A stretch of DNA of 48,097 nucleotides from a virus. The notes below the pieces were generated by a model. That model was not told the origin of the DNA. It saw only the letters and a list, made by a program, of their open reading frames with translations, and searched no databases. Position numbers and translations under genes: made by a program. How positions within the stretch are numbered: position 1 is the stretch's first letter; the number at the start of each line of letters is the position of its first letter. This document shows, in pieces, positions 1 through 48,097 of the stretch. The stretch covers positions 1-48,097 of the IMG/VR virus record IMGVR_UViG_3300048929_000246; one strand, written 5' to 3'.

Positions 1-127
1 GTTCACAGGTAGGAGTATATTTTCCGTGCAAAATAGTTGCTTTGTTGAACTCATGTTTTGTTATCTGTCCTTTCATCTTTCAGGTTTTGATAGTCTGTTA
101 TAACGATCATCTTCTTCGGCTTTAGGT
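1..127. repeat. Terminal direct repeat, left copy (circular join)
   Basis: These 127 bases are identical to the last 127 bases of the window. The gene ending at 73 overlaps, by an ATGA junction, a gene whose start lies at 76, and that gene continues at the other end of the window (47837-48046). This shows the ends belong together. 127 is a common largest k-mer in short-read assemblers, so the repeat is more likely the overlap of a circular assembly than a physical terminal repeat. Confidence 0.93.
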
Positions 128-378
128 TCAACGTAGCCGTGTTCGAGCAGGTATCTTTCCATCGGAGTACCATTAGTATGGCAGATGGTTGGATCGGAAC
201 ACGCATCCCTGATCGCCTGCGCCTGCGCGGCAACTGTTACCTTGCCATCTTCTATACAATCTGCATCAGTAAATGATGCCTCATATTCTTCTTCATACGA
301 GATTTTGCTATTCCACTTATCAGCATGCATTTGTGCCGCCTTTTGTACCCTTTCCTGGTATGTCATTTTCTCGCTCAT
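73..378 (-). CDS. Hypothetical early protein, 101 aa
   Basis: Not a family I recognise. The protein is acidic and charged, with a short helical N-terminus (MSEKMTYQER), an internal DPTICHTNG turn and a charged C-terminus. An alternative start is the internal Met5. It sits in the long early operon, 3 bases downstream of the 382-690 gene. Its stop overlaps the start of the zinc mini-protein gene that runs across the circle join (ATGA overlap), which supports translational coupling. No membrane segment or signal peptide is visible. Part of the gene is duplicated at the right end because of the assembly overlap. Confidence 0.7.
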   Translation of the reverse strand: MSEKMTYQERVQKAAQMHADKWNSKISYEEEYEASFTDADCIEDGKVTVAAQAQAIRDACSDPTICHTNGTPMERYLLEHGYVEPKAEEDDRYNRLSKPER

Positions 379-381
379 AGC

Positions 382-690
382 TTAAACATTATCAGAGTTT
401 ACACAACCATTTTCCGTGTCGTCCATACCGAACAATAAGATATTCGATGGACGTTCCAGTAAGTCAATATCAATCTGACAAATTGCATCCTGAGTGTTTA
501 GAAAGTTCGCTGTTTCCTCATACAAATCAGATAGTTTCCCCTCTATACCTTTCAACATATCGTCGTAACCATCCGCATACGCAGCAATTCCTGCAATCTG
601 GTTGCTATTTTTAAGCTGCTGAATAGAATTTGCCATATACTGCAAGCCAAAGCATGCAATTTGAATTTTACTTAAGCTGTCTAATTTCAT
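382..690 (-). CDS. Hypothetical early protein, 102 aa
   Basis: Unrecognised. The first 65 residues look helical (KLDSLSKIQIACFGLQYMANSI), and the C-terminal part is acidic. Its start codon is preceded at exactly 6 bases by a GC-rich 16-base element (697-712) that is also found, at the same spacing, before the unrelated gene at 41968-42243. It is followed after 3 bases by the 73-378 gene, so the two are probably co-translated. Confidence 0.7.
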   Translation of the reverse strand: MKLDSLSKIQIACFGLQYMANSIQQLKNSNQIAGIAAYADGYDDMLKGIEGKLSDLYEETANFLNTQDAICQIDIDLLERPSNILLFGMDDTENGCVNSDNV

Positions 691-696
691 AACACT

Positions 697-712
697 GCGT
701 ACCGCGCCCGGT
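697..712 (-). promoter_or_regulatory. GC-rich leader element, copy 1
   Basis: On the minus strand this reads ACCGGGCGCGGTACGC, then 6 bases, then the ATG of the 382-690 gene. The identical 16-mer with the identical 6-base spacing precedes the gene at 41968-42243. Its high GC stands out against the AT-rich leaders elsewhere. It contains an imperfect palindrome (ACCGggcgCGGT). An operator, an RNA-level control site or an unusual ribosome landing site are all possible; the function is unknown. Confidence 0.55.
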
Positions 713-715
713 TGT

Positions 716-949
716 TTAAATATTAATGAATCTGATACTAGTATTTTGTTTTTCCGGCATGATTTGTTTTAAGTGTTCAGATACGGATTCAAGTCCGTCA
801 CCATTATCATGAGATAGTTTTTCTATAGATATAAGATCCGATACATTGAATCCAGTATAACACCAGTTTTCTACAATAATATACTGCACCATTTTAACCG
901 GAAAATGTAAAATATTCTCTTGTATAAGGCCATAAAGAACTGTAATCAT
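716..949 (-). CDS. Hypothetical early protein, 77 aa
   Basis: Unrecognised 77-aa protein. The N-terminal 45 residues are hydrophobic and aromatic in patches (VQYIIVENWCYTGF) but too broken to call a membrane segment with confidence. The remainder is polar. The start overlaps the stop of the 946-1167 gene by 4 bases (ATGA), as in the rest of this operon. Confidence 0.65.
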   Translation of the reverse strand: MITVLYGLIQENILHFPVKMVQYIIVENWCYTGFNVSDLISIEKLSHDNGDGLESVSEHLKQIMPEKQNTSIRFINI

Positions 950-1167
950 GGATTTCCTGCCTCCCGTGCAGTTGCTTTATTTTTTTCAAATTCTCTTAAA
1001 AGAGCATCAGACATTGATAAGGCTTCATGTGCCATATCTTCATATCGCCAACCTTCCTTTAGATCACGTCCAGAAGAAATTAATGCCGCAGACATAGAGG
1101 ACATAAATTGAATTGCAATTTGTTCTTTAATTGAGAGAGAGGATAACGGATAAGTTTGTATTGACAT
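946..1167 (-). CDS. Hypothetical early protein, 73 aa
   Basis: The frame is open up to 1260, but the first 31 codons overlap the preceding gene and look non-coding. MSIQTYPLSS at 1167 is the better start, 23 bases after the previous stop. From there the protein is largely helical (SIKEQIAIQFMSSMSAAL), with a motif of the kind KEGWRYEDMAHEAL that resembles other small Bacteroidota phage proteins of unknown role. Function cannot be assigned. Confidence 0.65.
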   Translation of the reverse strand: MSIQTYPLSSLSIKEQIAIQFMSSMSAALISSGRDLKEGWRYEDMAHEALSMSDALLREFEKNKATAREAGNP

Positions 1168-1190
1168 ATAATTTAATTGTAAGGGTGAAA

Positions 1191-1448
1191 CTAATATTCG
1201 AAATATTCTCTTGAGAGATGATCTGCATCTATTGCCCTGAAAAAGTAATAATCTTCCCATTCAGCAGGTTCTGGTTCATCATAACCACATACACAATTAC
1301 GGCCCTGACTCAGAGTAATGCCCGGGTAATCAGGACACTCTTCTTTATGCAGATTCATAGCACATTCCCTAGCCTCTTCCTTTGACGATGCCCCGTAAAC
1401 TCTTATATCGCCATCATCATCCATAATAGCACTTAAAATCTTTATCAT
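1191..1448 (-). CDS. Hypothetical early protein, 85 aa
   Basis: Unrecognised acidic protein with four cysteines (C29, C38, C51, C53 by count), including a CVCG element that might bind a metal. A GC-rich hairpin (1463-1485) lies between this gene and the upstream 1493-1690 gene and could reduce read-through into it. No signal peptide or membrane segment. Confidence 0.68.
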   Translation of the reverse strand: MIKILSAIMDDDGDIRVYGASSKEEARECAMNLHKEECPDYPGITLSQGRNCVCGYDEPEPAEWEDYYFFRAIDADHLSREYFEY

Positions 1449-1462
1449 AGCTTATTGATTTA

Positions 1463-1485
1463 GGCCCGGTTATAATGACCGGGCC
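1463..1485 (-). terminator. Intergenic hairpin, possible weak terminator
   Basis: Perfect 8-bp stem GGCCCGGT/ACCGGGCC with a 7-base loop in the gap between two early genes. Only a poor U-rich tail (TAAATC) follows on the minus strand, so partial termination or mRNA stabilisation is more likely than full termination. Confidence 0.45.
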
Positions 1486-1492
1486 AGGGTGA

Positions 1493-1690
1493 TTAAACTT
1501 CGTATACGTTGATCAAATTCTTTTCGATCCATTCTTCTGCTTCTTCATGAAATGGGGCCTCTTCATCTTCGTAAGCATCAATCATACCTGATTCTGTAGT
1601 ATGGAAACTTACCTTAGTAGTTTCCACATAACCAGTAACGCGATATTGCCCGTATCCCTTTCTTTCTATTTTAATATTTGAAACGTTCAT
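1493..1690 (-). CDS. Hypothetical early protein, 65 aa
   Basis: The open frame begins at 1756, but the Met at 1690 (MNVSNIKIER) is directly preceded by the recurring leader AAACAAACTC, so that start is chosen. The protein begins with a short beta-rich stretch (YGQYRVTGYVETTKVSF) and ends in an acidic helix (EEAPFHEEAEEWIEK). No known family. Second gene after the promoter at 1986-2016. Confidence 0.7.
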   Translation of the reverse strand: MNVSNIKIERKGYGQYRVTGYVETTKVSFHTTESGMIDAYEDEEAPFHEEAEEWIEKNLINVYEV

Positions 1691-1739
1691 GAGAGTTTGT
1701 TTTATATCCACGGAATTAACCGGGAGCCTGTGAAGATGA

Positions 1740-1952
1740 TTATCTGCGATCAACAATTATTTCCTGTCCCAGACTGTTACCGTTGCTGATGTATTCTGCC
1801 CTGATAACGTTGTTGCTATCTGTGAAAATGATATTAACTTCTTCGGTGTAATGATTGCCCAGGCGTTTTGTTTTGAAGATCTTTTTTGCCTTTCTGATTT
1901 CAGAATCGGAATTTCCCTGAGGTGCGGCGTGAATTGTGAATTTTGTTTTCAT
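1740..1952 (-). CDS. Hypothetical early protein, 70 aa
   Basis: The open frame extends to 2015, but that part would translate promoter and leader DNA. MKTKFTIHAA at 1952, just behind the AAACAAACTC leader, is the likely start. The protein is basic at the N-terminus (IRKAKKIFKTKRLGNHY) and then beta-rich (EEVNIIFTDSNNVIRAEYI). It is the first gene after the promoter at 1986-2016, so it should be among the first expressed. Function unknown; a takeover role would be a guess. Confidence 0.72.
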   Translation of the reverse strand: MKTKFTIHAAPQGNSDSEIRKAKKIFKTKRLGNHYTEEVNIIFTDSNNVIRAEYISNGNSLGQEIIVDRR

Positions 1953-1985
1953 GAGTTTGTTTTTTTGTTTGTTACTATGATGATG

Positions 1986-2016
1986 TAAAGATAAACCTTT
2001 TTCTGATATAAACAAA
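1986..2016 (-). promoter_or_regulatory. Bacteroidota-type promoter P2
   Basis: On the minus strand: TTTG (2016-2013), a 19-base spacer, TATCTTTA (1993-1986). This matches the known Bacteroidota housekeeping promoter (-33 TTTG, -7 TAnnTTTG). An AAAAGTATTTG context upstream is shared with the promoters at 2891 and 39287. The start codon of the first gene lies about 34 bases downstream, behind the leader AAACAAACTC. Confidence 0.75.
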
Positions 2017-2037
2017 TACTTTTAAAACTTTTTTAAA

Positions 2038-2072
2038 ACAAATAAGGGGAATAGGTTAAAAACCGGTCCCCT
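2038..2072 (-). terminator. Terminator after the 2639-2107 genes
   Basis: Two-part stem: outer AGGGGA/TCCCCT and inner GGTT/AACC, followed on the minus strand by a short T-rich stretch (TTATTTG). It lies between the stop at 2107 and promoter P2, so it separates two early transcription units. Confidence 0.6.
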
Positions 2073-2106
2073 GTTATTGCTTCTTCACGCCAAAAAAACT
2101 AAAATA

Positions 2107-2337
2107 TTATTCTAAAGCGTATCTGATACAGATCTCCGCATTAGTTAGGCTATATATAGCATCCTTAAGATGGTGTATTATTTCCTTATGAGACTCAGAA
2201 AGCCGTCCGCCATCAAGATATGCAGGCATGGCCCGTAAAGATTCATCTTCGCTTTTAATACAGGCGTTGAGGTTCTTTATTATGTCGTTTATGCTTTCCG
2301 CATTCTCTTCAAGAGAAAAGATGAATTGCGCGTTCAT
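2107..2337 (-). CDS. Hypothetical early protein, 76 aa
   Basis: Unrecognised, mostly alpha-helical small protein (ESINDIIKNLNACIKSEDES, then HHLKDAIYSLTNAEICI). Three cysteines are scattered rather than paired. It starts by a 4-base overlap with the 2334-2591 gene and is followed by a terminator at 2038-2072, so it is the last gene of the short unit started by the promoter at 2862-2891. Confidence 0.68.
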   Translation of the reverse strand: MNAQFIFSLEENAESINDIIKNLNACIKSEDESLRAMPAYLDGGRLSESHKEIIHHLKDAIYSLTNAEICIRYALE

Positions 2338-2591
2338 ATAACAACAGTAGAATTATGTTTCAAAAGTTTCCCCTTCATTTCATCATATACTTTTTTCCAA
2401 TCCTGACCATGAGAATGGGAGCTTTTAATTAGATGACTAAAATATAATGTATACACAACTTCTTTGCTCTCTGAAGATGAATAATAATTATACTTAATTT
2501 CTGCTGCCATCATTGCAGGATCTAATTTGAACATCTTACGCAGCTGTTCTGCTTTAGCTGCCCATTGTAGAATAGAAAGATTTTTTTTCAT
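2334..2591 (-). CDS. Hypothetical early protein, 85 aa
   Basis: Unrecognised. Helical N-terminus (WAAKAEQLRKMFKLD), then a serine-rich stretch and a basic C-terminal half with several histidines (LIKSSHSHGQDWKK). A GC-rich hairpin (2606-2627) sits just upstream of its start. It overlaps the next gene by 4 bases. Confidence 0.66.
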   Translation of the reverse strand: MKKNLSILQWAAKAEQLRKMFKLDPAMMAAEIKYNYYSSSESKEVVYTLYFSHLIKSSHSHGQDWKKVYDEMKGKLLKHNSTVVI

Positions 2592-2605
2592 TATGATATA
2601 TTTAA

Positions 2606-2627
2606 TCCCCTGGCCGCAACCAGGGGA
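2606..2627 (-). terminator. Intergenic hairpin, weak terminator or attenuator
   Basis: Stem CCCCTGG/CCAGGGG with a 6-base loop, followed on the minus strand by ATTAAATATA rather than a clean U-run. Lies between the 2639-2827 gene and the 2334-2591 gene. Confidence 0.45.
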
Positions 2628-2638
2628 AAAGTGAATAA

Positions 2639-2827
2639 TTAATCTTTTGCCGGATAACGCTTTCCTTCAGTATCTATGGCAATCCATTCGCCTAATGGGT
2701 CCTGGTGAATGCCATGCAAATCGTTGTTGATGATGAGCTGCTGAACAGCAAATGAGAGAGTAGATACCTCAACACGTTTAAGGATCTGAGTGCTTTCTTC
2801 TGATGCGTGAATTGCTACTGTTTCCAT
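2639..2827 (-). CDS. Hypothetical early protein, 62 aa
   Basis: First gene after promoter P1 (2862-2891), with the leader AAACAAACTC just before its ATG. The small protein is predicted helical then beta (LSFAVQQLIINNDLHGIH, then GEWIAIDTEGKRYPAKD). No family recognised. Its position, alone behind a strong promoter, suggests high early expression. Confidence 0.72.
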   Translation of the reverse strand: METVAIHASEESTQILKRVEVSTLSFAVQQLIINNDLHGIHQDPLGEWIAIDTEGKRYPAKD

Positions 2828-2861
2828 GATTTGAGTTTGTTTTGTGTTTGTTATTGTTTAG

Positions 2862-2891
2862 TAAAGGTACACTTTATTTTGATATTACAAA
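2862..2891 (-). promoter_or_regulatory. Bacteroidota-type promoter P1
   Basis: Minus strand: TTTG (2891-2888), 18-base spacer, TACCTTTA (2869-2862). An AAAAGTATTTTG context surrounds the -33 box, as at 39287. It lies directly downstream of the late-operon terminators, as expected for the start of a new early unit. Confidence 0.75.
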
Positions 2892-2930
2892 ATACTTTTA
2901 GAATATTTATCAAACTATTTTTATCAATTG

Positions 2931-2958
2931 AATAAAAAAGCCGGTAGGAATACCGGCT
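2931..2958 (-). terminator. Late-operon terminator 2
   Basis: Stem AGCCGGTA/TACCGGCT (8 bp, 4-base loop) followed on the minus strand by TTTTTTATT: a clean intrinsic terminator, second of a tandem pair after the endolysin gene. Confidence 0.85.
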
Positions 2959-3022
2959 GATGTTGGGGATTGTCATGTGAATGTTCGAGAATGCAATATC
3001 TTACTGACAAACAAATGTAATG

Positions 3023-3051
3023 AAAAAGGGATTATGTAGACACATAATCCC
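3023..3051 (-). terminator. Late-operon terminator 1
   Basis: Perfect 10-bp stem GGGATTATGT/ACATAATCCC, 4-base loop, followed by TTTTT on the minus strand. First of two terminators that isolate the late operon from early promoter P1. Confidence 0.88.
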
Positions 3052-3099
3052 AGTTATATATAACAAACTCAATAATAACCCTAATTCATAGCAAATATA

Positions 3100-3591
3100 C
3101 TATATCTGCACATACTTTGTACCAGGAAGAAATTTCCCTGCCTTGTAAAGTGCTAACAGTTGTACTTCTGATTTGCCGAATGTCCTTTGGAAATGTGGAT
3201 AATCCTTAATGCTTTTCCAGTCACCGCCCCATTCCCAACCATGCGATTTGAATATTTTCACACACTCCATCCAATCAGCCACATGATCCCCATCAAAATC
3301 AGTTACCATATCCCAGCTGGCCGTTTTCCCATCGATTATAAGCACGATATCAATAGCCAAGCCGTAATTATGATAGCTACTACCACCCCGTGCATTCGTG
3401 ACGATCTTACCCGGTTTGGTGCGTCCCTGTGCATATAGTTCGTTCTGTTCATCTATACTACGATATGTCTGTGCAAAACGAACGGCAGCCCTACCGGTTA
3501 ATACATTATCAATTTCCTTGCAGATAGTTGCAGCTTCCATTTGCACACTCGGGTGCAGTGTATGTATCCTCTGCATAGTTATATTATCCAT
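3100..3591 (-). CDS. Endolysin, M15 family D-Ala-D-Ala/L-Ala-D-Glu peptidase
   Basis: Cell-wall peptidase that cuts peptide crosslinks or stems of peptidoglycan at the end of infection. Visible M15 zinc site: His74 and Asp81 in SYHNYGLAID, and His133 in DYPHFQ. The YRSIDEQNELYAQGR block (43-57) and the W-x-W-GGDW motif (119-125) are typical of M15C phage enzymes. The length (163 aa) fits a single-domain enzyme; the last 25 residues may form a short tail. There is no signal peptide, so release depends on the holin-like gene at 4875-5267. It is the last gene of the late operon and is followed by two terminators. Confidence 0.92.
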   Translation of the reverse strand: MDNITMQRIHTLHPSVQMEAATICKEIDNVLTGRAAVRFAQTYRSIDEQNELYAQGRTKPGKIVTNARGGSSYHNYGLAIDIVLIIDGKTASWDMVTDFDGDHVADWMECVKIFKSHGWEWGGDWKSIKDYPHFQRTFGKSEVQLLALYKAGKFLPGTKYVQI

Positions 3592-3609
3592 GATCTTGAA
3601 TATTAATTG

Positions 3610-4128
3610 TTATATAATTTTTTTCAGTCGAAGAAACACTCCTATTCCGATAATACTGACTAGCCCTATCATATACCATAATCGATTTTCAGCCTCTTTA
3701 CGGGCTTTATCTCTTTCTGCTGTACGATTGCGCAACAGAAAGATTAAACTGTCGCGTTGGAACTGTAATGCGGCAATCTTCGCAGTATTCTCTACAGTAT
3801 CAACACGAGAATGCTTTGTTCTGATGCTGGTATCTGGTGGACATTGCACATAGCGGTATATAACAGAGTCCTTGCCCTTTTCTGTTTTCACCAGGACCGG
3901 TGGACATTCAACTGTTTTACCGGCTGTATAGGTCGTATCATGAGTTATACTATCCTTTCCAGGATGAACAGCGGGTGGAAATTGATCACCACATATTGCG
4001 GCTAGTTCCTGTGGATGCTGCTGAAAAAATGATAGCGCTCTTCCCCTTTGCTTTTTTTCCGTTACACATGATGCAAAAAAGCTGGCAACGATGGCCAGCA
4101 GGAATAATATTTTTGTTAATTGTTTCAT
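3610..4128 (-). CDS. u-spanin-like lipoprotein
   Basis: Likely joins inner and outer membranes in the last step of lysis. The start at 4128 is chosen because it begins a lipoprotein signal (MKQLTKILFLLAIVASFFAS, then Cys21 as the lipidation site) and overlaps the upstream stop by 4 bases; the frame is open upstream to 4182. The middle is periplasmic and Pro/Thr/Asp-rich, with a coiled-coil-like stretch at about 115-145. A C-terminal membrane helix (about 149-166) ends in RLKKII. A lipobox at one end and a membrane anchor at the other in a single protein is the known design of unimolecular spanins. The position between holin-like and endolysin genes fits. Assignment is by architecture, not by family match. 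Confidence 0.68.
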   Translation of the reverse strand: MKQLTKILFLLAIVASFFASCVTEKKQRGRALSFFQQHPQELAAICGDQFPPAVHPGKDSITHDTTYTAGKTVECPPVLVKTEKGKDSVIYRYVQCPPDTSIRTKHSRVDTVENTAKIAALQFQRDSLIFLLRNRTAERDKARKEAENRLWYMIGLVSIIGIGVFLRLKKII

Positions 4129-4559
4129 TTGAGTTTTTTTATTATGTAGTGAGAATACAGGCGCTCCCCATCCGGGAAGCACCAGTAATAAGATATGTAA
4201 ACGTCAATAGTCTTTACTGTTTTACCATCCACCATAACCGCCGTGCCGTCTTTCATGAGTAGGCCCTTTATTGTATCCGTTCGATACACGAGTTTTTTTT
4301 TCATGCCCTTCTGTATAGAGCGAAACTCTACACTGAGGCTATCATATATACAACGTAGGCTATCCAACTCTTTAGCTCCTGTATCCCGGAAGCTATCAAT
4401 AGGTTCCTTAATCCAGGACCTTATTGAATCCTTAATTCTGTCCGGGATAGTGGTATCCGACCTTTCAGTGATACAGGATACACAAGGAATTGGTACGATG
4501 GCTGGTGTAATGGTGCCTGTAAGCAAGGGTAAGAAGATTAGCAATAATAAGCGTTTCAT
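4125..4559 (-). CDS. Secreted/anchored protein in lysis cassette
   Basis: N-terminal signal or membrane anchor (MKRLLLLIFLPLLTG) followed by a short Cys-containing stretch (PCVSC), then a charged periplasmic domain with Ser/Asp-rich helices and a beta-rich C-terminus. No family recognised. It overlaps both neighbours by 4 bases, so it is translated with the u-spanin-like gene. It may be a spanin partner or a cell-envelope accessory protein; neither can be shown from sequence alone. Confidence 0.6.
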   Translation of the reverse strand: MKRLLLLIFLPLLTGTITPAIVPIPCVSCITERSDTTIPDRIKDSIRSWIKEPIDSFRDTGAKELDSLRCIYDSLSVEFRSIQKGMKKKLVYRTDTIKGLLMKDGTAVMVDGKTVKTIDVYISYYWCFPDGERLYSHYIIKKLK

Positions 4560-4891
4560 AATTTCCTTTTTTTAACAGAATCTAACTTCTGTGTTAATGT
4601 ATCTATCCCGCTTTTCATTTCTTCAATCTGAGGTTGCATTTCAGCCCTGGCCTGACTGGTTTTTTCAGCGACCGTCTGCTGCGTCATTGTTTTCACATCA
4701 TTCAATCGTGCATTCCATAATGCATCTTTGTCCTGATCTTTTGTAATCATGCATCTTATGAAGAGGGTAAGAAAAAGGGATGCCAGAAATCCGTTTGCCC
4801 AGGCACCTATTCCCCACTTCATTGGCTTCAATCCATTCAATATGTTTGTGGCTTTCTGAGTCGGGCCTGTTGGCTTATCTTGTTGTAGCAT
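4556..4891 (-). CDS. Membrane-anchored coiled-coil protein, lysis cassette
   Basis: One membrane segment at about residues 29-48 (GFLASLFLTLFI) after a cytoplasmic N-terminus, then a long heptad-rich helix (about 55-108) such as AEMQPQIEEMKSGIDTLTQKL. The layout (short N-terminus, one helix in the membrane, coiled coil outside) resembles i-spanins and some small holins. It overlaps the start of the next gene and the end of the holin-like gene (16 bases). Confidence 0.62.
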   Translation of the reverse strand: MLQQDKPTGPTQKATNILNGLKPMKWGIGAWANGFLASLFLTLFIRCMITKDQDKDALWNARLNDVKTMTQQTVAEKTSQARAEMQPQIEEMKSGIDTLTQKLDSVKKRKL

Positions 4892-5267
4892 ATGTATACT
4901 GGTTTAACAGGATTGAAAGGTTGAACAGAACGAGAAATGTAATGAAACGTAAGCCAGTTAGCCCGATGCAGCAGGAAACTACAATAACAGCTGCCGTTTT
5001 ATATTCCGAAATCTCATACTGATAAGGTTTGAAAAGAGCCTCGTCAATCAACTCCAACCATGACAGCCCGAATGCCATGCAGGAAAACCGAAAAATCCAG
5101 CGGTTATTGAGAGGTTTTGTAAGAATTATCAGGCAGGTGCAAAGCAATACCCGTTGCAATGCCACTCCCTGATAAAAGATATCTGTCCACATGAAAGGCC
5201 AAAGGTTGTAGGCAATTACACCTACAACCATTGAAAACAAAATCATATTTCGGCACACGTGGATCAT
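4875..5267 (-). CDS. Holin-like multi-pass membrane protein
   Basis: About 130 aa from the Met at 5267 (the frame is open to 5318). The hydrophobic segments near residues 5-25, 36-52, 60-72 and 90-122 give three to four membrane helices. Size, hydrophobicity and position beside an endolysin and a spanin-like gene point to a holin, which would open the inner membrane at lysis. No named holin family is recognised, so the call rests on context and topology. Confidence 0.58.
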   Translation of the reverse strand: MIHVCRNMILFSMVVGVIAYNLWPFMWTDIFYQGVALQRVLLCTCLIILTKPLNNRWIFRFSCMAFGLSWLELIDEALFKPYQYEISEYKTAAVIVVSCCIGLTGLRFITFLVLFNLSILLNQYTYATTR

Positions 5268-5268
5268 T

Positions 5269-5520
5269 TTAATGTCCGTCTCTGTCTTTCGGACGGGGAC
5301 CGGGACCATCAGCCTCACTGAACGTTAAGTAATACTCCTTATTTGGTTCAAAAAATTCTGATGCCGGTACGCCGGAATCTATAGTAATTTTGAGTTCCCC
5401 TGATGGAGTATACCGGCAGAAGTCAGCATTTTCTCCTTCGTTACCGCAAACAGCTGACAATACAGCCTGTTTGTTATTTCCATAATCTGTAATAGAAACA
5501 CATTTAAATTTTGCTTTCAT
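5269..5520 (-). CDS. Hypothetical late protein, 83 aa
   Basis: Small beta-rich protein (KFKCVSITDYGNNKQAVL, then ELKITIDSG) with a Pro/Asp-rich C-terminal end. It lies between the tail fibre and the lysis cassette, is immediately followed by the holin-like start, and is preceded by an AT-rich leader. Possibly a minor virion or lysis-timing protein; nothing in the sequence decides this. Confidence 0.65.
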   Translation of the reverse strand: MKAKFKCVSITDYGNNKQAVLSAVCGNEGENADFCRYTPSGELKITIDSGVPASEFFEPNKEYYLTFSEADGPGPRPKDRDGH

Positions 5521-5544
5521 TTTTATTTGTTTTTTGTTTTAAAA

Positions 5545-8142
5545 TTATCTTAAAAGGAATGGTACATCAACCGCAAAACGTGCATACATAGCAGCATGTC
5601 CGGCAACGTTCGGATGTACTCCTGAATCAAAGTAACTGGCTACTATATAACTATTCGCAGGATCATTACCGATTGATGTTGCTACGTCAAACTTGGCCCC
5701 TAATATTATATTTGTAGGGTTGGCCGCACACACCGCATCTATGATAGCATTCTTTGCAACATGTGATCCATCACCCCTGTTGGGAACATGATTAAGAATC
5801 ACTTTTGACCCCAGTGCAATGATGTTGTTGCAGGCAGTTGTAAGCTGTGTATTTGTGAACCCGTTATTCGTTCCTATTGTCATCATCACGTACACCGGCT
5901 TAATGAATGCGACTTCTGACTGTATTTTATTGTTGGTGCCGTCCACATCATCTACTAAGGTATCACCACCACGTGCTGAAATCAGCACATTCCCTTTTAG
6001 GGCCGTGCGCAATAAACTACCATACCGTTGCGCATAAGTTGAGGTAGCGAAGTATACACCAGCCGTAATGCTATCCCCTATGATCATCAGAAGAGGATTC
6101 AGCTTAGAAGATACTCTCAGATTGTGCAGCTTCACACCAGTAGTGGTGCCAGATTGCAGATACAACTTATAGCTGTCCTGCTGCGTGTTCTGCCCGATAT
6201 AGCTACCAGTATTGAGCGCTAACGATAAGCTGTAACTGTTTGCAGTAACAGTATCACGGATAGTAAACGTGTTAGTCCAATCATCAAGATCCAATTCAAT
6301 AGTGTAACGTCTACCGGATACCATTGTGAAGCTGATAGTACCTATTGATGTTTGTGTAAGCGGTCCTCCCAGGCCCCCGGCAGGTAAACGATCATACATT
6401 ATCAGCTGATTCGTTGAGGCACTGATAGCAAAGACACCGTTCCCGAAAGGATATACACCAAAAGGCGCACAATCAATGTAGAAAACACTATCAGACAATA
6501 GAGTAACTTCAAAAGATAAGGTGCGTGGTGTTACCTGATACCTACGTTGCAACCAAAGATAGTTTGCGGACCCAACTCCGGACGGAACGGCTACACCTGA
6601 TGAGATAGACCATCCTACCTGTGAGAAGTCCGTTAAAGAGCTAAAAATGGTGCTATAAAGCACTGCCGGTTTTAACTGAATTCCTTTCAGATAATTTGTT
6701 TGTATGTCAGTTATCTGAGCAGGTATTACTTCCAGGGCGCTCACTCTATAATCCAGTGTTCCGGGAAAGTTTTGTTTGATGGTAAAATCCTGAGCTAATA
6801 CTACGTTCCCCCTACCTGTTGTAAGTCCCAGCTGATATGCGCCGGTACCAGAACTCACAGTAGTATAGTTCCTGGTTCCTGTTGAAACAAACCCGATAAA
6901 TGACCCTGTAGGAATCAGGAAGCTATCTGAGATATTAACGGTCTGAGGACTTGAAGTGAGAGAGAACGACGCATACGTATGTAATAGCGTGAATGTGACC
7001 ACTCCACCTGAGAACACTATATTATAAGCAGATGGCGTTACGATGCCGCCTACAGCCCCCTGTACGCGCACCTGTGTCAATATTCCATCTACCTCGGTCG
7101 GAGAATAATTGAAATAAGTGGTACCAGCACCTCCGCTTAATGTGAGCGGTGTAAAATCAATTGTATGTGGATATGCAACTGGTGTCCCTATTGCAGTTGT
7201 GTTACTTGAAATTTGTGCAGGTAATGGTGATAGTGTTGTCTCTACTGTAGACATACGACCATATAACCCAGATGGCGGAACAGTGATAACGAAATCATAT
7301 GCCACCTTGTTAGTCGTATAACTCACAGATGACGGCTGCATCCCATACCCTGAGAATCCTCCCAGGTAAAAGATGTTTGCTGTTGATTTGATACCGACGA
7401 ACGCACCAGCCGGTATAAGATATGTGTCAGTTATAGTTTGCGTGTGAGTCGTGGACCCGGTTACAAAAGTGGGATATGTATGCAGCAATGTAAATACAAA
7501 AGATCCAGTAGTTCCCGTAACACTATATACATAGACTGTTACGGTTGCTGCAATAGAAGTCTTAATACGCAAAGATGTAAGCTGTCCCGCAACTGCAACA
7601 GGAACGCTATTAATGAACGTTCCGTTTGCTCCGCTTGTAGTCGTAAGGGGAGTGAAATCTATAGGATATGAAGTCACTATAGCGTCTGATCCTATTCCTG
7701 TAGGTATCAATGCAGCCAAGGCCTTACCCTGCTTCGCAGATAGCGGCACTGTTGCGTCATTGCTCGTTAGATTATCTACAATTGAAGCAGTAGTAACATA
7801 TCCAGTAAGCGTAATAGCGCCTGCTATTTTCGTCCAGTATGTGCCATTATACAACAGATATGCAAAATTATCTGTACTTAGAACTACGATTGCAGTATTA
7901 GTGCTGTCTTTGAAATTTGTGTACGTACCGGGGCCAGTAGTAATATAATAATTACCATCAATTGGGCTGGTCGGCATCGTAGTAGTAGTAGCGGTTCCCC
8001 TCAGACCTGAAACAATGTTATTGTTAATCATGCTCACAATATCACCTACGCCCATCTGAACATTTTTCCCGCCGTCCAGACCAATTAATGAAGATGAAAA
8101 TTGAGGTGCAACCTGTGGAAATCCTGACATTTTCGTGAACAT
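5545..8142 (-). CDS. Tail fibre/receptor-binding protein with C-terminal SGNH hydrolase
   Basis: 865-aa virion protein. Residues 1-160 hold a virion-attachment-like region, with a VDNLTSNDATVPLSAKQGKA-type element common in phage fibres. About 165-480 contains two similar beta-sandwich repeats (each begins with a PIDFTPLT or TIDFTPLT motif). About 500-680 looks like a carbohydrate-binding lectin fold. The C-terminal 180 residues form an SGNH/GDSL esterase: GDSIT with Ser691, Gly in the ARGG block at 725-726, GTNN at 757-760, and the Asp839-x3-His843 pair in DSGVHPN. It would deacetylate or de-esterify a surface polysaccharide at adsorption. Met5 is an alternative start. Confidence 0.85.
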   Translation of the reverse strand: MFTKMSGFPQVAPQFSSSLIGLDGGKNVQMGVGDIVSMINNNIVSGLRGTATTTTMPTSPIDGNYYITTGPGTYTNFKDSTNTAIVVLSTDNFAYLLYNGTYWTKIAGAITLTGYVTTASIVDNLTSNDATVPLSAKQGKALAALIPTGIGSDAIVTSYPIDFTPLTTTSGANGTFINSVPVAVAGQLTSLRIKTSIAATVTVYVYSVTGTTGSFVFTLLHTYPTFVTGSTTHTQTITDTYLIPAGAFVGIKSTANIFYLGGFSGYGMQPSSVSYTTNKVAYDFVITVPPSGLYGRMSTVETTLSPLPAQISSNTTAIGTPVAYPHTIDFTPLTLSGGAGTTYFNYSPTEVDGILTQVRVQGAVGGIVTPSAYNIVFSGGVVTFTLLHTYASFSLTSSPQTVNISDSFLIPTGSFIGFVSTGTRNYTTVSSGTGAYQLGLTTGRGNVVLAQDFTIKQNFPGTLDYRVSALEVIPAQITDIQTNYLKGIQLKPAVLYSTIFSSLTDFSQVGWSISSGVAVPSGVGSANYLWLQRRYQVTPRTLSFEVTLLSDSVFYIDCAPFGVYPFGNGVFAISASTNQLIMYDRLPAGGLGGPLTQTSIGTISFTMVSGRRYTIELDLDDWTNTFTIRDTVTANSYSLSLALNTGSYIGQNTQQDSYKLYLQSGTTTGVKLHNLRVSSKLNPLLMIIGDSITAGVYFATSTYAQRYGSLLRTALKGNVLISARGGDTLVDDVDGTNNKIQSEVAFIKPVYVMMTIGTNNGFTNTQLTTACNNIIALGSKVILNHVPNRGDGSHVAKNAIIDAVCAANPTNIILGAKFDVATSIGNDPANSYIVASYFDSGVHPNVAGHAAMYARFAVDVPFLLR

Positions 8143-8148
8143 AACTTA

Positions 8149-8508
8149 TTAGTTTTCCATCATTATGAAATCGTTAGTTTCAGACAGCAAATAAGTAGGT
8201 ACACTGCCATCTGTGAACGTCACGTAGTTTAAGAAAGTTTTCAACTCTACTCTTGTGAGAGTACATTTTGTAGCGAACCAACTCACGACCGTAGAAGCAT
8301 CAATAGGAGAAGATGCAATATAAGTAACCGCCTGCGCGAACATTATCCAATCTTCTCTACTCAGACTACCATTCTGTTGCAGACGGCCTATGAGTACCTG
8401 TTTGAAGGATGGATCTATAAATGTAGTATTCTGAATCATATACACCATGTTGGTGTAGGTCATCGTACCACACGGAGAAATAGAATTATACAATTCTGCA
8501 CGTGTCAT
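8149..8508 (-). CDS. Probable tail-associated protein, 119 aa
   Basis: Start taken at 8508 (MTRAELYNSI); the frame opens at 8532, inside a terminator hairpin. No family recognised. It contains a helical repeat-like structure with several short helices and ends 6 bases before the tail fibre gene, so it may be a fibre chaperone or a minor tail component. A terminator-like hairpin just upstream (8521-8548) may set its level relative to the 8570-9148 product. Confidence 0.6.
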   Translation of the reverse strand: MTRAELYNSISPCGTMTYTNMVYMIQNTTFIDPSFKQVLIGRLQQNGSLSREDWIMFAQAVTYIASSPIDASTVVSWFATKCTLTRVELKTFLNYVTFTDGSVPTYLLSETNDFIMMEN

Positions 8509-8520
8509 AATCTGTAATTG

Positions 8521-8548
8521 AGAAAAAGCCACCTGTTACAGTGGCTTT
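8521..8548 (-). terminator. Terminator hairpin within late operon
   Basis: Perfect 8-bp stem AAAGCCAC/GTGGCTTT with an 8-base loop followed by TTTTT-C on the minus strand, between the stop at 8570 and the start at 8508. It could partly end transcripts from the 8570-9148 gene. Confidence 0.7.
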
Positions 8549-8569
8549 CAGTGATACAAAAGATTAGAA

Positions 8570-9148
8570 TCATGTAGTAGGTTGAGAGAAATCACTGTCG
8601 AAAATTGGAGATAGAACGCGCTCAGGAGAAAACTTATCCTTCCACGTAATAGTACCTGCAATTGTTTCGAATTGATCAACACCACGAGGCAGCAGATCGT
8701 CTCCCAACATTTTCGCCGGATCAACACCGTCATTCCCGCCGTACAGATATCCACCTTCGGTTTCATACCAGATCTTCACATTACCACCACACTCGATTAC
8801 AGATCTGAAAAACGCATAGTTTACTTCAGATACATCATCGATAGTCCAGTTGATAGTATGATCTTTTCTGATAACAACTGTTCTACCATTAGAGATAGCA
8901 GCTGTAACCGGCGATGCTGCCGGTTTGTCGGCAATAACAGTCAGGGGGCGAATAGCATTAATACTGCTATTACTTTCGCTTATCCTGGTTGTCCATTCTG
9001 TTGCGTTAGTCCAGTCTGCGAAGGAGGCAGCGCCCTGACTAGCGACAAAAATTCTCCTGATTTCGGAGAGTAAGACTGTCGGATTGCATTTGTCGAAATT
9101 AACCGGGGCTAATAACGAGTTACAATCCGTGCCACAAATTGGAGTCAT
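8570..9148 (-). CDS. Probable virion protein, 192 aa
   Basis: Beta-rich protein (NGRTVVIRKDHTINWTID, then NVKIWYETEGGYLYGG) resembling tail tube or decoration-type folds, but not a family I can name. It has its own leader, closely similar to that of the major capsid gene, and is followed at once by a terminator hairpin, so it may be produced in large amount. A major tail protein role is possible but would be unusual this far downstream of the tape measure gene. Confidence 0.6.
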   Translation of the reverse strand: MTPICGTDCNSLLAPVNFDKCNPTVLLSEIRRIFVASQGAASFADWTNATEWTTRISESNSSINAIRPLTVIADKPAASPVTAAISNGRTVVIRKDHTINWTIDDVSEVNYAFFRSVIECGGNVKIWYETEGGYLYGGNDGVDPAKMLGDDLLPRGVDQFETIAGTITWKDKFSPERVLSPIFDSDFSQPTT

Positions 9149-9161
9149 GTGTTTGATTTTT

Positions 9162-9184
9162 ATGGGTAAATAATAATAAAAGCT
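9162..9184 (-). promoter_or_regulatory. Virion-gene leader motif, copy 2
   Basis: Minus strand AGCTTTTATTATTATTTACCCAT-like leader about 14 bases before the ATG at 9148. The major capsid gene has AGCTTTTATTTACCCATTAA at a matching place (22364-22380). Shared leaders in front of two virion genes suggest a common expression signal. Confidence 0.4.
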
Positions 9185-9202
9185 GATGTAAAAGTAACGA
9201 TT

Positions 9203-10792
9203 TTATGTGTGCGACGTTTTTGTCTGAGAAAATCCGTATCCGGCACTATAGTTTTTTGCTTTCACAAGGAATGGATGAGTAGCAGAAGCCCCACCAGTGG
9301 ATGGTACCCCGTTATATACATAACCATTTTTCAACTGATCAGGCGTAATACCAGACACTAACAAAACATTTGCAGCACCACCGCCACTACCATTGTAGTA
9401 TATATCTCCCCAGGAATCAAACGGTATATAAGCAGTCACCTTCACATTCGTCACATTTCCAGTTAATGTTTGTAGAATCAGAACATCATTCAAGTAAGGT
9501 GCGCCTGGGTTATTCGCCCATATTGTCAGGAAATTATACACGCTGGTTGCTTCTGAATTTGATTTGATATTGAAAGCCATATATGCAGCACCAGCCGGGG
9601 CAATTACTGTATAGGCATCAAATAATGTTTGAGTTGGGGAGCCTGATATCTTTGTAACTGCCCCTGATGAAATAACAGATAGCACAGTAGGATTATTTGA
9701 AGTACCAGGACCGTAGAATCCTAATTCTGTTCGGGTGCTGTGCCAAAAGTTAATGAAATATCGCACACCAGGAGTAACCGGTATCAATGCTATATGCCAG
9801 CTGACTGCTGTTACTATCTGACTGTTCGCAGTTGTAGGTACCTGATATCCGATATGCACACTTCCGGCACCTCCACCGGTTCCATCTTCGATTGAGAAGA
9901 TATTAACCGGTTGATTTGATGCGCTTAGTGTCATATTCTCACAACAGCCATGTTTCACCATAACCGTTTCTTCTAATTTCACATCGACTTTTGAGTAAGC
10001 ACCATCATCTTCAATGTTAGAACTGATTGTAATATCACTGATAGATCCACTACGAACGCCCTTAGGAGTCACCACATTCACTGAACTATGCATAGTAAGT
10101 GATGTGATAGCAATCTTCATGAAGTCCGGCACAGCAACAGAAAATCTATAGCTAACTATCATCCGCTGAAAGCGATCAATCTGTCGTTGATCACCATCCT
10201 GTTCGCCATCTTCTTCAACTTCTGGCTCACTTGCATGTACAAAAGTATCCAGATACATTATTTGCGTGAATATATCAGAATTGTTACCCGTATAGAGAAT
10301 AGGTGATATATCGCATCCATTTGTATAAGAAATCTTCATGTAATTGATCAGTGCAGCAGGATCATTAACACCGAAATTATTTGCCGGTACCATGAAACGT
10401 TCTGAATAGAATGACAGAGTACCGCCAAACACCAGCTGACTATAATATGTGCCGCATGGTAGTGAAAGTGTTTGTATTCCCGCACCAAAGTCTGCCGTCA
10501 TTTGTGCGCCATTAAAAAAAACATAGGTACCGGCATCTACGGTGCGCCCTTTAAGCTGGCTTATGTTGCTTGAAATATCCATCAAAATAGTACCCTTCAG
10601 ATCCAGGATATACCACGCTGTGGCTTGTAACACAGTCCCCGTTTCTATCAATATCTCGAAGGGAAGAAGTGCATCCTTCGGACTTATAAGCTGATACGGA
10701 CGTGCAATTTTAGCGTTTTCCCTATAGTGCTGTTGTTTTTCTACCTTATCATACCAGGGAAATGCAGTAGGTAACTCATTGAATATCTTCAT
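9203..10792 (-). CDS. Tail protein, 529 aa
   Basis: Start at 10792 (MKIFNELPTAFPWYD) rather than the open-frame start at 10897, which would overlap the preceding gene by 95 bases. N-terminal half is beta-rich and typical of distal-tail or baseplate proteins. An acidic linker (SEPEVEEDGEQDGDQ) lies near residue 200. The C-terminal half begins with a SIEDGTGGG glycine-rich hinge and looks like a jelly-roll carbohydrate-binding domain. It sits between the cadherin-repeat tail protein and the 8570-9148 virion gene, so a baseplate or tail-tip role is likely. No enzymatic motif is visible. Confidence 0.68.
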   Translation of the reverse strand: MKIFNELPTAFPWYDKVEKQQHYRENAKIARPYQLISPKDALLPFEILIETGTVLQATAWYILDLKGTILMDISSNISQLKGRTVDAGTYVFFNGAQMTADFGAGIQTLSLPCGTYYSQLVFGGTLSFYSERFMVPANNFGVNDPAALINYMKISYTNGCDISPILYTGNNSDIFTQIMYLDTFVHASEPEVEEDGEQDGDQRQIDRFQRMIVSYRFSVAVPDFMKIAITSLTMHSSVNVVTPKGVRSGSISDITISSNIEDDGAYSKVDVKLEETVMVKHGCCENMTLSASNQPVNIFSIEDGTGGGAGSVHIGYQVPTTANSQIVTAVSWHIALIPVTPGVRYFINFWHSTRTELGFYGPGTSNNPTVLSVISSGAVTKISGSPTQTLFDAYTVIAPAGAAYMAFNIKSNSEATSVYNFLTIWANNPGAPYLNDVLILQTLTGNVTNVKVTAYIPFDSWGDIYYNGSGGGAANVLLVSGITPDQLKNGYVYNGVPSTGGASATHPFLVKAKNYSAGYGFSQTKTSHT

Positions 10793-10802
10793 TATTTGAA
10801 AA

Positions 10803-13800
10803 TTAAAGGGTGATATAATTACCCGGCAGAAGGCTGACCGTAGCAGTATAGAAATGTGAATTATCCCCGGCACAATCCTGGTCCTCCTGGTATACAATCT
10901 TATCGTTGAATATTTTGTAAGAAGTGCCGGATACGGTGAATGAAGTAGTGGGATTACTTGGTCCGCTTATATTATCCGTAATAGCCGTCTTAACATTTAC
11001 CTGTAAACTCAATCCTGTTACATCATATGCAATTGTACCACCTGAATCGCTATAGAAGTATATCGTGAAATCCTTTGTGTCTCTATATCCCAATATAGTA
11101 GAACCAGTACCGCAGCTACCTATTACATCACTGGTTTTAGGATCCGAATTTTGTAGCCTAATATACAAAGTTGGTATTACGTTAATTGTAACGGTTGCAG
11201 ATGCGCTGCCAATGCCGTTTGACATTGTATAAGTGAACGTATCTGCACCAGTATAATTTGATGCAGGCGTATAAGAGAATTGGCCATTTGTTTGAATTGT
11301 AACAGTTCCTCCACCAGTTGTTGCCTTTGTTTCTCCTGTACAAGTATAAGTATATGTACCGGCTGCTGGTGTATAATCATTTGAAAGCAAATTCCTGGTA
11401 GAAGATGCTGCCAAACTGGTATTCTTTGTAGTGTTGAAAGAATCATTCACTGCAACCGGTGTTTGGTTTGATGTAACATTCAGTGTAACTGTAGCTGTAT
11501 CCGTAAGGCTGGCATCATCCTGAATAGTATATGTGAAAGTATCTGTACCAGTGAAGCCGGAAGGGCGGTTATATGTGAATGATCCATCTGAATTAACAGT
11601 AACGGTTCCACCCTGACTTGTTGGATTTGTGAAACTTAAAAGTGAGAAAGAGTTATCATCACTATCATTAGCGAATACGCCGGGCGCAGGGATCGTTACG
11701 GGCATTGATTCGATGTACACTGTATAAAAATCGTTGACCGCATCAGGGGGGCTATTAAGTGGCCTTACGTTGATTGTAATAATTGCGTTATTTGAAACAG
11801 CGCCCCATCTATCAAAGATTCTATACAACATAATATCATTACCGGTATAAGTTGCTGCCGGTATGTATATGATTTTGTTATTTGACACATAGGCATTCCC
11901 ATGCGTCGGATTACCCATTATTTCAATTTTTGAAATATAATCTCCTTCATCCACATCCGTATCATTAGCTATTACGTCTATGGTACCTACCGTATCAACA
12001 TACATATTGAATACGTCATTATTTGCAACAGGTGGACTATTAGGAGTAAGATTACTATCTGCCTGATACAACAGATCCAGCTTCAATGTTCCCTCATTGA
12101 AATCAAATGTTGCTTTGTCAACTGATCCAGCACCTAAAAAAGTCAGAATATAATTGTCTGGTTCGAAGGTGTCACCGCAACAAAAAGGAATGTATATTGA
12201 CTCACCCTTTTTTGTCGGTATTGTACTCAGGAATGTTGTTGTAGCGCCATTCATTATTCCAACAGAAAGGGGTCTATTATACTTGTGATAATCTCTTAGC
12301 AATTGAGATACACCCAATGAATTATTAAGCCTTCCAGGGCCTAAAATTGCATTTTCCGTGATGATATAGTAGTTTGTTCCATCACTAGCCGCTGCAATGA
12401 AAACAAAACCCTCATCACTTACAATTGAACTTTTTGAATCCGGATTCTCCAGACATAATTGAACATCAGTCGTCACGTCATCTATAGCATAAGTAACATC
12501 CTGATCTGTGCCATCAGCTGTTACACATCCTGAATAAGTAATAGGAGTTCCTTCAAAATCAGAATAATATCTGAACTCTTTAAATTTCCAGATCTCATGC
12601 TTCGGGATTTTTTCAGTAGAATAAGTATACTTTCTTTTACCTATCATTTCTCTCTTATACCTTGACTGTGTTAGATCAGCACCGATTGATTTCGGCCAGA
12701 AAGAAACGTGTTCTATTTTGAATATCCCATCTTCTATTCTCCATTCTACATTGAACATGAAGTTCAACTGTGTCATGAATTTTTCAAACGTCCATTGTGC
12801 AATAGAAGAGTTTCCTGTAGAAGTCGGCCTCTTCACATCGGACTTTTGATACACAAAAATGTTATTCACTTTCGATGCAGATCCAGTTACATAGTTCGGA
12901 TCTCCTGTTGCAGCAAAATCAAAGAAGAGACTCTGTACAGTTAAGCCAGGACAAAAGGCATCAACAAAAGCGATAACAATGTCCTTTAATTTCATCCCAT
13001 TATCAATAATCAATGCCTGACCAGCACTTCCCAGGACCTGACAAACATAATCTATAGAATAGGCTATGCTGTCACCGGTCTTTGTTGTTACGCAATCATA
13101 CAATGAGGCTTTACGGGCATATTTTCTATCTCCCCCCGTGCTACACGTATCTGCTACAAGAGTCCAGTCACCTGCCGGTTCTGGTGATGTACATGCTACC
13201 GTAAGTATTTGCCTTACCCAACTGGTATGCCGAGAATACAAATTCCCGCTTAATTCTGAGTGATGGTTGTATGGTTGGTATTCCTGATCGTAAGGGTCAC
13301 CAGCACCTAACCACAGATAATCATCACTACCCGTTACTGTTTCATTTTCCTCATAATATTGCTCTTCTAACACTACATTATCAGAAAACAATTTCACACT
13401 ATACCTGCTAGGAACAGCACCTAACAGATTGAGCTTTGTTCCCTTATTGTCATTGAAACATTTGTAGGTAGAATCTTCGTCTATCTTGAATGTTACCTGA
13501 CATGCATCCAGGTCCCAATCCCCATTATTGAGTGAAATTATCCCGGATAACATAGGTGTCCATAGTACATTAAGACCAGGAGTATTACATCTTCTTTCAA
13601 TCAATAATTTTTGAGGAACGCACCTATAAATAGATGTTTCAAATTGCAAAAGCCGGTCATATGGCGTACCGCGAAACGTCACATTGCCACTGAGTTTTTT
13701 TGAATAGGTTCTTTTCCCTGCATCCTTTTGTAATTCCCATTCAATTGAAAACTGACTTTCATTGAGTGGTTCTGAAAAGTATGATCCTATTTGATCAGTT

Positions 13801-13841
13801 ATTGTATACCGATAATGGTTAGATATTTTCGGTGTTGGCAT
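10803..13841 (-). CDS. Large tail protein with three cadherin/Ig-like repeats
   Basis: 1012 aa from MPTPKISNHY at 13841, which overlaps the tape measure stop by 23 bases. Residues 1-590 are a beta-rich baseplate-type region (with SIAQWTFEKFMTQLNFMFNV near the middle), consistent with a central tail-tip protein. Residues about 600-890 carry three tandem repeats of about 95 aa, each opening with a PVANND, PDAVND or PVAVND motif and containing YTGxDxF/ML and FTYT-type strands: the pattern of bacterial cadherin-like/Big_9 domains known from surface adhesins. A further beta domain makes up the last 120 residues. The repeats probably project from the tail tip and bind host surface glycans or proteins. 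Confidence 0.75.
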   Translation of the reverse strand: MPTPKISNHYRYTITDQIGSYFSEPLNESQFSIEWELQKDAGKRTYSKKLSGNVTFRGTPYDRLLQFETSIYRCVPQKLLIERRCNTPGLNVLWTPMLSGIISLNNGDWDLDACQVTFKIDEDSTYKCFNDNKGTKLNLLGAVPSRYSVKLFSDNVVLEEQYYEENETVTGSDDYLWLGAGDPYDQEYQPYNHHSELSGNLYSRHTSWVRQILTVACTSPEPAGDWTLVADTCSTGGDRKYARKASLYDCVTTKTGDSIAYSIDYVCQVLGSAGQALIIDNGMKLKDIVIAFVDAFCPGLTVQSLFFDFAATGDPNYVTGSASKVNNIFVYQKSDVKRPTSTGNSSIAQWTFEKFMTQLNFMFNVEWRIEDGIFKIEHVSFWPKSIGADLTQSRYKREMIGKRKYTYSTEKIPKHEIWKFKEFRYYSDFEGTPITYSGCVTADGTDQDVTYAIDDVTTDVQLCLENPDSKSSIVSDEGFVFIAAASDGTNYYIITENAILGPGRLNNSLGVSQLLRDYHKYNRPLSVGIMNGATTTFLSTIPTKKGESIYIPFCCGDTFEPDNYILTFLGAGSVDKATFDFNEGTLKLDLLYQADSNLTPNSPPVANNDVFNMYVDTVGTIDVIANDTDVDEGDYISKIEIMGNPTHGNAYVSNNKIIYIPAATYTGNDIMLYRIFDRWGAVSNNAIITINVRPLNSPPDAVNDFYTVYIESMPVTIPAPGVFANDSDDNSFSLLSFTNPTSQGGTVTVNSDGSFTYNRPSGFTGTDTFTYTIQDDASLTDTATVTLNVTSNQTPVAVNDSFNTTKNTSLAASSTRNLLSNDYTPAAGTYTYTCTGETKATTGGGTVTIQTNGQFSYTPASNYTGADTFTYTMSNGIGSASATVTINVIPTLYIRLQNSDPKTSDVIGSCGTGSTILGYRDTKDFTIYFYSDSGGTIAYDVTGLSLQVNVKTAITDNISGPSNPTTSFTVSGTSYKIFNDKIVYQEDQDCAGDNSHFYTATVSLLPGNYITL

Positions 13842-16800
13842 CTTCTTTTGCTTTTTGTGTGATACGTTTTTTGATTGTCTTACTGCCTTTCTTTGTGTAT
13901 TTGTACTCCCCATCTTCCCAGGTATATGGACGTTCACGCTGTTCAATTGCCATATACCTGAGATGAGATACCATTTCATTCATCTGTTCAGACATATCCG
14001 GTGCCTGATTATATACATTAACCTGTAATTTATCCAGGGCCTGTTTAACTGAAATTGCTTCACGGGGAGCCTCTTCTGACAGATGAATACCCATACCTTT
14101 CAATAATTCAGACATGAAACTATCCGTAAAAGACAACGCGCTGAAATCATCATAATTAATAGCTTCAACGAGCGGATTATATTTCGCCGTTGATTTTTTA
14201 TTAATCACATATTCACCTCCTTCCAGTTCTACAATGCCGCCTTTGCCATCTACAGAACGATATTTCTGTCCGCCTTGTGCGTGACTTTTACCGTCAATCA
14301 TACCACCATCCCCAAAACTCTGTGCGCCTTCATTAACCGCCTGGAAAGCCTTAGCTCTTGCTGCAACGAATGATCCGACCATAAGCGCTATGGTGGCTAT
14401 GGCCAGTGGGATACCTACGAACGGAATAGAAGATAATGCACTGAAAATATTAGTAGCTGAAGTAATCAGGTTAGATGCTTGTACAGCAGTATCAATTGCC
14501 ACCTGTGCGCGGCGCATTGCTGTTTGCTTTTTCAGCAATTCCTCCTGTTGCTTTACTTCTTCGTTTTTCTGTTCCTGTTTCGCAGCCAGATCCGCCTTAA
14601 TTGCTTCCACATTATTAGCCAGCCCCTGCTTTTGCAGATCTTTTTCTTCATCAAGCTGACCCTGTAATTTATCAATCGACTTATCAGTAGTATCAATCTG
14701 TTCCTGCTTCTTATCAATCTGACGTTGATATTGATCGATGATGAAATCTGTAATGCCTTTCAAGCCTTCTTTTATTTTATCCCCTGCATCACCTAATGCC
14801 TTTAATTCCTTATCGCTTAACCCGTCACCTAGACCTATGATATCAAGGAAAGATACAGCATCATCTTTTTCGCTTCCTAATGCCTTTTTAAGCTCTTTCT
14901 TCAGGTTATTTGCCAGCACCTTGGCAGCTAATACTGCTTCGTCGTTTTCTCCCTTTCCTGAGGCTATAAGTGCATCTGCTGACTTTTGAGCAAAATCAGC
15001 CTTTATCTGTAGGATGGCAATCTGTTTTTTCTTCTCTACATTAGTATTATCTATAGCAAACTTGCTGGATAATTCTATGAGAGCGACTGCCTTATCTTCT
15101 TCTATTTTAAGATCCTTTTGCTTTCCCTCTCTGTTTATTTTATCACGTTCTGCCTGTGTCTGAGATTCAAGCGCCTGTAATGCCAGTATACGAAGAGCCG
15201 CCTCATTTTTGAATTGCGTATTAATCTCAACCTTCTTTTTTTCATAACTAACGTCCAGAAGGTCCAGCTCTTTTTTAGTGCCTTCTTTTTGTGCGTCTGC
15301 TAATAATTGTTGTGCTGTTAACTGAAGTTCTGCCTTTGCCTTTGCATTATCTGTTTCCAGCTTCTGCAATTTCTTATTACGTTCCAGGGTCAATGCAGCA
15401 ACTGCTTCAGTCTGAGCTTCAGCACCTGCTATACTTAATGCCTTATCCTTTTCTACATCCTGTATTTTATTTTTATATTCAGCGATAATAGAACGTCTTT
15501 CTTTCGCATAACCATCATCCAATGTTGCTACACGTGATACAGCAGCCAGCTGAGTAAACTTAATAATCTGATCAGATATCTTTTTCTCTTCCTCAATCTG
15601 CCTTTTCCTATCTTCCAGTGCCTTTTTAGCAAGTTCTTTTTGTTTTTTGTTTTGCTCTGTTTGTGCATTCAACTGATCTACTTGACGTTTTGTACGCATA
15701 TCAAGTATTTCACGTTCTGCATCTGCAATGTCATCCTGAATTTTACGATACTGCTTACCATCTTCACGGTTCTTTACTTCCATTGTTTTCAATGCCTCAG
15801 TATTATCATCAATGAACTTTTGTCTTAATGCAATACGTTCCTCAAATGATTCCGCTTCTATTGCCGCTACTTCTTCAGCAGATTTACCGGCCAATTTTGC
15901 ATATGCAACGGATATGTCTGTACCTCTTTTAAGTGCATCATCATTGAGTTTCAGCAGCCTATTTTGCCGTTCTATTTCGTCATTCAGATCAGATAAACTC
16001 ATTTTAGTATCATCTGATGTTGCGCTCCATATTATAAGGCCTGCAACTACCGCTGCAATGGCAGCAACAACGGCTATAATAGGATTGGCAAGCAATGATG
16101 CAGTGAAGGCATTAGTAGCTGCCGCAGCACCGGTTGCTGCTCCTGCTTCTGCTGTTTCTGCAACTGCTAATGCTTCAGTAGTTGCAGTTGCTGTTACCTG
16201 CGTACGAGAAAGGAAAAGAACAGACAACGCACTATCCTTATTCAAAGCCACTGCTATAGCCTGAACACCTTGTAATAGTGCCATTGCACCCATCACCTTT
16301 TGCATAGTGGCTTGTAGCTCCTTATTTTCAGACCCAAATAGCGCCATTGCACCCTGTGCCGCCGTGAAGGCACCCACTAATCCCTGTACCGCCTGCACAC
16401 CAGCATCCAGATACTTTGTATCAGAAGCCAATACACGCACACGAGCCGAAACGTCACCTATCTGATCCTGCAATTCACCTGCACGTATTGACATTTCACG
16501 AAATTCCGCCGTGTTACCCTGCCCTGCCAATTCCATTTGTGCCATGGTTTCACGAAGGGTACGTAACTGTTGACGCAAAGGAGTTACAGTCTCATTCACG
16601 TGTTCAGCTGCATTACCTAATCCTTCAAGGAAGCCGGAAGCTAACTCTACCTGGGAAGCCAGTTTCCCGTATTCTGAACTATTAGGATCCAGTGAGTTCA
16701 GCTTTTCTTTCGCGAACTCTATCACAGTACCTAACTTTTCAAACTCATTACTGGCCTGACTCAATTTCAATTCAAATGATGTTAACTGAGCATCATCAAA

Positions 16801-17160
16801 AGTCATTTGAATCCTGTTATTACCAGTAGTAAGTGTTTTAAACTGATCTTTTAAACGTTTTAATTTCTCTTCCAGGCCAGCACCTACACCGTTTCCGTTC
16901 ATTGCGGCGGCCAATTCAGTACCCAGGCTTTTACCCTGATCCCTTAATTGAGCCAATGAGGCAGCCGTAGGTCGTAAAGATTGTGTAAGCGTTTCAGCAG
17001 CAGCGGCACTCTGCCTGAATGACTGATTAACTGTTCCGCTGGCTTCTCCAGCAGTTCGTTCCAGGGCTTCAAGCGTTTGAATACCTTCTGAGACTCCGCT
17101 TACCAAGGCTGAAGCATCAACCCCTAACGGTACGATATAATTTCCTGTGCTATCTGACAT
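13819..17160 (-). CDS. Tape measure protein
   Basis: 1113 aa, by far the longest helical protein, and directly downstream of the tail assembly chaperone pair. It fixes tail length and probably helps DNA cross the envelope. The N-terminal 350 residues are Ala/Gln-rich helices. A hydrophobic segment lies at about 355-380 (NPIIAVVAAIAAVVAGLIIW). Long charged coiled coils occupy about 390-880. A second hydrophobic region lies at about 910-940. A Gly-rich stretch with GGMIDGKSHAQGG follows, of the kind seen at the end of many tape measures. At roughly 1.5 angstrom per residue the tail would be about 160-170 nm (estimate from length only). Confidence 0.9.
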   Translation of the reverse strand: MSDSTGNYIVPLGVDASALVSGVSEGIQTLEALERTAGEASGTVNQSFRQSAAAAETLTQSLRPTAASLAQLRDQGKSLGTELAAAMNGNGVGAGLEEKLKRLKDQFKTLTTGNNRIQMTFDDAQLTSFELKLSQASNEFEKLGTVIEFAKEKLNSLDPNSSEYGKLASQVELASGFLEGLGNAAEHVNETVTPLRQQLRTLRETMAQMELAGQGNTAEFREMSIRAGELQDQIGDVSARVRVLASDTKYLDAGVQAVQGLVGAFTAAQGAMALFGSENKELQATMQKVMGAMALLQGVQAIAVALNKDSALSVLFLSRTQVTATATTEALAVAETAEAGAATGAAAATNAFTASLLANPIIAVVAAIAAVVAGLIIWSATSDDTKMSLSDLNDEIERQNRLLKLNDDALKRGTDISVAYAKLAGKSAEEVAAIEAESFEERIALRQKFIDDNTEALKTMEVKNREDGKQYRKIQDDIADAEREILDMRTKRQVDQLNAQTEQNKKQKELAKKALEDRKRQIEEEKKISDQIIKFTQLAAVSRVATLDDGYAKERRSIIAEYKNKIQDVEKDKALSIAGAEAQTEAVAALTLERNKKLQKLETDNAKAKAELQLTAQQLLADAQKEGTKKELDLLDVSYEKKKVEINTQFKNEAALRILALQALESQTQAERDKINREGKQKDLKIEEDKAVALIELSSKFAIDNTNVEKKKQIAILQIKADFAQKSADALIASGKGENDEAVLAAKVLANNLKKELKKALGSEKDDAVSFLDIIGLGDGLSDKELKALGDAGDKIKEGLKGITDFIIDQYQRQIDKKQEQIDTTDKSIDKLQGQLDEEKDLQKQGLANNVEAIKADLAAKQEQKNEEVKQQEELLKKQTAMRRAQVAIDTAVQASNLITSATNIFSALSSIPFVGIPLAIATIALMVGSFVAARAKAFQAVNEGAQSFGDGGMIDGKSHAQGGQKYRSVDGKGGIVELEGGEYVINKKSTAKYNPLVEAINYDDFSALSFTDSFMSELLKGMGIHLSEEAPREAISVKQALDKLQVNVYNQAPDMSEQMNEMVSHLRYMAIEQRERPYTWEDGEYKYTKKGSKTIKKRITQKAKEDANTENI

Positions 17161-17389
17161 GTTTTTTATTTTTTATGTTTTCATTTTGTTTAGCAATCTT
17201 TTCTTTCCACTGATCGAAAAAGGGCCAAAACTCAAAAATAGACATACCATGTATTGCATGTATCTTCAATATATCACCTTCAGCGATTGAGAAAAACAGA
17301 TTACGCCACATTTCTCTGATCTTATAAGCATCTTGTGCAATGCTAATTATTTCTTCTCGTTCAAGTTTTGGTTTGCGCCTTCTTTTGAT
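17150..17389 (-). CDS. Tail assembly chaperone, frameshifted C-terminal (T) part
   Basis: 79 codons read after a predicted -1 shift at 17389-17395. The frame is open upstream to 17509 but has no convincing start and overlaps the chaperone gene there. The extension is basic at first (IKRRRKPKLEREE), then helical with aromatic residues (MWRNLFFSIAEGDI and FEFWPFFDQWKEK), as is usual for the T part of G/GT proteins. Its stop overlaps the tape measure start by 11 bases. The fused product would be about 239 aa. By analogy with lambda gpGT, it would bind the tape measure and recruit tube subunits. Confidence 0.68.
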   Translation of the reverse strand: MKRRRKPKLEREEIISIAQDAYKIREMWRNLFFSIAEGDILKIHAIHGMSIFEFWPFFDQWKEKIAKQNENIKNKKHVR

Positions 17390-17868
17390 TTTAACTTCGT
17401 CGTGTCCTGCGCTGAAATGATGCGGGAAAAGTTGGTATAAACGTCTATAAAACCGCTTACTCCATTCAGCGCCAATGTAAAAAAATCGCGCACATCGTAT
17501 TCGTTCCAATCTTCTATTTTCTTATTTATTACCTCATCAGTAATAACTTTGCGATCTTCATCTACTGTATTAATAAATAATGCACACATTTTTAAAACAG
17601 AAGGAGTGCGTGTATGTATTTGCGCCACACCGCGCTGTAGATTATCCAGTTTTACAGATCCATCCACAAAACGACATTCATTATAAGCGCTTCTGATTTC
17701 TCCCAATAGAGTGAACATCTTCATGAAGTCCATCCCGAAAGCAGCCTCTTTTTCTAAGATCTGATATTCACAAAATCGAACAGTAGACATTCCCTTTTCA
17801 ATATGGTAAGTAACTCCATTTGCGACGAAGGTGTCTTTTGAAAAATCGAGCCTTTTTAATTCGTTCAT
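17347..17868 (-). CDS. Tail assembly chaperone (G-like)
   Basis: 173-aa helical protein immediately upstream of the tape measure, in the position of tail assembly chaperone G in long-tailed phages. Begins with a small beta part (FVANGVTYHIEKGMSTVRF) followed by helices. Near its 3' end it carries the heptamer G TTA AAA in frame (17395-17389), 43 bases before its stop, where a -1 shift would join it to the frame ending at 17150. No sequence match to lambda G is claimed; the call rests on position, size, overlap layout and heptamer. Confidence 0.7.
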   Translation of the reverse strand: MNELKRLDFSKDTFVANGVTYHIEKGMSTVRFCEYQILEKEAAFGMDFMKMFTLLGEIRSAYNECRFVDGSVKLDNLQRGVAQIHTRTPSVLKMCALFINTVDEDRKVITDEVINKKIEDWNEYDVRDFFTLALNGVSGFIDVYTNFSRIISAQDTTKLKSKEGANQNLNEKK

Positions 17869-17879
17869 AAGTACCCTTT

Positions 17880-18260
17880 TTATTTTTTATTGAAGAAATT
17901 GAATACGCGATACCATGCCCATGCTGAAGCAATAGTAAGTGTAATAAATAATATACCTGTGAATACATTCCCGCCACATTCTACATAGAAGTTCCAGGGA
18001 AATACATAGAATACATAATAAGCTGAATGTATTCCCTTTTCTAATAATGAACCGGCTACTGAAGTCATGAAATATAACCAGAATGATACCTGACCTGCTA
18101 TGCACATTTCACATCCCCAAATAGGTTTATAGAAAAATCTGCATTCATAACGTGATCCGAATCTGAACCACCAATTAAGTATATTCTCATATGCCAAAAT
18201 ATGACGATAAACGACGGAGAATAATCCGATTAATACCGAATAAATGATCATTAATAACAT
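17880..18260 (-). CDS. Multi-pass membrane protein with CxxC, 126 aa
   Basis: Three or four hydrophobic segments (about 3-18, 52-72, 80-92, 100-120) and a GCEMCIAGQ element (CxxC) before the second. Small membrane proteins with this Cys pair occur in other Bacteroidota phages beside tail genes; their role is unknown to me. It overlaps the 18251-18868 gene by 10 bases. Candidates are superinfection exclusion or envelope modification, but neither is shown. Confidence 0.6.
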   Translation of the reverse strand: MLLMIIYSVLIGLFSVVYRHILAYENILNWWFRFGSRYECRFFYKPIWGCEMCIAGQVSFWLYFMTSVAGSLLEKGIHSAYYVFYVFPWNFYVECGGNVFTGILFITLTIASAWAWYRVFNFFNKK

Positions 18261-18868
18261 ACTGTTGGTTTAATTTGTAGACTGCTTACACAATCAGGAT
18301 TAATACAAAAGTCTACCGTTACCAGTAGACCGAAGAATTCGAAGGGGGGGCGCAGATATTGCGTTATAGATTCATCATATGTATAACGCGAAAATAGCCC
18401 CGAATCCTGAGGCATTATACGAGTCACCTTAGTGATCATCCTCATGAATATCCCGTGATTTTGAGGCTGCGCATTCACAATGGCACCTATTGTTGCAGCA
18501 ATTACCGGCGCGGATATCTCCGCATAACCATCGCCGACCAACCGGGCGCGATTAAGCCAGCAAACTAGGGTAAGTACAGACCGGAAATGTAGCTTAACAC
18601 CTTCTTTTCCGATAAATCCACTGCCTCCATCCTCAAAATAAATGATACTTCGCTTTCTACTATCCGGCACTAATGATCTTTCGGGTCCTTTCTGACAGGT
18701 ATTATCTGATTCTGCCACATCATAAGCCACTGGCATGCGCTTAGTAATCGGATTATTATCCTGATCAACGTCCCGATATTCAACACGTTGTACCATGCCG
18801 GCCACAGTATCAGAGAATGGTAGTGAGAGAAGCCGCCCCTTCAAAATGTTTGATAATTCTTTGTTCAT
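18251..18868 (-). CDS. Head-tail/tail completion protein candidate, 205 aa
   Basis: Unrecognised globular protein with mixed alpha/beta pattern (KRSIIYFEDGGSGFIGKEG, then VKLHFRSVLTLVCWLNRARL). It lies between a gp10-like gene and the tail chaperone pair, where tail terminator or tail completion proteins are usually encoded. Assigned from position only. Confidence 0.55.
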   Translation of the reverse strand: MNKELSNILKGRLLSLPFSDTVAGMVQRVEYRDVDQDNNPITKRMPVAYDVAESDNTCQKGPERSLVPDSRKRSIIYFEDGGSGFIGKEGVKLHFRSVLTLVCWLNRARLVGDGYAEISAPVIAATIGAIVNAQPQNHGIFMRMITKVTRIMPQDSGLFSRYTYDESITQYLRPPFEFFGLLVTVDFCINPDCVSSLQIKPTVCY

Positions 18869-18870
18869 TA

Positions 18871-19407
18871 TTACAGATTATTTCGTTGAATAATTCGTAT
18901 TACTTCAGCTGTAGCTACTTTCACCATGCTATCAAAATTATCACCTACCAGAACCTTACCTATAAAATCTCCATAACGATCTCTGTTATAATTCATTTTC
19001 TTTTGGCCTTCCTTATTCGTGTGACCCAAAGGTGCAATTACTCTATTTCCTTCTACAACGGGATCGTCCGGATACATACCAGCAAACATTTCGCCGGTGA
19101 AAGTCAAATCCACATGTTCTGTTTGCAACCCTTCGGCCTCACGAAGATCACGCCATGCCATGCCTTCATCTTTTTTGATCTTATTCTCAATAAATGAGGC
19201 TCCCCGCTGAGTACTTTCTTTTCCTTGAAACCAGAATGCAGGGAGTTCGCTTGTACTATATACGGCTCCGAATCCCTTTTCCTTAATAGTCCTTTCTGCC
19301 AATGCCTTTGCAGTAAGGGAAACAGAGGTAGCTATCTCGGGAAGAGATCTCTCAATATCTGATTTGATATCCTTCATTCGTGTTATAAGATCCTGTAGTG
19401 ATGACAT
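18871..19407 (-). CDS. Head-tail joining protein, HK97 gp10-like candidate
   Basis: 178 aa. A helical N-terminus (LQDLITRMKDIKSDIERSLP) followed by a beta-rich middle (VDLTFTGEMFAGMYP, then RVIAPLGHT) and a C-terminal helix. Size, layout and place between connector and tail genes agree with HK97 gp10-type neck proteins, which close the head-tail joint. I cannot confirm it by a specific motif. Confidence 0.55.
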   Translation of the reverse strand: MSSLQDLITRMKDIKSDIERSLPEIATSVSLTAKALAERTIKEKGFGAVYSTSELPAFWFQGKESTQRGASFIENKIKKDEGMAWRDLREAEGLQTEHVDLTFTGEMFAGMYPDDPVVEGNRVIAPLGHTNKEGQKKMNYNRDRYGDFIGKVLVGDNFDSMVKVATAEVIRIIQRNNL

Positions 19408-19412
19408 ATCGA

Positions 19413-20492
19413 TTAGCTTAATATGGTAGCCTTGATTATTTTGTTATCCCGGCAAATGAAACAGTCTGAACTTGTTACATCCATTGTAGAGATCAGGAAA
19501 TTAAGCCGGGTATTATATTCTGATATGAAGTTCGCCCTTTTCCCATATAGTTTCTCCTTATCCATCATTGTATACCGGTTAATCTCTCCACTATCAATTA
19601 TTGACTGCACCAATAACTGATTTGATTTGAAGAGCATCATCCAGGCCAGCACAACGCTCACTGCATCATTCTGGTCATATTCACGGCATATTACATTGCC
19701 TGCCTGACAGGTGATAGATACATCAATTACAAGCCCGTGAGCCATCTTATCCACAGGAATTTGCGCCACACTATTCATACTATCTCCCTGTCCACCAGTA
19801 ACTTCCAGGTATATTTCGGCACCGCCTATACCGCCGTTACCACAGTTACAATCTATCTTATTGTCTTTTGGTTTTGCATTAGTTTCGCCACGATCCCACA
19901 CGAAGTAATAATCGTATGATGTTCCAGTCATTGAAAGAGGCATTACCGGAAACTCAGGTCCTGTTGATGCTACCAAATTTCCACCAGGAGAATTAAAAGA
20001 ACCGGTATAGATCAGTTCAATGTCGTTTCCTTCAGCTGGTGTACGATATATATAGAAAGGAAATTCCCCGGCAATATCAGTAACCAACCGTACCCGATTA
20101 ACTGTTATCACACCATCGCTTATTTCGATAGGTCGCAATCTCATGAATTGGAAGCGCTTAGAAGCGTTTAATGAGGTGACATAAGTCAATTGCCCCACAT
20201 TGCCCATGAATTTGTTTTTTGCAGGCTTATATTGCGAACTAAGGGCCGTTTTGATATCTCCATCCACAATCTTTTGTGCAGAAGCGATTGCCCGGAAGGA
20301 CATTTCTGCCATATTGAAACAGTAATCAATGTATTTCAATTCATTGATCGTAACTGATCCTGGTACATCATCCAGGTAGAGACCAGATTTTGACAACTTC
20401 AGTTTCTCCTTTGTAGGCCCATCCAGGCCAGAAAGTATACAGGGACATTCGTTCGTTGTAACCCCTATGACATCCGTTAAGCATGTAAGCAT
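19413..20492 (-). CDS. Structural (neck or connector) protein, 359 aa
   Basis: Start at 20492 (MLTCLTDVIG); the upstream part of the frame overlaps a terminator. N-terminal region is Cys-containing (MLTCLTDVIGVTTNECPC). The middle is beta-rich, with a CNCGNGG loop and a GGAEIYLEVTGGQGD strand; the last 100 residues are helical and end in CFICRDNK. The architecture recalls Bacteroidota phage neck proteins, but the family is not one I can name. It lies between two terminators and the tail genes. Confidence 0.55.
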   Translation of the reverse strand: MLTCLTDVIGVTTNECPCILSGLDGPTKEKLKLSKSGLYLDDVPGSVTINELKYIDYCFNMAEMSFRAIASAQKIVDGDIKTALSSQYKPAKNKFMGNVGQLTYVTSLNASKRFQFMRLRPIEISDGVITVNRVRLVTDIAGEFPFYIYRTPAEGNDIELIYTGSFNSPGGNLVASTGPEFPVMPLSMTGTSYDYYFVWDRGETNAKPKDNKIDCNCGNGGIGGAEIYLEVTGGQGDSMNSVAQIPVDKMAHGLVIDVSITCQAGNVICREYDQNDAVSVVLAWMMLFKSNQLLVQSIIDSGEINRYTMMDKEKLYGKRANFISEYNTRLNFLISTMDVTSSDCFICRDNKIIKATILS

Positions 20493-20523
20493 ATTATTTG
20501 ATTTTGTTAGTATAAAAGTAAAC

Positions 20524-20558
20524 AAAAAAGGGCCACCGTGTTAACGATGACCCCTTTT
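20524..20558 (-). terminator. Terminator upstream of the 19413-20492 gene
   Basis: Minus-strand stem AAAAGGGG-TCATCG / CACGGTGGCCCTTTT with one mismatch and wobble pairs, followed by TTTTTTG. It lies between the stop at 20576 and the start at 20492. Confidence 0.65.
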
Positions 20559-20575
20559 GAAGTGAGAAGTGCGAT

Positions 20576-20902
20576 TTACTGAACGTAGAACTTGTCAATA
20601 GATGGTATTTTAACAATATCCCGGTCCAGGTTATAGAATCTTTTTGATTTGCCTGAAGGCATTAGTACCTGTACATCATAGGAGTGAAACTTATCTGCTG
20701 CATGCTGCTTCTTAATCACACCTTCCAGCTGTCCGGTTTCGAAATCAATAATACAGGGCCGGTCATATAAATCAGTCCCTTCATCAACAATAGGCAGGTT
20801 ATTAGTCTCCTTCCAGTTACCTAACTGAGCGTCTGTAACTACTTCTGTCTTACAAGACAGCACATAATTTGCGAAGTCGATTAATTGTTTTTCTATATAC
20901 AT
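20576..20902 (-). CDS. Small virion or connector protein, 108 aa
   Basis: Start taken at 20902 (MYIEKQLIDFANYVLSCKTE). Middle: a PCIIDFETGQLEGVI strand pair, then VQVLMPSGKSKRFYNLDRD, a beta-rich pattern. It is isolated between two terminators, downstream of the tRNA and non-coding stretch, so its transcript may be separate or set by read-through. Unknown family. Confidence 0.6.
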   Translation of the reverse strand: MYIEKQLIDFANYVLSCKTEVVTDAQLGNWKETNNLPIVDEGTDLYDRPCIIDFETGQLEGVIKKQHAADKFHSYDVQVLMPSGKSKRFYNLDRDIVKIPSIDKFYVQ

Positions 20903-20952
20903 AATATTGCTGTTCAGCTTACCCTGTCCCCGGTTATGATTCAAATATAATG

Positions 20953-20981
20953 AAAAACTCCGTACAAATCGTACGGAGTTT
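20953..20981 (-). terminator. Terminator after tRNA/non-coding RNA
   Basis: Perfect 11-bp stem AAACTCCGTAC/GTACGGAGTTT with a 5-base loop followed by TTTTTCATT on the minus strand. It ends transcripts carrying the tRNA and the structured stretch at 20999-21120. Confidence 0.88.
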
Positions 20982-20998
20982 AGAGCCTGATATTCGAC

Positions 20999-21120
20999 AC
21001 CTTACCAAGGAGAAATTATTTGGGGCCTTATTATACCGTTTGCAACCGGTAAACGTTTTTATATGGTGTTAGTTAATCGTCATCACTTAACCCAAATTAC
21101 TCCGCTTTCATAAGGCCCTT
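20999..21120 (-). ncRNA. Putative structured RNA with interleaved pairing
   Basis: This gap between tRNA-Thr and the terminator has no open frame of note. On the minus strand, GGGCCTTAT (21118-21110) can pair perfectly with ATAAGGCCC (21031-21023). Between those arms, CTCC...CCCAAAT (21103-21091 complement) can pair with a segment at 21024-21009 (7+4 bp). The order arm 1, arm 2, arm 1', arm 2' is that of a pseudoknot. Further short local stems (GTTAA/TTAAC, TACCG/CGGTA) lie inside. It would be transcribed with the tRNA. No known RNA family is recognised. Confidence 0.4.
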
Positions 21121-21134
21121 TCTTGTTTAGGTTG

Positions 21135-21207
21135 AGCCGGAAATAGGAGTCGAACCTATAACCATCTACTTACAGGGCAGAAGCTCTGCCAATTGAGCTA
21201 TTCCGGC
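21135..21207 (-). tRNA. tRNA-Thr (anticodon UGU)
   Basis: 73-nt cloverleaf: acceptor GCCGGAA/TTCCGGC, D-arm GCTC/GAGC, anticodon stem TCTGC/GTAGA with one G-T pair, T-arm ATAGG/CCTAT with loop TTCGACT, discriminator T. The anticodon UGU is at 21174-21172. CCA is not encoded. The anticodon loop reads CCTGTAA, so position 33 is C instead of the near-universal U. Lies between two terminators, downstream of the major capsid gene. Confidence 0.9.
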
Positions 21208-21221
21208 ATTGTGAAACAAAT

Positions 21222-21259
21222 ATAAAATAAAAAACCGATAGAATAATCTACCGGTTTTT
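21222..21259 (-). terminator. Terminator after major capsid gene
   Basis: Stem of 11/12 pairs (AAAAACCGGTAG with CTATCGGTTTTT) and a 6-base loop, followed by TTTATTTTATA on the minus strand. Placed between the capsid stop and the tRNA. Confidence 0.8.
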
Positions 21260-21298
21260 CTGGGTACTTATGGCACGACTAAAAAAGAAAGGCCGTTA

Positions 21299-22348
21299 TC
21301 AGGTTGTAGGATTCAGCTGAGTATAAGAAAGGATGCCAGTAGGTTCGTAAGTTACGCTGTTCACTGTTACAGGGCAGCCGCCTGGGTTCTTCCAGATACC
21401 TGCATTCACCTCAAATCTCCATGAGTGTACGATGTGCGCTTTACCACCAACGTTATCACAACGATAGGTGTAGAATACGTCATATTTTACGCCGGGAAGG
21501 GTCGGAGAATTAACAGTATACCATGTCTGTTGAACACTGCCTAACATTTCTTTCGGAGAATCAGGGTGTGTTACGCGAGTACCGATAGCAATGGCACCAT
21601 TGCTTACCATGAATGTATCTTCCTGTAGTCCTGCTTTCATGAATCCGAACAGGTCAAAATACATAGATAAGGCAGCGATACGGGCGGCGTTACCTTTACC
21701 TTCAGAATTACCATTGTCAAACTTCGCATCCTGCCATGCATCCCATAATGCACCATTATCAATGTAGTATGGAGTACCCATCTTGTTCATGTATGCCTGA
21801 CGCAGCATACGAGTTACAATTTTAGGTGCTTGATAATCCAAATATGGCACTTGCGTGGTCATATTTGCAGCATTAAAAATATAAGGTGATGGCGCAACGT
21901 TAATACCGGCATACTGTTTCAGTCTTAACAATGTCTGAGTGTTTAACCACTCATCCAGTGTTTTAAGTGCTTTAGCCTGGGCCTTACCTGCTACGGTCTG
22001 CATATCGAAAGTGTTACCACGCAGTTCTGTTTCATCTACAGAAAAATCCACCTTCTTACACAGGTCAAGGGTATATTCCAACGCCTTTGAACTTACAGGA
22101 GAACCATCTATGGCACAGTTAGGGACACAATCTTCAGCTTCGATATCACATGTATCCAGCCAAACAACTGCTAACTTATTATCCTTGTTGCGGTCCAGGA
22201 GTGGAGTAAATGTTGCTGTCTGATTTTCCAGAACAGCAAGTGCGGCATCCGCATATGGTTTGTATTCCGCCTGTAAGCGACTATCTGTACCGTTCGCCTC
22301 TGCCATGAGGTTGATACGCTGTAATTCTGATGCTGTGAATGTAGGCAT
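21299..22348 (-). CDS. Major capsid protein
   Basis: About 349 aa from MPTFTASELQ (22348; a Met-Ile pair at 22354 is possible). It follows a scaffold-like gene and is followed by a terminator, the normal place for the major capsid protein. The sequence is alpha/beta, with helices in the first half (LDEWLNTQTLLRLKQY, then KIVTRMLRQAYMNKMG) and beta strands at the end (HIVHSWRFEVNAGI), as in HK97-fold capsids. Several cysteines (CDIEAEDCVPNC) cluster near residue 70. The leader carries a motif shared with the virion gene at 8570-9148. Confidence 0.8.
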   Translation of the reverse strand: MPTFTASELQRINLMAEANGTDSRLQAEYKPYADAALAVLENQTATFTPLLDRNKDNKLAVVWLDTCDIEAEDCVPNCAIDGSPVSSKALEYTLDLCKKVDFSVDETELRGNTFDMQTVAGKAQAKALKTLDEWLNTQTLLRLKQYAGINVAPSPYIFNAANMTTQVPYLDYQAPKIVTRMLRQAYMNKMGTPYYIDNGALWDAWQDAKFDNGNSEGKGNAARIAALSMYFDLFGFMKAGLQEDTFMVSNGAIAIGTRVTHPDSPKEMLGSVQQTWYTVNSPTLPGVKYDVFYTYRCDNVGGKAHIVHSWRFEVNAGIWKNPGGCPVTVNSVTYEPTGILSYTQLNPTT

Positions 22349-22363
22349 GATCAAAAAATATTA

Positions 22364-22380
22364 ATGGGTAAATAAAAGCT
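22364..22380 (-). promoter_or_regulatory. Virion-gene leader motif, copy 1
   Basis: Minus strand AGCTTTTATTTACCCAT about 15 bases before the capsid start. A related leader precedes the gene at 8570-9148, and the same 15-mer occurs inverted at 46211-46225, near an early promoter. Confidence 0.4.
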
Positions 22381-22388
22381 GTTTACTG

Positions 22389-23312
22389 TTACGGTTTGGC
22401 ATTCTCCGCTTCCCAGGTACTTAGAACGGTATCCCTGTCTGCGAGTGGAATGCTCTTATCATTAATGATCTTTGTAACTTCTTCAAAAGTTTTCGGCTTC
22501 ACAATGTTAGAAGGATATCCAGGTTGTTTATTCGACTTCTTATCGTCGTCGTTTTTATTTCCTGAATTCTGACCACCATTGTTTTTCTGAAAAACGAAGA
22601 ACTTAGAAGCATTCGCTGTTACTAAGTCATCAAGTTCAATGTTGTTACCATGCTTATCAGTTGCCATTGTACCATCTTTTTTCAGGATGATTACATTGTC
22701 CCCGTCCAGCTGGTAATCGTAATCTTTCAAAGAATTAGCAAAAACTTCCTGAAGGTTAGCAGCTATCTCCGCATTTTCGGGTAAAATCGGATTCAAACTA
22801 GCCAATTTTTTCAGGGCGGCACTCTTGACAGTTTCGAAAGTTTTCTCAGAGTTGTGCTGCTTCTGAATGTTTTCTACTTCTGTTTTTGCCTGGGCGACAG
22901 CTGCATCTTTTTCCTGTTTCAGCACTCTTTGCATTTGCAAGAATACAGGATGCTTTTTAATATCGTCGTCCGTTAGTTTTGTTCCTTCTGTACTTGTTGT
23001 ATTACCGGATATTATGTCGGCCACCAGTTCGGCCCCCGTTTTGTCAGATTCAATACCGTAGATTCCTTTCAATTCCTTTTCCAGATTAGTAAGGGATTCT
23101 GATTTCCCCTTCTTATATCCGTCCTGATAAGTTTGTCCAGGTTTGCCAGCTGTCAGCTTTGATATTCGGGTGCTATCAAGCTGCACGATGGCTGAAAGGA
23201 TGGTATCTTCTGTGTTTTCGCTGTTTTCTTCGTTAAGCAGATCAGCAACTGCCCCGTTGTCCAGTTTTAATGCTGTGGACAGCAGCCCCGTGAGAATCTT
23301 TTTGTAATCCAT
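22389..23312 (-). CDS. Scaffolding protein
   Basis: 307-aa highly charged, mostly helical protein directly upstream of the capsid gene. Features: Asp/Glu-rich N-terminus, a central coiled coil (VLKQEKDAAVAQAKTEVENI), an Asn/Lys/Gly/Asp-rich flexible linker (NNGGQNSGNKNDDDKK) and a C-terminal helical segment that could contact the capsid. This layout is typical of phage scaffolds of the GPO/gp20-like kinds. No Ser protease motif is visible, so a separate prohead protease may be absent or unrecognised. Confidence 0.78.
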   Translation of the reverse strand: MDYKKILTGLLSTALKLDNGAVADLLNEENSENTEDTILSAIVQLDSTRISKLTAGKPGQTYQDGYKKGKSESLTNLEKELKGIYGIESDKTGAELVADIISGNTTSTEGTKLTDDDIKKHPVFLQMQRVLKQEKDAAVAQAKTEVENIQKQHNSEKTFETVKSAALKKLASLNPILPENAEIAANLQEVFANSLKDYDYQLDGDNVIILKKDGTMATDKHGNNIELDDLVTANASKFFVFQKNNGGQNSGNKNDDDKKSNKQPGYPSNIVKPKTFEEVTKIINDKSIPLADRDTVLSTWEAENAKP

Positions 23313-23314
23313 GT

Positions 23315-23344
23315 CAAAAGTAGTTTATTTTTTTGTTATTCAAA
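23315..23344 (-). promoter_or_regulatory. Possible promoter at scaffold gene
   Basis: Minus strand TTTG (23344-23341), 18 bases, TACTTTTG (23322-23315), then ACATG. The boxes fit the host consensus, but the start codon is only 3 bases away, so the mRNA would be leaderless. Chance match remains possible. Confidence 0.35.
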
Positions 23345-23524
23345 TTAAAGGCTGTTTTTAGCCCGTTCTTTGGCCTCTTTTAATTTTGTTACCTCTGGTG
23401 GCTCAGGGATATTTTTCAGATAAAATACCCCCTTCCAGTGCGGGTGATCCTTAATTTTCTCCCAATGCTCAATTGTCATAGGCGATTCGGCTAGGGTTCG
23501 CTTGTTGACTGCTATGACAATCAT
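23345..23524 (-). CDS. Small head-module protein, 59 aa
   Basis: Short gene with ATGA overlap to the upstream stop, so it is very likely translated. It starts MIVIAVNKRTLAESPMTIEHW, contains KDHPHWKGVFYLKNIPEPPEV, and ends with a Lys/Glu-rich helix. Unknown function; the position suggests a decoration or assembly factor. It fills the gap between the scaffold and the 23521-23829 gene. Confidence 0.7.
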   Translation of the reverse strand: MIVIAVNKRTLAESPMTIEHWEKIKDHPHWKGVFYLKNIPEPPEVTKLKEAKERAKNSL

Positions 23525-23829
23525 GTCGTAATAGGTTGGTCGGAATCCTGTTTTGAGAGATTCAGCTTACGCACCTCAGGCGGTGCAGCTGGAACTTCCT
23601 TATAACCTCCCTTATCGCCGCCCATCTGATCCCAGGACTGACGGGTGAATCTTACCGGCAGTTTTCCCGGCCCCTGGCTGGCATATACATACAGGCTATC
23701 AGTGTCTTTTGTCGGATCGTAAGCATCCGTAACACTGTCATACGCGCCAACTGGGAGTGGCGGTTTCGGAACTGGCGGGATGCCAGTGAGTTCGTTTTCT
23801 CCATCTGAGTTGTTTTGTCTAACTGCCAT
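23521..23829 (-). CDS. Small head-module protein, 102 aa
   Basis: Pro-rich protein (GIPPVPKPPLPVGAYDSV) followed by a segment with LYVYASQGPGKLPVRFTRQSW, and ending in a Pro/Val-rich element (VPAAPPEVRKL) similar to PEPPEVTKL in the neighbouring 59-aa protein. Possibly a head decoration or capsid-binding peptide. No known family. Confidence 0.65.
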   Translation of the reverse strand: MAVRQNNSDGENELTGIPPVPKPPLPVGAYDSVTDAYDPTKDTDSLYVYASQGPGKLPVRFTRQSWDQMGGDKGGYKEVPAAPPEVRKLNLSKQDSDQPITT

Positions 23830-23870
23830 AAATAGATAGTTTTTCTTTTTTGTTATGTAAATATAGTATT

Positions 23871-24776
23871 TTATGCTGCCTGTAAGAACTTTTGCGCATC
23901 AGGTCGCAAAATAACTGCCAAAGAATCAGGTATCCAGTTAAGATGGTGACGGCATCCCCATCCGCCCAGGTCCGTTACTGGATTATAGTTTGGCTGCATA
24001 GATTTGCCGGGATCAAAGCGCTCTATCTCTGAGATATGAAACACTTTTTCATTCCGTTCTTTGCACCACTCACGAGTGGTCTTAATAATTCCTCCTTCAA
24101 AGACTGCAAACTGAAAGCCTAATTTATCAGCGAACATGCGCCCGGTGGTGCGATCTATCTGTGCATAGGTATCATATACAAAGTTTCTGGTGTACTTATT
24201 CAGCCAGTCGAATGGGTTGCTTTGCGGATTTCCTTTAATGTAATCCTTAATAGCAAACTTCGTATCCTGCCAGCCCTGACCACCTACGATTCCTTTCAGA
24301 GTAATATCCCTGACTGCCTGCTTCACCTCTGCCGCCTGAGCAATCTTCACCAGATACCCGTTCTTTTCAAGGCGGCCCTTCTCCCCTATGCCTAACCATG
24401 TCTGCACTGTTTCCATCACCAGCGGTTTGATAGGAAGAAGAGAAGCCTGTGTTGTGAAATTGCTATAATATCCACTCTGAAAATTAACTACCTGCATGGC
24501 CCCGGATGCAATTTCAGATGCTAACCCTATACCTTCTGAGGTATAATAAGAACTGAAAGCCAGATCGATAGAAGAGATCAGCCTTTTATTATACATGTTA
24601 TTTCGTATGTTCCCGTTCTCATCCTTATCCAGCTTATCAATTACCCGGTTAATGATCTCATCATACATCACCTCCCCGGCCTGGGTAGCAGCAGCCTCTA
24701 ACTTCTTTTGCAGATCATTAAGCAGTTTATTTCGGGAAGCCATTAATTTAGCCAGCCCTGTTTTGTTGTTAATCAT
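23871..24776 (-). CDS. Head morphogenesis protein, MuF-like
   Basis: 301 aa, immediately downstream of the portal with a 4-base overlap. N-terminal helices are followed by the MuF-type end: an RTTGRMFADKLGF segment, TTREWCKERNEKVF, and a C-terminal GGWGCRHHLNWIP motif with the conserved Cys/His arrangement. MuF/SPP1 gp7-like proteins bind the portal and are packaged in small numbers, aiding DNA ejection or head assembly. No toxin domain is fused. Confidence 0.8.
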   Translation of the reverse strand: MINNKTGLAKLMASRNKLLNDLQKKLEAAATQAGEVMYDEIINRVIDKLDKDENGNIRNNMYNKRLISSIDLAFSSYYTSEGIGLASEIASGAMQVVNFQSGYYSNFTTQASLLPIKPLVMETVQTWLGIGEKGRLEKNGYLVKIAQAAEVKQAVRDITLKGIVGGQGWQDTKFAIKDYIKGNPQSNPFDWLNKYTRNFVYDTYAQIDRTTGRMFADKLGFQFAVFEGGIIKTTREWCKERNEKVFHISEIERFDPGKSMQPNYNPVTDLGGWGCRHHLNWIPDSLAVILRPDAQKFLQAA

Positions 24777-26731
24777 TCTTCATTTTTTGATATGATAACT
24801 ACGCCTGATTGATCATCTGTACCTGCATCCTGATTCAATTGATCTGTATCAATTGTATCTTCTGTATCAACCGGATTGTTATCATCAGCTGTTGATGCTG
24901 TGTCTTTTGTGATATTGAAATTAATAACCGGTGCGCCTGCATCTATCTCCTTCATTATCTCATCAACCTTTGCTCTCACTATTTCCCACTGTTTATTAAT
25001 ACTATTTAAGTACCAGAATTGGGGAGTTTCCAGGTTGATTTCGGCAAAGATGTTTTCAAAGTTTGCATACAATACCTTATTAAACTTACTCACAAACTCA
25101 CTGGCCATCAACATCGTTATTTCATCAGATGATTTACCAGTGAACGGGAAGAAGCGCCTGGATATATTGTACTTCATATATCCTATTGGATCCCCCTCAT
25201 ACACAATTGCTGCTATATCACTATTAATGTTGTCTCTTAAGAATGAAGGGCCACCACTATCATTTGCCGTTTTCAATTCAGCAAGCAACATGCCCATCGT
25301 TTTCAGTTTCGGATCGGCAGGGTATATATGCACTATCTCACCATCTTCCGGCTTCGCCACACCTGCCAAACGCGCGAAGGTATATACCTGGATCTTTGCT
25401 ATTGTGCTGATCTGGGCTGTGTATGGACGCACTGCTGTGTAGACACCTTCAGTATTGTACTCTATTTCTGTTGCCGTTTTAGCAATGGCCGGTTGTAAGA
25501 ACATCTGTGAATTGAATACGGCTAAATGTGCCTGCTCCTTCAATCCGTCAATGTATTCCTGCTGGAATTTTAACAAATCAATATCGGGGGATTTATAAAC
25601 TAACATGCCATTCAAATCTATCATGTCAGCCTTGTTTTCAGGCATAGGTAGCAGTATAACATCCTGGGCAGTAGTGTGATACTTATACCCCTTGCCATCA
25701 CAGGCTGTACACTTATCGGTTGTCCCCCTCACATAACCCTGATGGCACCCCTTCGGCTTACCCCCGGTACCAGGAGCGCCCTCACATTTTTCAACATACT
25801 GCAACTTCTGAGGAAAGGCGTGTTGTGTCATTGAGAGATCCTGCTCAGACACTGCTTTGATCGATTTCAGGAAGAAAGGCATAGCAGCATGAAAAGGATT
25901 CACATATGTTTCACCGTTCGTTGCACCATCTTCCTTATAACCTATGCGAACCGCTGCTGCATACCCCAGGTTCGGAGTATAGAAAGATACTATGAAGTTC
26001 TTGCCTCCTTCCTGCAATAGCTGCTGATAGCTTTCATCTATCACAATGCCGTCTCTCTGCATTAGCTTAACACACACCTCACACCACACGATGGTATTAT
26101 CCTCTTCATACAACACATACTTATCACCATCTACTTCTTTCACATCCCCGTTGTCTTGCAGGTATTCTACGGTGATATCCTTATGCACAAACAGGTAGCG
26201 CAATTCATTGCGTTTATACAGGAAATCCCAAGCATCCCGGGCCGGAATATCATAAGGGTATGGCTCTACTTCCTTGTCCTTACCTAGATTTTCCCATTCA
26301 GTAACTACCCAGGCGTTTGGATCAAAGAATGATAAGTGTTTGAATCGTGTGTTAAACCATTCATCCAGTCCCCTGGTATCCTTCAATTTTGATCCGTAGA
26401 AGTTGCGAATCATATTCTGCACGGCTTCATTCTTTTTCGAATCACCAAACTCAAAACGCTTCTTCACCTTATTGCTACGTGCTGCACGGTCAAAGGGGGT
26501 CATCAGAGATTCTGCCATCGCTGATGTAATGACCTGAGTTATCCTTTCACGTTGCTCCATCGCTTCAGCACTCTCACGGGGATTATACCGAATCAGCATA
26601 CTACCACACCCTTCACCAGTAATCAGCTTAGTATACCGCTCCGCCATCTTCACAACACGATCATAGTGCAGATGCTTCCTCTGTGATGAGATTAACTTAT
26701 TGCCTAATTGAAAGGCCAGATCTTTTTCCAT
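24773..26731 (-). CDS. Portal protein with internal zinc-knuckle insert
   Basis: 652 aa, directly downstream of the large terminase and upstream of MuF, the conserved portal position. It forms the 12-fold ring at the head vertex through which DNA passes. The N-terminal half has many Arg/Lys helices; the crown-like end is acidic (NNPVDTEDTIDTDQLNQD). At about residues 313-350 lies a Cys/Gly-rich insert: C-x-G, GCHQGY, then CTACDGKGY. This resembles a DnaJ central-domain half repeat (CxxCxGxG) and has at least four cysteines. Length is above that of many siphophage portals. Confidence 0.85.
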   Translation of the reverse strand: MEKDLAFQLGNKLISSQRKHLHYDRVVKMAERYTKLITGEGCGSMLIRYNPRESAEAMEQRERITQVITSAMAESLMTPFDRAARSNKVKKRFEFGDSKKNEAVQNMIRNFYGSKLKDTRGLDEWFNTRFKHLSFFDPNAWVVTEWENLGKDKEVEPYPYDIPARDAWDFLYKRNELRYLFVHKDITVEYLQDNGDVKEVDGDKYVLYEEDNTIVWCEVCVKLMQRDGIVIDESYQQLLQEGGKNFIVSFYTPNLGYAAAVRIGYKEDGATNGETYVNPFHAAMPFFLKSIKAVSEQDLSMTQHAFPQKLQYVEKCEGAPGTGGKPKGCHQGYVRGTTDKCTACDGKGYKYHTTAQDVILLPMPENKADMIDLNGMLVYKSPDIDLLKFQQEYIDGLKEQAHLAVFNSQMFLQPAIAKTATEIEYNTEGVYTAVRPYTAQISTIAKIQVYTFARLAGVAKPEDGEIVHIYPADPKLKTMGMLLAELKTANDSGGPSFLRDNINSDIAAIVYEGDPIGYMKYNISRRFFPFTGKSSDEITMLMASEFVSKFNKVLYANFENIFAEINLETPQFWYLNSINKQWEIVRAKVDEIMKEIDAGAPVINFNITKDTASTADDNNPVDTEDTIDTDQLNQDAGTDDQSGVVIISKNEE

Positions 26732-26756
26732 GTAGTTAGTATTTTGTTAATTAAAA

Positions 26757-28367
26757 TTACGCTTCTTTCAGGTAGTGTTTGCATAAGTCGCAAACCAAAT
26801 ACTCCATAGCATCAGATGTATGCCCTATTGTTTCCCTGCCATCCTTCTTTTCAGGATTCTTCCCGTCACCGGGTGCATTCAACTTCACATATTCACAATC
26901 CCTTATAAGTTCTTCACATTCTGAATCAATTAGGATCTGTACATCCTTAATCTTATCCTCAAAGATCCGATTCATTAACTCACGCCGTTTTAGATTCATA
27001 AGGTTGAACATGCCTACCCGCAGCCATCCAGTTGATATATACCGGTAGAGTTCCTGCTCTAATAGCGTATACTGAGTACTACCTCCCAATCCAATAATCC
27101 TACTACGGCCCGTTGCATCCCCATATACTAACACATCCGGGTTCTGATCTATCACATCCATATCATGACTGAACGCCGCGACTGCCGCCTCCCCTGAATC
27201 ATCAGGGGGCTTCATGCAATATTCTTTGAAGAACCGGATTTGCATGACTTCTACCTCTTCCCACAATTCAACTTCCTCATCAGGTTTATTATCACTACGA
27301 AGCCACGCCTTGCCATCCTGCTTAACCCATTGGTTCACATATATTACCTGCGCGGCCAGTTGTGTATAATAAGGTACTACGTTGAAATCATAAGTCAGAG
27401 AGACGGCCTGATCACGTAAATATGGAACATTTCCTACTGTTTTTCGCCTGGAGAAGTTAGAGTAATATTCACCTCCTGACTTACTGAAGGGATAGGAGTA
27501 GATAAACTTCAGTGCCTGATTCTCTGATAGTTGGTTAAGCCTCTGCTGAATATATCCAGGCCGTAGATTCTCTTCATTCCAGAAGGATGAATAGATCACG
27601 ACCTCATTATCCCCAATGATCTTATGAAAATAGTCATAATGATCTGTACAACGTTTCTTAATTTCTTGCTCATGCTCAGATAACCCGAACATCTTAATAA
27701 GCCAATCCGTGCCACCTTCTGACGGCGATGTATGAATATAGCAGGGATTCCATCCGATAAGTCCTCTTTCCTCCTGTTCCCGGGGCGTTATCGTGTCGTC
27801 GAATATGATTGTGCCTTCCTTATCGTACCATAGCCCAAATTGCCTTAAACGGGCAAATATAACTGTAGTTAGCGCCTCCTCCTTTGTATCCTTCGTTTCA
27901 TCCAGGTGTGCGTAGGCGAACTCCTTACCGTCATGTGCTAAGTAGTTAGTCAGGTTACCTACGAAGATCATAGCCCCATTCTTGAAGCTAATAGTGTTGT
28001 AGTAACCCTTCAGGTCCTCATTCCTGATAAAGTGCGGCGGCGGTACCTTGTCGATCACATAATGCCCTCCGATATTGAACTTAGGATCATACTGCGTAAA
28101 CCCAAACACACGTTTCCAGATCTTGAATACCCGGTTAAGTGTAGTTTGTGACAGCTGGATATCAGTGTTGGCTCCGATAAAGCCCTTACACTTCGGGAAC
28201 TCATTCACCATCATCCCAGAAAGCAGCCCGATTAATTCTGTCTTTCCACCTCCCTGACCGGCCATGTCGAGAATAACGGCGGCCCGGGAAGTGATCACGT
28301 CTATCTGAGGCTCTGAATAGATACATTCAACCTCTTCCGATTCGCTTTGCTGTATCAAATTGGCCAT
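26757..28367 (-). CDS. terL: Terminase large subunit
   Basis: Packaging ATPase and headful/cos nuclease, 536 aa from MANLIQQSES at 28367. The frame is open to 28487, but that part holds a terminator hairpin. ATPase: Walker A AGQGGGKT (36-43) and Walker B YAHLDE (152-157). The nuclease part follows: YDFNVVPYY with Asp327, VYGDATG with Asp417, and GHTSDAMEY near 515-525 as the third acidic site. Shows the typical order of small terminase, large terminase, portal. Confidence 0.93.
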   Translation of the reverse strand: MANLIQQSESEEVECIYSEPQIDVITSRAAVILDMAGQGGGKTELIGLLSGMMVNEFPKCKGFIGANTDIQLSQTTLNRVFKIWKRVFGFTQYDPKFNIGGHYVIDKVPPPHFIRNEDLKGYYNTISFKNGAMIFVGNLTNYLAHDGKEFAYAHLDETKDTKEEALTTVIFARLRQFGLWYDKEGTIIFDDTITPREQEERGLIGWNPCYIHTSPSEGGTDWLIKMFGLSEHEQEIKKRCTDHYDYFHKIIGDNEVVIYSSFWNEENLRPGYIQQRLNQLSENQALKFIYSYPFSKSGGEYYSNFSRRKTVGNVPYLRDQAVSLTYDFNVVPYYTQLAAQVIYVNQWVKQDGKAWLRSDNKPDEEVELWEEVEVMQIRFFKEYCMKPPDDSGEAAVAAFSHDMDVIDQNPDVLVYGDATGRSRIIGLGGSTQYTLLEQELYRYISTGWLRVGMFNLMNLKRRELMNRIFEDKIKDVQILIDSECEELIRDCEYVKLNAPGDGKNPEKKDGRETIGHTSDAMEYLVCDLCKHYLKEA

Positions 28368-28430
28368 AATTGTTAATATTGTATCATTAATTGAATTGAG
28401 TTCAGAGTCAATTTTGTCTAATGCCCGGAA

Positions 28431-28462
28431 AAAACGAGACCACCCAGTGCCTGAGTGGTCTT
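28431..28462 (-). terminator. Terminator between the terminase genes
   Basis: Minus-strand stem AGACCACTC/G-GTGGTCT with an A-C mismatch followed by CGTTTTTTCC. It lies after the small terminase stop and before the large terminase start and could dampen large terminase expression. Confidence 0.7.
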
Positions 28463-28470
28463 TTCTAATA

Positions 28471-29055
28471 TTATTTTGCCTCATCAAACGGACGAGGGCG
28501 GGCGCGTGGCATGATCTTAATAGTCCTCTTCATGTCTGTTACTACATTACCCTTGAACTCTACCGGTGCTTCTATCCCCAGGATACGGCACCTCATCTGG
28601 ATGCACCACTGAACACCGAAGAGGAAGCGCGGGTCCCCGTTGGGGTTGTATTCCGTAACACTATTATCTTCGTCCAGGACCTCAGGGATAGCATAGATAT
28701 CCCCCTTCTCATCCACCCCGGAAGCCCCTCCTGGCTTCACCTTCTTCTTTGTTGTGGTCTTAATCGACTTACTGATGCTCTTATACCACGCCTTCCAGTA
28801 CTCTTGCTCCAGCTTGTTGATACGCACCAGTTCCACCGCCTTCATTTCGTCTATCTTCTCCAGGCGGTTGGACAGCCACTCTGCTTTGAGCTTCTTAACG
28901 TAATTGAATGCCGTCTGCTGGCTGATTGTGCGGGTTGAGTTGGCTGCAACCTGATCTGCTATCTGCCTGTAACTGTAGCCCTGTAGGTATAGATCGGCCA
29001 CCACATTGAGTAATTCTTCCCTTTCATGCTTTTTAAATCCGCCATGTCCTCCCAT
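28471..29055 (-). CDS. terS: Terminase small subunit
   Basis: 194 aa. N-terminal helix-turn-helix of the phage terminase type (ADLYLQGYSYRQIADQVAA, about 18-36), then a long helix (WLSNRLEKIDEMKAVELVRI) for ring formation, and a basic C-terminus (MKRTIKIMPRARPRPF). Binds the pac/cos site and hands DNA to TerL, whose gene is next. First gene of the late module. The KKHEREELLNVV start is typical of terminases annotated as HTH DNA-binding proteins. Confidence 0.85.
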   Translation of the reverse strand: MGGHGGFKKHEREELLNVVADLYLQGYSYRQIADQVAANSTRTISQQTAFNYVKKLKAEWLSNRLEKIDEMKAVELVRINKLEQEYWKAWYKSISKSIKTTTKKKVKPGGASGVDEKGDIYAIPEVLDEDNSVTEYNPNGDPRFLFGVQWCIQMRCRILGIEAPVEFKGNVVTDMKRTIKIMPRARPRPFDEAK

Positions 29056-29116
29056 ATGTCAAAAATATTTACCTAAAAATACCTCATTATCCAGAACAAA
29101 ACACTAGTTATTCACA

Positions 29117-29659
29117 TTATTCCGGCTTGTCCTCTCTACACTTACCACAACAATCTGTTGATATGCAACCATTTATGTGTTTTATCAACATTTTGCTTTC
29201 TCCGCCTTGTTCATGCTTAAAATTGATAATTGGGGGCAATTCTGGCTTGTTGACGCTTTTCAGGAAATGATTAATTGGGATAAGATCTCTTTTTGCTCTG
29301 TCTATTTGCTCCGCAAAGAGGATATGAGCTTTCCCTCTGATGATTTCTTCATGGTAATGTTCTGAATATCCGAACTTAATATGTGTGGGCATCATTGATT
29401 CTTTTAGTTCCTGATAATTATTTTCAGAATCAGGATGGAGAGGAAAGCTGCATACTATTCGCTCAGGACCTTCTTCTGAAATAAATTTTCCTCCCCCCGC
29501 AGGGAATGGAACACCGCCTGGTTTGAATCCTTCTTTGACGGAAGCTCTCATCATTGATTCCCGCTTCGCGGCTATTAGTTGGTTGCGCAGATATATGAAA
29601 TAGCCGACCAACTTAAAGGCCCGGGAGAATATCATGGCCTGGATCTGCCTTCTGCTCAT
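29117..29659 (-). CDS. Hypothetical protein upstream of terminase, 180 aa
   Basis: Start taken at 29659 (MSRRQIQAMIFSRAFKLVG); the frame opens at 29731. Basic N-terminal helix, Gly/Pro-rich stretch (KPGGVPFPAGGGKF), then a region with histidines (FGYSEHYHEEIIRGKAH), and a Cys-rich C-terminus (CISTDCCGKCRED) that may bind zinc. It sits between HNH and small terminase, where packaging accessory genes often occur. The start overlaps the end of the HNH frame by 47 bases. Confidence 0.6.
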   Translation of the reverse strand: MSRRQIQAMIFSRAFKLVGYFIYLRNQLIAAKRESMMRASVKEGFKPGGVPFPAGGGKFISEEGPERIVCSFPLHPDSENNYQELKESMMPTHIKFGYSEHYHEEIIRGKAHILFAEQIDRAKRDLIPINHFLKSVNKPELPPIINFKHEQGGESKMLIKHINGCISTDCCGKCREDKPE

Positions 29660-29963
29660 GGTTATCCTTTTCATTCTTTTGATCATCATTTTGTTCTGGT
29701 TCATGTGAAAGTGTTTTGATTTTGTTTTCAATTGATGGGATATTTGGCATTAAAAAACTAGATGAGGCGAAAGTATATCTCATTCCTTTTTCACCATTTT
29801 TTTCATAAGGCGTAGCCGTTACCTCATACTGTATGCCGTTTATCCAGGTTTTAGTTTTGGGTTTATGCTTTTCTTTGTGGCATTCTGGACAAAGTGTTTG
29901 AAAGTTTGATATATCACAACCTCCACCCCCTTCTGATACTGGTATTATGTGATCAGCTTCCCA
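29613..29963 (-). pseudogene. HNH endonuclease, C-terminal part in shifted frame
   Basis: This frame carries the HNH core: WEADHIIPVSEGGGG, then NFQTLCPECHKEKH (His-Asp-His type metal site and CxxC), then a beta strand and a charged tail ending at 29613. It has no start of its own and directly continues the 30214 frame if the A5 run (T5 on the plus strand, 29964-29968) had one more base. Together they make a normal phage HNH nuclease of about 200 aa. Possible reasons: consensus error, real mutation or recoding. Confidence 0.75.
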
Positions 29964-30214
29964 TTTTTATGGTATTGTCCACAATGACGGCAGAAGCCTT
30001 TATCGATGTTGAATAATGCCCTTCTGATTGCACTATTATTGCCTTTGATTATTGAGAATAATAGATAGAGCTTATTCATACACTCCTTGGAAGCCCATCG
30101 CGTTTTTCTTCCCGTTAATACAACACCGCATCCGCACCCACAAACATTTCCCGTTTTGGGTGCGAAATCAATAAATTTTATTTTCTGGTGTCTTTTGAAT
30201 CTATCAATTTCCAT
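29945..30214 (-). CDS. HNH endonuclease, N-terminal part (frameshifted)
   Basis: N-terminal zinc region (CGCGCGVVLTGRKTRWASKEC, split here as CGCGCG and KEC) followed by helices and GFCRHCGQYH (CxxC), after which the frame runs out at GKLIT. The expected WEADHIIPV continuation is in the neighbouring frame from 29963. Phage HNH nucleases next to terminases help cleave DNA at packaging sites in HK97-like systems. If the frameshift is real, this nuclease is inactive. Confidence 0.7.
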   Translation of the reverse strand: MEIDRFKRHQKIKFIDFAPKTGNVCGCGCGVVLTGRKTRWASKECMNKLYLLFSIIKGNNSAIRRALFNIDKGFCRHCGQYHKNGKLIT

Positions 30215-30218
30215 GGGT

Positions 30219-31268
30219 TTAGCTTTTTATCAGGTGTTCAAATATTTGCCTTCTGATTTCATTAGCATCACTAAGCTGGTATTCTTTTCTTACATGGGCG
30301 GCCAGGGCCTCCGCCGTTTCACGCCGGTATGATGGATTTTCTATGAGGTATTTCATTGAATCAAACCAATCACGCGGACTATTGCATGTTATCACATAAC
30401 CATTATCCTTTTTATTCAAATAAGGATGTATCTCAGATGTAATTATTGCAATGCCCTTTGCGCCTGCTTCCAGGACCTTAAGATTTGATTTGCAGGTGTT
30501 GAACTCATAGTCCTGTAAAGGTGCAATAGCAACATCTGAATAATCATACAATTTCATGTAATCGGTAACAGGATGAGAAGGCATCTGCTTATAATGACCA
30601 TTACCAGACATCTTACCATTTAATGACATAATTGAAATCATGTACTCCCACTGCTTCTCACTATATCTATTTTTTGCATCAATACCGGCCAAGCATATCT
30701 CATATGTTTCTTCATTTGAAAACCGGGCGCGATTGAGCATATAAAGAGGGTCATGCATTATCATGGTATCATGTGCATGAGATGCACCGGCAACATATAT
30801 GAATCTTGTGACGCGAAATAATTCACCACTCTTGCGCGGCGTGAATTGTCCTTTATCGAAGGGTAATGCATTCGGTATTATCTGTATCCAGCTATTATAT
30901 TCCTTTATTTTATCAGCCAAAACACCATTGGTTGTAATCACCATATCGGCATTTTTAAGGATCATTATTAGGCTTTCTGTCATCTTACTGCCTTCCCATT
31001 GATATTGTAAATAATGTCCAGGAAACAGGCTAAAATAATCATCCAGGTCTACCACGTATTTGAACCCTATCTGCTTCTTTTTCAAAAGAAACGAATCTAC
31101 CGGCTCAGTAGGGAGACGGTTGAAAAAGACAACCGGATGCGATTTTAGCGCCTGCAAATACGGTAGCCTATTTTTTTCAAACAGATCAATTCCCATTTCA
31201 GATAGAGGCAGAATTACGCGATGATAATCGCAAGAATGTGACTCACGGAAAAGAGGTAATATATTCAT
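30219..31268 (-). CDS. Glycosyltransferase, GT-B (GT4-like)
   Basis: 349 aa. C-terminal donor-binding region with the pattern APLQDYEFNTCKSNLKVLEAGAKG (split: FNTCKSNLKVLEAGAKG), as in GT4 family transferases, with an E-x7-type glutamate, and a DWFDSMKYLIENP end helix. N-terminal acceptor domain contains DLDDYFSLFPGHY. Transfers a sugar from a nucleotide-sugar donor to an unknown acceptor: phage DNA bases, virion protein or host surface glycan. Last of a three-transferase cluster; overlaps nothing, 4 bases before the HNH gene. Confidence 0.78.
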   Translation of the reverse strand: MNILPLFRESHSCDYHRVILPLSEMGIDLFEKNRLPYLQALKSHPVVFFNRLPTEPVDSFLLKKKQIGFKYVVDLDDYFSLFPGHYLQYQWEGSKMTESLIMILKNADMVITTNGVLADKIKEYNSWIQIIPNALPFDKGQFTPRKSGELFRVTRFIYVAGASHAHDTMIMHDPLYMLNRARFSNEETYEICLAGIDAKNRYSEKQWEYMISIMSLNGKMSGNGHYKQMPSHPVTDYMKLYDYSDVAIAPLQDYEFNTCKSNLKVLEAGAKGIAIITSEIHPYLNKKDNGYVITCNSPRDWFDSMKYLIENPSYRRETAEALAAHVRKEYQLSDANEIRRQIFEHLIKS

Positions 31269-31273
31269 TCTGA

Positions 31274-32026
31274 TTACTTATAAGGTTTGAAAATCTTATT
31301 GTCTTTCAATCGCTCAGTTAATTTGATCCTGGCCTCTTCAATGAGCTGATTTTTTGTATCATGAAGAACACTTTTACCTTCCCATTCAAAACCCTCACAG
31401 CTTCCAGATACATCACAGATATGTAGCAGATCTTCACAATTTTTAACTGTTACATATTGCCCCAGTGGACTTAAACCGGCTTTTTGTGCGCGGATTAAAT
31501 AATCTACATCCTCAAAACCATATTTTCCAAACACTTCGAATCCTCCAAGCGTTTTAAGCGCATGCTGTGTTAAGAAGAACAATACCCCAGTAGGATTTTT
31601 AACTGATACTGCTCCCATTGGTTGTGAAATTCCACCCTCTCCACATAACAAAACACTGTAATCTTGTATAACTTCTCCCCATGCATTTGGGCTGGCAATA
31701 AAAATGTGTTGTTCGGGATTATAGTAATGCGCTCTAATGAATGAATTTTGCCAACCGTTTACCTTAGGGAAAACATCATCATCCATTATAAATATGAAAT
31801 CACAATCCTGCAATATTGCTAATCCCATATTCCGCGCACCTGCTACACCTAACCATTCATTAGAATAATATGGCTGATATTCACTGTCTTTCAAAACAGT
31901 TGGAACTTCGCTATTATCATCAATGATGATAAAGTTGGTTGCTCCTGAGAACTGACAATGCTTATTATAAGCAAAGTTTACAACGCGCTCCCTATTTTTT
32001 GTGATTACCGATATTCCGATTTTCAT
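31274..32026 (-). CDS. Glycosyltransferase, GT-A (family 2-like)
   Basis: 250 aa. Rossmann-like start GISVITKNRERV, IIIDDNSE, then the metal/nucleotide site FIMDDDVFP (DDD at 82-84) and the acceptor-side GFEDVDYLIRAQKAG motif (ED). This matches the GT-A, galactosyltransferase-like layout. Part of the three-gene transferase cluster; overlaps the preceding gene by 35 bases, so translation is likely coupled. Acceptor unknown. Confidence 0.8.
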   Translation of the reverse strand: MKIGISVITKNRERVVNFAYNKHCQFSGATNFIIIDDNSEVPTVLKDSEYQPYYSNEWLGVAGARNMGLAILQDCDFIFIMDDDVFPKVNGWQNSFIRAHYYNPEQHIFIASPNAWGEVIQDYSVLLCGEGGISQPMGAVSVKNPTGVLFFLTQHALKTLGGFEVFGKYGFEDVDYLIRAQKAGLSPLGQYVTVKNCEDLLHICDVSGSCEGFEWEGKSVLHDTKNQLIEEARIKLTERLKDNKIFKPYK

Positions 32027-32588
32027 AATTCAAAAGGTGTTTTATTTCCTTACCTGGGAAGCTAGACCAGATCCGATAAAGGTGAAAAATATAAAGTCCT
32101 GTCATTAAGCCTAAACGCATTCCCTTACTCCTGAGAGATTCGCAATATTCCCTATCAAAATCAATACGATTCTCTTCGAAATAAAAACTCTTAATAGTGC
32201 GATATGGAATTAGCATGAACATACCCGCAATATCTCCTTCTGTCGGGATAACTTGTGTGCCATATACATGCATTCTGGAATATGCAATATCAAAATGTAC
32301 CCTGATATCCATTTCATCAGAAAGCTGCCCGTCATGAAGCTGATGAGTGTCATTAAGCCGGTTTGTCATACAGCCTATAAGGTCAAAATCATTACCATGC
32401 TTATAGATTGCCTCATCTATGAGCGCTCCCCATTCAGGAAGAAGGAACATTGTATCTCCATCGCGCACACAAACCCACTCTCCTGGTTTGCATATGTCAC
32501 ATGCTTCATTAATTGCACGCCCGAAATTCTTGTTTGTGTCATAAGGCGTTACATAATGGACCTTAATTTGTTCACGCTGTCTTATCAT
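31992..32588 (-). CDS. Glycosyltransferase, GT-A fold
   Basis: 198 aa. KNFGRAINEACDICKPGEWV then VRDGDTMFL (DGD at 43-45), the donor-binding site of GT-A enzymes; a FDLIGCMTNR strand and a FDIAYSRMHVYGTQ segment follow. Short but complete core. First of the three transferases, overlapping the membrane-protein gene upstream by 17 bases and the next transferase by 35. Confidence 0.72.
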   Translation of the reverse strand: MIRQREQIKVHYVTPYDTNKNFGRAINEACDICKPGEWVCVRDGDTMFLLPEWGALIDEAIYKHGNDFDLIGCMTNRLNDTHQLHDGQLSDEMDIRVHFDIAYSRMHVYGTQVIPTEGDIAGMFMLIPYRTIKSFYFEENRIDFDREYCESLRSKGMRLGLMTGLYIFHLYRIWSSFPGKEIKHLLNYENRNIGNHKK

Positions 32589-32847
32589 CTTTTAGGAATT
32601 TATTGAGTAACCGATTTCTTCTTCTCATTGCACGGAATTTGTAAATAAGATTCAAAAACAGAATAAATATTTTTTTCTCCCAACCCTTTAATACTGAAAA
32701 GTACAAATAGGCAATGTGTAAAATGTTAATGAAAACTATTAATGCAATCCACCACCAGCTGAGATTAACAAAAAATGGAAGTCTGGACAATTTGAAGAAG
32801 AAAAAAAGCGTAATAATTAAATCGTAAACATTAATTGAACGAATCAT
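32572..32847 (-). CDS. Small membrane protein of the transferase cluster
   Basis: 91 aa with two membrane segments (about 8-20 and 31-51, e.g. WWWIALIVFINILHIAYLYF) and a basic tail (FRAMRRRNRLLNK). It starts about 8 bases downstream of the terminator at 32855-32892 and overlaps the first glycosyltransferase gene. It could anchor the transferases at the membrane or export a sugar; unproven. Confidence 0.62.
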   Translation of the reverse strand: MIRSINVYDLIITLFFFFKLSRLPFFVNLSWWWIALIVFINILHIAYLYFSVLKGWEKKIFILFLNLIYKFRAMRRRNRLLNKFLKDDKTA

Positions 32848-32854
32848 AAATAAA

Positions 32855-32892
32855 TTTTTAAATAAGCCTATAGTATGTTCTATAGGCTTATT
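32855..32892 (-). terminator. Terminator ending the replication/recombination block
   Basis: Perfect 12-bp stem AATAAGCCTATA/TATAGGCTTATT, 8-base loop, then TTTAAAAATTTATTT on the minus strand. It separates the early block (to 32902) from the membrane/glycosyltransferase cluster. Confidence 0.85.
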
Positions 32893-32901
32893 AATTAAAA
32901 A

Positions 32902-33321
32902 TTAACGTCTTGCAGCAGCGATATTGCAATCTTGTTCCGGCTTTTTATTAAGAATATGCCCAGATAAAAGCATGTGTAAACGATCGGCCTGATTAGTTGC
33001 ATCACTGGCTATTTCATTTTTTTCAGTTGCCTCACTGACTGCCATCATAACTAATTGACGTAATGCCAATTCCAACACTTCATTACGTTCCAATAATGAC
33101 AAAGGCCGCATCAAGTCAGTAAATAATTCTGCTAGTTTAGGTCCGCAGATACCGGCAGGGATTATTATATCATCGGGTTTTTTATTCCCCTCAACAATGT
33201 TTATCTCTTCACGCACCTGGACTTTTCTTCCACCAGATAGTTCCTGCATGATAGGAACTCTTAATGTTTTTTTTGAATAAACATCTTTACATTTTTCTGT
33301 TTTTACTTTTGAAATTGCCAT
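32902..33321 (-). CDS. Hypothetical protein, 139 aa
   Basis: Unrecognised. Basic N-terminus (KTEKCKDVYSKKTLRVPIM), then helices (LLERNEVLELALRQLVMMA) typical of a helical bundle, and ends NIAAARR. Last gene before the block terminator. It could be a nucleoid-type or regulator protein; not supported by any motif. Confidence 0.6.
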   Translation of the reverse strand: MAISKVKTEKCKDVYSKKTLRVPIMQELSGGRKVQVREEINIVEGNKKPDDIIIPAGICGPKLAELFTDLMRPLSLLERNEVLELALRQLVMMAVSEATEKNEIASDATNQADRLHMLLSGHILNKKPEQDCNIAAARR

Positions 33322-33392
33322 TTTGTTATTTTTTATTTGTTTTAATAGAAAATTTATCTTTTATTGATTAAAATAAATGATAGAACAGCTAT

Positions 33393-33800
33393 TTATTCTT
33401 CTCTTATTATTTTATGAGTAGTGACGTCTTTAACATTATGATTATGATGTATGGTGTTAATAGCATCCTCTACATTTTCTTTTATCTGTGATGAATAAAT
33501 TTTAGTTTCATCATATGCGCCCACTCCTACTGCAATCCAATATTCTTTTTTAATTGGAGCCATATAAAGCTGTCCAATATTTTTTTTATCACAAGTCGCC
33601 GGTGTATGACTGCCGTAATCATCAAAAACATATATCCAATTAGCTTCACTATTTTCAACCTCAAAAACATGTTTCCCGCTTACTTTTGGATTATCTCTTC
33701 TCAATAAAGTAAATCTATAATATGCTTTTCGTCCATCAGAAAGCTGACAAATATTTCCAGCTTTAGCACGATCTAAATTAAATGGTTTGCTTTTTTGCAT
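33393..33800 (-). CDS. Hypothetical protein, 135 aa
   Basis: Unrecognised beta-rich protein (CQLSDGRKAYYRFTLLRRD, then GKHVFEVENSEANWIYVFDD, then EYWIAVGVGAYD). Two cysteines only. In the middle of the replication/recombination block, after the SSB-like gene. The pattern could be an OB-like or ubiquitin-like fold; low certainty. Confidence 0.55.
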   Translation of the reverse strand: MQKSKPFNLDRAKAGNICQLSDGRKAYYRFTLLRRDNPKVSGKHVFEVENSEANWIYVFDDYGSHTPATCDKKNIGQLYMAPIKKEYWIAVGVGAYDETKIYSSQIKENVEDAINTIHHNHNVKDVTTHKIIREE

Positions 33801-33835
33801 GATATTTATTTTAATTTGTTGTTAAAATTATTTTG

Positions 33836-34216
33836 TTAAAAAGGTAAATCGTCTATATCTGTTTTACTCTGCTGGGTAGGGGGAGCAGTGATAGGATATG
33901 ATTGAGCAGATTGACCTTTAAATTTCGGTGCTGATTCAGCAATCTTTTCACACCGCCAACCATTCAAAGAAACTATATAACCGGATTTGCCATTTTTAGC
34001 CCATCTATGCCCCCTTATTTCAGAATCGACTATTACTACGTCTCCGATATTAAAACGGTCTAAAACGTCCCCTTTGCCATTAAGAAAGTCGATCTCATAC
34101 TCTTGTGGATAATTACCCTCAATTTCTTTCACGCAGAGCATCCTTTTTTCGATCATTCCTATCTGAATTGTATCAGATATATCCAGGATTTTACCCTTAA
34201 TCTGAACTTTTGCCAT
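33836..34216 (-). CDS. Single-stranded DNA-binding-like protein (DUF3127 OB fold)
   Basis: 126 aa. Matches the DUF3127 pattern common in Bacteroidota phages and mobile elements: a KGKILDISDTIQIG start, EYEIDFLNGKGD, a FNIGDVVIVDSEIRGHRW block (about 55-72) and SGYIVSLNGWR. A flexible linker follows, ending in the acidic tip DIDDLPF (120-126), the same kind of tail that bacterial SSB uses to recruit partners. It likely coats ssDNA for RecT and the YqaJ exonuclease. Confidence 0.8.
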   Translation of the reverse strand: MAKVQIKGKILDISDTIQIGMIEKRMLCVKEIEGNYPQEYEIDFLNGKGDVLDRFNIGDVVIVDSEIRGHRWAKNGKSGYIVSLNGWRCEKIAESAPKFKGQSAQSYPITAPPTQQSKTDIDDLPF

Positions 34217-34220
34217 GACA

Positions 34221-34460
34221 TTAAAAATTTATTGATTTTGAGATTAATTGCATGATCTGTGTTTTGAAATAGAATCTTATTCCTGGTTCATCTTTTGGAA
34301 ACCATTTCCCATTTACCCTGATCCTGAATCCTGATCCTGCATTTTTTTCTTTAAATAAGCATTCTGGGAAACATTCTACCTTATTTGTCTTTTGTAACTT
34401 CCCATCGTTTCCATATTTTTTTAGCAAAAAGACGAATGACGGTTTACGCTTTTCGGCCAT
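34221..34460 (-). CDS. Hypothetical protein, 79 aa
   Basis: Unrecognised basic protein (MAEKRKPSFVFLLKKYG, NKVECFPECLFKEKN, SGFRIRVNGKWFPKDEPGI). It starts with a beta hairpin, holds two Cys in ECFPEC-like spacing, and ends with a helix. It directly precedes the SSB-like gene (4 bases apart), suggesting it acts together with it. Confidence 0.6.
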   Translation of the reverse strand: MAEKRKPSFVFLLKKYGNDGKLQKTNKVECFPECLFKEKNAGSGFRIRVNGKWFPKDEPGIRFYFKTQIMQLISKSINF

Positions 34461-34512
34461 AGTAACTAATTTGATCAGTTAAAATAGTTCGCAGCGGTTT
34501 TATAGCTGCTAA

Positions 34513-34995
34513 CTATTGTGGTTTGAATATCTTTTGATATCGGGCATTACATTCATCAGTATCAACAATCCCGTTTTCTATCATTTTTATGAGTACTTCA
34601 CCCAGGGCCTCAACTCCTGTAGGGAATGGCTTCTGTCCTGATAGATCATTAACACAGAAACGGAGTTCTACACCGCGTTTATGAGGATGAAAATTGAAAG
34701 GGATATCAACATATCCCGCAGCCATTGAAGAACCAATCATAACCCTGATTTCCTCATAGGTCCAGGCAGGTATTAAAATAGGATCGTGTAATGATTGATT
34801 AAACTGGTGATGTGACACGATCTCCCATCTTATTTCTTCAACAGTATTATCTGGTGGTTTGGAAGATGTAAAATTTCCAGTACAATATTTTTGTTGTGTG
34901 TAACAAAAAATACAGCTTTCCTCAATACCCATCGTTAAAAGCTGAATTACTTTTTCTGGACTCAATAAAATAAGTCCGGTAGCAGAATATTTCAT
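34513..34995 (-). CDS. Hypothetical protein, 160 aa
   Basis: No family recognised. Four cysteines in the first half (CIFCYTQQKYC) that could bind one zinc or iron-sulphur site, then a mixed alpha/beta domain with several histidines (VSHHQFNQSLHDP, FNFHPHKRG). The Cys pattern at the N-terminus is the only lead. Lies between two recombination-block genes. Confidence 0.55.
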   Translation of the reverse strand: MKYSATGLILLSPEKVIQLLTMGIEESCIFCYTQQKYCTGNFTSSKPPDNTVEEIRWEIVSHHQFNQSLHDPILIPAWTYEEIRVMIGSSMAAGYVDIPFNFHPHKRGVELRFCVNDLSGQKPFPTGVEALGEVLIKMIENGIVDTDECNARYQKIFKPQ

Positions 34996-34997
34996 GA

Positions 34998-35186
34998 TTA
35001 TAATTTAATGTTTAGTTGATTAGTTACTTGTTCTACTGCTTTCAATGCCTTATCCAGTATTAATTTCCGTGGGCTTTCATCCAGTTTTTTACACCCATCC
35101 AATGATATATAAAATTCACTACTTGCATGCTCCTGCCCATCCCACGCAATTATTGTAACTGTTATAGATTTTTCATTGCGTTTCAT
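34998..35186 (-). CDS. Hypothetical protein, 62 aa
   Basis: The start at 35186 (MKRNEKSITVTIIAWDG) overlaps the stop of the gene at 35173; the frame is open upstream to 35234. Predicted beta-alpha-beta: KSITVTIIAWDGQEH, FYISLDGCKKLDESPRKLI, then a helix (KALKAVEQVTNQL). Unknown function. Confidence 0.62.
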   Translation of the reverse strand: MKRNEKSITVTIIAWDGQEHASSEFYISLDGCKKLDESPRKLILDKALKAVEQVTNQLNIKL

Positions 35187-35433
35187 GACATTCAATATAT
35201 TTTTTGAGTTCAAGTAAATTGTTATAAGCTGCAATAAATCCCCTGGTTAATGGATGTGCCGTTGTTAATATGGCTTTAAATGATTCTGTGAATTTCACGA
35301 CATCATTCACTCTCTTGTAAGGTGTCAGATAGATCGGCGCTATCGGAAGCTGACACGTTTTGAACCACTCTATTATTTTTTCTGATTTCTCCTTTGCTGA
35401 CTTTTCCTGTTGGGTTAATAGGTGCCTCTCCAT
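35173..35433 (-). CDS. Hypothetical helical protein, 86 aa
   Basis: Basic, helical start (MERHLLTQQEKSAKEKSEKI) followed by helices (VVKFTESFKAILTTAH, AAYNNLLELKKYI). Its start lies inside the C-terminal reading of the ClpP-like gene; overlap is 131 bases with the C-terminal fragment. Unknown function. Confidence 0.6.
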   Translation of the reverse strand: MERHLLTQQEKSAKEKSEKIIEWFKTCQLPIAPIYLTPYKRVNDVVKFTESFKAILTTAHPLTRGFIAAYNNLLELKKYIECHETQ

Positions 35434-35524
35434 CTTTGTATGTTAAGAATTGTTTTAAAATATCATACTGAAAATAAACATCATGTCCATTTAATATTCT
35501 TCTAACAAATTGATGCGCCCCCAA
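35303..35524 (-). pseudogene. ClpP-like protease, C-terminal part in shifted frame
   Basis: Reads GAHQFVRRILNGHDVYFQYD, which looks like the end of ClpP/S14 proteins (the GxDVYF-type element near the C-terminus). It continues the 35502-35930 frame if the run of five G (35518-35522) had one base fewer. No proper start codon of its own (TTG at the overlap). From about residue 38 on the reading overlaps the next gene and is probably not natural. Confidence 0.65.
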
Positions 35525-35930
35525 TGCTCTGCATAAATTCAGTGCAATATTTTATATCATCCTTACCTTCTTTCGCTCTAGCTTTATCGGAATTATAATA
35601 TTGCATACCATTGCTCTGAATCTGCATTTCTGTATAACTAAGATGCATCATACCAATTGTTCCACGTTCTATAATCCTATCACATTTTACCTTGAAAAAC
35701 AATTCAAACGCTGCACTATGAATTGATTCAATAGCATGCATTTCAAATTGCATTGGATTTAAATTAATTATATGCCTGATTATATACATACCAGCAATAG
35801 AACCACCACCACTTGTTAAGTATATATTAATTCTTCTACCTTCTGAAGAATCAACACAATTAATAAACTCCTTAACGAGGTCATGAGTGATTGATCCATT
35901 TATTATAAAATGTTTAGGTTGGTGTATCAT
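35502..35930 (-). CDS. ClpP-like (S14) protease, N-terminal part (frameshifted)
   Basis: ClpP-fold serine protease of the compact phage type. NGSITHDLVKEFINCVDSS, INIYLTSGGGSIAGMYII (SGGG loop), Ser72 in HSAAFELFF and His96 in GMMHLSYTEM are the nucleophile and base. Frame ends early at GGASIC after the G5 run; the expected C-terminus is in the next frame. Unlike prophage head proteases, the gene is in the early block and no ClpX/ClpA-type ATPase is nearby. It might cut host or phage early proteins with the host Clp ATPase. Confidence 0.72.
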   Translation of the reverse strand: MIHQPKHFIINGSITHDLVKEFINCVDSSEGRRINIYLTSGGGSIAGMYIIRHIINLNPMQFEMHAIESIHSAAFELFFKVKCDRIIERGTIGMMHLSYTEMQIQSNGMQYYNSDKARAKEGKDDIKYCTEFMQSIGGASIC

Positions 35931-36424
35931 AAATTCAGGTATGTTTTTGCCCTGTTGATTTTATCTTCAGGAAGTGAAAGAATTATTTTATTGAAACGGT
36001 TTATTACTATTGGCCACACTGGCATTAATGAACGATCTATAGGGGCGCAATTATCGTATTGATAATGACATTCATTACACCCGTACCAGCAGTTTAAAAT
36101 GTGCGTGGCCACCTCTGGAAACTTATTCTCTGCCTTTGGTAATACATGGCAGATAATAGCGCGGGGATTTATTGTCATACTTTCACGTAGGTGAATACCA
36201 CAATTTTCGCATCTATCAGGCCGTAGTTGTATTTTCAGATTAAACCATGTGGTTAGTGCATCCTTTACTTTTTTCTCTTCTGCCGCTGCCGCTTTACAAC
36301 GAGGTGATTCTCTCTTCACTTGTGCGCGGTATTGCCAATAATGATATTGACATCGCCCGGCAATGATATAGTTTTCGGCAGCTTCCGGTCCGCAATCAAT
36401 GCATGTTCCACGTTTTGCTTTCAT
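35927..36424 (-). CDS. Zinc-binding HNH/NinG-like protein
   Basis: 165 aa with two zinc-type regions: TCIDCGPEA...GRCQYHYW at the start, and CENCGIHL, ICHVLPKAENKF, YGCNECHYQYDN in the C-terminal half. The Cys/His order (CxxC, H, CxxCH) is that of HNH-fold nucleases such as NinG, with which early recombination modules often include a gene. Overlaps the exonuclease gene by 4 bases and the ClpP-like gene by 4. A nuclease in recombination or repair is the likely role. Confidence 0.6.
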   Translation of the reverse strand: MKAKRGTCIDCGPEAAENYIIAGRCQYHYWQYRAQVKRESPRCKAAAAEEKKVKDALTTWFNLKIQLRPDRCENCGIHLRESMTINPRAIICHVLPKAENKFPEVATHILNCWYGCNECHYQYDNCAPIDRSLMPVWPIVINRFNKIILSLPEDKINRAKTYLNL

Positions 36425-37200
36425 ATTTTATTATTGAAAATTCCACGTAGCACCTTCTTTGTATGAGAAGGTGTTGTTTTTTCTCCGATCATCCATTTTG
36501 CATAGCCGTATTGACTGGCTACTGGCTGACCTTTGTGCTTACCGAACGCATATACAGGAACTCCTTCAGCATTGAAAATAATTTTACCTGCCACATCCAC
36601 CCGCTGTTGTTCAAAACAGAATTTATCCAGCTCCTTTGCGTCCATTTCAGAAAGATCCTCATACAATTTTAATTGTGATAATAACACATGGGCTGTCATA
36701 TCAACATCCCTACCGGCATCATGAGCCGATTCAGAAAAATCAATATCGCAATAGAATTTTGCGGCAGCTGTTAAATCACGCTTTTCCTTGAACTTAAAAA
36801 TGCGCATTGCATCAATAATTTTTGCAGAAAGTTCCGGCCAATCGTAATTACATCTGGAGAATTCTTCACAAAGAAGAATAACATCAAAGTCTCCGATATT
36901 GAACCCGGCAAGATCGCAACCCTGAAAAAAAACGAATATAGCTTTTGCATATTGAGAAAACGTAGGCATATCCTTAACCATTTCGTTTGTAATCCCATGT
37001 ACTGCTATTGCTTCAGCAGGTATCAGAATTTGTTCTCCTTTCTCGTTCAATCCGGGATTAATTAGCTTAACGATAGGATTGCCCAAGGGCGTAAAATCTT
37101 CATTGAACTTCCTGGCTGCAATTTGTACAATGCGATCATTTACAGGATCTGGCCCGGTAGTTTCTGCATCAAAAACGATAAATGGTCTTGTAAGTTTCAT
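36421..37200 (-). CDS. DnaQ-like 3'-5' exonuclease (DEDDh)
   Basis: 259 aa. Exo I FDAETTGPD (Asp11, Glu13), Exo II GFNIGDFDVILL (Asp104/106 region), Exo III HDAGRDVDMTAH (His160, Asp165): a full DEDDh site. The C-terminal end FGKHKGQPVASQYGYAKWM resembles the DUF3820/ExoX-type domain. No polymerase gene is seen, so it may act as a free repair exonuclease or as an accessory to host polymerase. A hairpin (37215-37247) precedes it. Confidence 0.87.
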   Translation of the reverse strand: MKLTRPFIVFDAETTGPDPVNDRIVQIAARKFNEDFTPLGNPIVKLINPGLNEKGEQILIPAEAIAVHGITNEMVKDMPTFSQYAKAIFVFFQGCDLAGFNIGDFDVILLCEEFSRCNYDWPELSAKIIDAMRIFKFKEKRDLTAAAKFYCDIDFSESAHDAGRDVDMTAHVLLSQLKLYEDLSEMDAKELDKFCFEQQRVDVAGKIIFNAEGVPVYAFGKHKGQPVASQYGYAKWMIGEKTTPSHTKKVLRGIFNNKI

Positions 37201-37214
37201 GTGAGAATTTTGGG

Positions 37215-37247
37215 AACGGAGTAGCCTGAATTTTAGGCCACTCCGTT
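37215..37247 (-). terminator. Intergenic hairpin upstream of exonuclease gene
   Basis: Stem AACGGAGT/ACTCCGTT extended by AGCC/GGCT-type pairing, 7-base loop region, in the 65-base gap between the coiled-coil gene and the exonuclease gene. The following minus-strand sequence (CCCAAAATTC) is not a good U-run, so partial termination or mRNA processing is more likely. Confidence 0.5.
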
Positions 37248-37266
37248 AGTAAATAGAAAGTGTCAA

Positions 37267-38010
37267 TTACAGTTGATTTTCATCTTCAGTAGGCAATTCC
37301 TCCCCTTCATAACTTGAAGTAGGTGAATCTTCTTCATCCGCCTGCGCTTCAGATTTTTTTCTGCTTTTCCTTTTCTTAGGCTTTTCTTCAACGGAGACTT
37401 CTTCGATAGGAATCTGAAAGTCTGTTTCAGAATATTCCTGTTCAAGAACTTCAGCCTGATGAAATACATGCCCTTCTTCAAATTCAACATCTTGTACTTC
37501 AATGGAAGCAGCACCTTCTACTGTTTCAATTACTTCTGCTGCTAAAGCATCATGATTTTCTACAGGAATTGTTACATTACCTGCTGCGCCCTGAGAAGAT
37601 TCGTTATCGATGAATAAACGACCTTGACGCTCGTCAGGAGTAAGATCCCTGGTGTTAATAAGTTCGCCATACTTATCATAGAAAAGCATCTTACCATTAT
37701 GCTGATCAGGAATTCCATATAGGACGCCTACAGCTTCTTCCTTGCCGTTTCTGATCTTGTTGATCTTCTCTTCCATTATTTTTTTCAGGGCCTCAATCTG
37801 GGCCTTTGCTGACTTTGCTTCCGCCTTTGCAGTTTCAATTGCATCTTCCAGTTCAATCGCACGGCTGGCGTATTGATCTTTTTCACGATCAATTTCCTCC
37901 TGAGTAAGTGACCTGGAATAACTGCGATTTTCCTTTTTCGCAGCCATGTTTGAAAGAAGCCTTTCACGGTCTTTCATTGAATAATCCTGATAGAGAAATT
38001 GTACTGTCAT
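37267..38010 (-). CDS. Coiled-coil protein, 247 aa
   Basis: N-terminal charged helices (EEIDREKDQYASRAIELEDAI, then KAEAKSAKAQIEALKKIMEEK), a short beta element (VLYGIPDQHNGKMLFYDKYGE), and an acidic low-complexity C-terminus with a basic patch (EKPKKRKSRKKSEAQ). No known family. With the next gene (DUF1351-like coiled coil) it may form a recombination or replication scaffold. Confidence 0.65.
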   Translation of the reverse strand: MTVQFLYQDYSMKDRERLLSNMAAKKENRSYSRSLTQEEIDREKDQYASRAIELEDAIETAKAEAKSAKAQIEALKKIMEEKINKIRNGKEEAVGVLYGIPDQHNGKMLFYDKYGELINTRDLTPDERQGRLFIDNESSQGAAGNVTIPVENHDALAAEVIETVEGAASIEVQDVEFEEGHVFHQAEVLEQEYSETDFQIPIEEVSVEEKPKKRKSRKKSEAQADEEDSPTSSYEGEELPTEDENQL

Positions 38011-38034
38011 TTTATTTTTTTAAATGGTGAAAAC

Positions 38035-39228
38035 TTATTTTATTAAATCGTCATCGTTTTTTAATTCTATATCCGCTTCTATCTCAGCTAAAAGTAATGA
38101 CATGAGCTGATCTATTTTTTCCTTTACTTTAATAGGATATATAGTTAATATATTTATATTTTCTGATTCAAATGCTGCTAAATTAATTCTTAATTTAAGC
38201 ATAGACGGTATGAAAGATTGTCTGTTTTTCAAATATAATTCCTGGCTCTTTTTTAATTCTTCCTCCTTTTCATTTGCTTCTTTTACTGCCTGATCAAGTA
38301 ACTTTTTATTTTCTGCTATATAATCCATAAAAGCAGAATCATCTAATTGCATAATATGATCTAATGTTACCGAAACATTCACATTTTTTTTATCAGAAAT
38401 CAAATAGAAAATTTCAGGATCAATGTGATGATTAGTATATCCCAACATTCTGATTACAGATTCCCGCATTGATATCCTGGCATCGAGAAGCGCCTGCTTA
38501 TCTTTATCAATTTGTTCCCTATCTGCATCCAATGCTGCTTTTGCAAATTCTTCTTTATTCTTACGTTCATTTTCCAGAACATTAGCATTTTCTGCTTTCT
38601 TTAATAGGTTTTCAAAATCTGCCTGATTCATAGTTTTAAGAATATCAGGCGTGATTGAAAAAATATCTCCGATGCAATAAAAAACGCCTTGCATTATTGC
38701 GCCTTTTTCTTTAAGGAATACAATACGCTCATTCATGAGCTTTTCCTGTGCGCGTATTACCGCATATTTCTCTTCATCGATCATCTTATCAACCTTCGAC
38801 TGCAAGTCAACCAGGGGCCTTAAAACGTCGTCTATTTCAGCAGTTAGTTTTTTTGCTTCTGCATCAAGGGCGCGGCCTGCTTCCAGAACCGGCTTCTTCA
38901 GATCTTCACGAGTTTTCTCAATCTTTGTTTTGATCCCCTTCACTCGGGTAAGTGCATTTTTCAGAACCTGGATCCCGTCTTTGTCTTTGGTTCCGGTCAC
39001 TACAAGCCCCTTATATTCTTCTTTTAATTCAGCAATAAGCTGTGTGGATAATCCCGCGCGGCTAGTAATAGTTGGCTGGAATAGAACTGAATTTCCTTCT
39101 GGAACACCTACTGGGATCTGCTCTTCCTCCTGAAGAGGGACATTAGGCGAATCCTCAAATTCTAATTCTGTAATTTCCTGGTTGAGTTTTGCCTGTGCAG
39201 CGGCAATTTGTTCCTGTGAGAGTTCCAT
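38035..39228 (-). CDS. Large coiled-coil early protein, DUF1351-like
   Basis: 397 aa from MELSQEQIAA at 39228; the open frame reaches 39285, but those codons are promoter DNA. Acidic N-terminus, then GLSTQLIAELKEEYKGLVVTG and a stretch IQVLKNALTRVKGIKTKIEKTRED, followed by coiled coils to residue 330. The segment near residues 80-170 resembles DUF1351-type proteins that accompany RecT or Erf in phage recombination modules. It has its own strong promoter, so it is probably abundant. Function is inferred from context only. Confidence 0.68.
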   Translation of the reverse strand: MELSQEQIAAAQAKLNQEITELEFEDSPNVPLQEEEQIPVGVPEGNSVLFQPTITSRAGLSTQLIAELKEEYKGLVVTGTKDKDGIQVLKNALTRVKGIKTKIEKTREDLKKPVLEAGRALDAEAKKLTAEIDDVLRPLVDLQSKVDKMIDEEKYAVIRAQEKLMNERIVFLKEKGAIMQGVFYCIGDIFSITPDILKTMNQADFENLLKKAENANVLENERKNKEEFAKAALDADREQIDKDKQALLDARISMRESVIRMLGYTNHHIDPEIFYLISDKKNVNVSVTLDHIMQLDDSAFMDYIAENKKLLDQAVKEANEKEEELKKSQELYLKNRQSFIPSMLKLRINLAAFESENINILTIYPIKVKEKIDQLMSLLLAEIEADIELKNDDDLIK

Positions 39229-39255
39229 AATGAGTGAGTTTGTTTTGTTTTGCCT

Positions 39256-39287
39256 CAAAAGTAATGCAATAAGAAATACTAACAAAA
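39256..39287 (-). promoter_or_regulatory. Bacteroidota-type promoter P4
   Basis: Minus strand TTTG (39286-39283), 19-base spacer, TACTTTTG (39263-39256): full match to TTTG/TAnnTTTG. The AAAGTATTTTG context is shared with P1 and P2. Leader AAACAAACTC lies just before the ATG at 39228. It overlaps the extreme 3' end region of the upstream gene. Confidence 0.8.
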
Positions 39288-39291
39288 TACT

Positions 39292-39687
39292 TTATTTCTT
39301 CCTGGACATTGTGCCTACCTCAATAATGTTTATGTTATAGAGTGCTAATAGCAGGCGTTTTTTGATTTTGTAAGTATCCAGATTGCGGGTAAAATCGCTC
39401 TTATAATCCAGCACCTGCTTATTACCGTCATGAAGTTCGACTACAAAATCCGCCACATAACTGGTAATATGTTGTCCATTTATTGAGATTTTCATCTTAA
39501 CCTGACGTTTAAAATCCTTTATTTCACCGGCACGAAGGCGCATTTTCAGTTGATCATAATAATCAGCTTCACCGGTTGAGTGGAAAAAAAATCCATCTCT
39601 ATAGATCCCCCTGCTCTTATACTTTCCTTGTTTAGCTGAACGATTGTAGATAGATGCCTGTAACGGTGTAAGCTTAGTCTTTGCCAT
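39292..39687 (-). CDS. DUF1064 family nuclease-like protein
   Basis: 131 aa. Pattern of DUF1064 (PD-(D/E)XK-like, a phage Holliday-junction/RecU-type enzyme): KSRGIYRDGFFFHSTGEADYY (Glu in EADYY), YVADFVVELHDGNKQVLDYKSD (Asp and the D-x-K element) and LDTYKIKKRLLLALYNI. It would process branched DNA made by the RecT/YqaJ pathway. Overlaps the preceding gene by 14 bases. Confidence 0.78.
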   Translation of the reverse strand: MAKTKLTPLQASIYNRSAKQGKYKSRGIYRDGFFFHSTGEADYYDQLKMRLRAGEIKDFKRQVKMKISINGQHITSYVADFVVELHDGNKQVLDYKSDFTRNLDTYKIKKRLLLALYNINIIEVGTMSRKK

Positions 39688-40300
39688 ATTCTTTATTTAT
39701 TTGTGTGATCATTGAATCAATTTCCTCACGCCTCATTTGTTCGCCCGGCGTTTTTGGCGAATCTGGTATATATCCGGCCTGCGCTTTCCGCTGGATATGT
39801 TCTTCTTCCCTGATATCCAGCATGGCGTTATACCTTTTCTGCCGATACTCTTCCAGCTTTTCCATGAACTGTATCACGGTTGGCGATCCGAAAAAGTGAC
39901 CGTGTTTCCCCCCTTTAAGATCTTGCAGAAATAATCCAATATCCTGTATACTGATATTATCTTCCCCGGCCTGATTTACAACGGCTTCAGCCATTGATAT
40001 CGCTAAGTCATCACTAACCCCCTCACTTTCTAAGGACATGGCTATAATGCTAGATACTACAGTGAGGGTCTTAACAATGTCCTGCTTTGCCATTTCCGGG
40101 ATGCGGACAGCCAACGGGACAGATAGTACCTTATTGTAATTAACACCGCCTGTGGACTTTCTGTATGGTTGCAACTCTGCCGCTACCTCTATCCGGTTTT
40201 TACTGCTGATACTGTTGTTTAATCTTTGCGTGGATATCTCCCACTCGTTCGGCATTAGTTCGGCTGTCGATTGTACCGCGTCTATTTTCGTTTGTTCCAT
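39674..40300 (-). CDS. DUF6633-like replication-associated protein
   Basis: 208 aa. LSVPLAVRIPEMAKQDIVKTLTVV and DIGLFLQDLKGGKHGHFFGSPT resemble proteins annotated as DUF6633 that sit beside phage and transposon initiators in Bacteroidota (judged from memory, not a search). Helical throughout, with a charged C-terminal helix. Possibly a loader or partner of the upstream initiator, with which it overlaps by 101 bases; MPNEWEIST at 40255 is a second start. Confidence 0.62.
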   Translation of the reverse strand: MEQTKIDAVQSTAELMPNEWEISTQRLNNSISSKNRIEVAAELQPYRKSTGGVNYNKVLSVPLAVRIPEMAKQDIVKTLTVVSSIIAMSLESEGVSDDLAISMAEAVVNQAGEDNISIQDIGLFLQDLKGGKHGHFFGSPTVIQFMEKLEEYRQKRYNAMLDIREEEHIQRKAQAGYIPDSPKTPGEQMRREEIDSMITQINKEYGKD

Positions 40301-41222
40301 TCTTAAAACTGTTTACAATGTTCGTTAAATTGCTATGTATTTGGATTAATTTAGTTTGTTTCTGCAAGAAATTGTCAAGTTTGTTCCAATTATTAAGGAT
40401 ATAAGAGAACATTTTAACTGATTGCTCTTTATATATTTCATCGTCTGTCGTCTGCAATCCAATATCCATAACTAAACTACCATCCGCTAATTTGCTATTT
40501 ACAGACGATTTAAGGAACTCCACTATCCCTTTAAGTGCTTTACCTTCTGAAGCTAAAATATTCGGCGGAATGCCCCCGTTCCTGCCTTTAAACCACATAA
40601 AGTAAACTTCCATCAATGCCGGATATAAAGTATCCCCCTTTACCTTTTCTTTTTTTTGCGCGGGACCTTTTTTTTCTTTTGGCTTCGCCGGTTCGTTTTT
40701 ACCTGGTTCAGGGACCATCTCAAACTGATCACTCCCGTTTTTATCTTTTTCGTTAGAAAAAGTAAAAACGGAATCTTGTTTATTAGTGTTTTGTTCTATA
40801 GTACTTAGTATAATAGTATTATATAGTTCCGGATTTTCAGTAGACGGTAAACCAGTAAACGGTTTTTCAGTAACTGGTTTACCGTCATTCTTATCCGTCT
40901 CCTGATAATCCGTAAACGGTATATCTTTTATGATATACTTATACCCCAACAGCTTTCCCGTTCCTTGCTCCTGTATCATGTGTGAGGTAATATAACCTAC
41001 TGACTCTAGTTCGTCCCATGCCTTTATACAGGCGTCACGTCCTTCTTTAAATCCTTTATGTATACTTGTTTTGTTAAACTTCCAGTTATCTGGGAAATGA
41101 AGTATATAACACAATAGTCCGATTGCGCGAAATGACAGCCGCTTATCACACATTAGCGCATTAGGTATGATAGTAAAATTACTATGGCTGCGTGACCTGA
41201 TTATCTCACCGTCGTTAATCAT
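40200..41222 (-). CDS. Replication initiator-like HTH protein
   Basis: About 340 aa from MINDGEIIRS. N-terminal winged-helix type region: FTIIPNALMCDKRLSFRAIG, LLCYILHFPDNWKFNKTSIH, ACIKAWDELESVGYI, the layout of phage replisome organisers/initiators (DnaD- or RepA-like). A Lys/Pro/Glu-rich linker (EPAKPKEKKGPAQKKEK) joins a C-terminal helical domain with VKMFSYILNNWNKLDNFLQK. It likely recognises the phage origin, perhaps within or near its own gene. The frame opens at 41255; MM at 41225/41222 is favoured because the upstream ORF ends at 41215. Confidence 0.72.
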   Translation of the reverse strand: MINDGEIIRSRSHSNFTIIPNALMCDKRLSFRAIGLLCYILHFPDNWKFNKTSIHKGFKEGRDACIKAWDELESVGYITSHMIQEQGTGKLLGYKYIIKDIPFTDYQETDKNDGKPVTEKPFTGLPSTENPELYNTIILSTIEQNTNKQDSVFTFSNEKDKNGSDQFEMVPEPGKNEPAKPKEKKGPAQKKEKVKGDTLYPALMEVYFMWFKGRNGGIPPNILASEGKALKGIVEFLKSSVNSKLADGSLVMDIGLQTTDDEIYKEQSVKMFSYILNNWNKLDNFLQKQTKLIQIHSNLTNIVNSFKNGTNENRRGTIDSRTNAERVGDIHAKIKQQYQQ

Positions 41223-41334
41223 CATATGATAAATTATAAATGTTAACAGGAACATCGCCCAATAAATAATTTCTATAATCCACCCATTTTTGACATTCGT
41301 CCATCACAAACATACCCCTTTGAATCCGGGCCAT
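41215..41334 (-). CDS. Small ORF upstream of initiator, 39 aa
   Basis: Short frame starting MARIQRGMFVMDECQKW and ending LSYDD at 41215, overlapping the initiator start by 8 bases (ATGATGATTAA). The overlap style matches real genes in this phage. However, it also overlaps another short ORF (41273-41374), so one of them, or a frameshifted fusion, is probably the true product. Confidence 0.35.
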   Translation of the reverse strand: MARIQRGMFVMDECQKWVDYRNYLLGDVPVNIYNLSYDD

Positions 41335-41374
41335 AATAAGCACCACCCTTTCTTAAATAATACAAATCATCCAT
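41273..41374 (-). CDS. Small ORF, 33 aa, possibly frameshifted
   Basis: MDDLYYLRKGGAYYGPDSKG... ends at MGGL. The YYLRKxGxYYGP(D/N)SxGY pattern resembles the start of small phage proteins that are usually longer, so the frame may be broken. If the A5 run at 41286-41290 were one base shorter, it would join to the 41215 frame to give about 52 aa. Read as a candidate only. Confidence 0.35.
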   Translation of the reverse strand: MDDLYYLRKGGAYYGPDSKGYVCDGRMSKMGGL

Positions 41375-41376
41375 GA

Positions 41377-41580
41377 TTATTTTTCCGCGTTACGCTGCGG
41401 TGCGTTTATTTGTCTGGTGATGCAGGCCGGCTCTTCTACGGTAATTCCGCCGCCCTCTTTACTATATAATATTTTATTAATTAAAAGGTAAGCAGATACT
41501 AAGCAATGTATACATTTGTAATGCCCATCTAACATTGTATTTTTCATCCACTCATGTTGTTGTATCTGTATCTGTTCCAT
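41377..41580 (-). CDS. Predicted CCCH zinc mini-protein, paralogue A
   Basis: 67 aa. HEW motif near the start (QQHEWMKNTM), CIHC at the centre and PACITR near the C-terminus. The same H...CxxC...C-I-[TI]-R arrangement is found at 41774, 47408 and 47837, so this is one of four paralogues. One His and three Cys could bind one zinc. The function may be RNA/DNA or protein binding; not known. Confidence 0.72.
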   Translation of the reverse strand: MEQIQIQQHEWMKNTMLDGHYKCIHCLVSAYLLINKILYSKEGGGITVEEPACITRQINAPQRNAEK

Positions 41581-41583
41581 CTG

Positions 41584-41784
41584 TTATATTTTTGCATAAA
41601 GTTGAATCAAATTTAAATCTCCACCAGTCATGTATTCATCGAATACTGATGAAAATTCTTCGTATTCATCTTTATGCCCACTATCCAGCATCCTAAAAAA
41701 CAATTCTTTTAATTCTGCCGGAATAACAAACCAATGTCCGTCATTATCTTTCACGGCATATACCTTTTTTAGTTCATTTTTCAT
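41584..41784 (-). CDS. Hypothetical protein, 66 aa
   Basis: Start at 41784 (MKNELKKVYAVKDNDG), inside the end of the zinc mini-protein gene, so translation is coupled. Acidic C-terminal half (HKDEYEEFSSVFDEYMTGGD). No known family. It follows the paralogue at 41774-41965, as the 47599-47850 gene follows the paralogue at 47837-48046. Confidence 0.62.
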   Translation of the reverse strand: MKNELKKVYAVKDNDGHWFVIPAELKELFFRMLDSGHKDEYEEFSSVFDEYMTGGDLNLIQLYAKI

Positions 41785-41965
41785 CTTCTGATTTTTTACG
41801 GATGATGCATTTGGGACACTCTGTTGTAATGGTCCCATTTTTATTATACATGTAACAAGCATGTTCAAATGACCAGTACATATCTGTTTTACAGTGTGGG
41901 CAATGTTCGCAGAAACCGGTTACTTTAACCCACTCATGGCGTGTTATCTGTCCTTTCTGTGGCAT
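41774..41965 (-). CDS. Predicted CCCH zinc mini-protein, paralogue B
   Basis: 63 aa: GQITRHEWVKV, CEHCPHCKTD, YMYNKNGTI, and PKCIIRKKSEDEK. Closely related to the 47837-48046 protein: both start GQIT[RK]HE and end PKCI[TI]RKK[SP]EDE. The DNA of the C-terminal ends is 32/34 identical (41782-41815 and 47851-47884), so the copy is recent. Confidence 0.75.
   Translation of the reverse strand: MPQKGQITRHEWVKVTGFCEHCPHCKTDMYWSFEHACYMYNKNGTITTECPKCIIRKKSEDEK
41782..41815 (-). repeat. 34-bp repeat from zinc-protein duplication, copy 1
   Basis: 32 of 34 bases are identical to 47851-47884. It covers the PKCI-x-RKK coding end of paralogue B and the start of the next gene. Confidence 0.85.
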
Positions 41966-41967
41966 GG

Positions 41968-42243
41968 CTATTCTACTTTTTCATATGTGACTTCAAAAAT
42001 ATCAGGCTTGCAGGGGTAAAATTCTCCTTTCACCCCTTTACAAATATAATCACCTATACTTGCACAGTGCCTTGTTTCTACGTGTTGGTTACTTTCCAAT
42101 GTTTCAACGATGATTGCACACGTAATACCATCTTCCAGCTTTCTAAGAGTGGCATTCATTTTGCAAAATGTCAGGACTTCGCCTGTGTTATTACCATCCC
42201 ATTGAATGGCATCAATTACAATTGGTTTTTTTCTGAATTGCAT
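41968..42243 (-). CDS. Conserved phage protein with GD-x2-CKGV-x-GEFYPCKPDIF motif
   Basis: 91 aa from MQFRKKPIVIDAIQWDG (42243). This is a well-known small phage protein family: FRKKPxVIDAIQW start, a middle variable part, then GDYICKGVKGEFYPCKPDIF and TYE at the end. The biochemical role is unknown. The GC-rich leader element at 42250-42265 lies exactly 6 bases upstream of the start, as before the 382-690 gene. Confidence 0.8.
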   Translation of the reverse strand: MQFRKKPIVIDAIQWDGNNTGEVLTFCKMNATLRKLEDGITCAIIVETLESNQHVETRHCASIGDYICKGVKGEFYPCKPDIFEVTYEKVE

Positions 42244-42249
42244 AATTCC

Positions 42250-42265
42250 GCGTACCGCGCCCGGT
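42250..42265 (-). promoter_or_regulatory. GC-rich leader element, copy 2
   Basis: Identical 16-mer to 697-712 on the minus strand (ACCGGGCGCGGTACGC) with the same 6-base gap to the start codon. The proteins downstream are unrelated, so the element is conserved for itself. Confidence 0.55.
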
Positions 42266-42269
42266 GGTT

Positions 42270-42503
42270 TTAACCTTCCCATTCCTGTGTAGGAAAAGAA
42301 GATGCTAGTTTTAGTAAATGATGAACTTTTTTTATTGATCTGATAGAAATGCAGAGATATTTTAGCATGCCTCTGAACTTACCTTCCATTTCATATTGTC
42401 CTTCATGTAGCCATAGATCTTGCAAACCATGAAATTCGAATATGACAACTGGGATTAATTCTTCGCCCTTTTTAGGCTTATCAGATTTATATTTATTTTT
42501 CAT
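42270..42503 (-). CDS. Hypothetical protein, 77 aa
   Basis: Start at 42503 (MKNKYKSDKPKKGEEL); upstream codons overlap the lipoprotein gene. Basic start, then a beta segment (LIPVVIFEFHGLQDLWLHEG) and helices (KYLCISIRSIKKVHHLLKLA). Unknown function. It overlaps nothing else and is followed by the GC-rich leader of the next gene. Confidence 0.6.
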   Translation of the reverse strand: MKNKYKSDKPKKGEELIPVVIFEFHGLQDLWLHEGQYEMEGKFRGMLKYLCISIRSIKKVHHLLKLASSFPTQEWEG

Positions 42504-42507
42504 CTTA

Positions 42508-42816
42508 TTATTTTTTTGAGCAAATAGCTCTGCTGTGGAATAGAACCAGAAACCCGAATTGATTGGGTTGTTTTTTTGAGTATGTATGATCATATTCATA
42601 GGCATGAATTGCCGATTCAGTTTGCCCACACAGATCTACTGTTGTGGTTTTATCTTCTGATGCATTACCGTCCTGTTGCTCCTGCCATTGTTGTATGATA
42701 CATGAATAACAGGCCGTAGACGGATTTATAACAGCATCTTTTGCGCATCCGCAACAGGAATAAAGAATGATTATTAATAAGAAAATGCTGCCAAAAATTG
42801 GTTCATATTTTTTCAT
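42508..42816 (-). CDS. Small lipoprotein, 102 aa
   Basis: Signal with lipobox: MKKYEPIFGSIFLLIIILYS, then CCGC, so lipidation is likely at the first or second Cys of that group. The rest is a small Cys-rich domain (STACYSCIIQQWQ, VDLCGQTES). The only predicted lipoprotein in the early region. Candidate for a surface factor such as superinfection exclusion, by analogy with other phage lipoproteins; no direct evidence. Confidence 0.65.
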   Translation of the reverse strand: MKKYEPIFGSIFLLIIILYSCCGCAKDAVINPSTACYSCIIQQWQEQQDGNASEDKTTTVDLCGQTESAIHAYEYDHTYSKKQPNQFGFLVLFHSRAICSKK

Positions 42817-42888
42817 TTGGTTTTTTTTATTGTTTATAATATTTAAAATATCACGCCATCCAACTTATTTAGCCCCGTTCAATAGAAT

Positions 42889-43893
42889 TTATTTTATGCC
42901 ATTATGAAATCTTCTTTTCCCATTGACATCAGTTTTCCAGCTTACTATACCATTTTCTCCAAACGTCATAACCTGCATGTCAGCCAGTTCCCGGCAGAGG
43001 AAATTCTGTTCCTTGCGTTGATATTCTGTGAGTTCTTTAATGCGTGATTTGAAATCTTTCTCACGGACTGCTGCTTCAAAATGTTCCTGAGTGCCTGAAA
43101 TCTCCCCAGGTTTGGCGATTTTGTATCTTTCCTTAAGATAGTCCTGGTATGCTTCTGACCCATCAGGAGAAGGCTCTAATTGCTGTAATTCAGCTGTCAG
43201 CCATTCAACGCGACGAAGGTTAAAAGAAAGTTCTGCCTCCTGGATCGCTGCATATATTTCACGTCCAAGTAAAACATTATTCCAAAATTCGGTAGTGCGT
43301 GTAACAATTGTTTCAAAGATACCCGGGTTGAACTCAAAAGGAAGCACCTCTAAACGTCTACCATCTTTGAACAATGCTTTTTCTGCTTCTAAAGATTTGT
43401 AAACACCCATCTGCTGCTGAATCTGCATGATATATGATGGTGGGACGCCACCTTCCCATTTGTTTGATTCATAACCGGATATCGTTTTTATTTCCAGTAT
43501 AGGACGGCGCTCACTAGTCGAAACGATTACGCGATCTAATGAAACGAATAGATGCGGATAATCTGAATTTACTACGTATGCTTTTAACTCATGACATTCA
43601 CGCACCTTTTTATTTGCCCGGAAGTTTTCAATCATGCTTTCTTCTGATCCCTCCCAATATTCCCACATCTTAGCTACAAAACTTTCCAACTCCTTACCCA
43701 TGAACATATAGATGTTTTCCACTTTCGGAACAGCGATAGGATTAATTTTTTCATAGAAAATCTCAATGCTACTTGTATAAGAAGATAATCCCAGGATGGA
43801 CCCTACTTCTGATGCTCCTATGCCTGATTTCCGGTATTGTAACCATTCCTGGTAAGACATTTCATCCGTAGGTGTTAAAATAAGCTCTCCCAT
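42889..43893 (-). CDS. YqaJ-family recombination exonuclease
   Basis: 334 aa. YqaJ/lambda-exo fold: WLQYRKSGIGASEVGSILG (about 17-35), Asp120 in FVSLDRV, LEIKT (Glu134, Lys136) and YIMQIQQQMGVY (154-165) as the metal and DNA-binding site. C-terminal helical part is added. It resects dsDNA ends to produce ssDNA for RecT. The two genes lie in one operon with one small gene between them. Confidence 0.92.
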   Translation of the reverse strand: MGELILTPTDEMSYQEWLQYRKSGIGASEVGSILGLSSYTSSIEIFYEKINPIAVPKVENIYMFMGKELESFVAKMWEYWEGSEESMIENFRANKKVRECHELKAYVVNSDYPHLFVSLDRVIVSTSERRPILEIKTISGYESNKWEGGVPPSYIMQIQQQMGVYKSLEAEKALFKDGRRLEVLPFEFNPGIFETIVTRTTEFWNNVLLGREIYAAIQEAELSFNLRRVEWLTAELQQLEPSPDGSEAYQDYLKERYKIAKPGEISGTQEHFEAAVREKDFKSRIKELTEYQRKEQNFLCRELADMQVMTFGENGIVSWKTDVNGKRRFHNGIK

Positions 43894-44189
43894 ATTTTAC
43901 AGGTTAAAATTGTAAGAAATAATACTGCTACGAAAAGACAAATTAATGCGAAGATTTTCCGGTAAATATCTCGCCTATTTTTTTTCATCGTCTGAGTAAT
44001 ATGAGTTGTGTCATGCACAAATCTTTCATAATGCTCAGTACAAAACTCAACTGTGATTTCACCTATCGAAGTATTGATCACTTTTTTGTGACGTGATTCA
44101 ATAGTTTCTAACGTTGCATAATCACTATGATCATTCAATTTATGCGCAATTATACCATCCTTCATCTGCATATCAATTTCCCATTTCAT
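43875..44189 (-). CDS. Hypothetical protein with C-terminal membrane anchor, 104 aa
   Basis: Hydrophilic N-terminal 75 residues and one membrane segment near the end (ALICLFVAVLFLTILTCKIW). It lies between recT and the exonuclease gene and overlaps the latter by 19 bases. Unknown role. Confidence 0.62.
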   Translation of the reverse strand: MKWEIDMQMKDGIIAHKLNDHSDYATLETIESRHKKVINTSIGEITVEFCTEHYERFVHDTTHITQTMKKNRRDIYRKIFALICLFVAVLFLTILTCKIWESLF

Positions 44190-44207
44190 AGCAGTATTAT
44201 TTTAAGG

Positions 44208-45203
44208 TTATTTGAATAGTTTATTTTCCGCTGCTGCCGTTGCAGCTGCTGCCTTATCTGCACCTGATTGTTGATTGTCTTGCTGCTGATTTTCATTTTC
44301 ATTAATTATCTCTGCCGTTACAGCATCTTTCATTTCCTGATCAGTTGCAATGTCATCGAGTAGTTCAGATGCAATAGGCTGGCTACCATATTCACCCGCT
44401 TCATCTATTCCTATTGCGCGTTGCAGGTCGGGAGAAAGCGGTATGAACTTCATCATCCGGCGAAGCACTGTCTTATTACCCATTTCCTCAAAAGCAGTAT
44501 GCCATACTGTAGATTCCTTATACGTTGCATATTTGTAATTCGCACTTTCATCACGTACTTTTTCTACCTGTTTCCTGGTCATTACATTGAATATATGCCC
44601 CCCATTTGCAAACTTTGCAATAGAATAGAAATGTGTAATTCTGGCAGGATCTGTAATGCTTCCCGGTTCATGTTCAAGAACTTCATCCAGGCCGAAGGAA
44701 TACCGGAAATAGTCTCCTACTTCTTTTCCGGCAGCTATTTCCTTTAATAGATCATCCCCTTTCAGCTTAGATTGTGCAGCGAATACCGGACGCGCACCGA
44801 TGTTCTTAATTTCACCGGACCGGCGCGCCAATCCTAATAACCCTTTATAACCTATTATTAGCTGACATTCTGTAATGCCCCTCTTTTTATTTTTAAAGGG
44901 TATTAGGAAGGCTTCTCCTAAAACTGAATCAGGAGATAGCCCCAGCTGCGAACAGGTCAAAATTGAGGACATTAGGCTGTGCTGTGTGCAATTAACCAGA
45001 TCAGGTGTTCTGCTTATTGCTGTAAGGAACACACGAAGCATTCTATCAGGGGTCAAATGTGCGGGTAATGCCTGAGCTATACTGCCCTTATAACGTTCAA
45101 GTAATGCATTAACATCATTACGCTTCTGAACGAATAATTCACGCTTTACTTTTTCTTCCTGCTTTTTTTGTTCTTCAGGTGTTAATTGTTGATCTGCCAT
45201 CAT
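44208..45203 (-). CDS. recT: RecT-family ssDNA annealing protein
   Basis: 331 aa. The RecT core is clear: FVQKRNDVNALLERYKGSIAQ, PDRMLRVFLTAISRTPDL, the segment SLMSSILTCSQLGLSPD, AFLIPFKNKKRGITECQLIIGYKG and LARRSGEIKNIGARPVF. A Gln/Ala-rich C-terminus follows. Promotes annealing or strand exchange on ssDNA made by the YqaJ exonuclease two genes downstream. Confidence 0.95.
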   Translation of the reverse strand: MMADQQLTPEEQKKQEEKVKRELFVQKRNDVNALLERYKGSIAQALPAHLTPDRMLRVFLTAISRTPDLVNCTQHSLMSSILTCSQLGLSPDSVLGEAFLIPFKNKKRGITECQLIIGYKGLLGLARRSGEIKNIGARPVFAAQSKLKGDDLLKEIAAGKEVGDYFRYSFGLDEVLEHEPGSITDPARITHFYSIAKFANGGHIFNVMTRKQVEKVRDESANYKYATYKESTVWHTAFEEMGNKTVLRRMMKFIPLSPDLQRAIGIDEAGEYGSQPIASELLDDIATDQEMKDAVTAEIINENENQQQDNQQSGADKAAAATAAAENKLFK

Positions 45204-45221
45204 GAATAATTGAAAAGTTGT

Positions 45222-45737
45222 TTAAAAATGACTGCCGCCAGGAAAGTTATTACCGGCAGACATATTAACGATCAATGGCTCATTGAAAGCCGCCTTATAG
45301 ATGTTTGCAAACATGTGAACTAGATTGAAGGCAATGATAGTATAAGAATCTGCACCTTTCGGAACCGGCACCTCCAGCACATCGAAAAGCTGTATAACTT
45401 TCGGTTTGCTTGCAATGATCTTTGTGGAAGGCTGTACGTAGAGATTAATTCCCTGATGTTCCGGTAACGTGCTATCCAGTACGAATAACACATCCTTTCC
45501 ACTTACACCAATCGCAATGTGCTTTGGCGTAGCCTGCTGACGTAAACAAAACTGGGTGACAGAAATATCATGACGATCATATTTCCTGTTTTTACCAGGA
45601 TTCGCCATTATTAGGTATCCATCATTTTTTTCTGTAACTGTTTTGATTTTACCCATTTTACCTGGGATTTCGAAGTTAACACCTGCCAGGAACATATTTT
45701 GTGTAGCAGCGGGACTGAGTTCATTAAGTGAGGACAT
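45222..45737 (-). CDS. Hypothetical protein, 171 aa
   Basis: No family recognised. Beta-rich: NFEIPGKMGKIKTVTEKND, AIGVSGKDVLFVLDS, LYVQPSTKIIASKPKV, then a helix (YTIIAFNLVHMFANIYKAA) and a Gly-rich tail (SAGNNFPGGSHF). Leader contains CAAACTC-A-ATG. It is the gene just before recT, so a role in recombination or its control is likely. Confidence 0.6.
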   Translation of the reverse strand: MSSLNELSPAATQNMFLAGVNFEIPGKMGKIKTVTEKNDGYLIMANPGKNRKYDRHDISVTQFCLRQQATPKHIAIGVSGKDVLFVLDSTLPEHQGINLYVQPSTKIIASKPKVIQLFDVLEVPVPKGADSYTIIAFNLVHMFANIYKAAFNEPLIVNMSAGNNFPGGSHF

Positions 45738-45749
45738 TTGAGTTTGATT

Positions 45750-45878
45750 TTATTTGTTGAAAATTATTGAAAACAATATGCGAAAAATGAAATATCCGAA
45801 CATAAGCATAAGCATAATAACCGTGAATGGTTTTACACTGTGCTTATCGCAGAATTTACGAAGTCGTGTTTTTTTCAT
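45750..45878 (-). CDS. Small membrane protein, 42 aa
   Basis: Start at 45878 (MKKTRLRKFCDKHSVKPF); upstream codons in the frame belong to the 45856-46119 gene. One membrane segment (VIMLMLMFGYFIFRILFSII). The basic N-terminus would stay inside the cell. Its start overlaps the stop of the HTH-like gene. Unknown role. Confidence 0.58.
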   Translation of the reverse strand: MKKTRLRKFCDKHSVKPFTVIMLMLMFGYFIFRILFSIIFNK

Positions 45879-46119
45879 TGAACATTTTTTTGAGCCGTTC
45901 AGAATTGACTTGCGATTCTTCCAGGCGTTTCGTGAAAAATTCTGTGATCTTGTCAGCAAGTCCCTGCTGTACTACAAAGCCGCTATTTAAGGCCCGTTCT
46001 ATTACCGGCCTACTAACCTTCATGAGTTTAGTGATCTCATTAACATCACCCCGCATACGGCATTGTTTCCACGTTTCAAATAGTTCTTCTGTGATTGTCA
46101 TTCTTACTTTAATTGCCAT
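45856..46119 (-). CDS. Small HTH-like regulator
   Basis: 87 aa. TWKQCRMRGDVNEITKLMKV then SRPVIERALNSG give a helix-turn-helix pattern (MRGDVNEITKLMKVSRPVIERAL). The C-terminal half is a charged helix. First gene after promoter P3, so it could control the recombination operon or its own promoter. A Cro-like role is a guess. Confidence 0.58.
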   Translation of the reverse strand: MAIKVRMTITEELFETWKQCRMRGDVNEITKLMKVSRPVIERALNSGFVVQQGLADKITEFFTKRLEESQVNSERLKKMFNEKNTTS

Positions 46120-46175
46120 AATAATTTTTTGTTTTTAAGTTATAGAATTTAATGGGAAAAGCATTTGAAAGAATT

Positions 46176-46199
46176 TAGGCCGGTTGTATAACCAGCCTA
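46176..46199 (-). other. Leader hairpin before HTH-like gene
   Basis: Stem of 10 pairs with one G-T pair (TAGGCTGGTT/AACCGGCCTA, 4-base loop), located about 40 bases after promoter P3 and before the ATG at 46119. Possibly attenuator, protein-binding site or terminator for the upstream operon. Confidence 0.5.
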
Positions 46200-46238
46200 T
46201 TTAACCGTGCTTTTATTTACCCATTTTTAATTACCCTG

Positions 46239-46270
46239 TAAATATAAATACTTTTGAAACAATAAACAAA
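46239..46270 (-). promoter_or_regulatory. Bacteroidota-type promoter P3
   Basis: Minus strand TTTG (46270-46267), 20-base spacer, TATATTTA (46246-46239). The sequence between contains CAAAAGTATT as at other promoters. Lies in the largest non-coding gap of the early region and faces the recombination operon. Confidence 0.65.
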
Positions 46271-46288
46271 TATATTTGAAACTATTTC

Positions 46289-46618
46289 TCAAACATAGCC
46301 TCCGTCGAGTAATGGGTCAATTTCATTCATTGCCTTCACTATCTTCTTCTCTATCTGCTGTTCGCATTCTGCTAACTCTGCACATACTCCGCGAATAGTT
46401 GATGCTGTAGTACCGGCCTGAAACTTCCTGATTTCTACGTCGGCCCTTACGGCCTCTCCCTGAAAATAGAAGATAGTCGCTCTTCCATATACCTCGATGA
46501 TACCGCAGATACTTTCTACCTGGAAATTGAGATTTGTCAGCTTATCGTTAACATATGTTATCGAAAAGTTCACTCTCTCATTGAGTGCCACTAGCACTAT
46601 ACCAGGGGAATGCTTCAT
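46289..46618 (-). CDS. Hypothetical protein, 109 aa
   Basis: Unrecognised. Beta-rich core (RVNFSITYVNDKLTNLNFQV, GRATIFYFQGEAVRADVEI) and a C-terminal helix (GVCAELAECEQQIEKKIVKA). Last gene of the unit before promoter P3; starts 4 bases inside the upstream gene. Confidence 0.62.
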   Translation of the reverse strand: MKHSPGIVLVALNERVNFSITYVNDKLTNLNFQVESICGIIEVYGRATIFYFQGEAVRADVEIRKFQAGTTASTIRGVCAELAECEQQIEKKIVKAMNEIDPLLDGGYV

Positions 46619-47040
46619 CCCCTATTCTGTTTTCTGAGTTTTTCAGACATCTGACGAATTTTTTCGCAGCGCTTAAAAGATTCGGGATATGTCTTTTCAT
46701 GCCACTTTTTGAAGATTGCATCATTAATAGCAAATTTTTCAGCATCAAAAGTTTTTCTGATTGTTTCTTCAGATGCCTCATTAATGACCGTACAAGCCCC
46801 TAAATGACGACCTCCATATGCTGGTGATCCATACCCTTCATTTACTTTCATCCAGCCATCCCCGGCCTCGTTATCTATCATAAAATCGAATCCTCCCTGA
46901 TAGATAATTAGCGCTTGATGTAATTCACCGGCACATGAATTTTGCCAGTGCGCTTTCGGTTCTTTCACTGAATGAATCAGCACATTCACAACAGAACAAG
47001 TTGCAGGCTCTCCATTCCAGAAGCAATTATATTTTTTCAT
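46615..47040 (-). CDS. Hypothetical protein, 141 aa
   Basis: No family recognised. Aromatic and glycine-rich centre (GYGSPAYGGRHLG) with conserved-looking Cys/His (CFWNGEPATC, HSVKEPKAHW), a helical C-terminus with a basic tail (CEKIRQMSEKLRKQNRG). One of the larger early proteins. Could be an enzyme of unknown type; nothing decisive. Confidence 0.62.
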   Translation of the reverse strand: MKKYNCFWNGEPATCSVVNVLIHSVKEPKAHWQNSCAGELHQALIIYQGGFDFMIDNEAGDGWMKVNEGYGSPAYGGRHLGACTVINEASEETIRKTFDAEKFAINDAIFKKWHEKTYPESFKRCEKIRQMSEKLRKQNRG

Positions 47041-47055
47041 CGTTATTTAATTTAA

Positions 47056-47331
47056 TCAATGTCCTGGCCCCATTGCATATGGGCCATTTGGATCAATTTC
47101 AGGTGAAGGAATAAGGCCGCGCAATGCTGCCTGTGAATGACAATATCTATTCCCTTGTTGTTCATGTAACATTCCATCCACATGCCCATATTGGTATGTT
47201 TTATACATCTCAGCTACCATTGCGCGGGCTGCTTTATCATATTCAAGGGCATTGTGAGTGTGTCCATGACGTACATACTTGCCTCTGCTTCGTAAGCATT
47301 TTGTTCCGCCGCTGGATAATCTTGTGCGCAT
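47056..47331 (-). CDS. Hypothetical protein, 91 aa (or 3' part of a frameshifted gene)
   Basis: From about residue 20 the sequence looks coding (KYVRHGHTHNALEYDKAARA, MVAEMYKTYQYGHVDG); the first 19 residues (RTRLSSGGTKCLRSRG) look unnatural and overlap the gene at 47214-47411. The end is Pro/Gly-rich (SPEIDPNGPYAMGPGH). A one-base shift would link both frames into one protein of about 120 aa. Confidence 0.55.
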   Translation of the reverse strand: MRTRLSSGGTKCLRSRGKYVRHGHTHNALEYDKAARAMVAEMYKTYQYGHVDGMLHEQQGNRYCHSQAALRGLIPSPEIDPNGPYAMGPGH

Positions 47332-47411
47332 TCAGCGCATTGTTTATCACAAAACGGCTTATATCCAGGATCAGAATAATGCCGCCCTTTATTATTACAA
47401 TGAAAATTCAT
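47214..47411 (-). CDS. Cys-rich small protein, 65 aa (or 5' part of a frameshifted gene)
   Basis: The start looks real: MNFHCNNKGRHYSDPGYKPF, then CDKQCAECAQDYPAAEQNAY, with four Cys and two His for a metal site. After about residue 46 the reading becomes Met/Leu-rich and less natural, while the adjacent frame (47056-47331) becomes coding. It overlaps the upstream gene by 4 bases. Confidence 0.58.
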   Translation of the reverse strand: MNFHCNNKGRHYSDPGYKPFCDKQCAECAQDYPAAEQNAYEAEASMYVMDTLTMPLNMIKQPAQW

Positions 47412-47599
47412 GATTTACCGGCCTCCTGGTCCGGGTATCTGGTTATACATGCTGGTTCATTACCTAATGGGTGTTTATCTACTATATAGGTTACCGAATT
47501 GTATCTATCTGATATTTTAATAACCCCACAATGAATACATTTTGACATAAAATCGTATCCGTTTTCACTCTTCCACTCATGTTGCTGTATCTGTTTCAT
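47408..47599 (-). CDS. Predicted CCCH zinc mini-protein, paralogue C
   Basis: 63 aa: MKQIQQHEWKSENGY, CIHCGVIKISD, YIVDKHPLGNEPACITR, closely similar to the 41377-41580 protein (QIQQHEW and PACITR shared). Conserved His + CxxC + Cys. It overlaps its neighbours by 1-4 bases inside the early operon. Confidence 0.75.
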   Translation of the reverse strand: MKQIQQHEWKSENGYDFMSKCIHCGVIKISDRYNSVTYIVDKHPLGNEPACITRYPDQEAGKS

Positions 47600-47850
47600 T
47601 AGAAAAAAGATTTAAATAAGTCAGCTAATAAAATTGCCTCTTCTCGCCTTCTTTTTTGCTCATCGATTAATTCCTGTTGTTCCTTTATTTTATCTCGTCC
47701 TTCCTGCTCAATTGAATATTGAGTTCTAATGAACTTATCACACTTAAACGCACCGCACGAGTTATAAATCTTCCTGATTCTATCACCCGGCTCGCGTGGA
47801 CACTGCTGTGTCATCCACAGTTTACAATCGCCACACCTATCGTATGCTTT
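47599..47850 (-). CDS. Zinc-ribbon-like small protein with coiled coil, 83 aa
   Basis: Start at 47850 (MKAYDRCGDCKLWMTQQCPR), inside the end of the paralogue D gene. CGDCxLW...CP(R/K)E near the N-terminus is a small phage zinc pattern, with a second NSCGAFKCDKF. The C-terminal half is a helical charged segment (KIKEQQELIDEQKRRREEAI). Unknown role; likely a metal-binding protein that acts with partners. Confidence 0.68.
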   Translation of the reverse strand, partial: KAYDRCGDCKLWMTQQCPREPGDRIRKIYNSCGAFKCDKFIRTQYSIEQEGRDKIKEQQELIDEQKRRREEAILLADLFKSFF

Positions 47851-48046
47851 CATCTTCTGGTTTTTTACGGGTGATGCATTTGGGTAATTCAGAAAGAAGA
47901 ACACCATTGAGATAATACTTAGTTCTGCCCGGATATTTAGTCCTATTCTTTACCTGCTGAACTTCACAATGTTCACAGGTAGGAGTATATTTTCCGTGCA
48001 AAATAGTTGCTTTGTTGAACTCATGTTTTGTTATCTGTCCTTTCAT
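47837..48046 (-). CDS. Predicted CCCH zinc mini-protein, paralogue D
   Basis: 69 aa: MKGQITKHEFNKATILHGKY, CEHCEVQQVK, YYLNGVLLSELPKCITRKKP. Same pattern as paralogue B. Its first 25 codons are also present at positions 2-76 because of the assembly overlap. The start overlaps the stop of the 73-378 gene (48043 = 73). Confidence 0.75.
   Translation of the reverse strand: MKGQITKHEFNKATILHGKYTPTCEHCEVQQVKNRTKYPGRTKYYLNGVLLSELPKCITRKKPEDESIR
47851..47884 (-). repeat. 34-bp repeat from zinc-protein duplication, copy 2
   Basis: 32 of 34 bases identical to 41782-41815; codes for the PKCITRKKPEDE end of paralogue D and the start of the next gene. Confidence 0.85.
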
Positions 48047-48097
48047 CTTTCAGGTTTTGATAGTCTGTTATAACGATCATCTTCTTCGGCTTTAGGT
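47971..48097. repeat. Terminal direct repeat, right copy (circular join)
   Basis: Exact copy of positions 1-127. Removing one copy gives a 47,970-bp circle. The 3' part of the gene at 73-378 is also present here. Confidence 0.93.

Follow-up and report, generated by a model that had tools for sequence, protein, structure and literature searches.

A probable accessory unit of tRNA-Thr(UGU) and a putatively structured 3′ trailer after the capsid gene of a phage

The window, by which we mean the whole 48,097-base IMG/VR virus record IMGVR_UViG_3300048929_000246, carries its late genes on the minus strand. They run from the terminase (28487-26757) through the portal (26731-24773), a 301-aa protein (24776-23871), a scaffold-like protein of 307 aa (23312-22389), and the major capsid protein (22354-21299) to the neck-like gene p19416 (20525-19413). 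The major capsid protein was assigned from gene order and a weak PHROG virion-protein match, and the scaffold-like and neck-like genes were likewise named from gene order and weak matches. Non-coding DNA makes up about 3.1 kb of the 48-kb window. The phage is uncultured, and its host is probably a member of the Bacteroidota, the two clues being promoter type and distant matches to Flavobacterium phage terminases.

From capsid to neck, the minus strand reads, in order, a terminator, a TATATTTG box, tRNA-Thr, about 180 nt, a second terminator, a second TATATTTG box, a small ORF, and a further terminator. The major capsid gene is followed by an intrinsic terminator (21260-21229) with a 14-pair stem and a T run, and just past it lies a promoter-like −7 box of the Bacteroidota type (21224-21217) that fits the sigma-ABfr consensus (PMC7366714). 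The tRNA-Thr gene (anticodon TGT; 21207-21134) was called by ARAGORN and scored 64.4 bits against Rfam RF00005; CCA is not encoded. ACA, the codon read by tRNA-Thr(UGU), is the commonest Thr codon in the 18 window genes sampled. The unit is closed by an intrinsic terminator with a 12-pair stem and a T run (20981-20955), beyond which a promoter-like box (20949-20942) precedes the next cassette, a small ORF of 122 codons (20944-20576; ATG start at 20899, product 107 aa) followed by its own terminator (20558-20525).

The roughly 180 nt between the tRNA and the end of the closing terminator (21133-20955) contain no credible ORF. The first-pass annotation had described a non-coding stretch beside a tRNA in the late module, bounded by terminators, and this description holds, with the second terminator lying outside the interval first annotated. 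It had also described the RNA as isolated. Isolation from the tRNA is not supported, as neither a terminator nor a TAnnTTTG box was found between the two. Since the stretch is on the same strand as tRNA-Thr, with its first helix (P1) beginning 15 nt past the tRNA, and no terminator or box intervenes, the simplest reading of the RNA is as a 3′ trailer on the tRNA transcript.

Bacteroides sigma-ABfr has TAnnTTTG as its −7 consensus; in Flavobacterium, the −7 element has been confirmed and the −33 element has not (PMC7366714). No −33 box was recognised at the promoter-like TATATTTG box. As TAnnTTTG occurs 42 times in the whole window (51.6 expected), which is not above chance, single boxes are weak evidence. 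Among relatives, 7 of 20 gaps have TAnnTTTG within 30 nt of the T run of the capsid terminator, while the expectation from 300 shuffles had a mean of 0.68 and a maximum of 4. The terminator of the tRNA/RNA unit is clear, and its box is a putative promoter whose one line of support is this comparative enrichment.

We characterized the pairing potential of the trailer. In a 154-nt stretch, the only perfect stems of at least 6 bp were P1, formed by GGGCCTTAT (21118-21110) and ATAAGGCCC (21031-21023), and P2, formed by ATTTGGG (21097-21091) and CCCAAAT (21024-21018), and they interleave in the order 1-2-1′-2′. A further sequence pair, GGAG (21103-21100) and CTCC (21012-21009), flanks P2 on the outside. 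These pairings, and the order that a pseudoknot needs, had been proposed from inspection and are indeed present on the minus strand; the 9-bp and 7-bp helices, however, overlap at 21023-21024. Because these two bases are common to both helices, P1 and P2 cannot both form in full: at most 14 of their 16 pairs can coexist, and the last two G of the P2 5′ arm pair only when P1 is opened. Thus, "9 + 7 + 4" overstates the simultaneous pairing, and measured against an H-type pseudoknot, in which two helices form together, the RNA has the interleaved order but two bases claimed by both helices.

The energies of the helices are unequal. P1 is worth −14.1 kcal/mol as a duplex, P2 in full −7.0 kcal/mol, and GGAG/CTCC −3.7 kcal/mol; with P1 complete, P2 shrinks to ATTTG/CAAAT, for which the isolated duplex gives −0.4 kcal/mol. 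The lowest-energy nested structure includes P1. Folding with ViennaRNA covered nested structures, and the pseudoknot was judged from helix energies. The nested fold had a z-score of −2.0 without the terminator and −3.8 for the whole piece with the terminator included. We conclude that the trailer is probably structured, and that a pseudoknot is possible and partly self-conflicting.

Searches for homologues of the RNA recovered only identical copies. At the curated cut-off, Rfam returned the tRNA alone, in agreement with the initial view that no known family fits, and relaxing the threshold to E-values up to 10 added nothing credible. There was no match to the covariance models of GOLLD, ROOL, or any other Rfam family, and ribozyme and riboswitch readings, having no match, were set aside. 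A blastn search of GenBank phages and plasmids gave nothing credible. A single-sequence covariance model, run over 91 sources and 16 whole related records (1.04 Mb of loci from related phages), returned only the window, all other hits having E-values of 0.3 or worse. Over all viral contigs, the exact P1 pattern found an identical twin and two chance matches without P2. When the phage was searched for antisense targets, the longest complementarity was 11 nt, as in shuffled sequences.

We compared this site across relatives. Searches with single proteins recovered one contig only, IMGVR_UViG_3300005547_000099, which is 99-100% identical and in which the trailer is 100% identical; terminase and portal searches of genome contigs found no relatives. 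A degenerate Walker-A pattern identified G001 (55% in the terminase and 43% in the major capsid protein), a second motif matched 25 stretches that, except for the identical twin, came from more distant relatives, and a profile search yielded 80 loci. The capsid terminator is at the same place in most relatives. At least 20 of them have only about 55-140 bp between the capsid and neck genes, taken up by the capsid terminator and, in many cases, a TAnnTTTG box ahead of the neck gene. Inserts were present only in the window and its identical contig (~780 bp, comprising the tRNA/RNA unit and the small ORF), G001 (~780 bp), and G009 (3.6 kb). Both the window and G001 inserts are made of terminator and TAnnTTTG repeats. 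The G001 insert lacks a tRNA and holds three short non-coding units, each set between a TAnnTTTG box and a terminator, plus a 64-aa ORF that occupies the same place as the window small ORF and is weakly similar to it. Thus, given inserts in the window and G001 against short gaps elsewhere, the slot takes cassettes, and the tRNA and RNA, found at this slot in the window lineage only, are the cargo of one lineage.

These comparisons bear on what had been expected of the RNA. Selection for a pseudoknot had been proposed, as had a part in packaging, ejection, or another conserved late function. Neither proposal is supported: the relatives' gaps are too short to have room for the RNA, and the covariance search returns the window only. 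Capsid-neck gaps of relatives that do not keep the paired arms had been named beforehand as the refuting observation, and such gaps are what the comparison shows. The absence of the whole insert from relatives says that the RNA has no conserved function in the family, without denying it a function in the window phage. The evidence does not support a dedicated role for it in packaging, ejection, or regulation.

Several other short units and inserts came to light. The three tandem units of G001 (L007, 2542-2223, minus strand) are about 60-100 nt each and are candidate small RNAs; when folded, they showed no resemblance to the window RNA. Two similar short units lie in the window at 3099-2939 (minus strand), downstream of an endolysin-like M15 peptidase gene. 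The first has a TAnnTTTG box at 3099-3092 and a terminator at 3051-3028, the second a box at 3019-3012 and a terminator at 2958-2939, and neither contains a credible ORF. The 3.6-kb insert of G009 (L071, 15332-18905) occupies the capsid-neck slot and has no tRNA. In the distant relatives G021, G024, and G031 (L135, L136, and L137, around 1385-1690), a conserved GCTGAYGGG..AGCCRTATGAATTATGAC stretch comes after a tRNA-Met (CAT) and runs into a reading frame, which in G021 is the scaffold-like gene; this stretch is possibly a conserved leader element.

The reading that we prefer, with a probability of about 0.6, is that the promoter, tRNA-Thr(UGU), ~180-nt structured 3′ trailer, and terminator form a moron-like accessory unit in the slot after the capsid gene. 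It starts from what can be seen in the DNA: the tRNA, the terminators, the promoter-like box, the pairing potential, and an insertion specific to one lineage. As expected of a moron, one lineage has the unit and relatives have the same site without it; tRNAs in general occur only here and there in the family (6 of 30 records, the window counted). Host RNA polymerase would transcribe the unit from the TATATTTG box, which presupposes promoter activity and co-transcription, giving a precursor of tRNA-Thr(UGU) plus the ~180-nt structured trailer that ends at the unit's own terminator. The tRNA, which may supplement ACA decoding, would then be cut free by host tRNA processing, leaving the trailer as a separate small RNA held together by the strong P1, possibly along with a partial pseudoknot. 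With an intrinsic terminator at its end, the RNA left after such processing would be built like a small RNA; in B. thetaiotaomicron, small RNAs are known that have a start site as well as an intrinsic terminator (PMC7366714). The tRNA is probably the main selected product, and the trailer, if stable, may serve as a stability element or be a minor small RNA.

Alternatively, the tRNA could be the sole functional product, with a plain 3′ trailer whose pairings are chance inverted repeats and which is degraded after processing. We consider this unlikely. P1 is unusually strong for its place, with only 29 of 5000 local shuffles producing its equal, and a tRNA unit would not need so long a trailer. 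On the other side are the modest nested z-score obtained without the terminator, the tRNAs of relatives, which have nothing resembling the window trailer downstream, and the frequency with which interleaved stems arise by chance genome-wide. Locally, the pairing does exceed chance: in 2000 dinucleotide shuffles of the 154 nt, only 80 had a 9-bp stem and 8 an interleaved 9 + 7 arrangement. But since the candidate was picked from the whole genome, genome-wide counts apply. By length, the window has six interleaved 9 + 7 perfect pairs, against an average of 5.8 per shuffled genome. By energy, it has three entries, against an average of 0.58; these are P1/P2 and a 10-bp stem at 47117-47227 that can be read in two ways and so counts twice. 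At least one interleaved pair as strong occurred in 25 of 60 shuffled genomes. By simple proportion (3.1 kb of 48 kb), we estimate the chance of such strength falling in the non-coding part at roughly 4%. The evidence that the interleaved pairing exceeds chance is thus suggestive, not compelling. At 47117-47252 in the window, 6-bp stems interleave with a perfect 10-bp stem at a comparable stacking energy.

It is quite unlikely that the trailer is a dedicated pseudoknotted non-coding RNA under selection, in which stacking of P1 and P2 into an H-type fold would shield the RNA or serve to bind a partner from phage or host late in infection. The only two perfect stems of at least 6 bp are interleaved, an interleaved pair matched their stacking energy in only 3 of 5000 local shuffles, and the RNA sits in non-coding DNA with its own terminator. 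However, the two helices compete for two bases, chance readily produces comparable interleaved pairs across a whole genome, and the RNA is missing from relatives, the searches having yielded no homologue with which covariation could be assessed. Decidedly doubtful, too, is the broader notion of a new class of phage small RNA, made from a tRNA-Thr precursor by tRNA processing, stabilised by a pseudoknot clamp, and carried on exchangeable promoter-RNA-terminator cassettes after the capsid gene.

A type III toxin-antitoxin system, in which the RNA would be the antitoxin and the small ORF at 20944-20576 the toxin, is highly improbable. The order of RNA, terminator, and small ORF would suit it, but the sequence shows no tandem repeats such as an antitoxin would have, and the ORF has its own promoter-like box and no match in Pfam, PHROGs, or PADLOC. 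A toxin of the ToxN, CptN, or TenpN kind was sought downstream, and the 107-aa product resembled none of them in PADLOC or Pfam. It is scarcely credible that the unit is what remains of a small mobile element whose terminal inverted repeats were GGGCCTTAT. The perfect 9-bp inverted repeat (96 bp end to end) would suit such an element, but no second copy was found in phages, plasmids, or the window, there is no clear target-site duplication, and two further viral contigs that carry this repeat share nothing else with the window.

The accessory unit has parallels among known systems. T4 RNAC and RNAD (PMC3014915) are also small phage RNAs encoded beside tRNAs, but they belong to a tRNA cluster and their expression is known, whereas the window has one tRNA and its transcript is a predicted one; the likeness is one of position. 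In E. coli, 3′ETS-leuZ, a 53-nt sponge excised from a tRNA precursor that acts on the small RNAs RyhB and RybB (PMC8166272), illustrates how the 3′ trailer of a tRNA transcript could become a small RNA, although the window trailer is ~180 nt and no target was found for it in the phage. Phages and prophages also carry the GOLLD and ROOL RNAs (PMC12286853), structured non-coding RNAs near tRNA genes, but these are much larger, conserved, and Rfam families, while the window RNA has no Rfam match. For the genomic setting, the parallel is with phage morons such as SPP1 ORF 14, which lies between the capsid and head-completion genes (PMC6316719) and is similarly placed in the late module and lineage-specific; the window cargo differs in including a tRNA and a non-coding trailer, not an ORF alone.

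Together, these results describe what is mostly an ordinary accessory insertion, and they are a caution that chance alone yields interleaved stems of such length in a genome of 48 kb. Should the trailer prove to be a stable RNA, it would extend the tRNA-linked small RNAs of phages, a poorly understood group, to a phage of probable Bacteroidota hosts. The comparison also defines a slot, made of the capsid terminator and then a promoter, where cassettes come and go.
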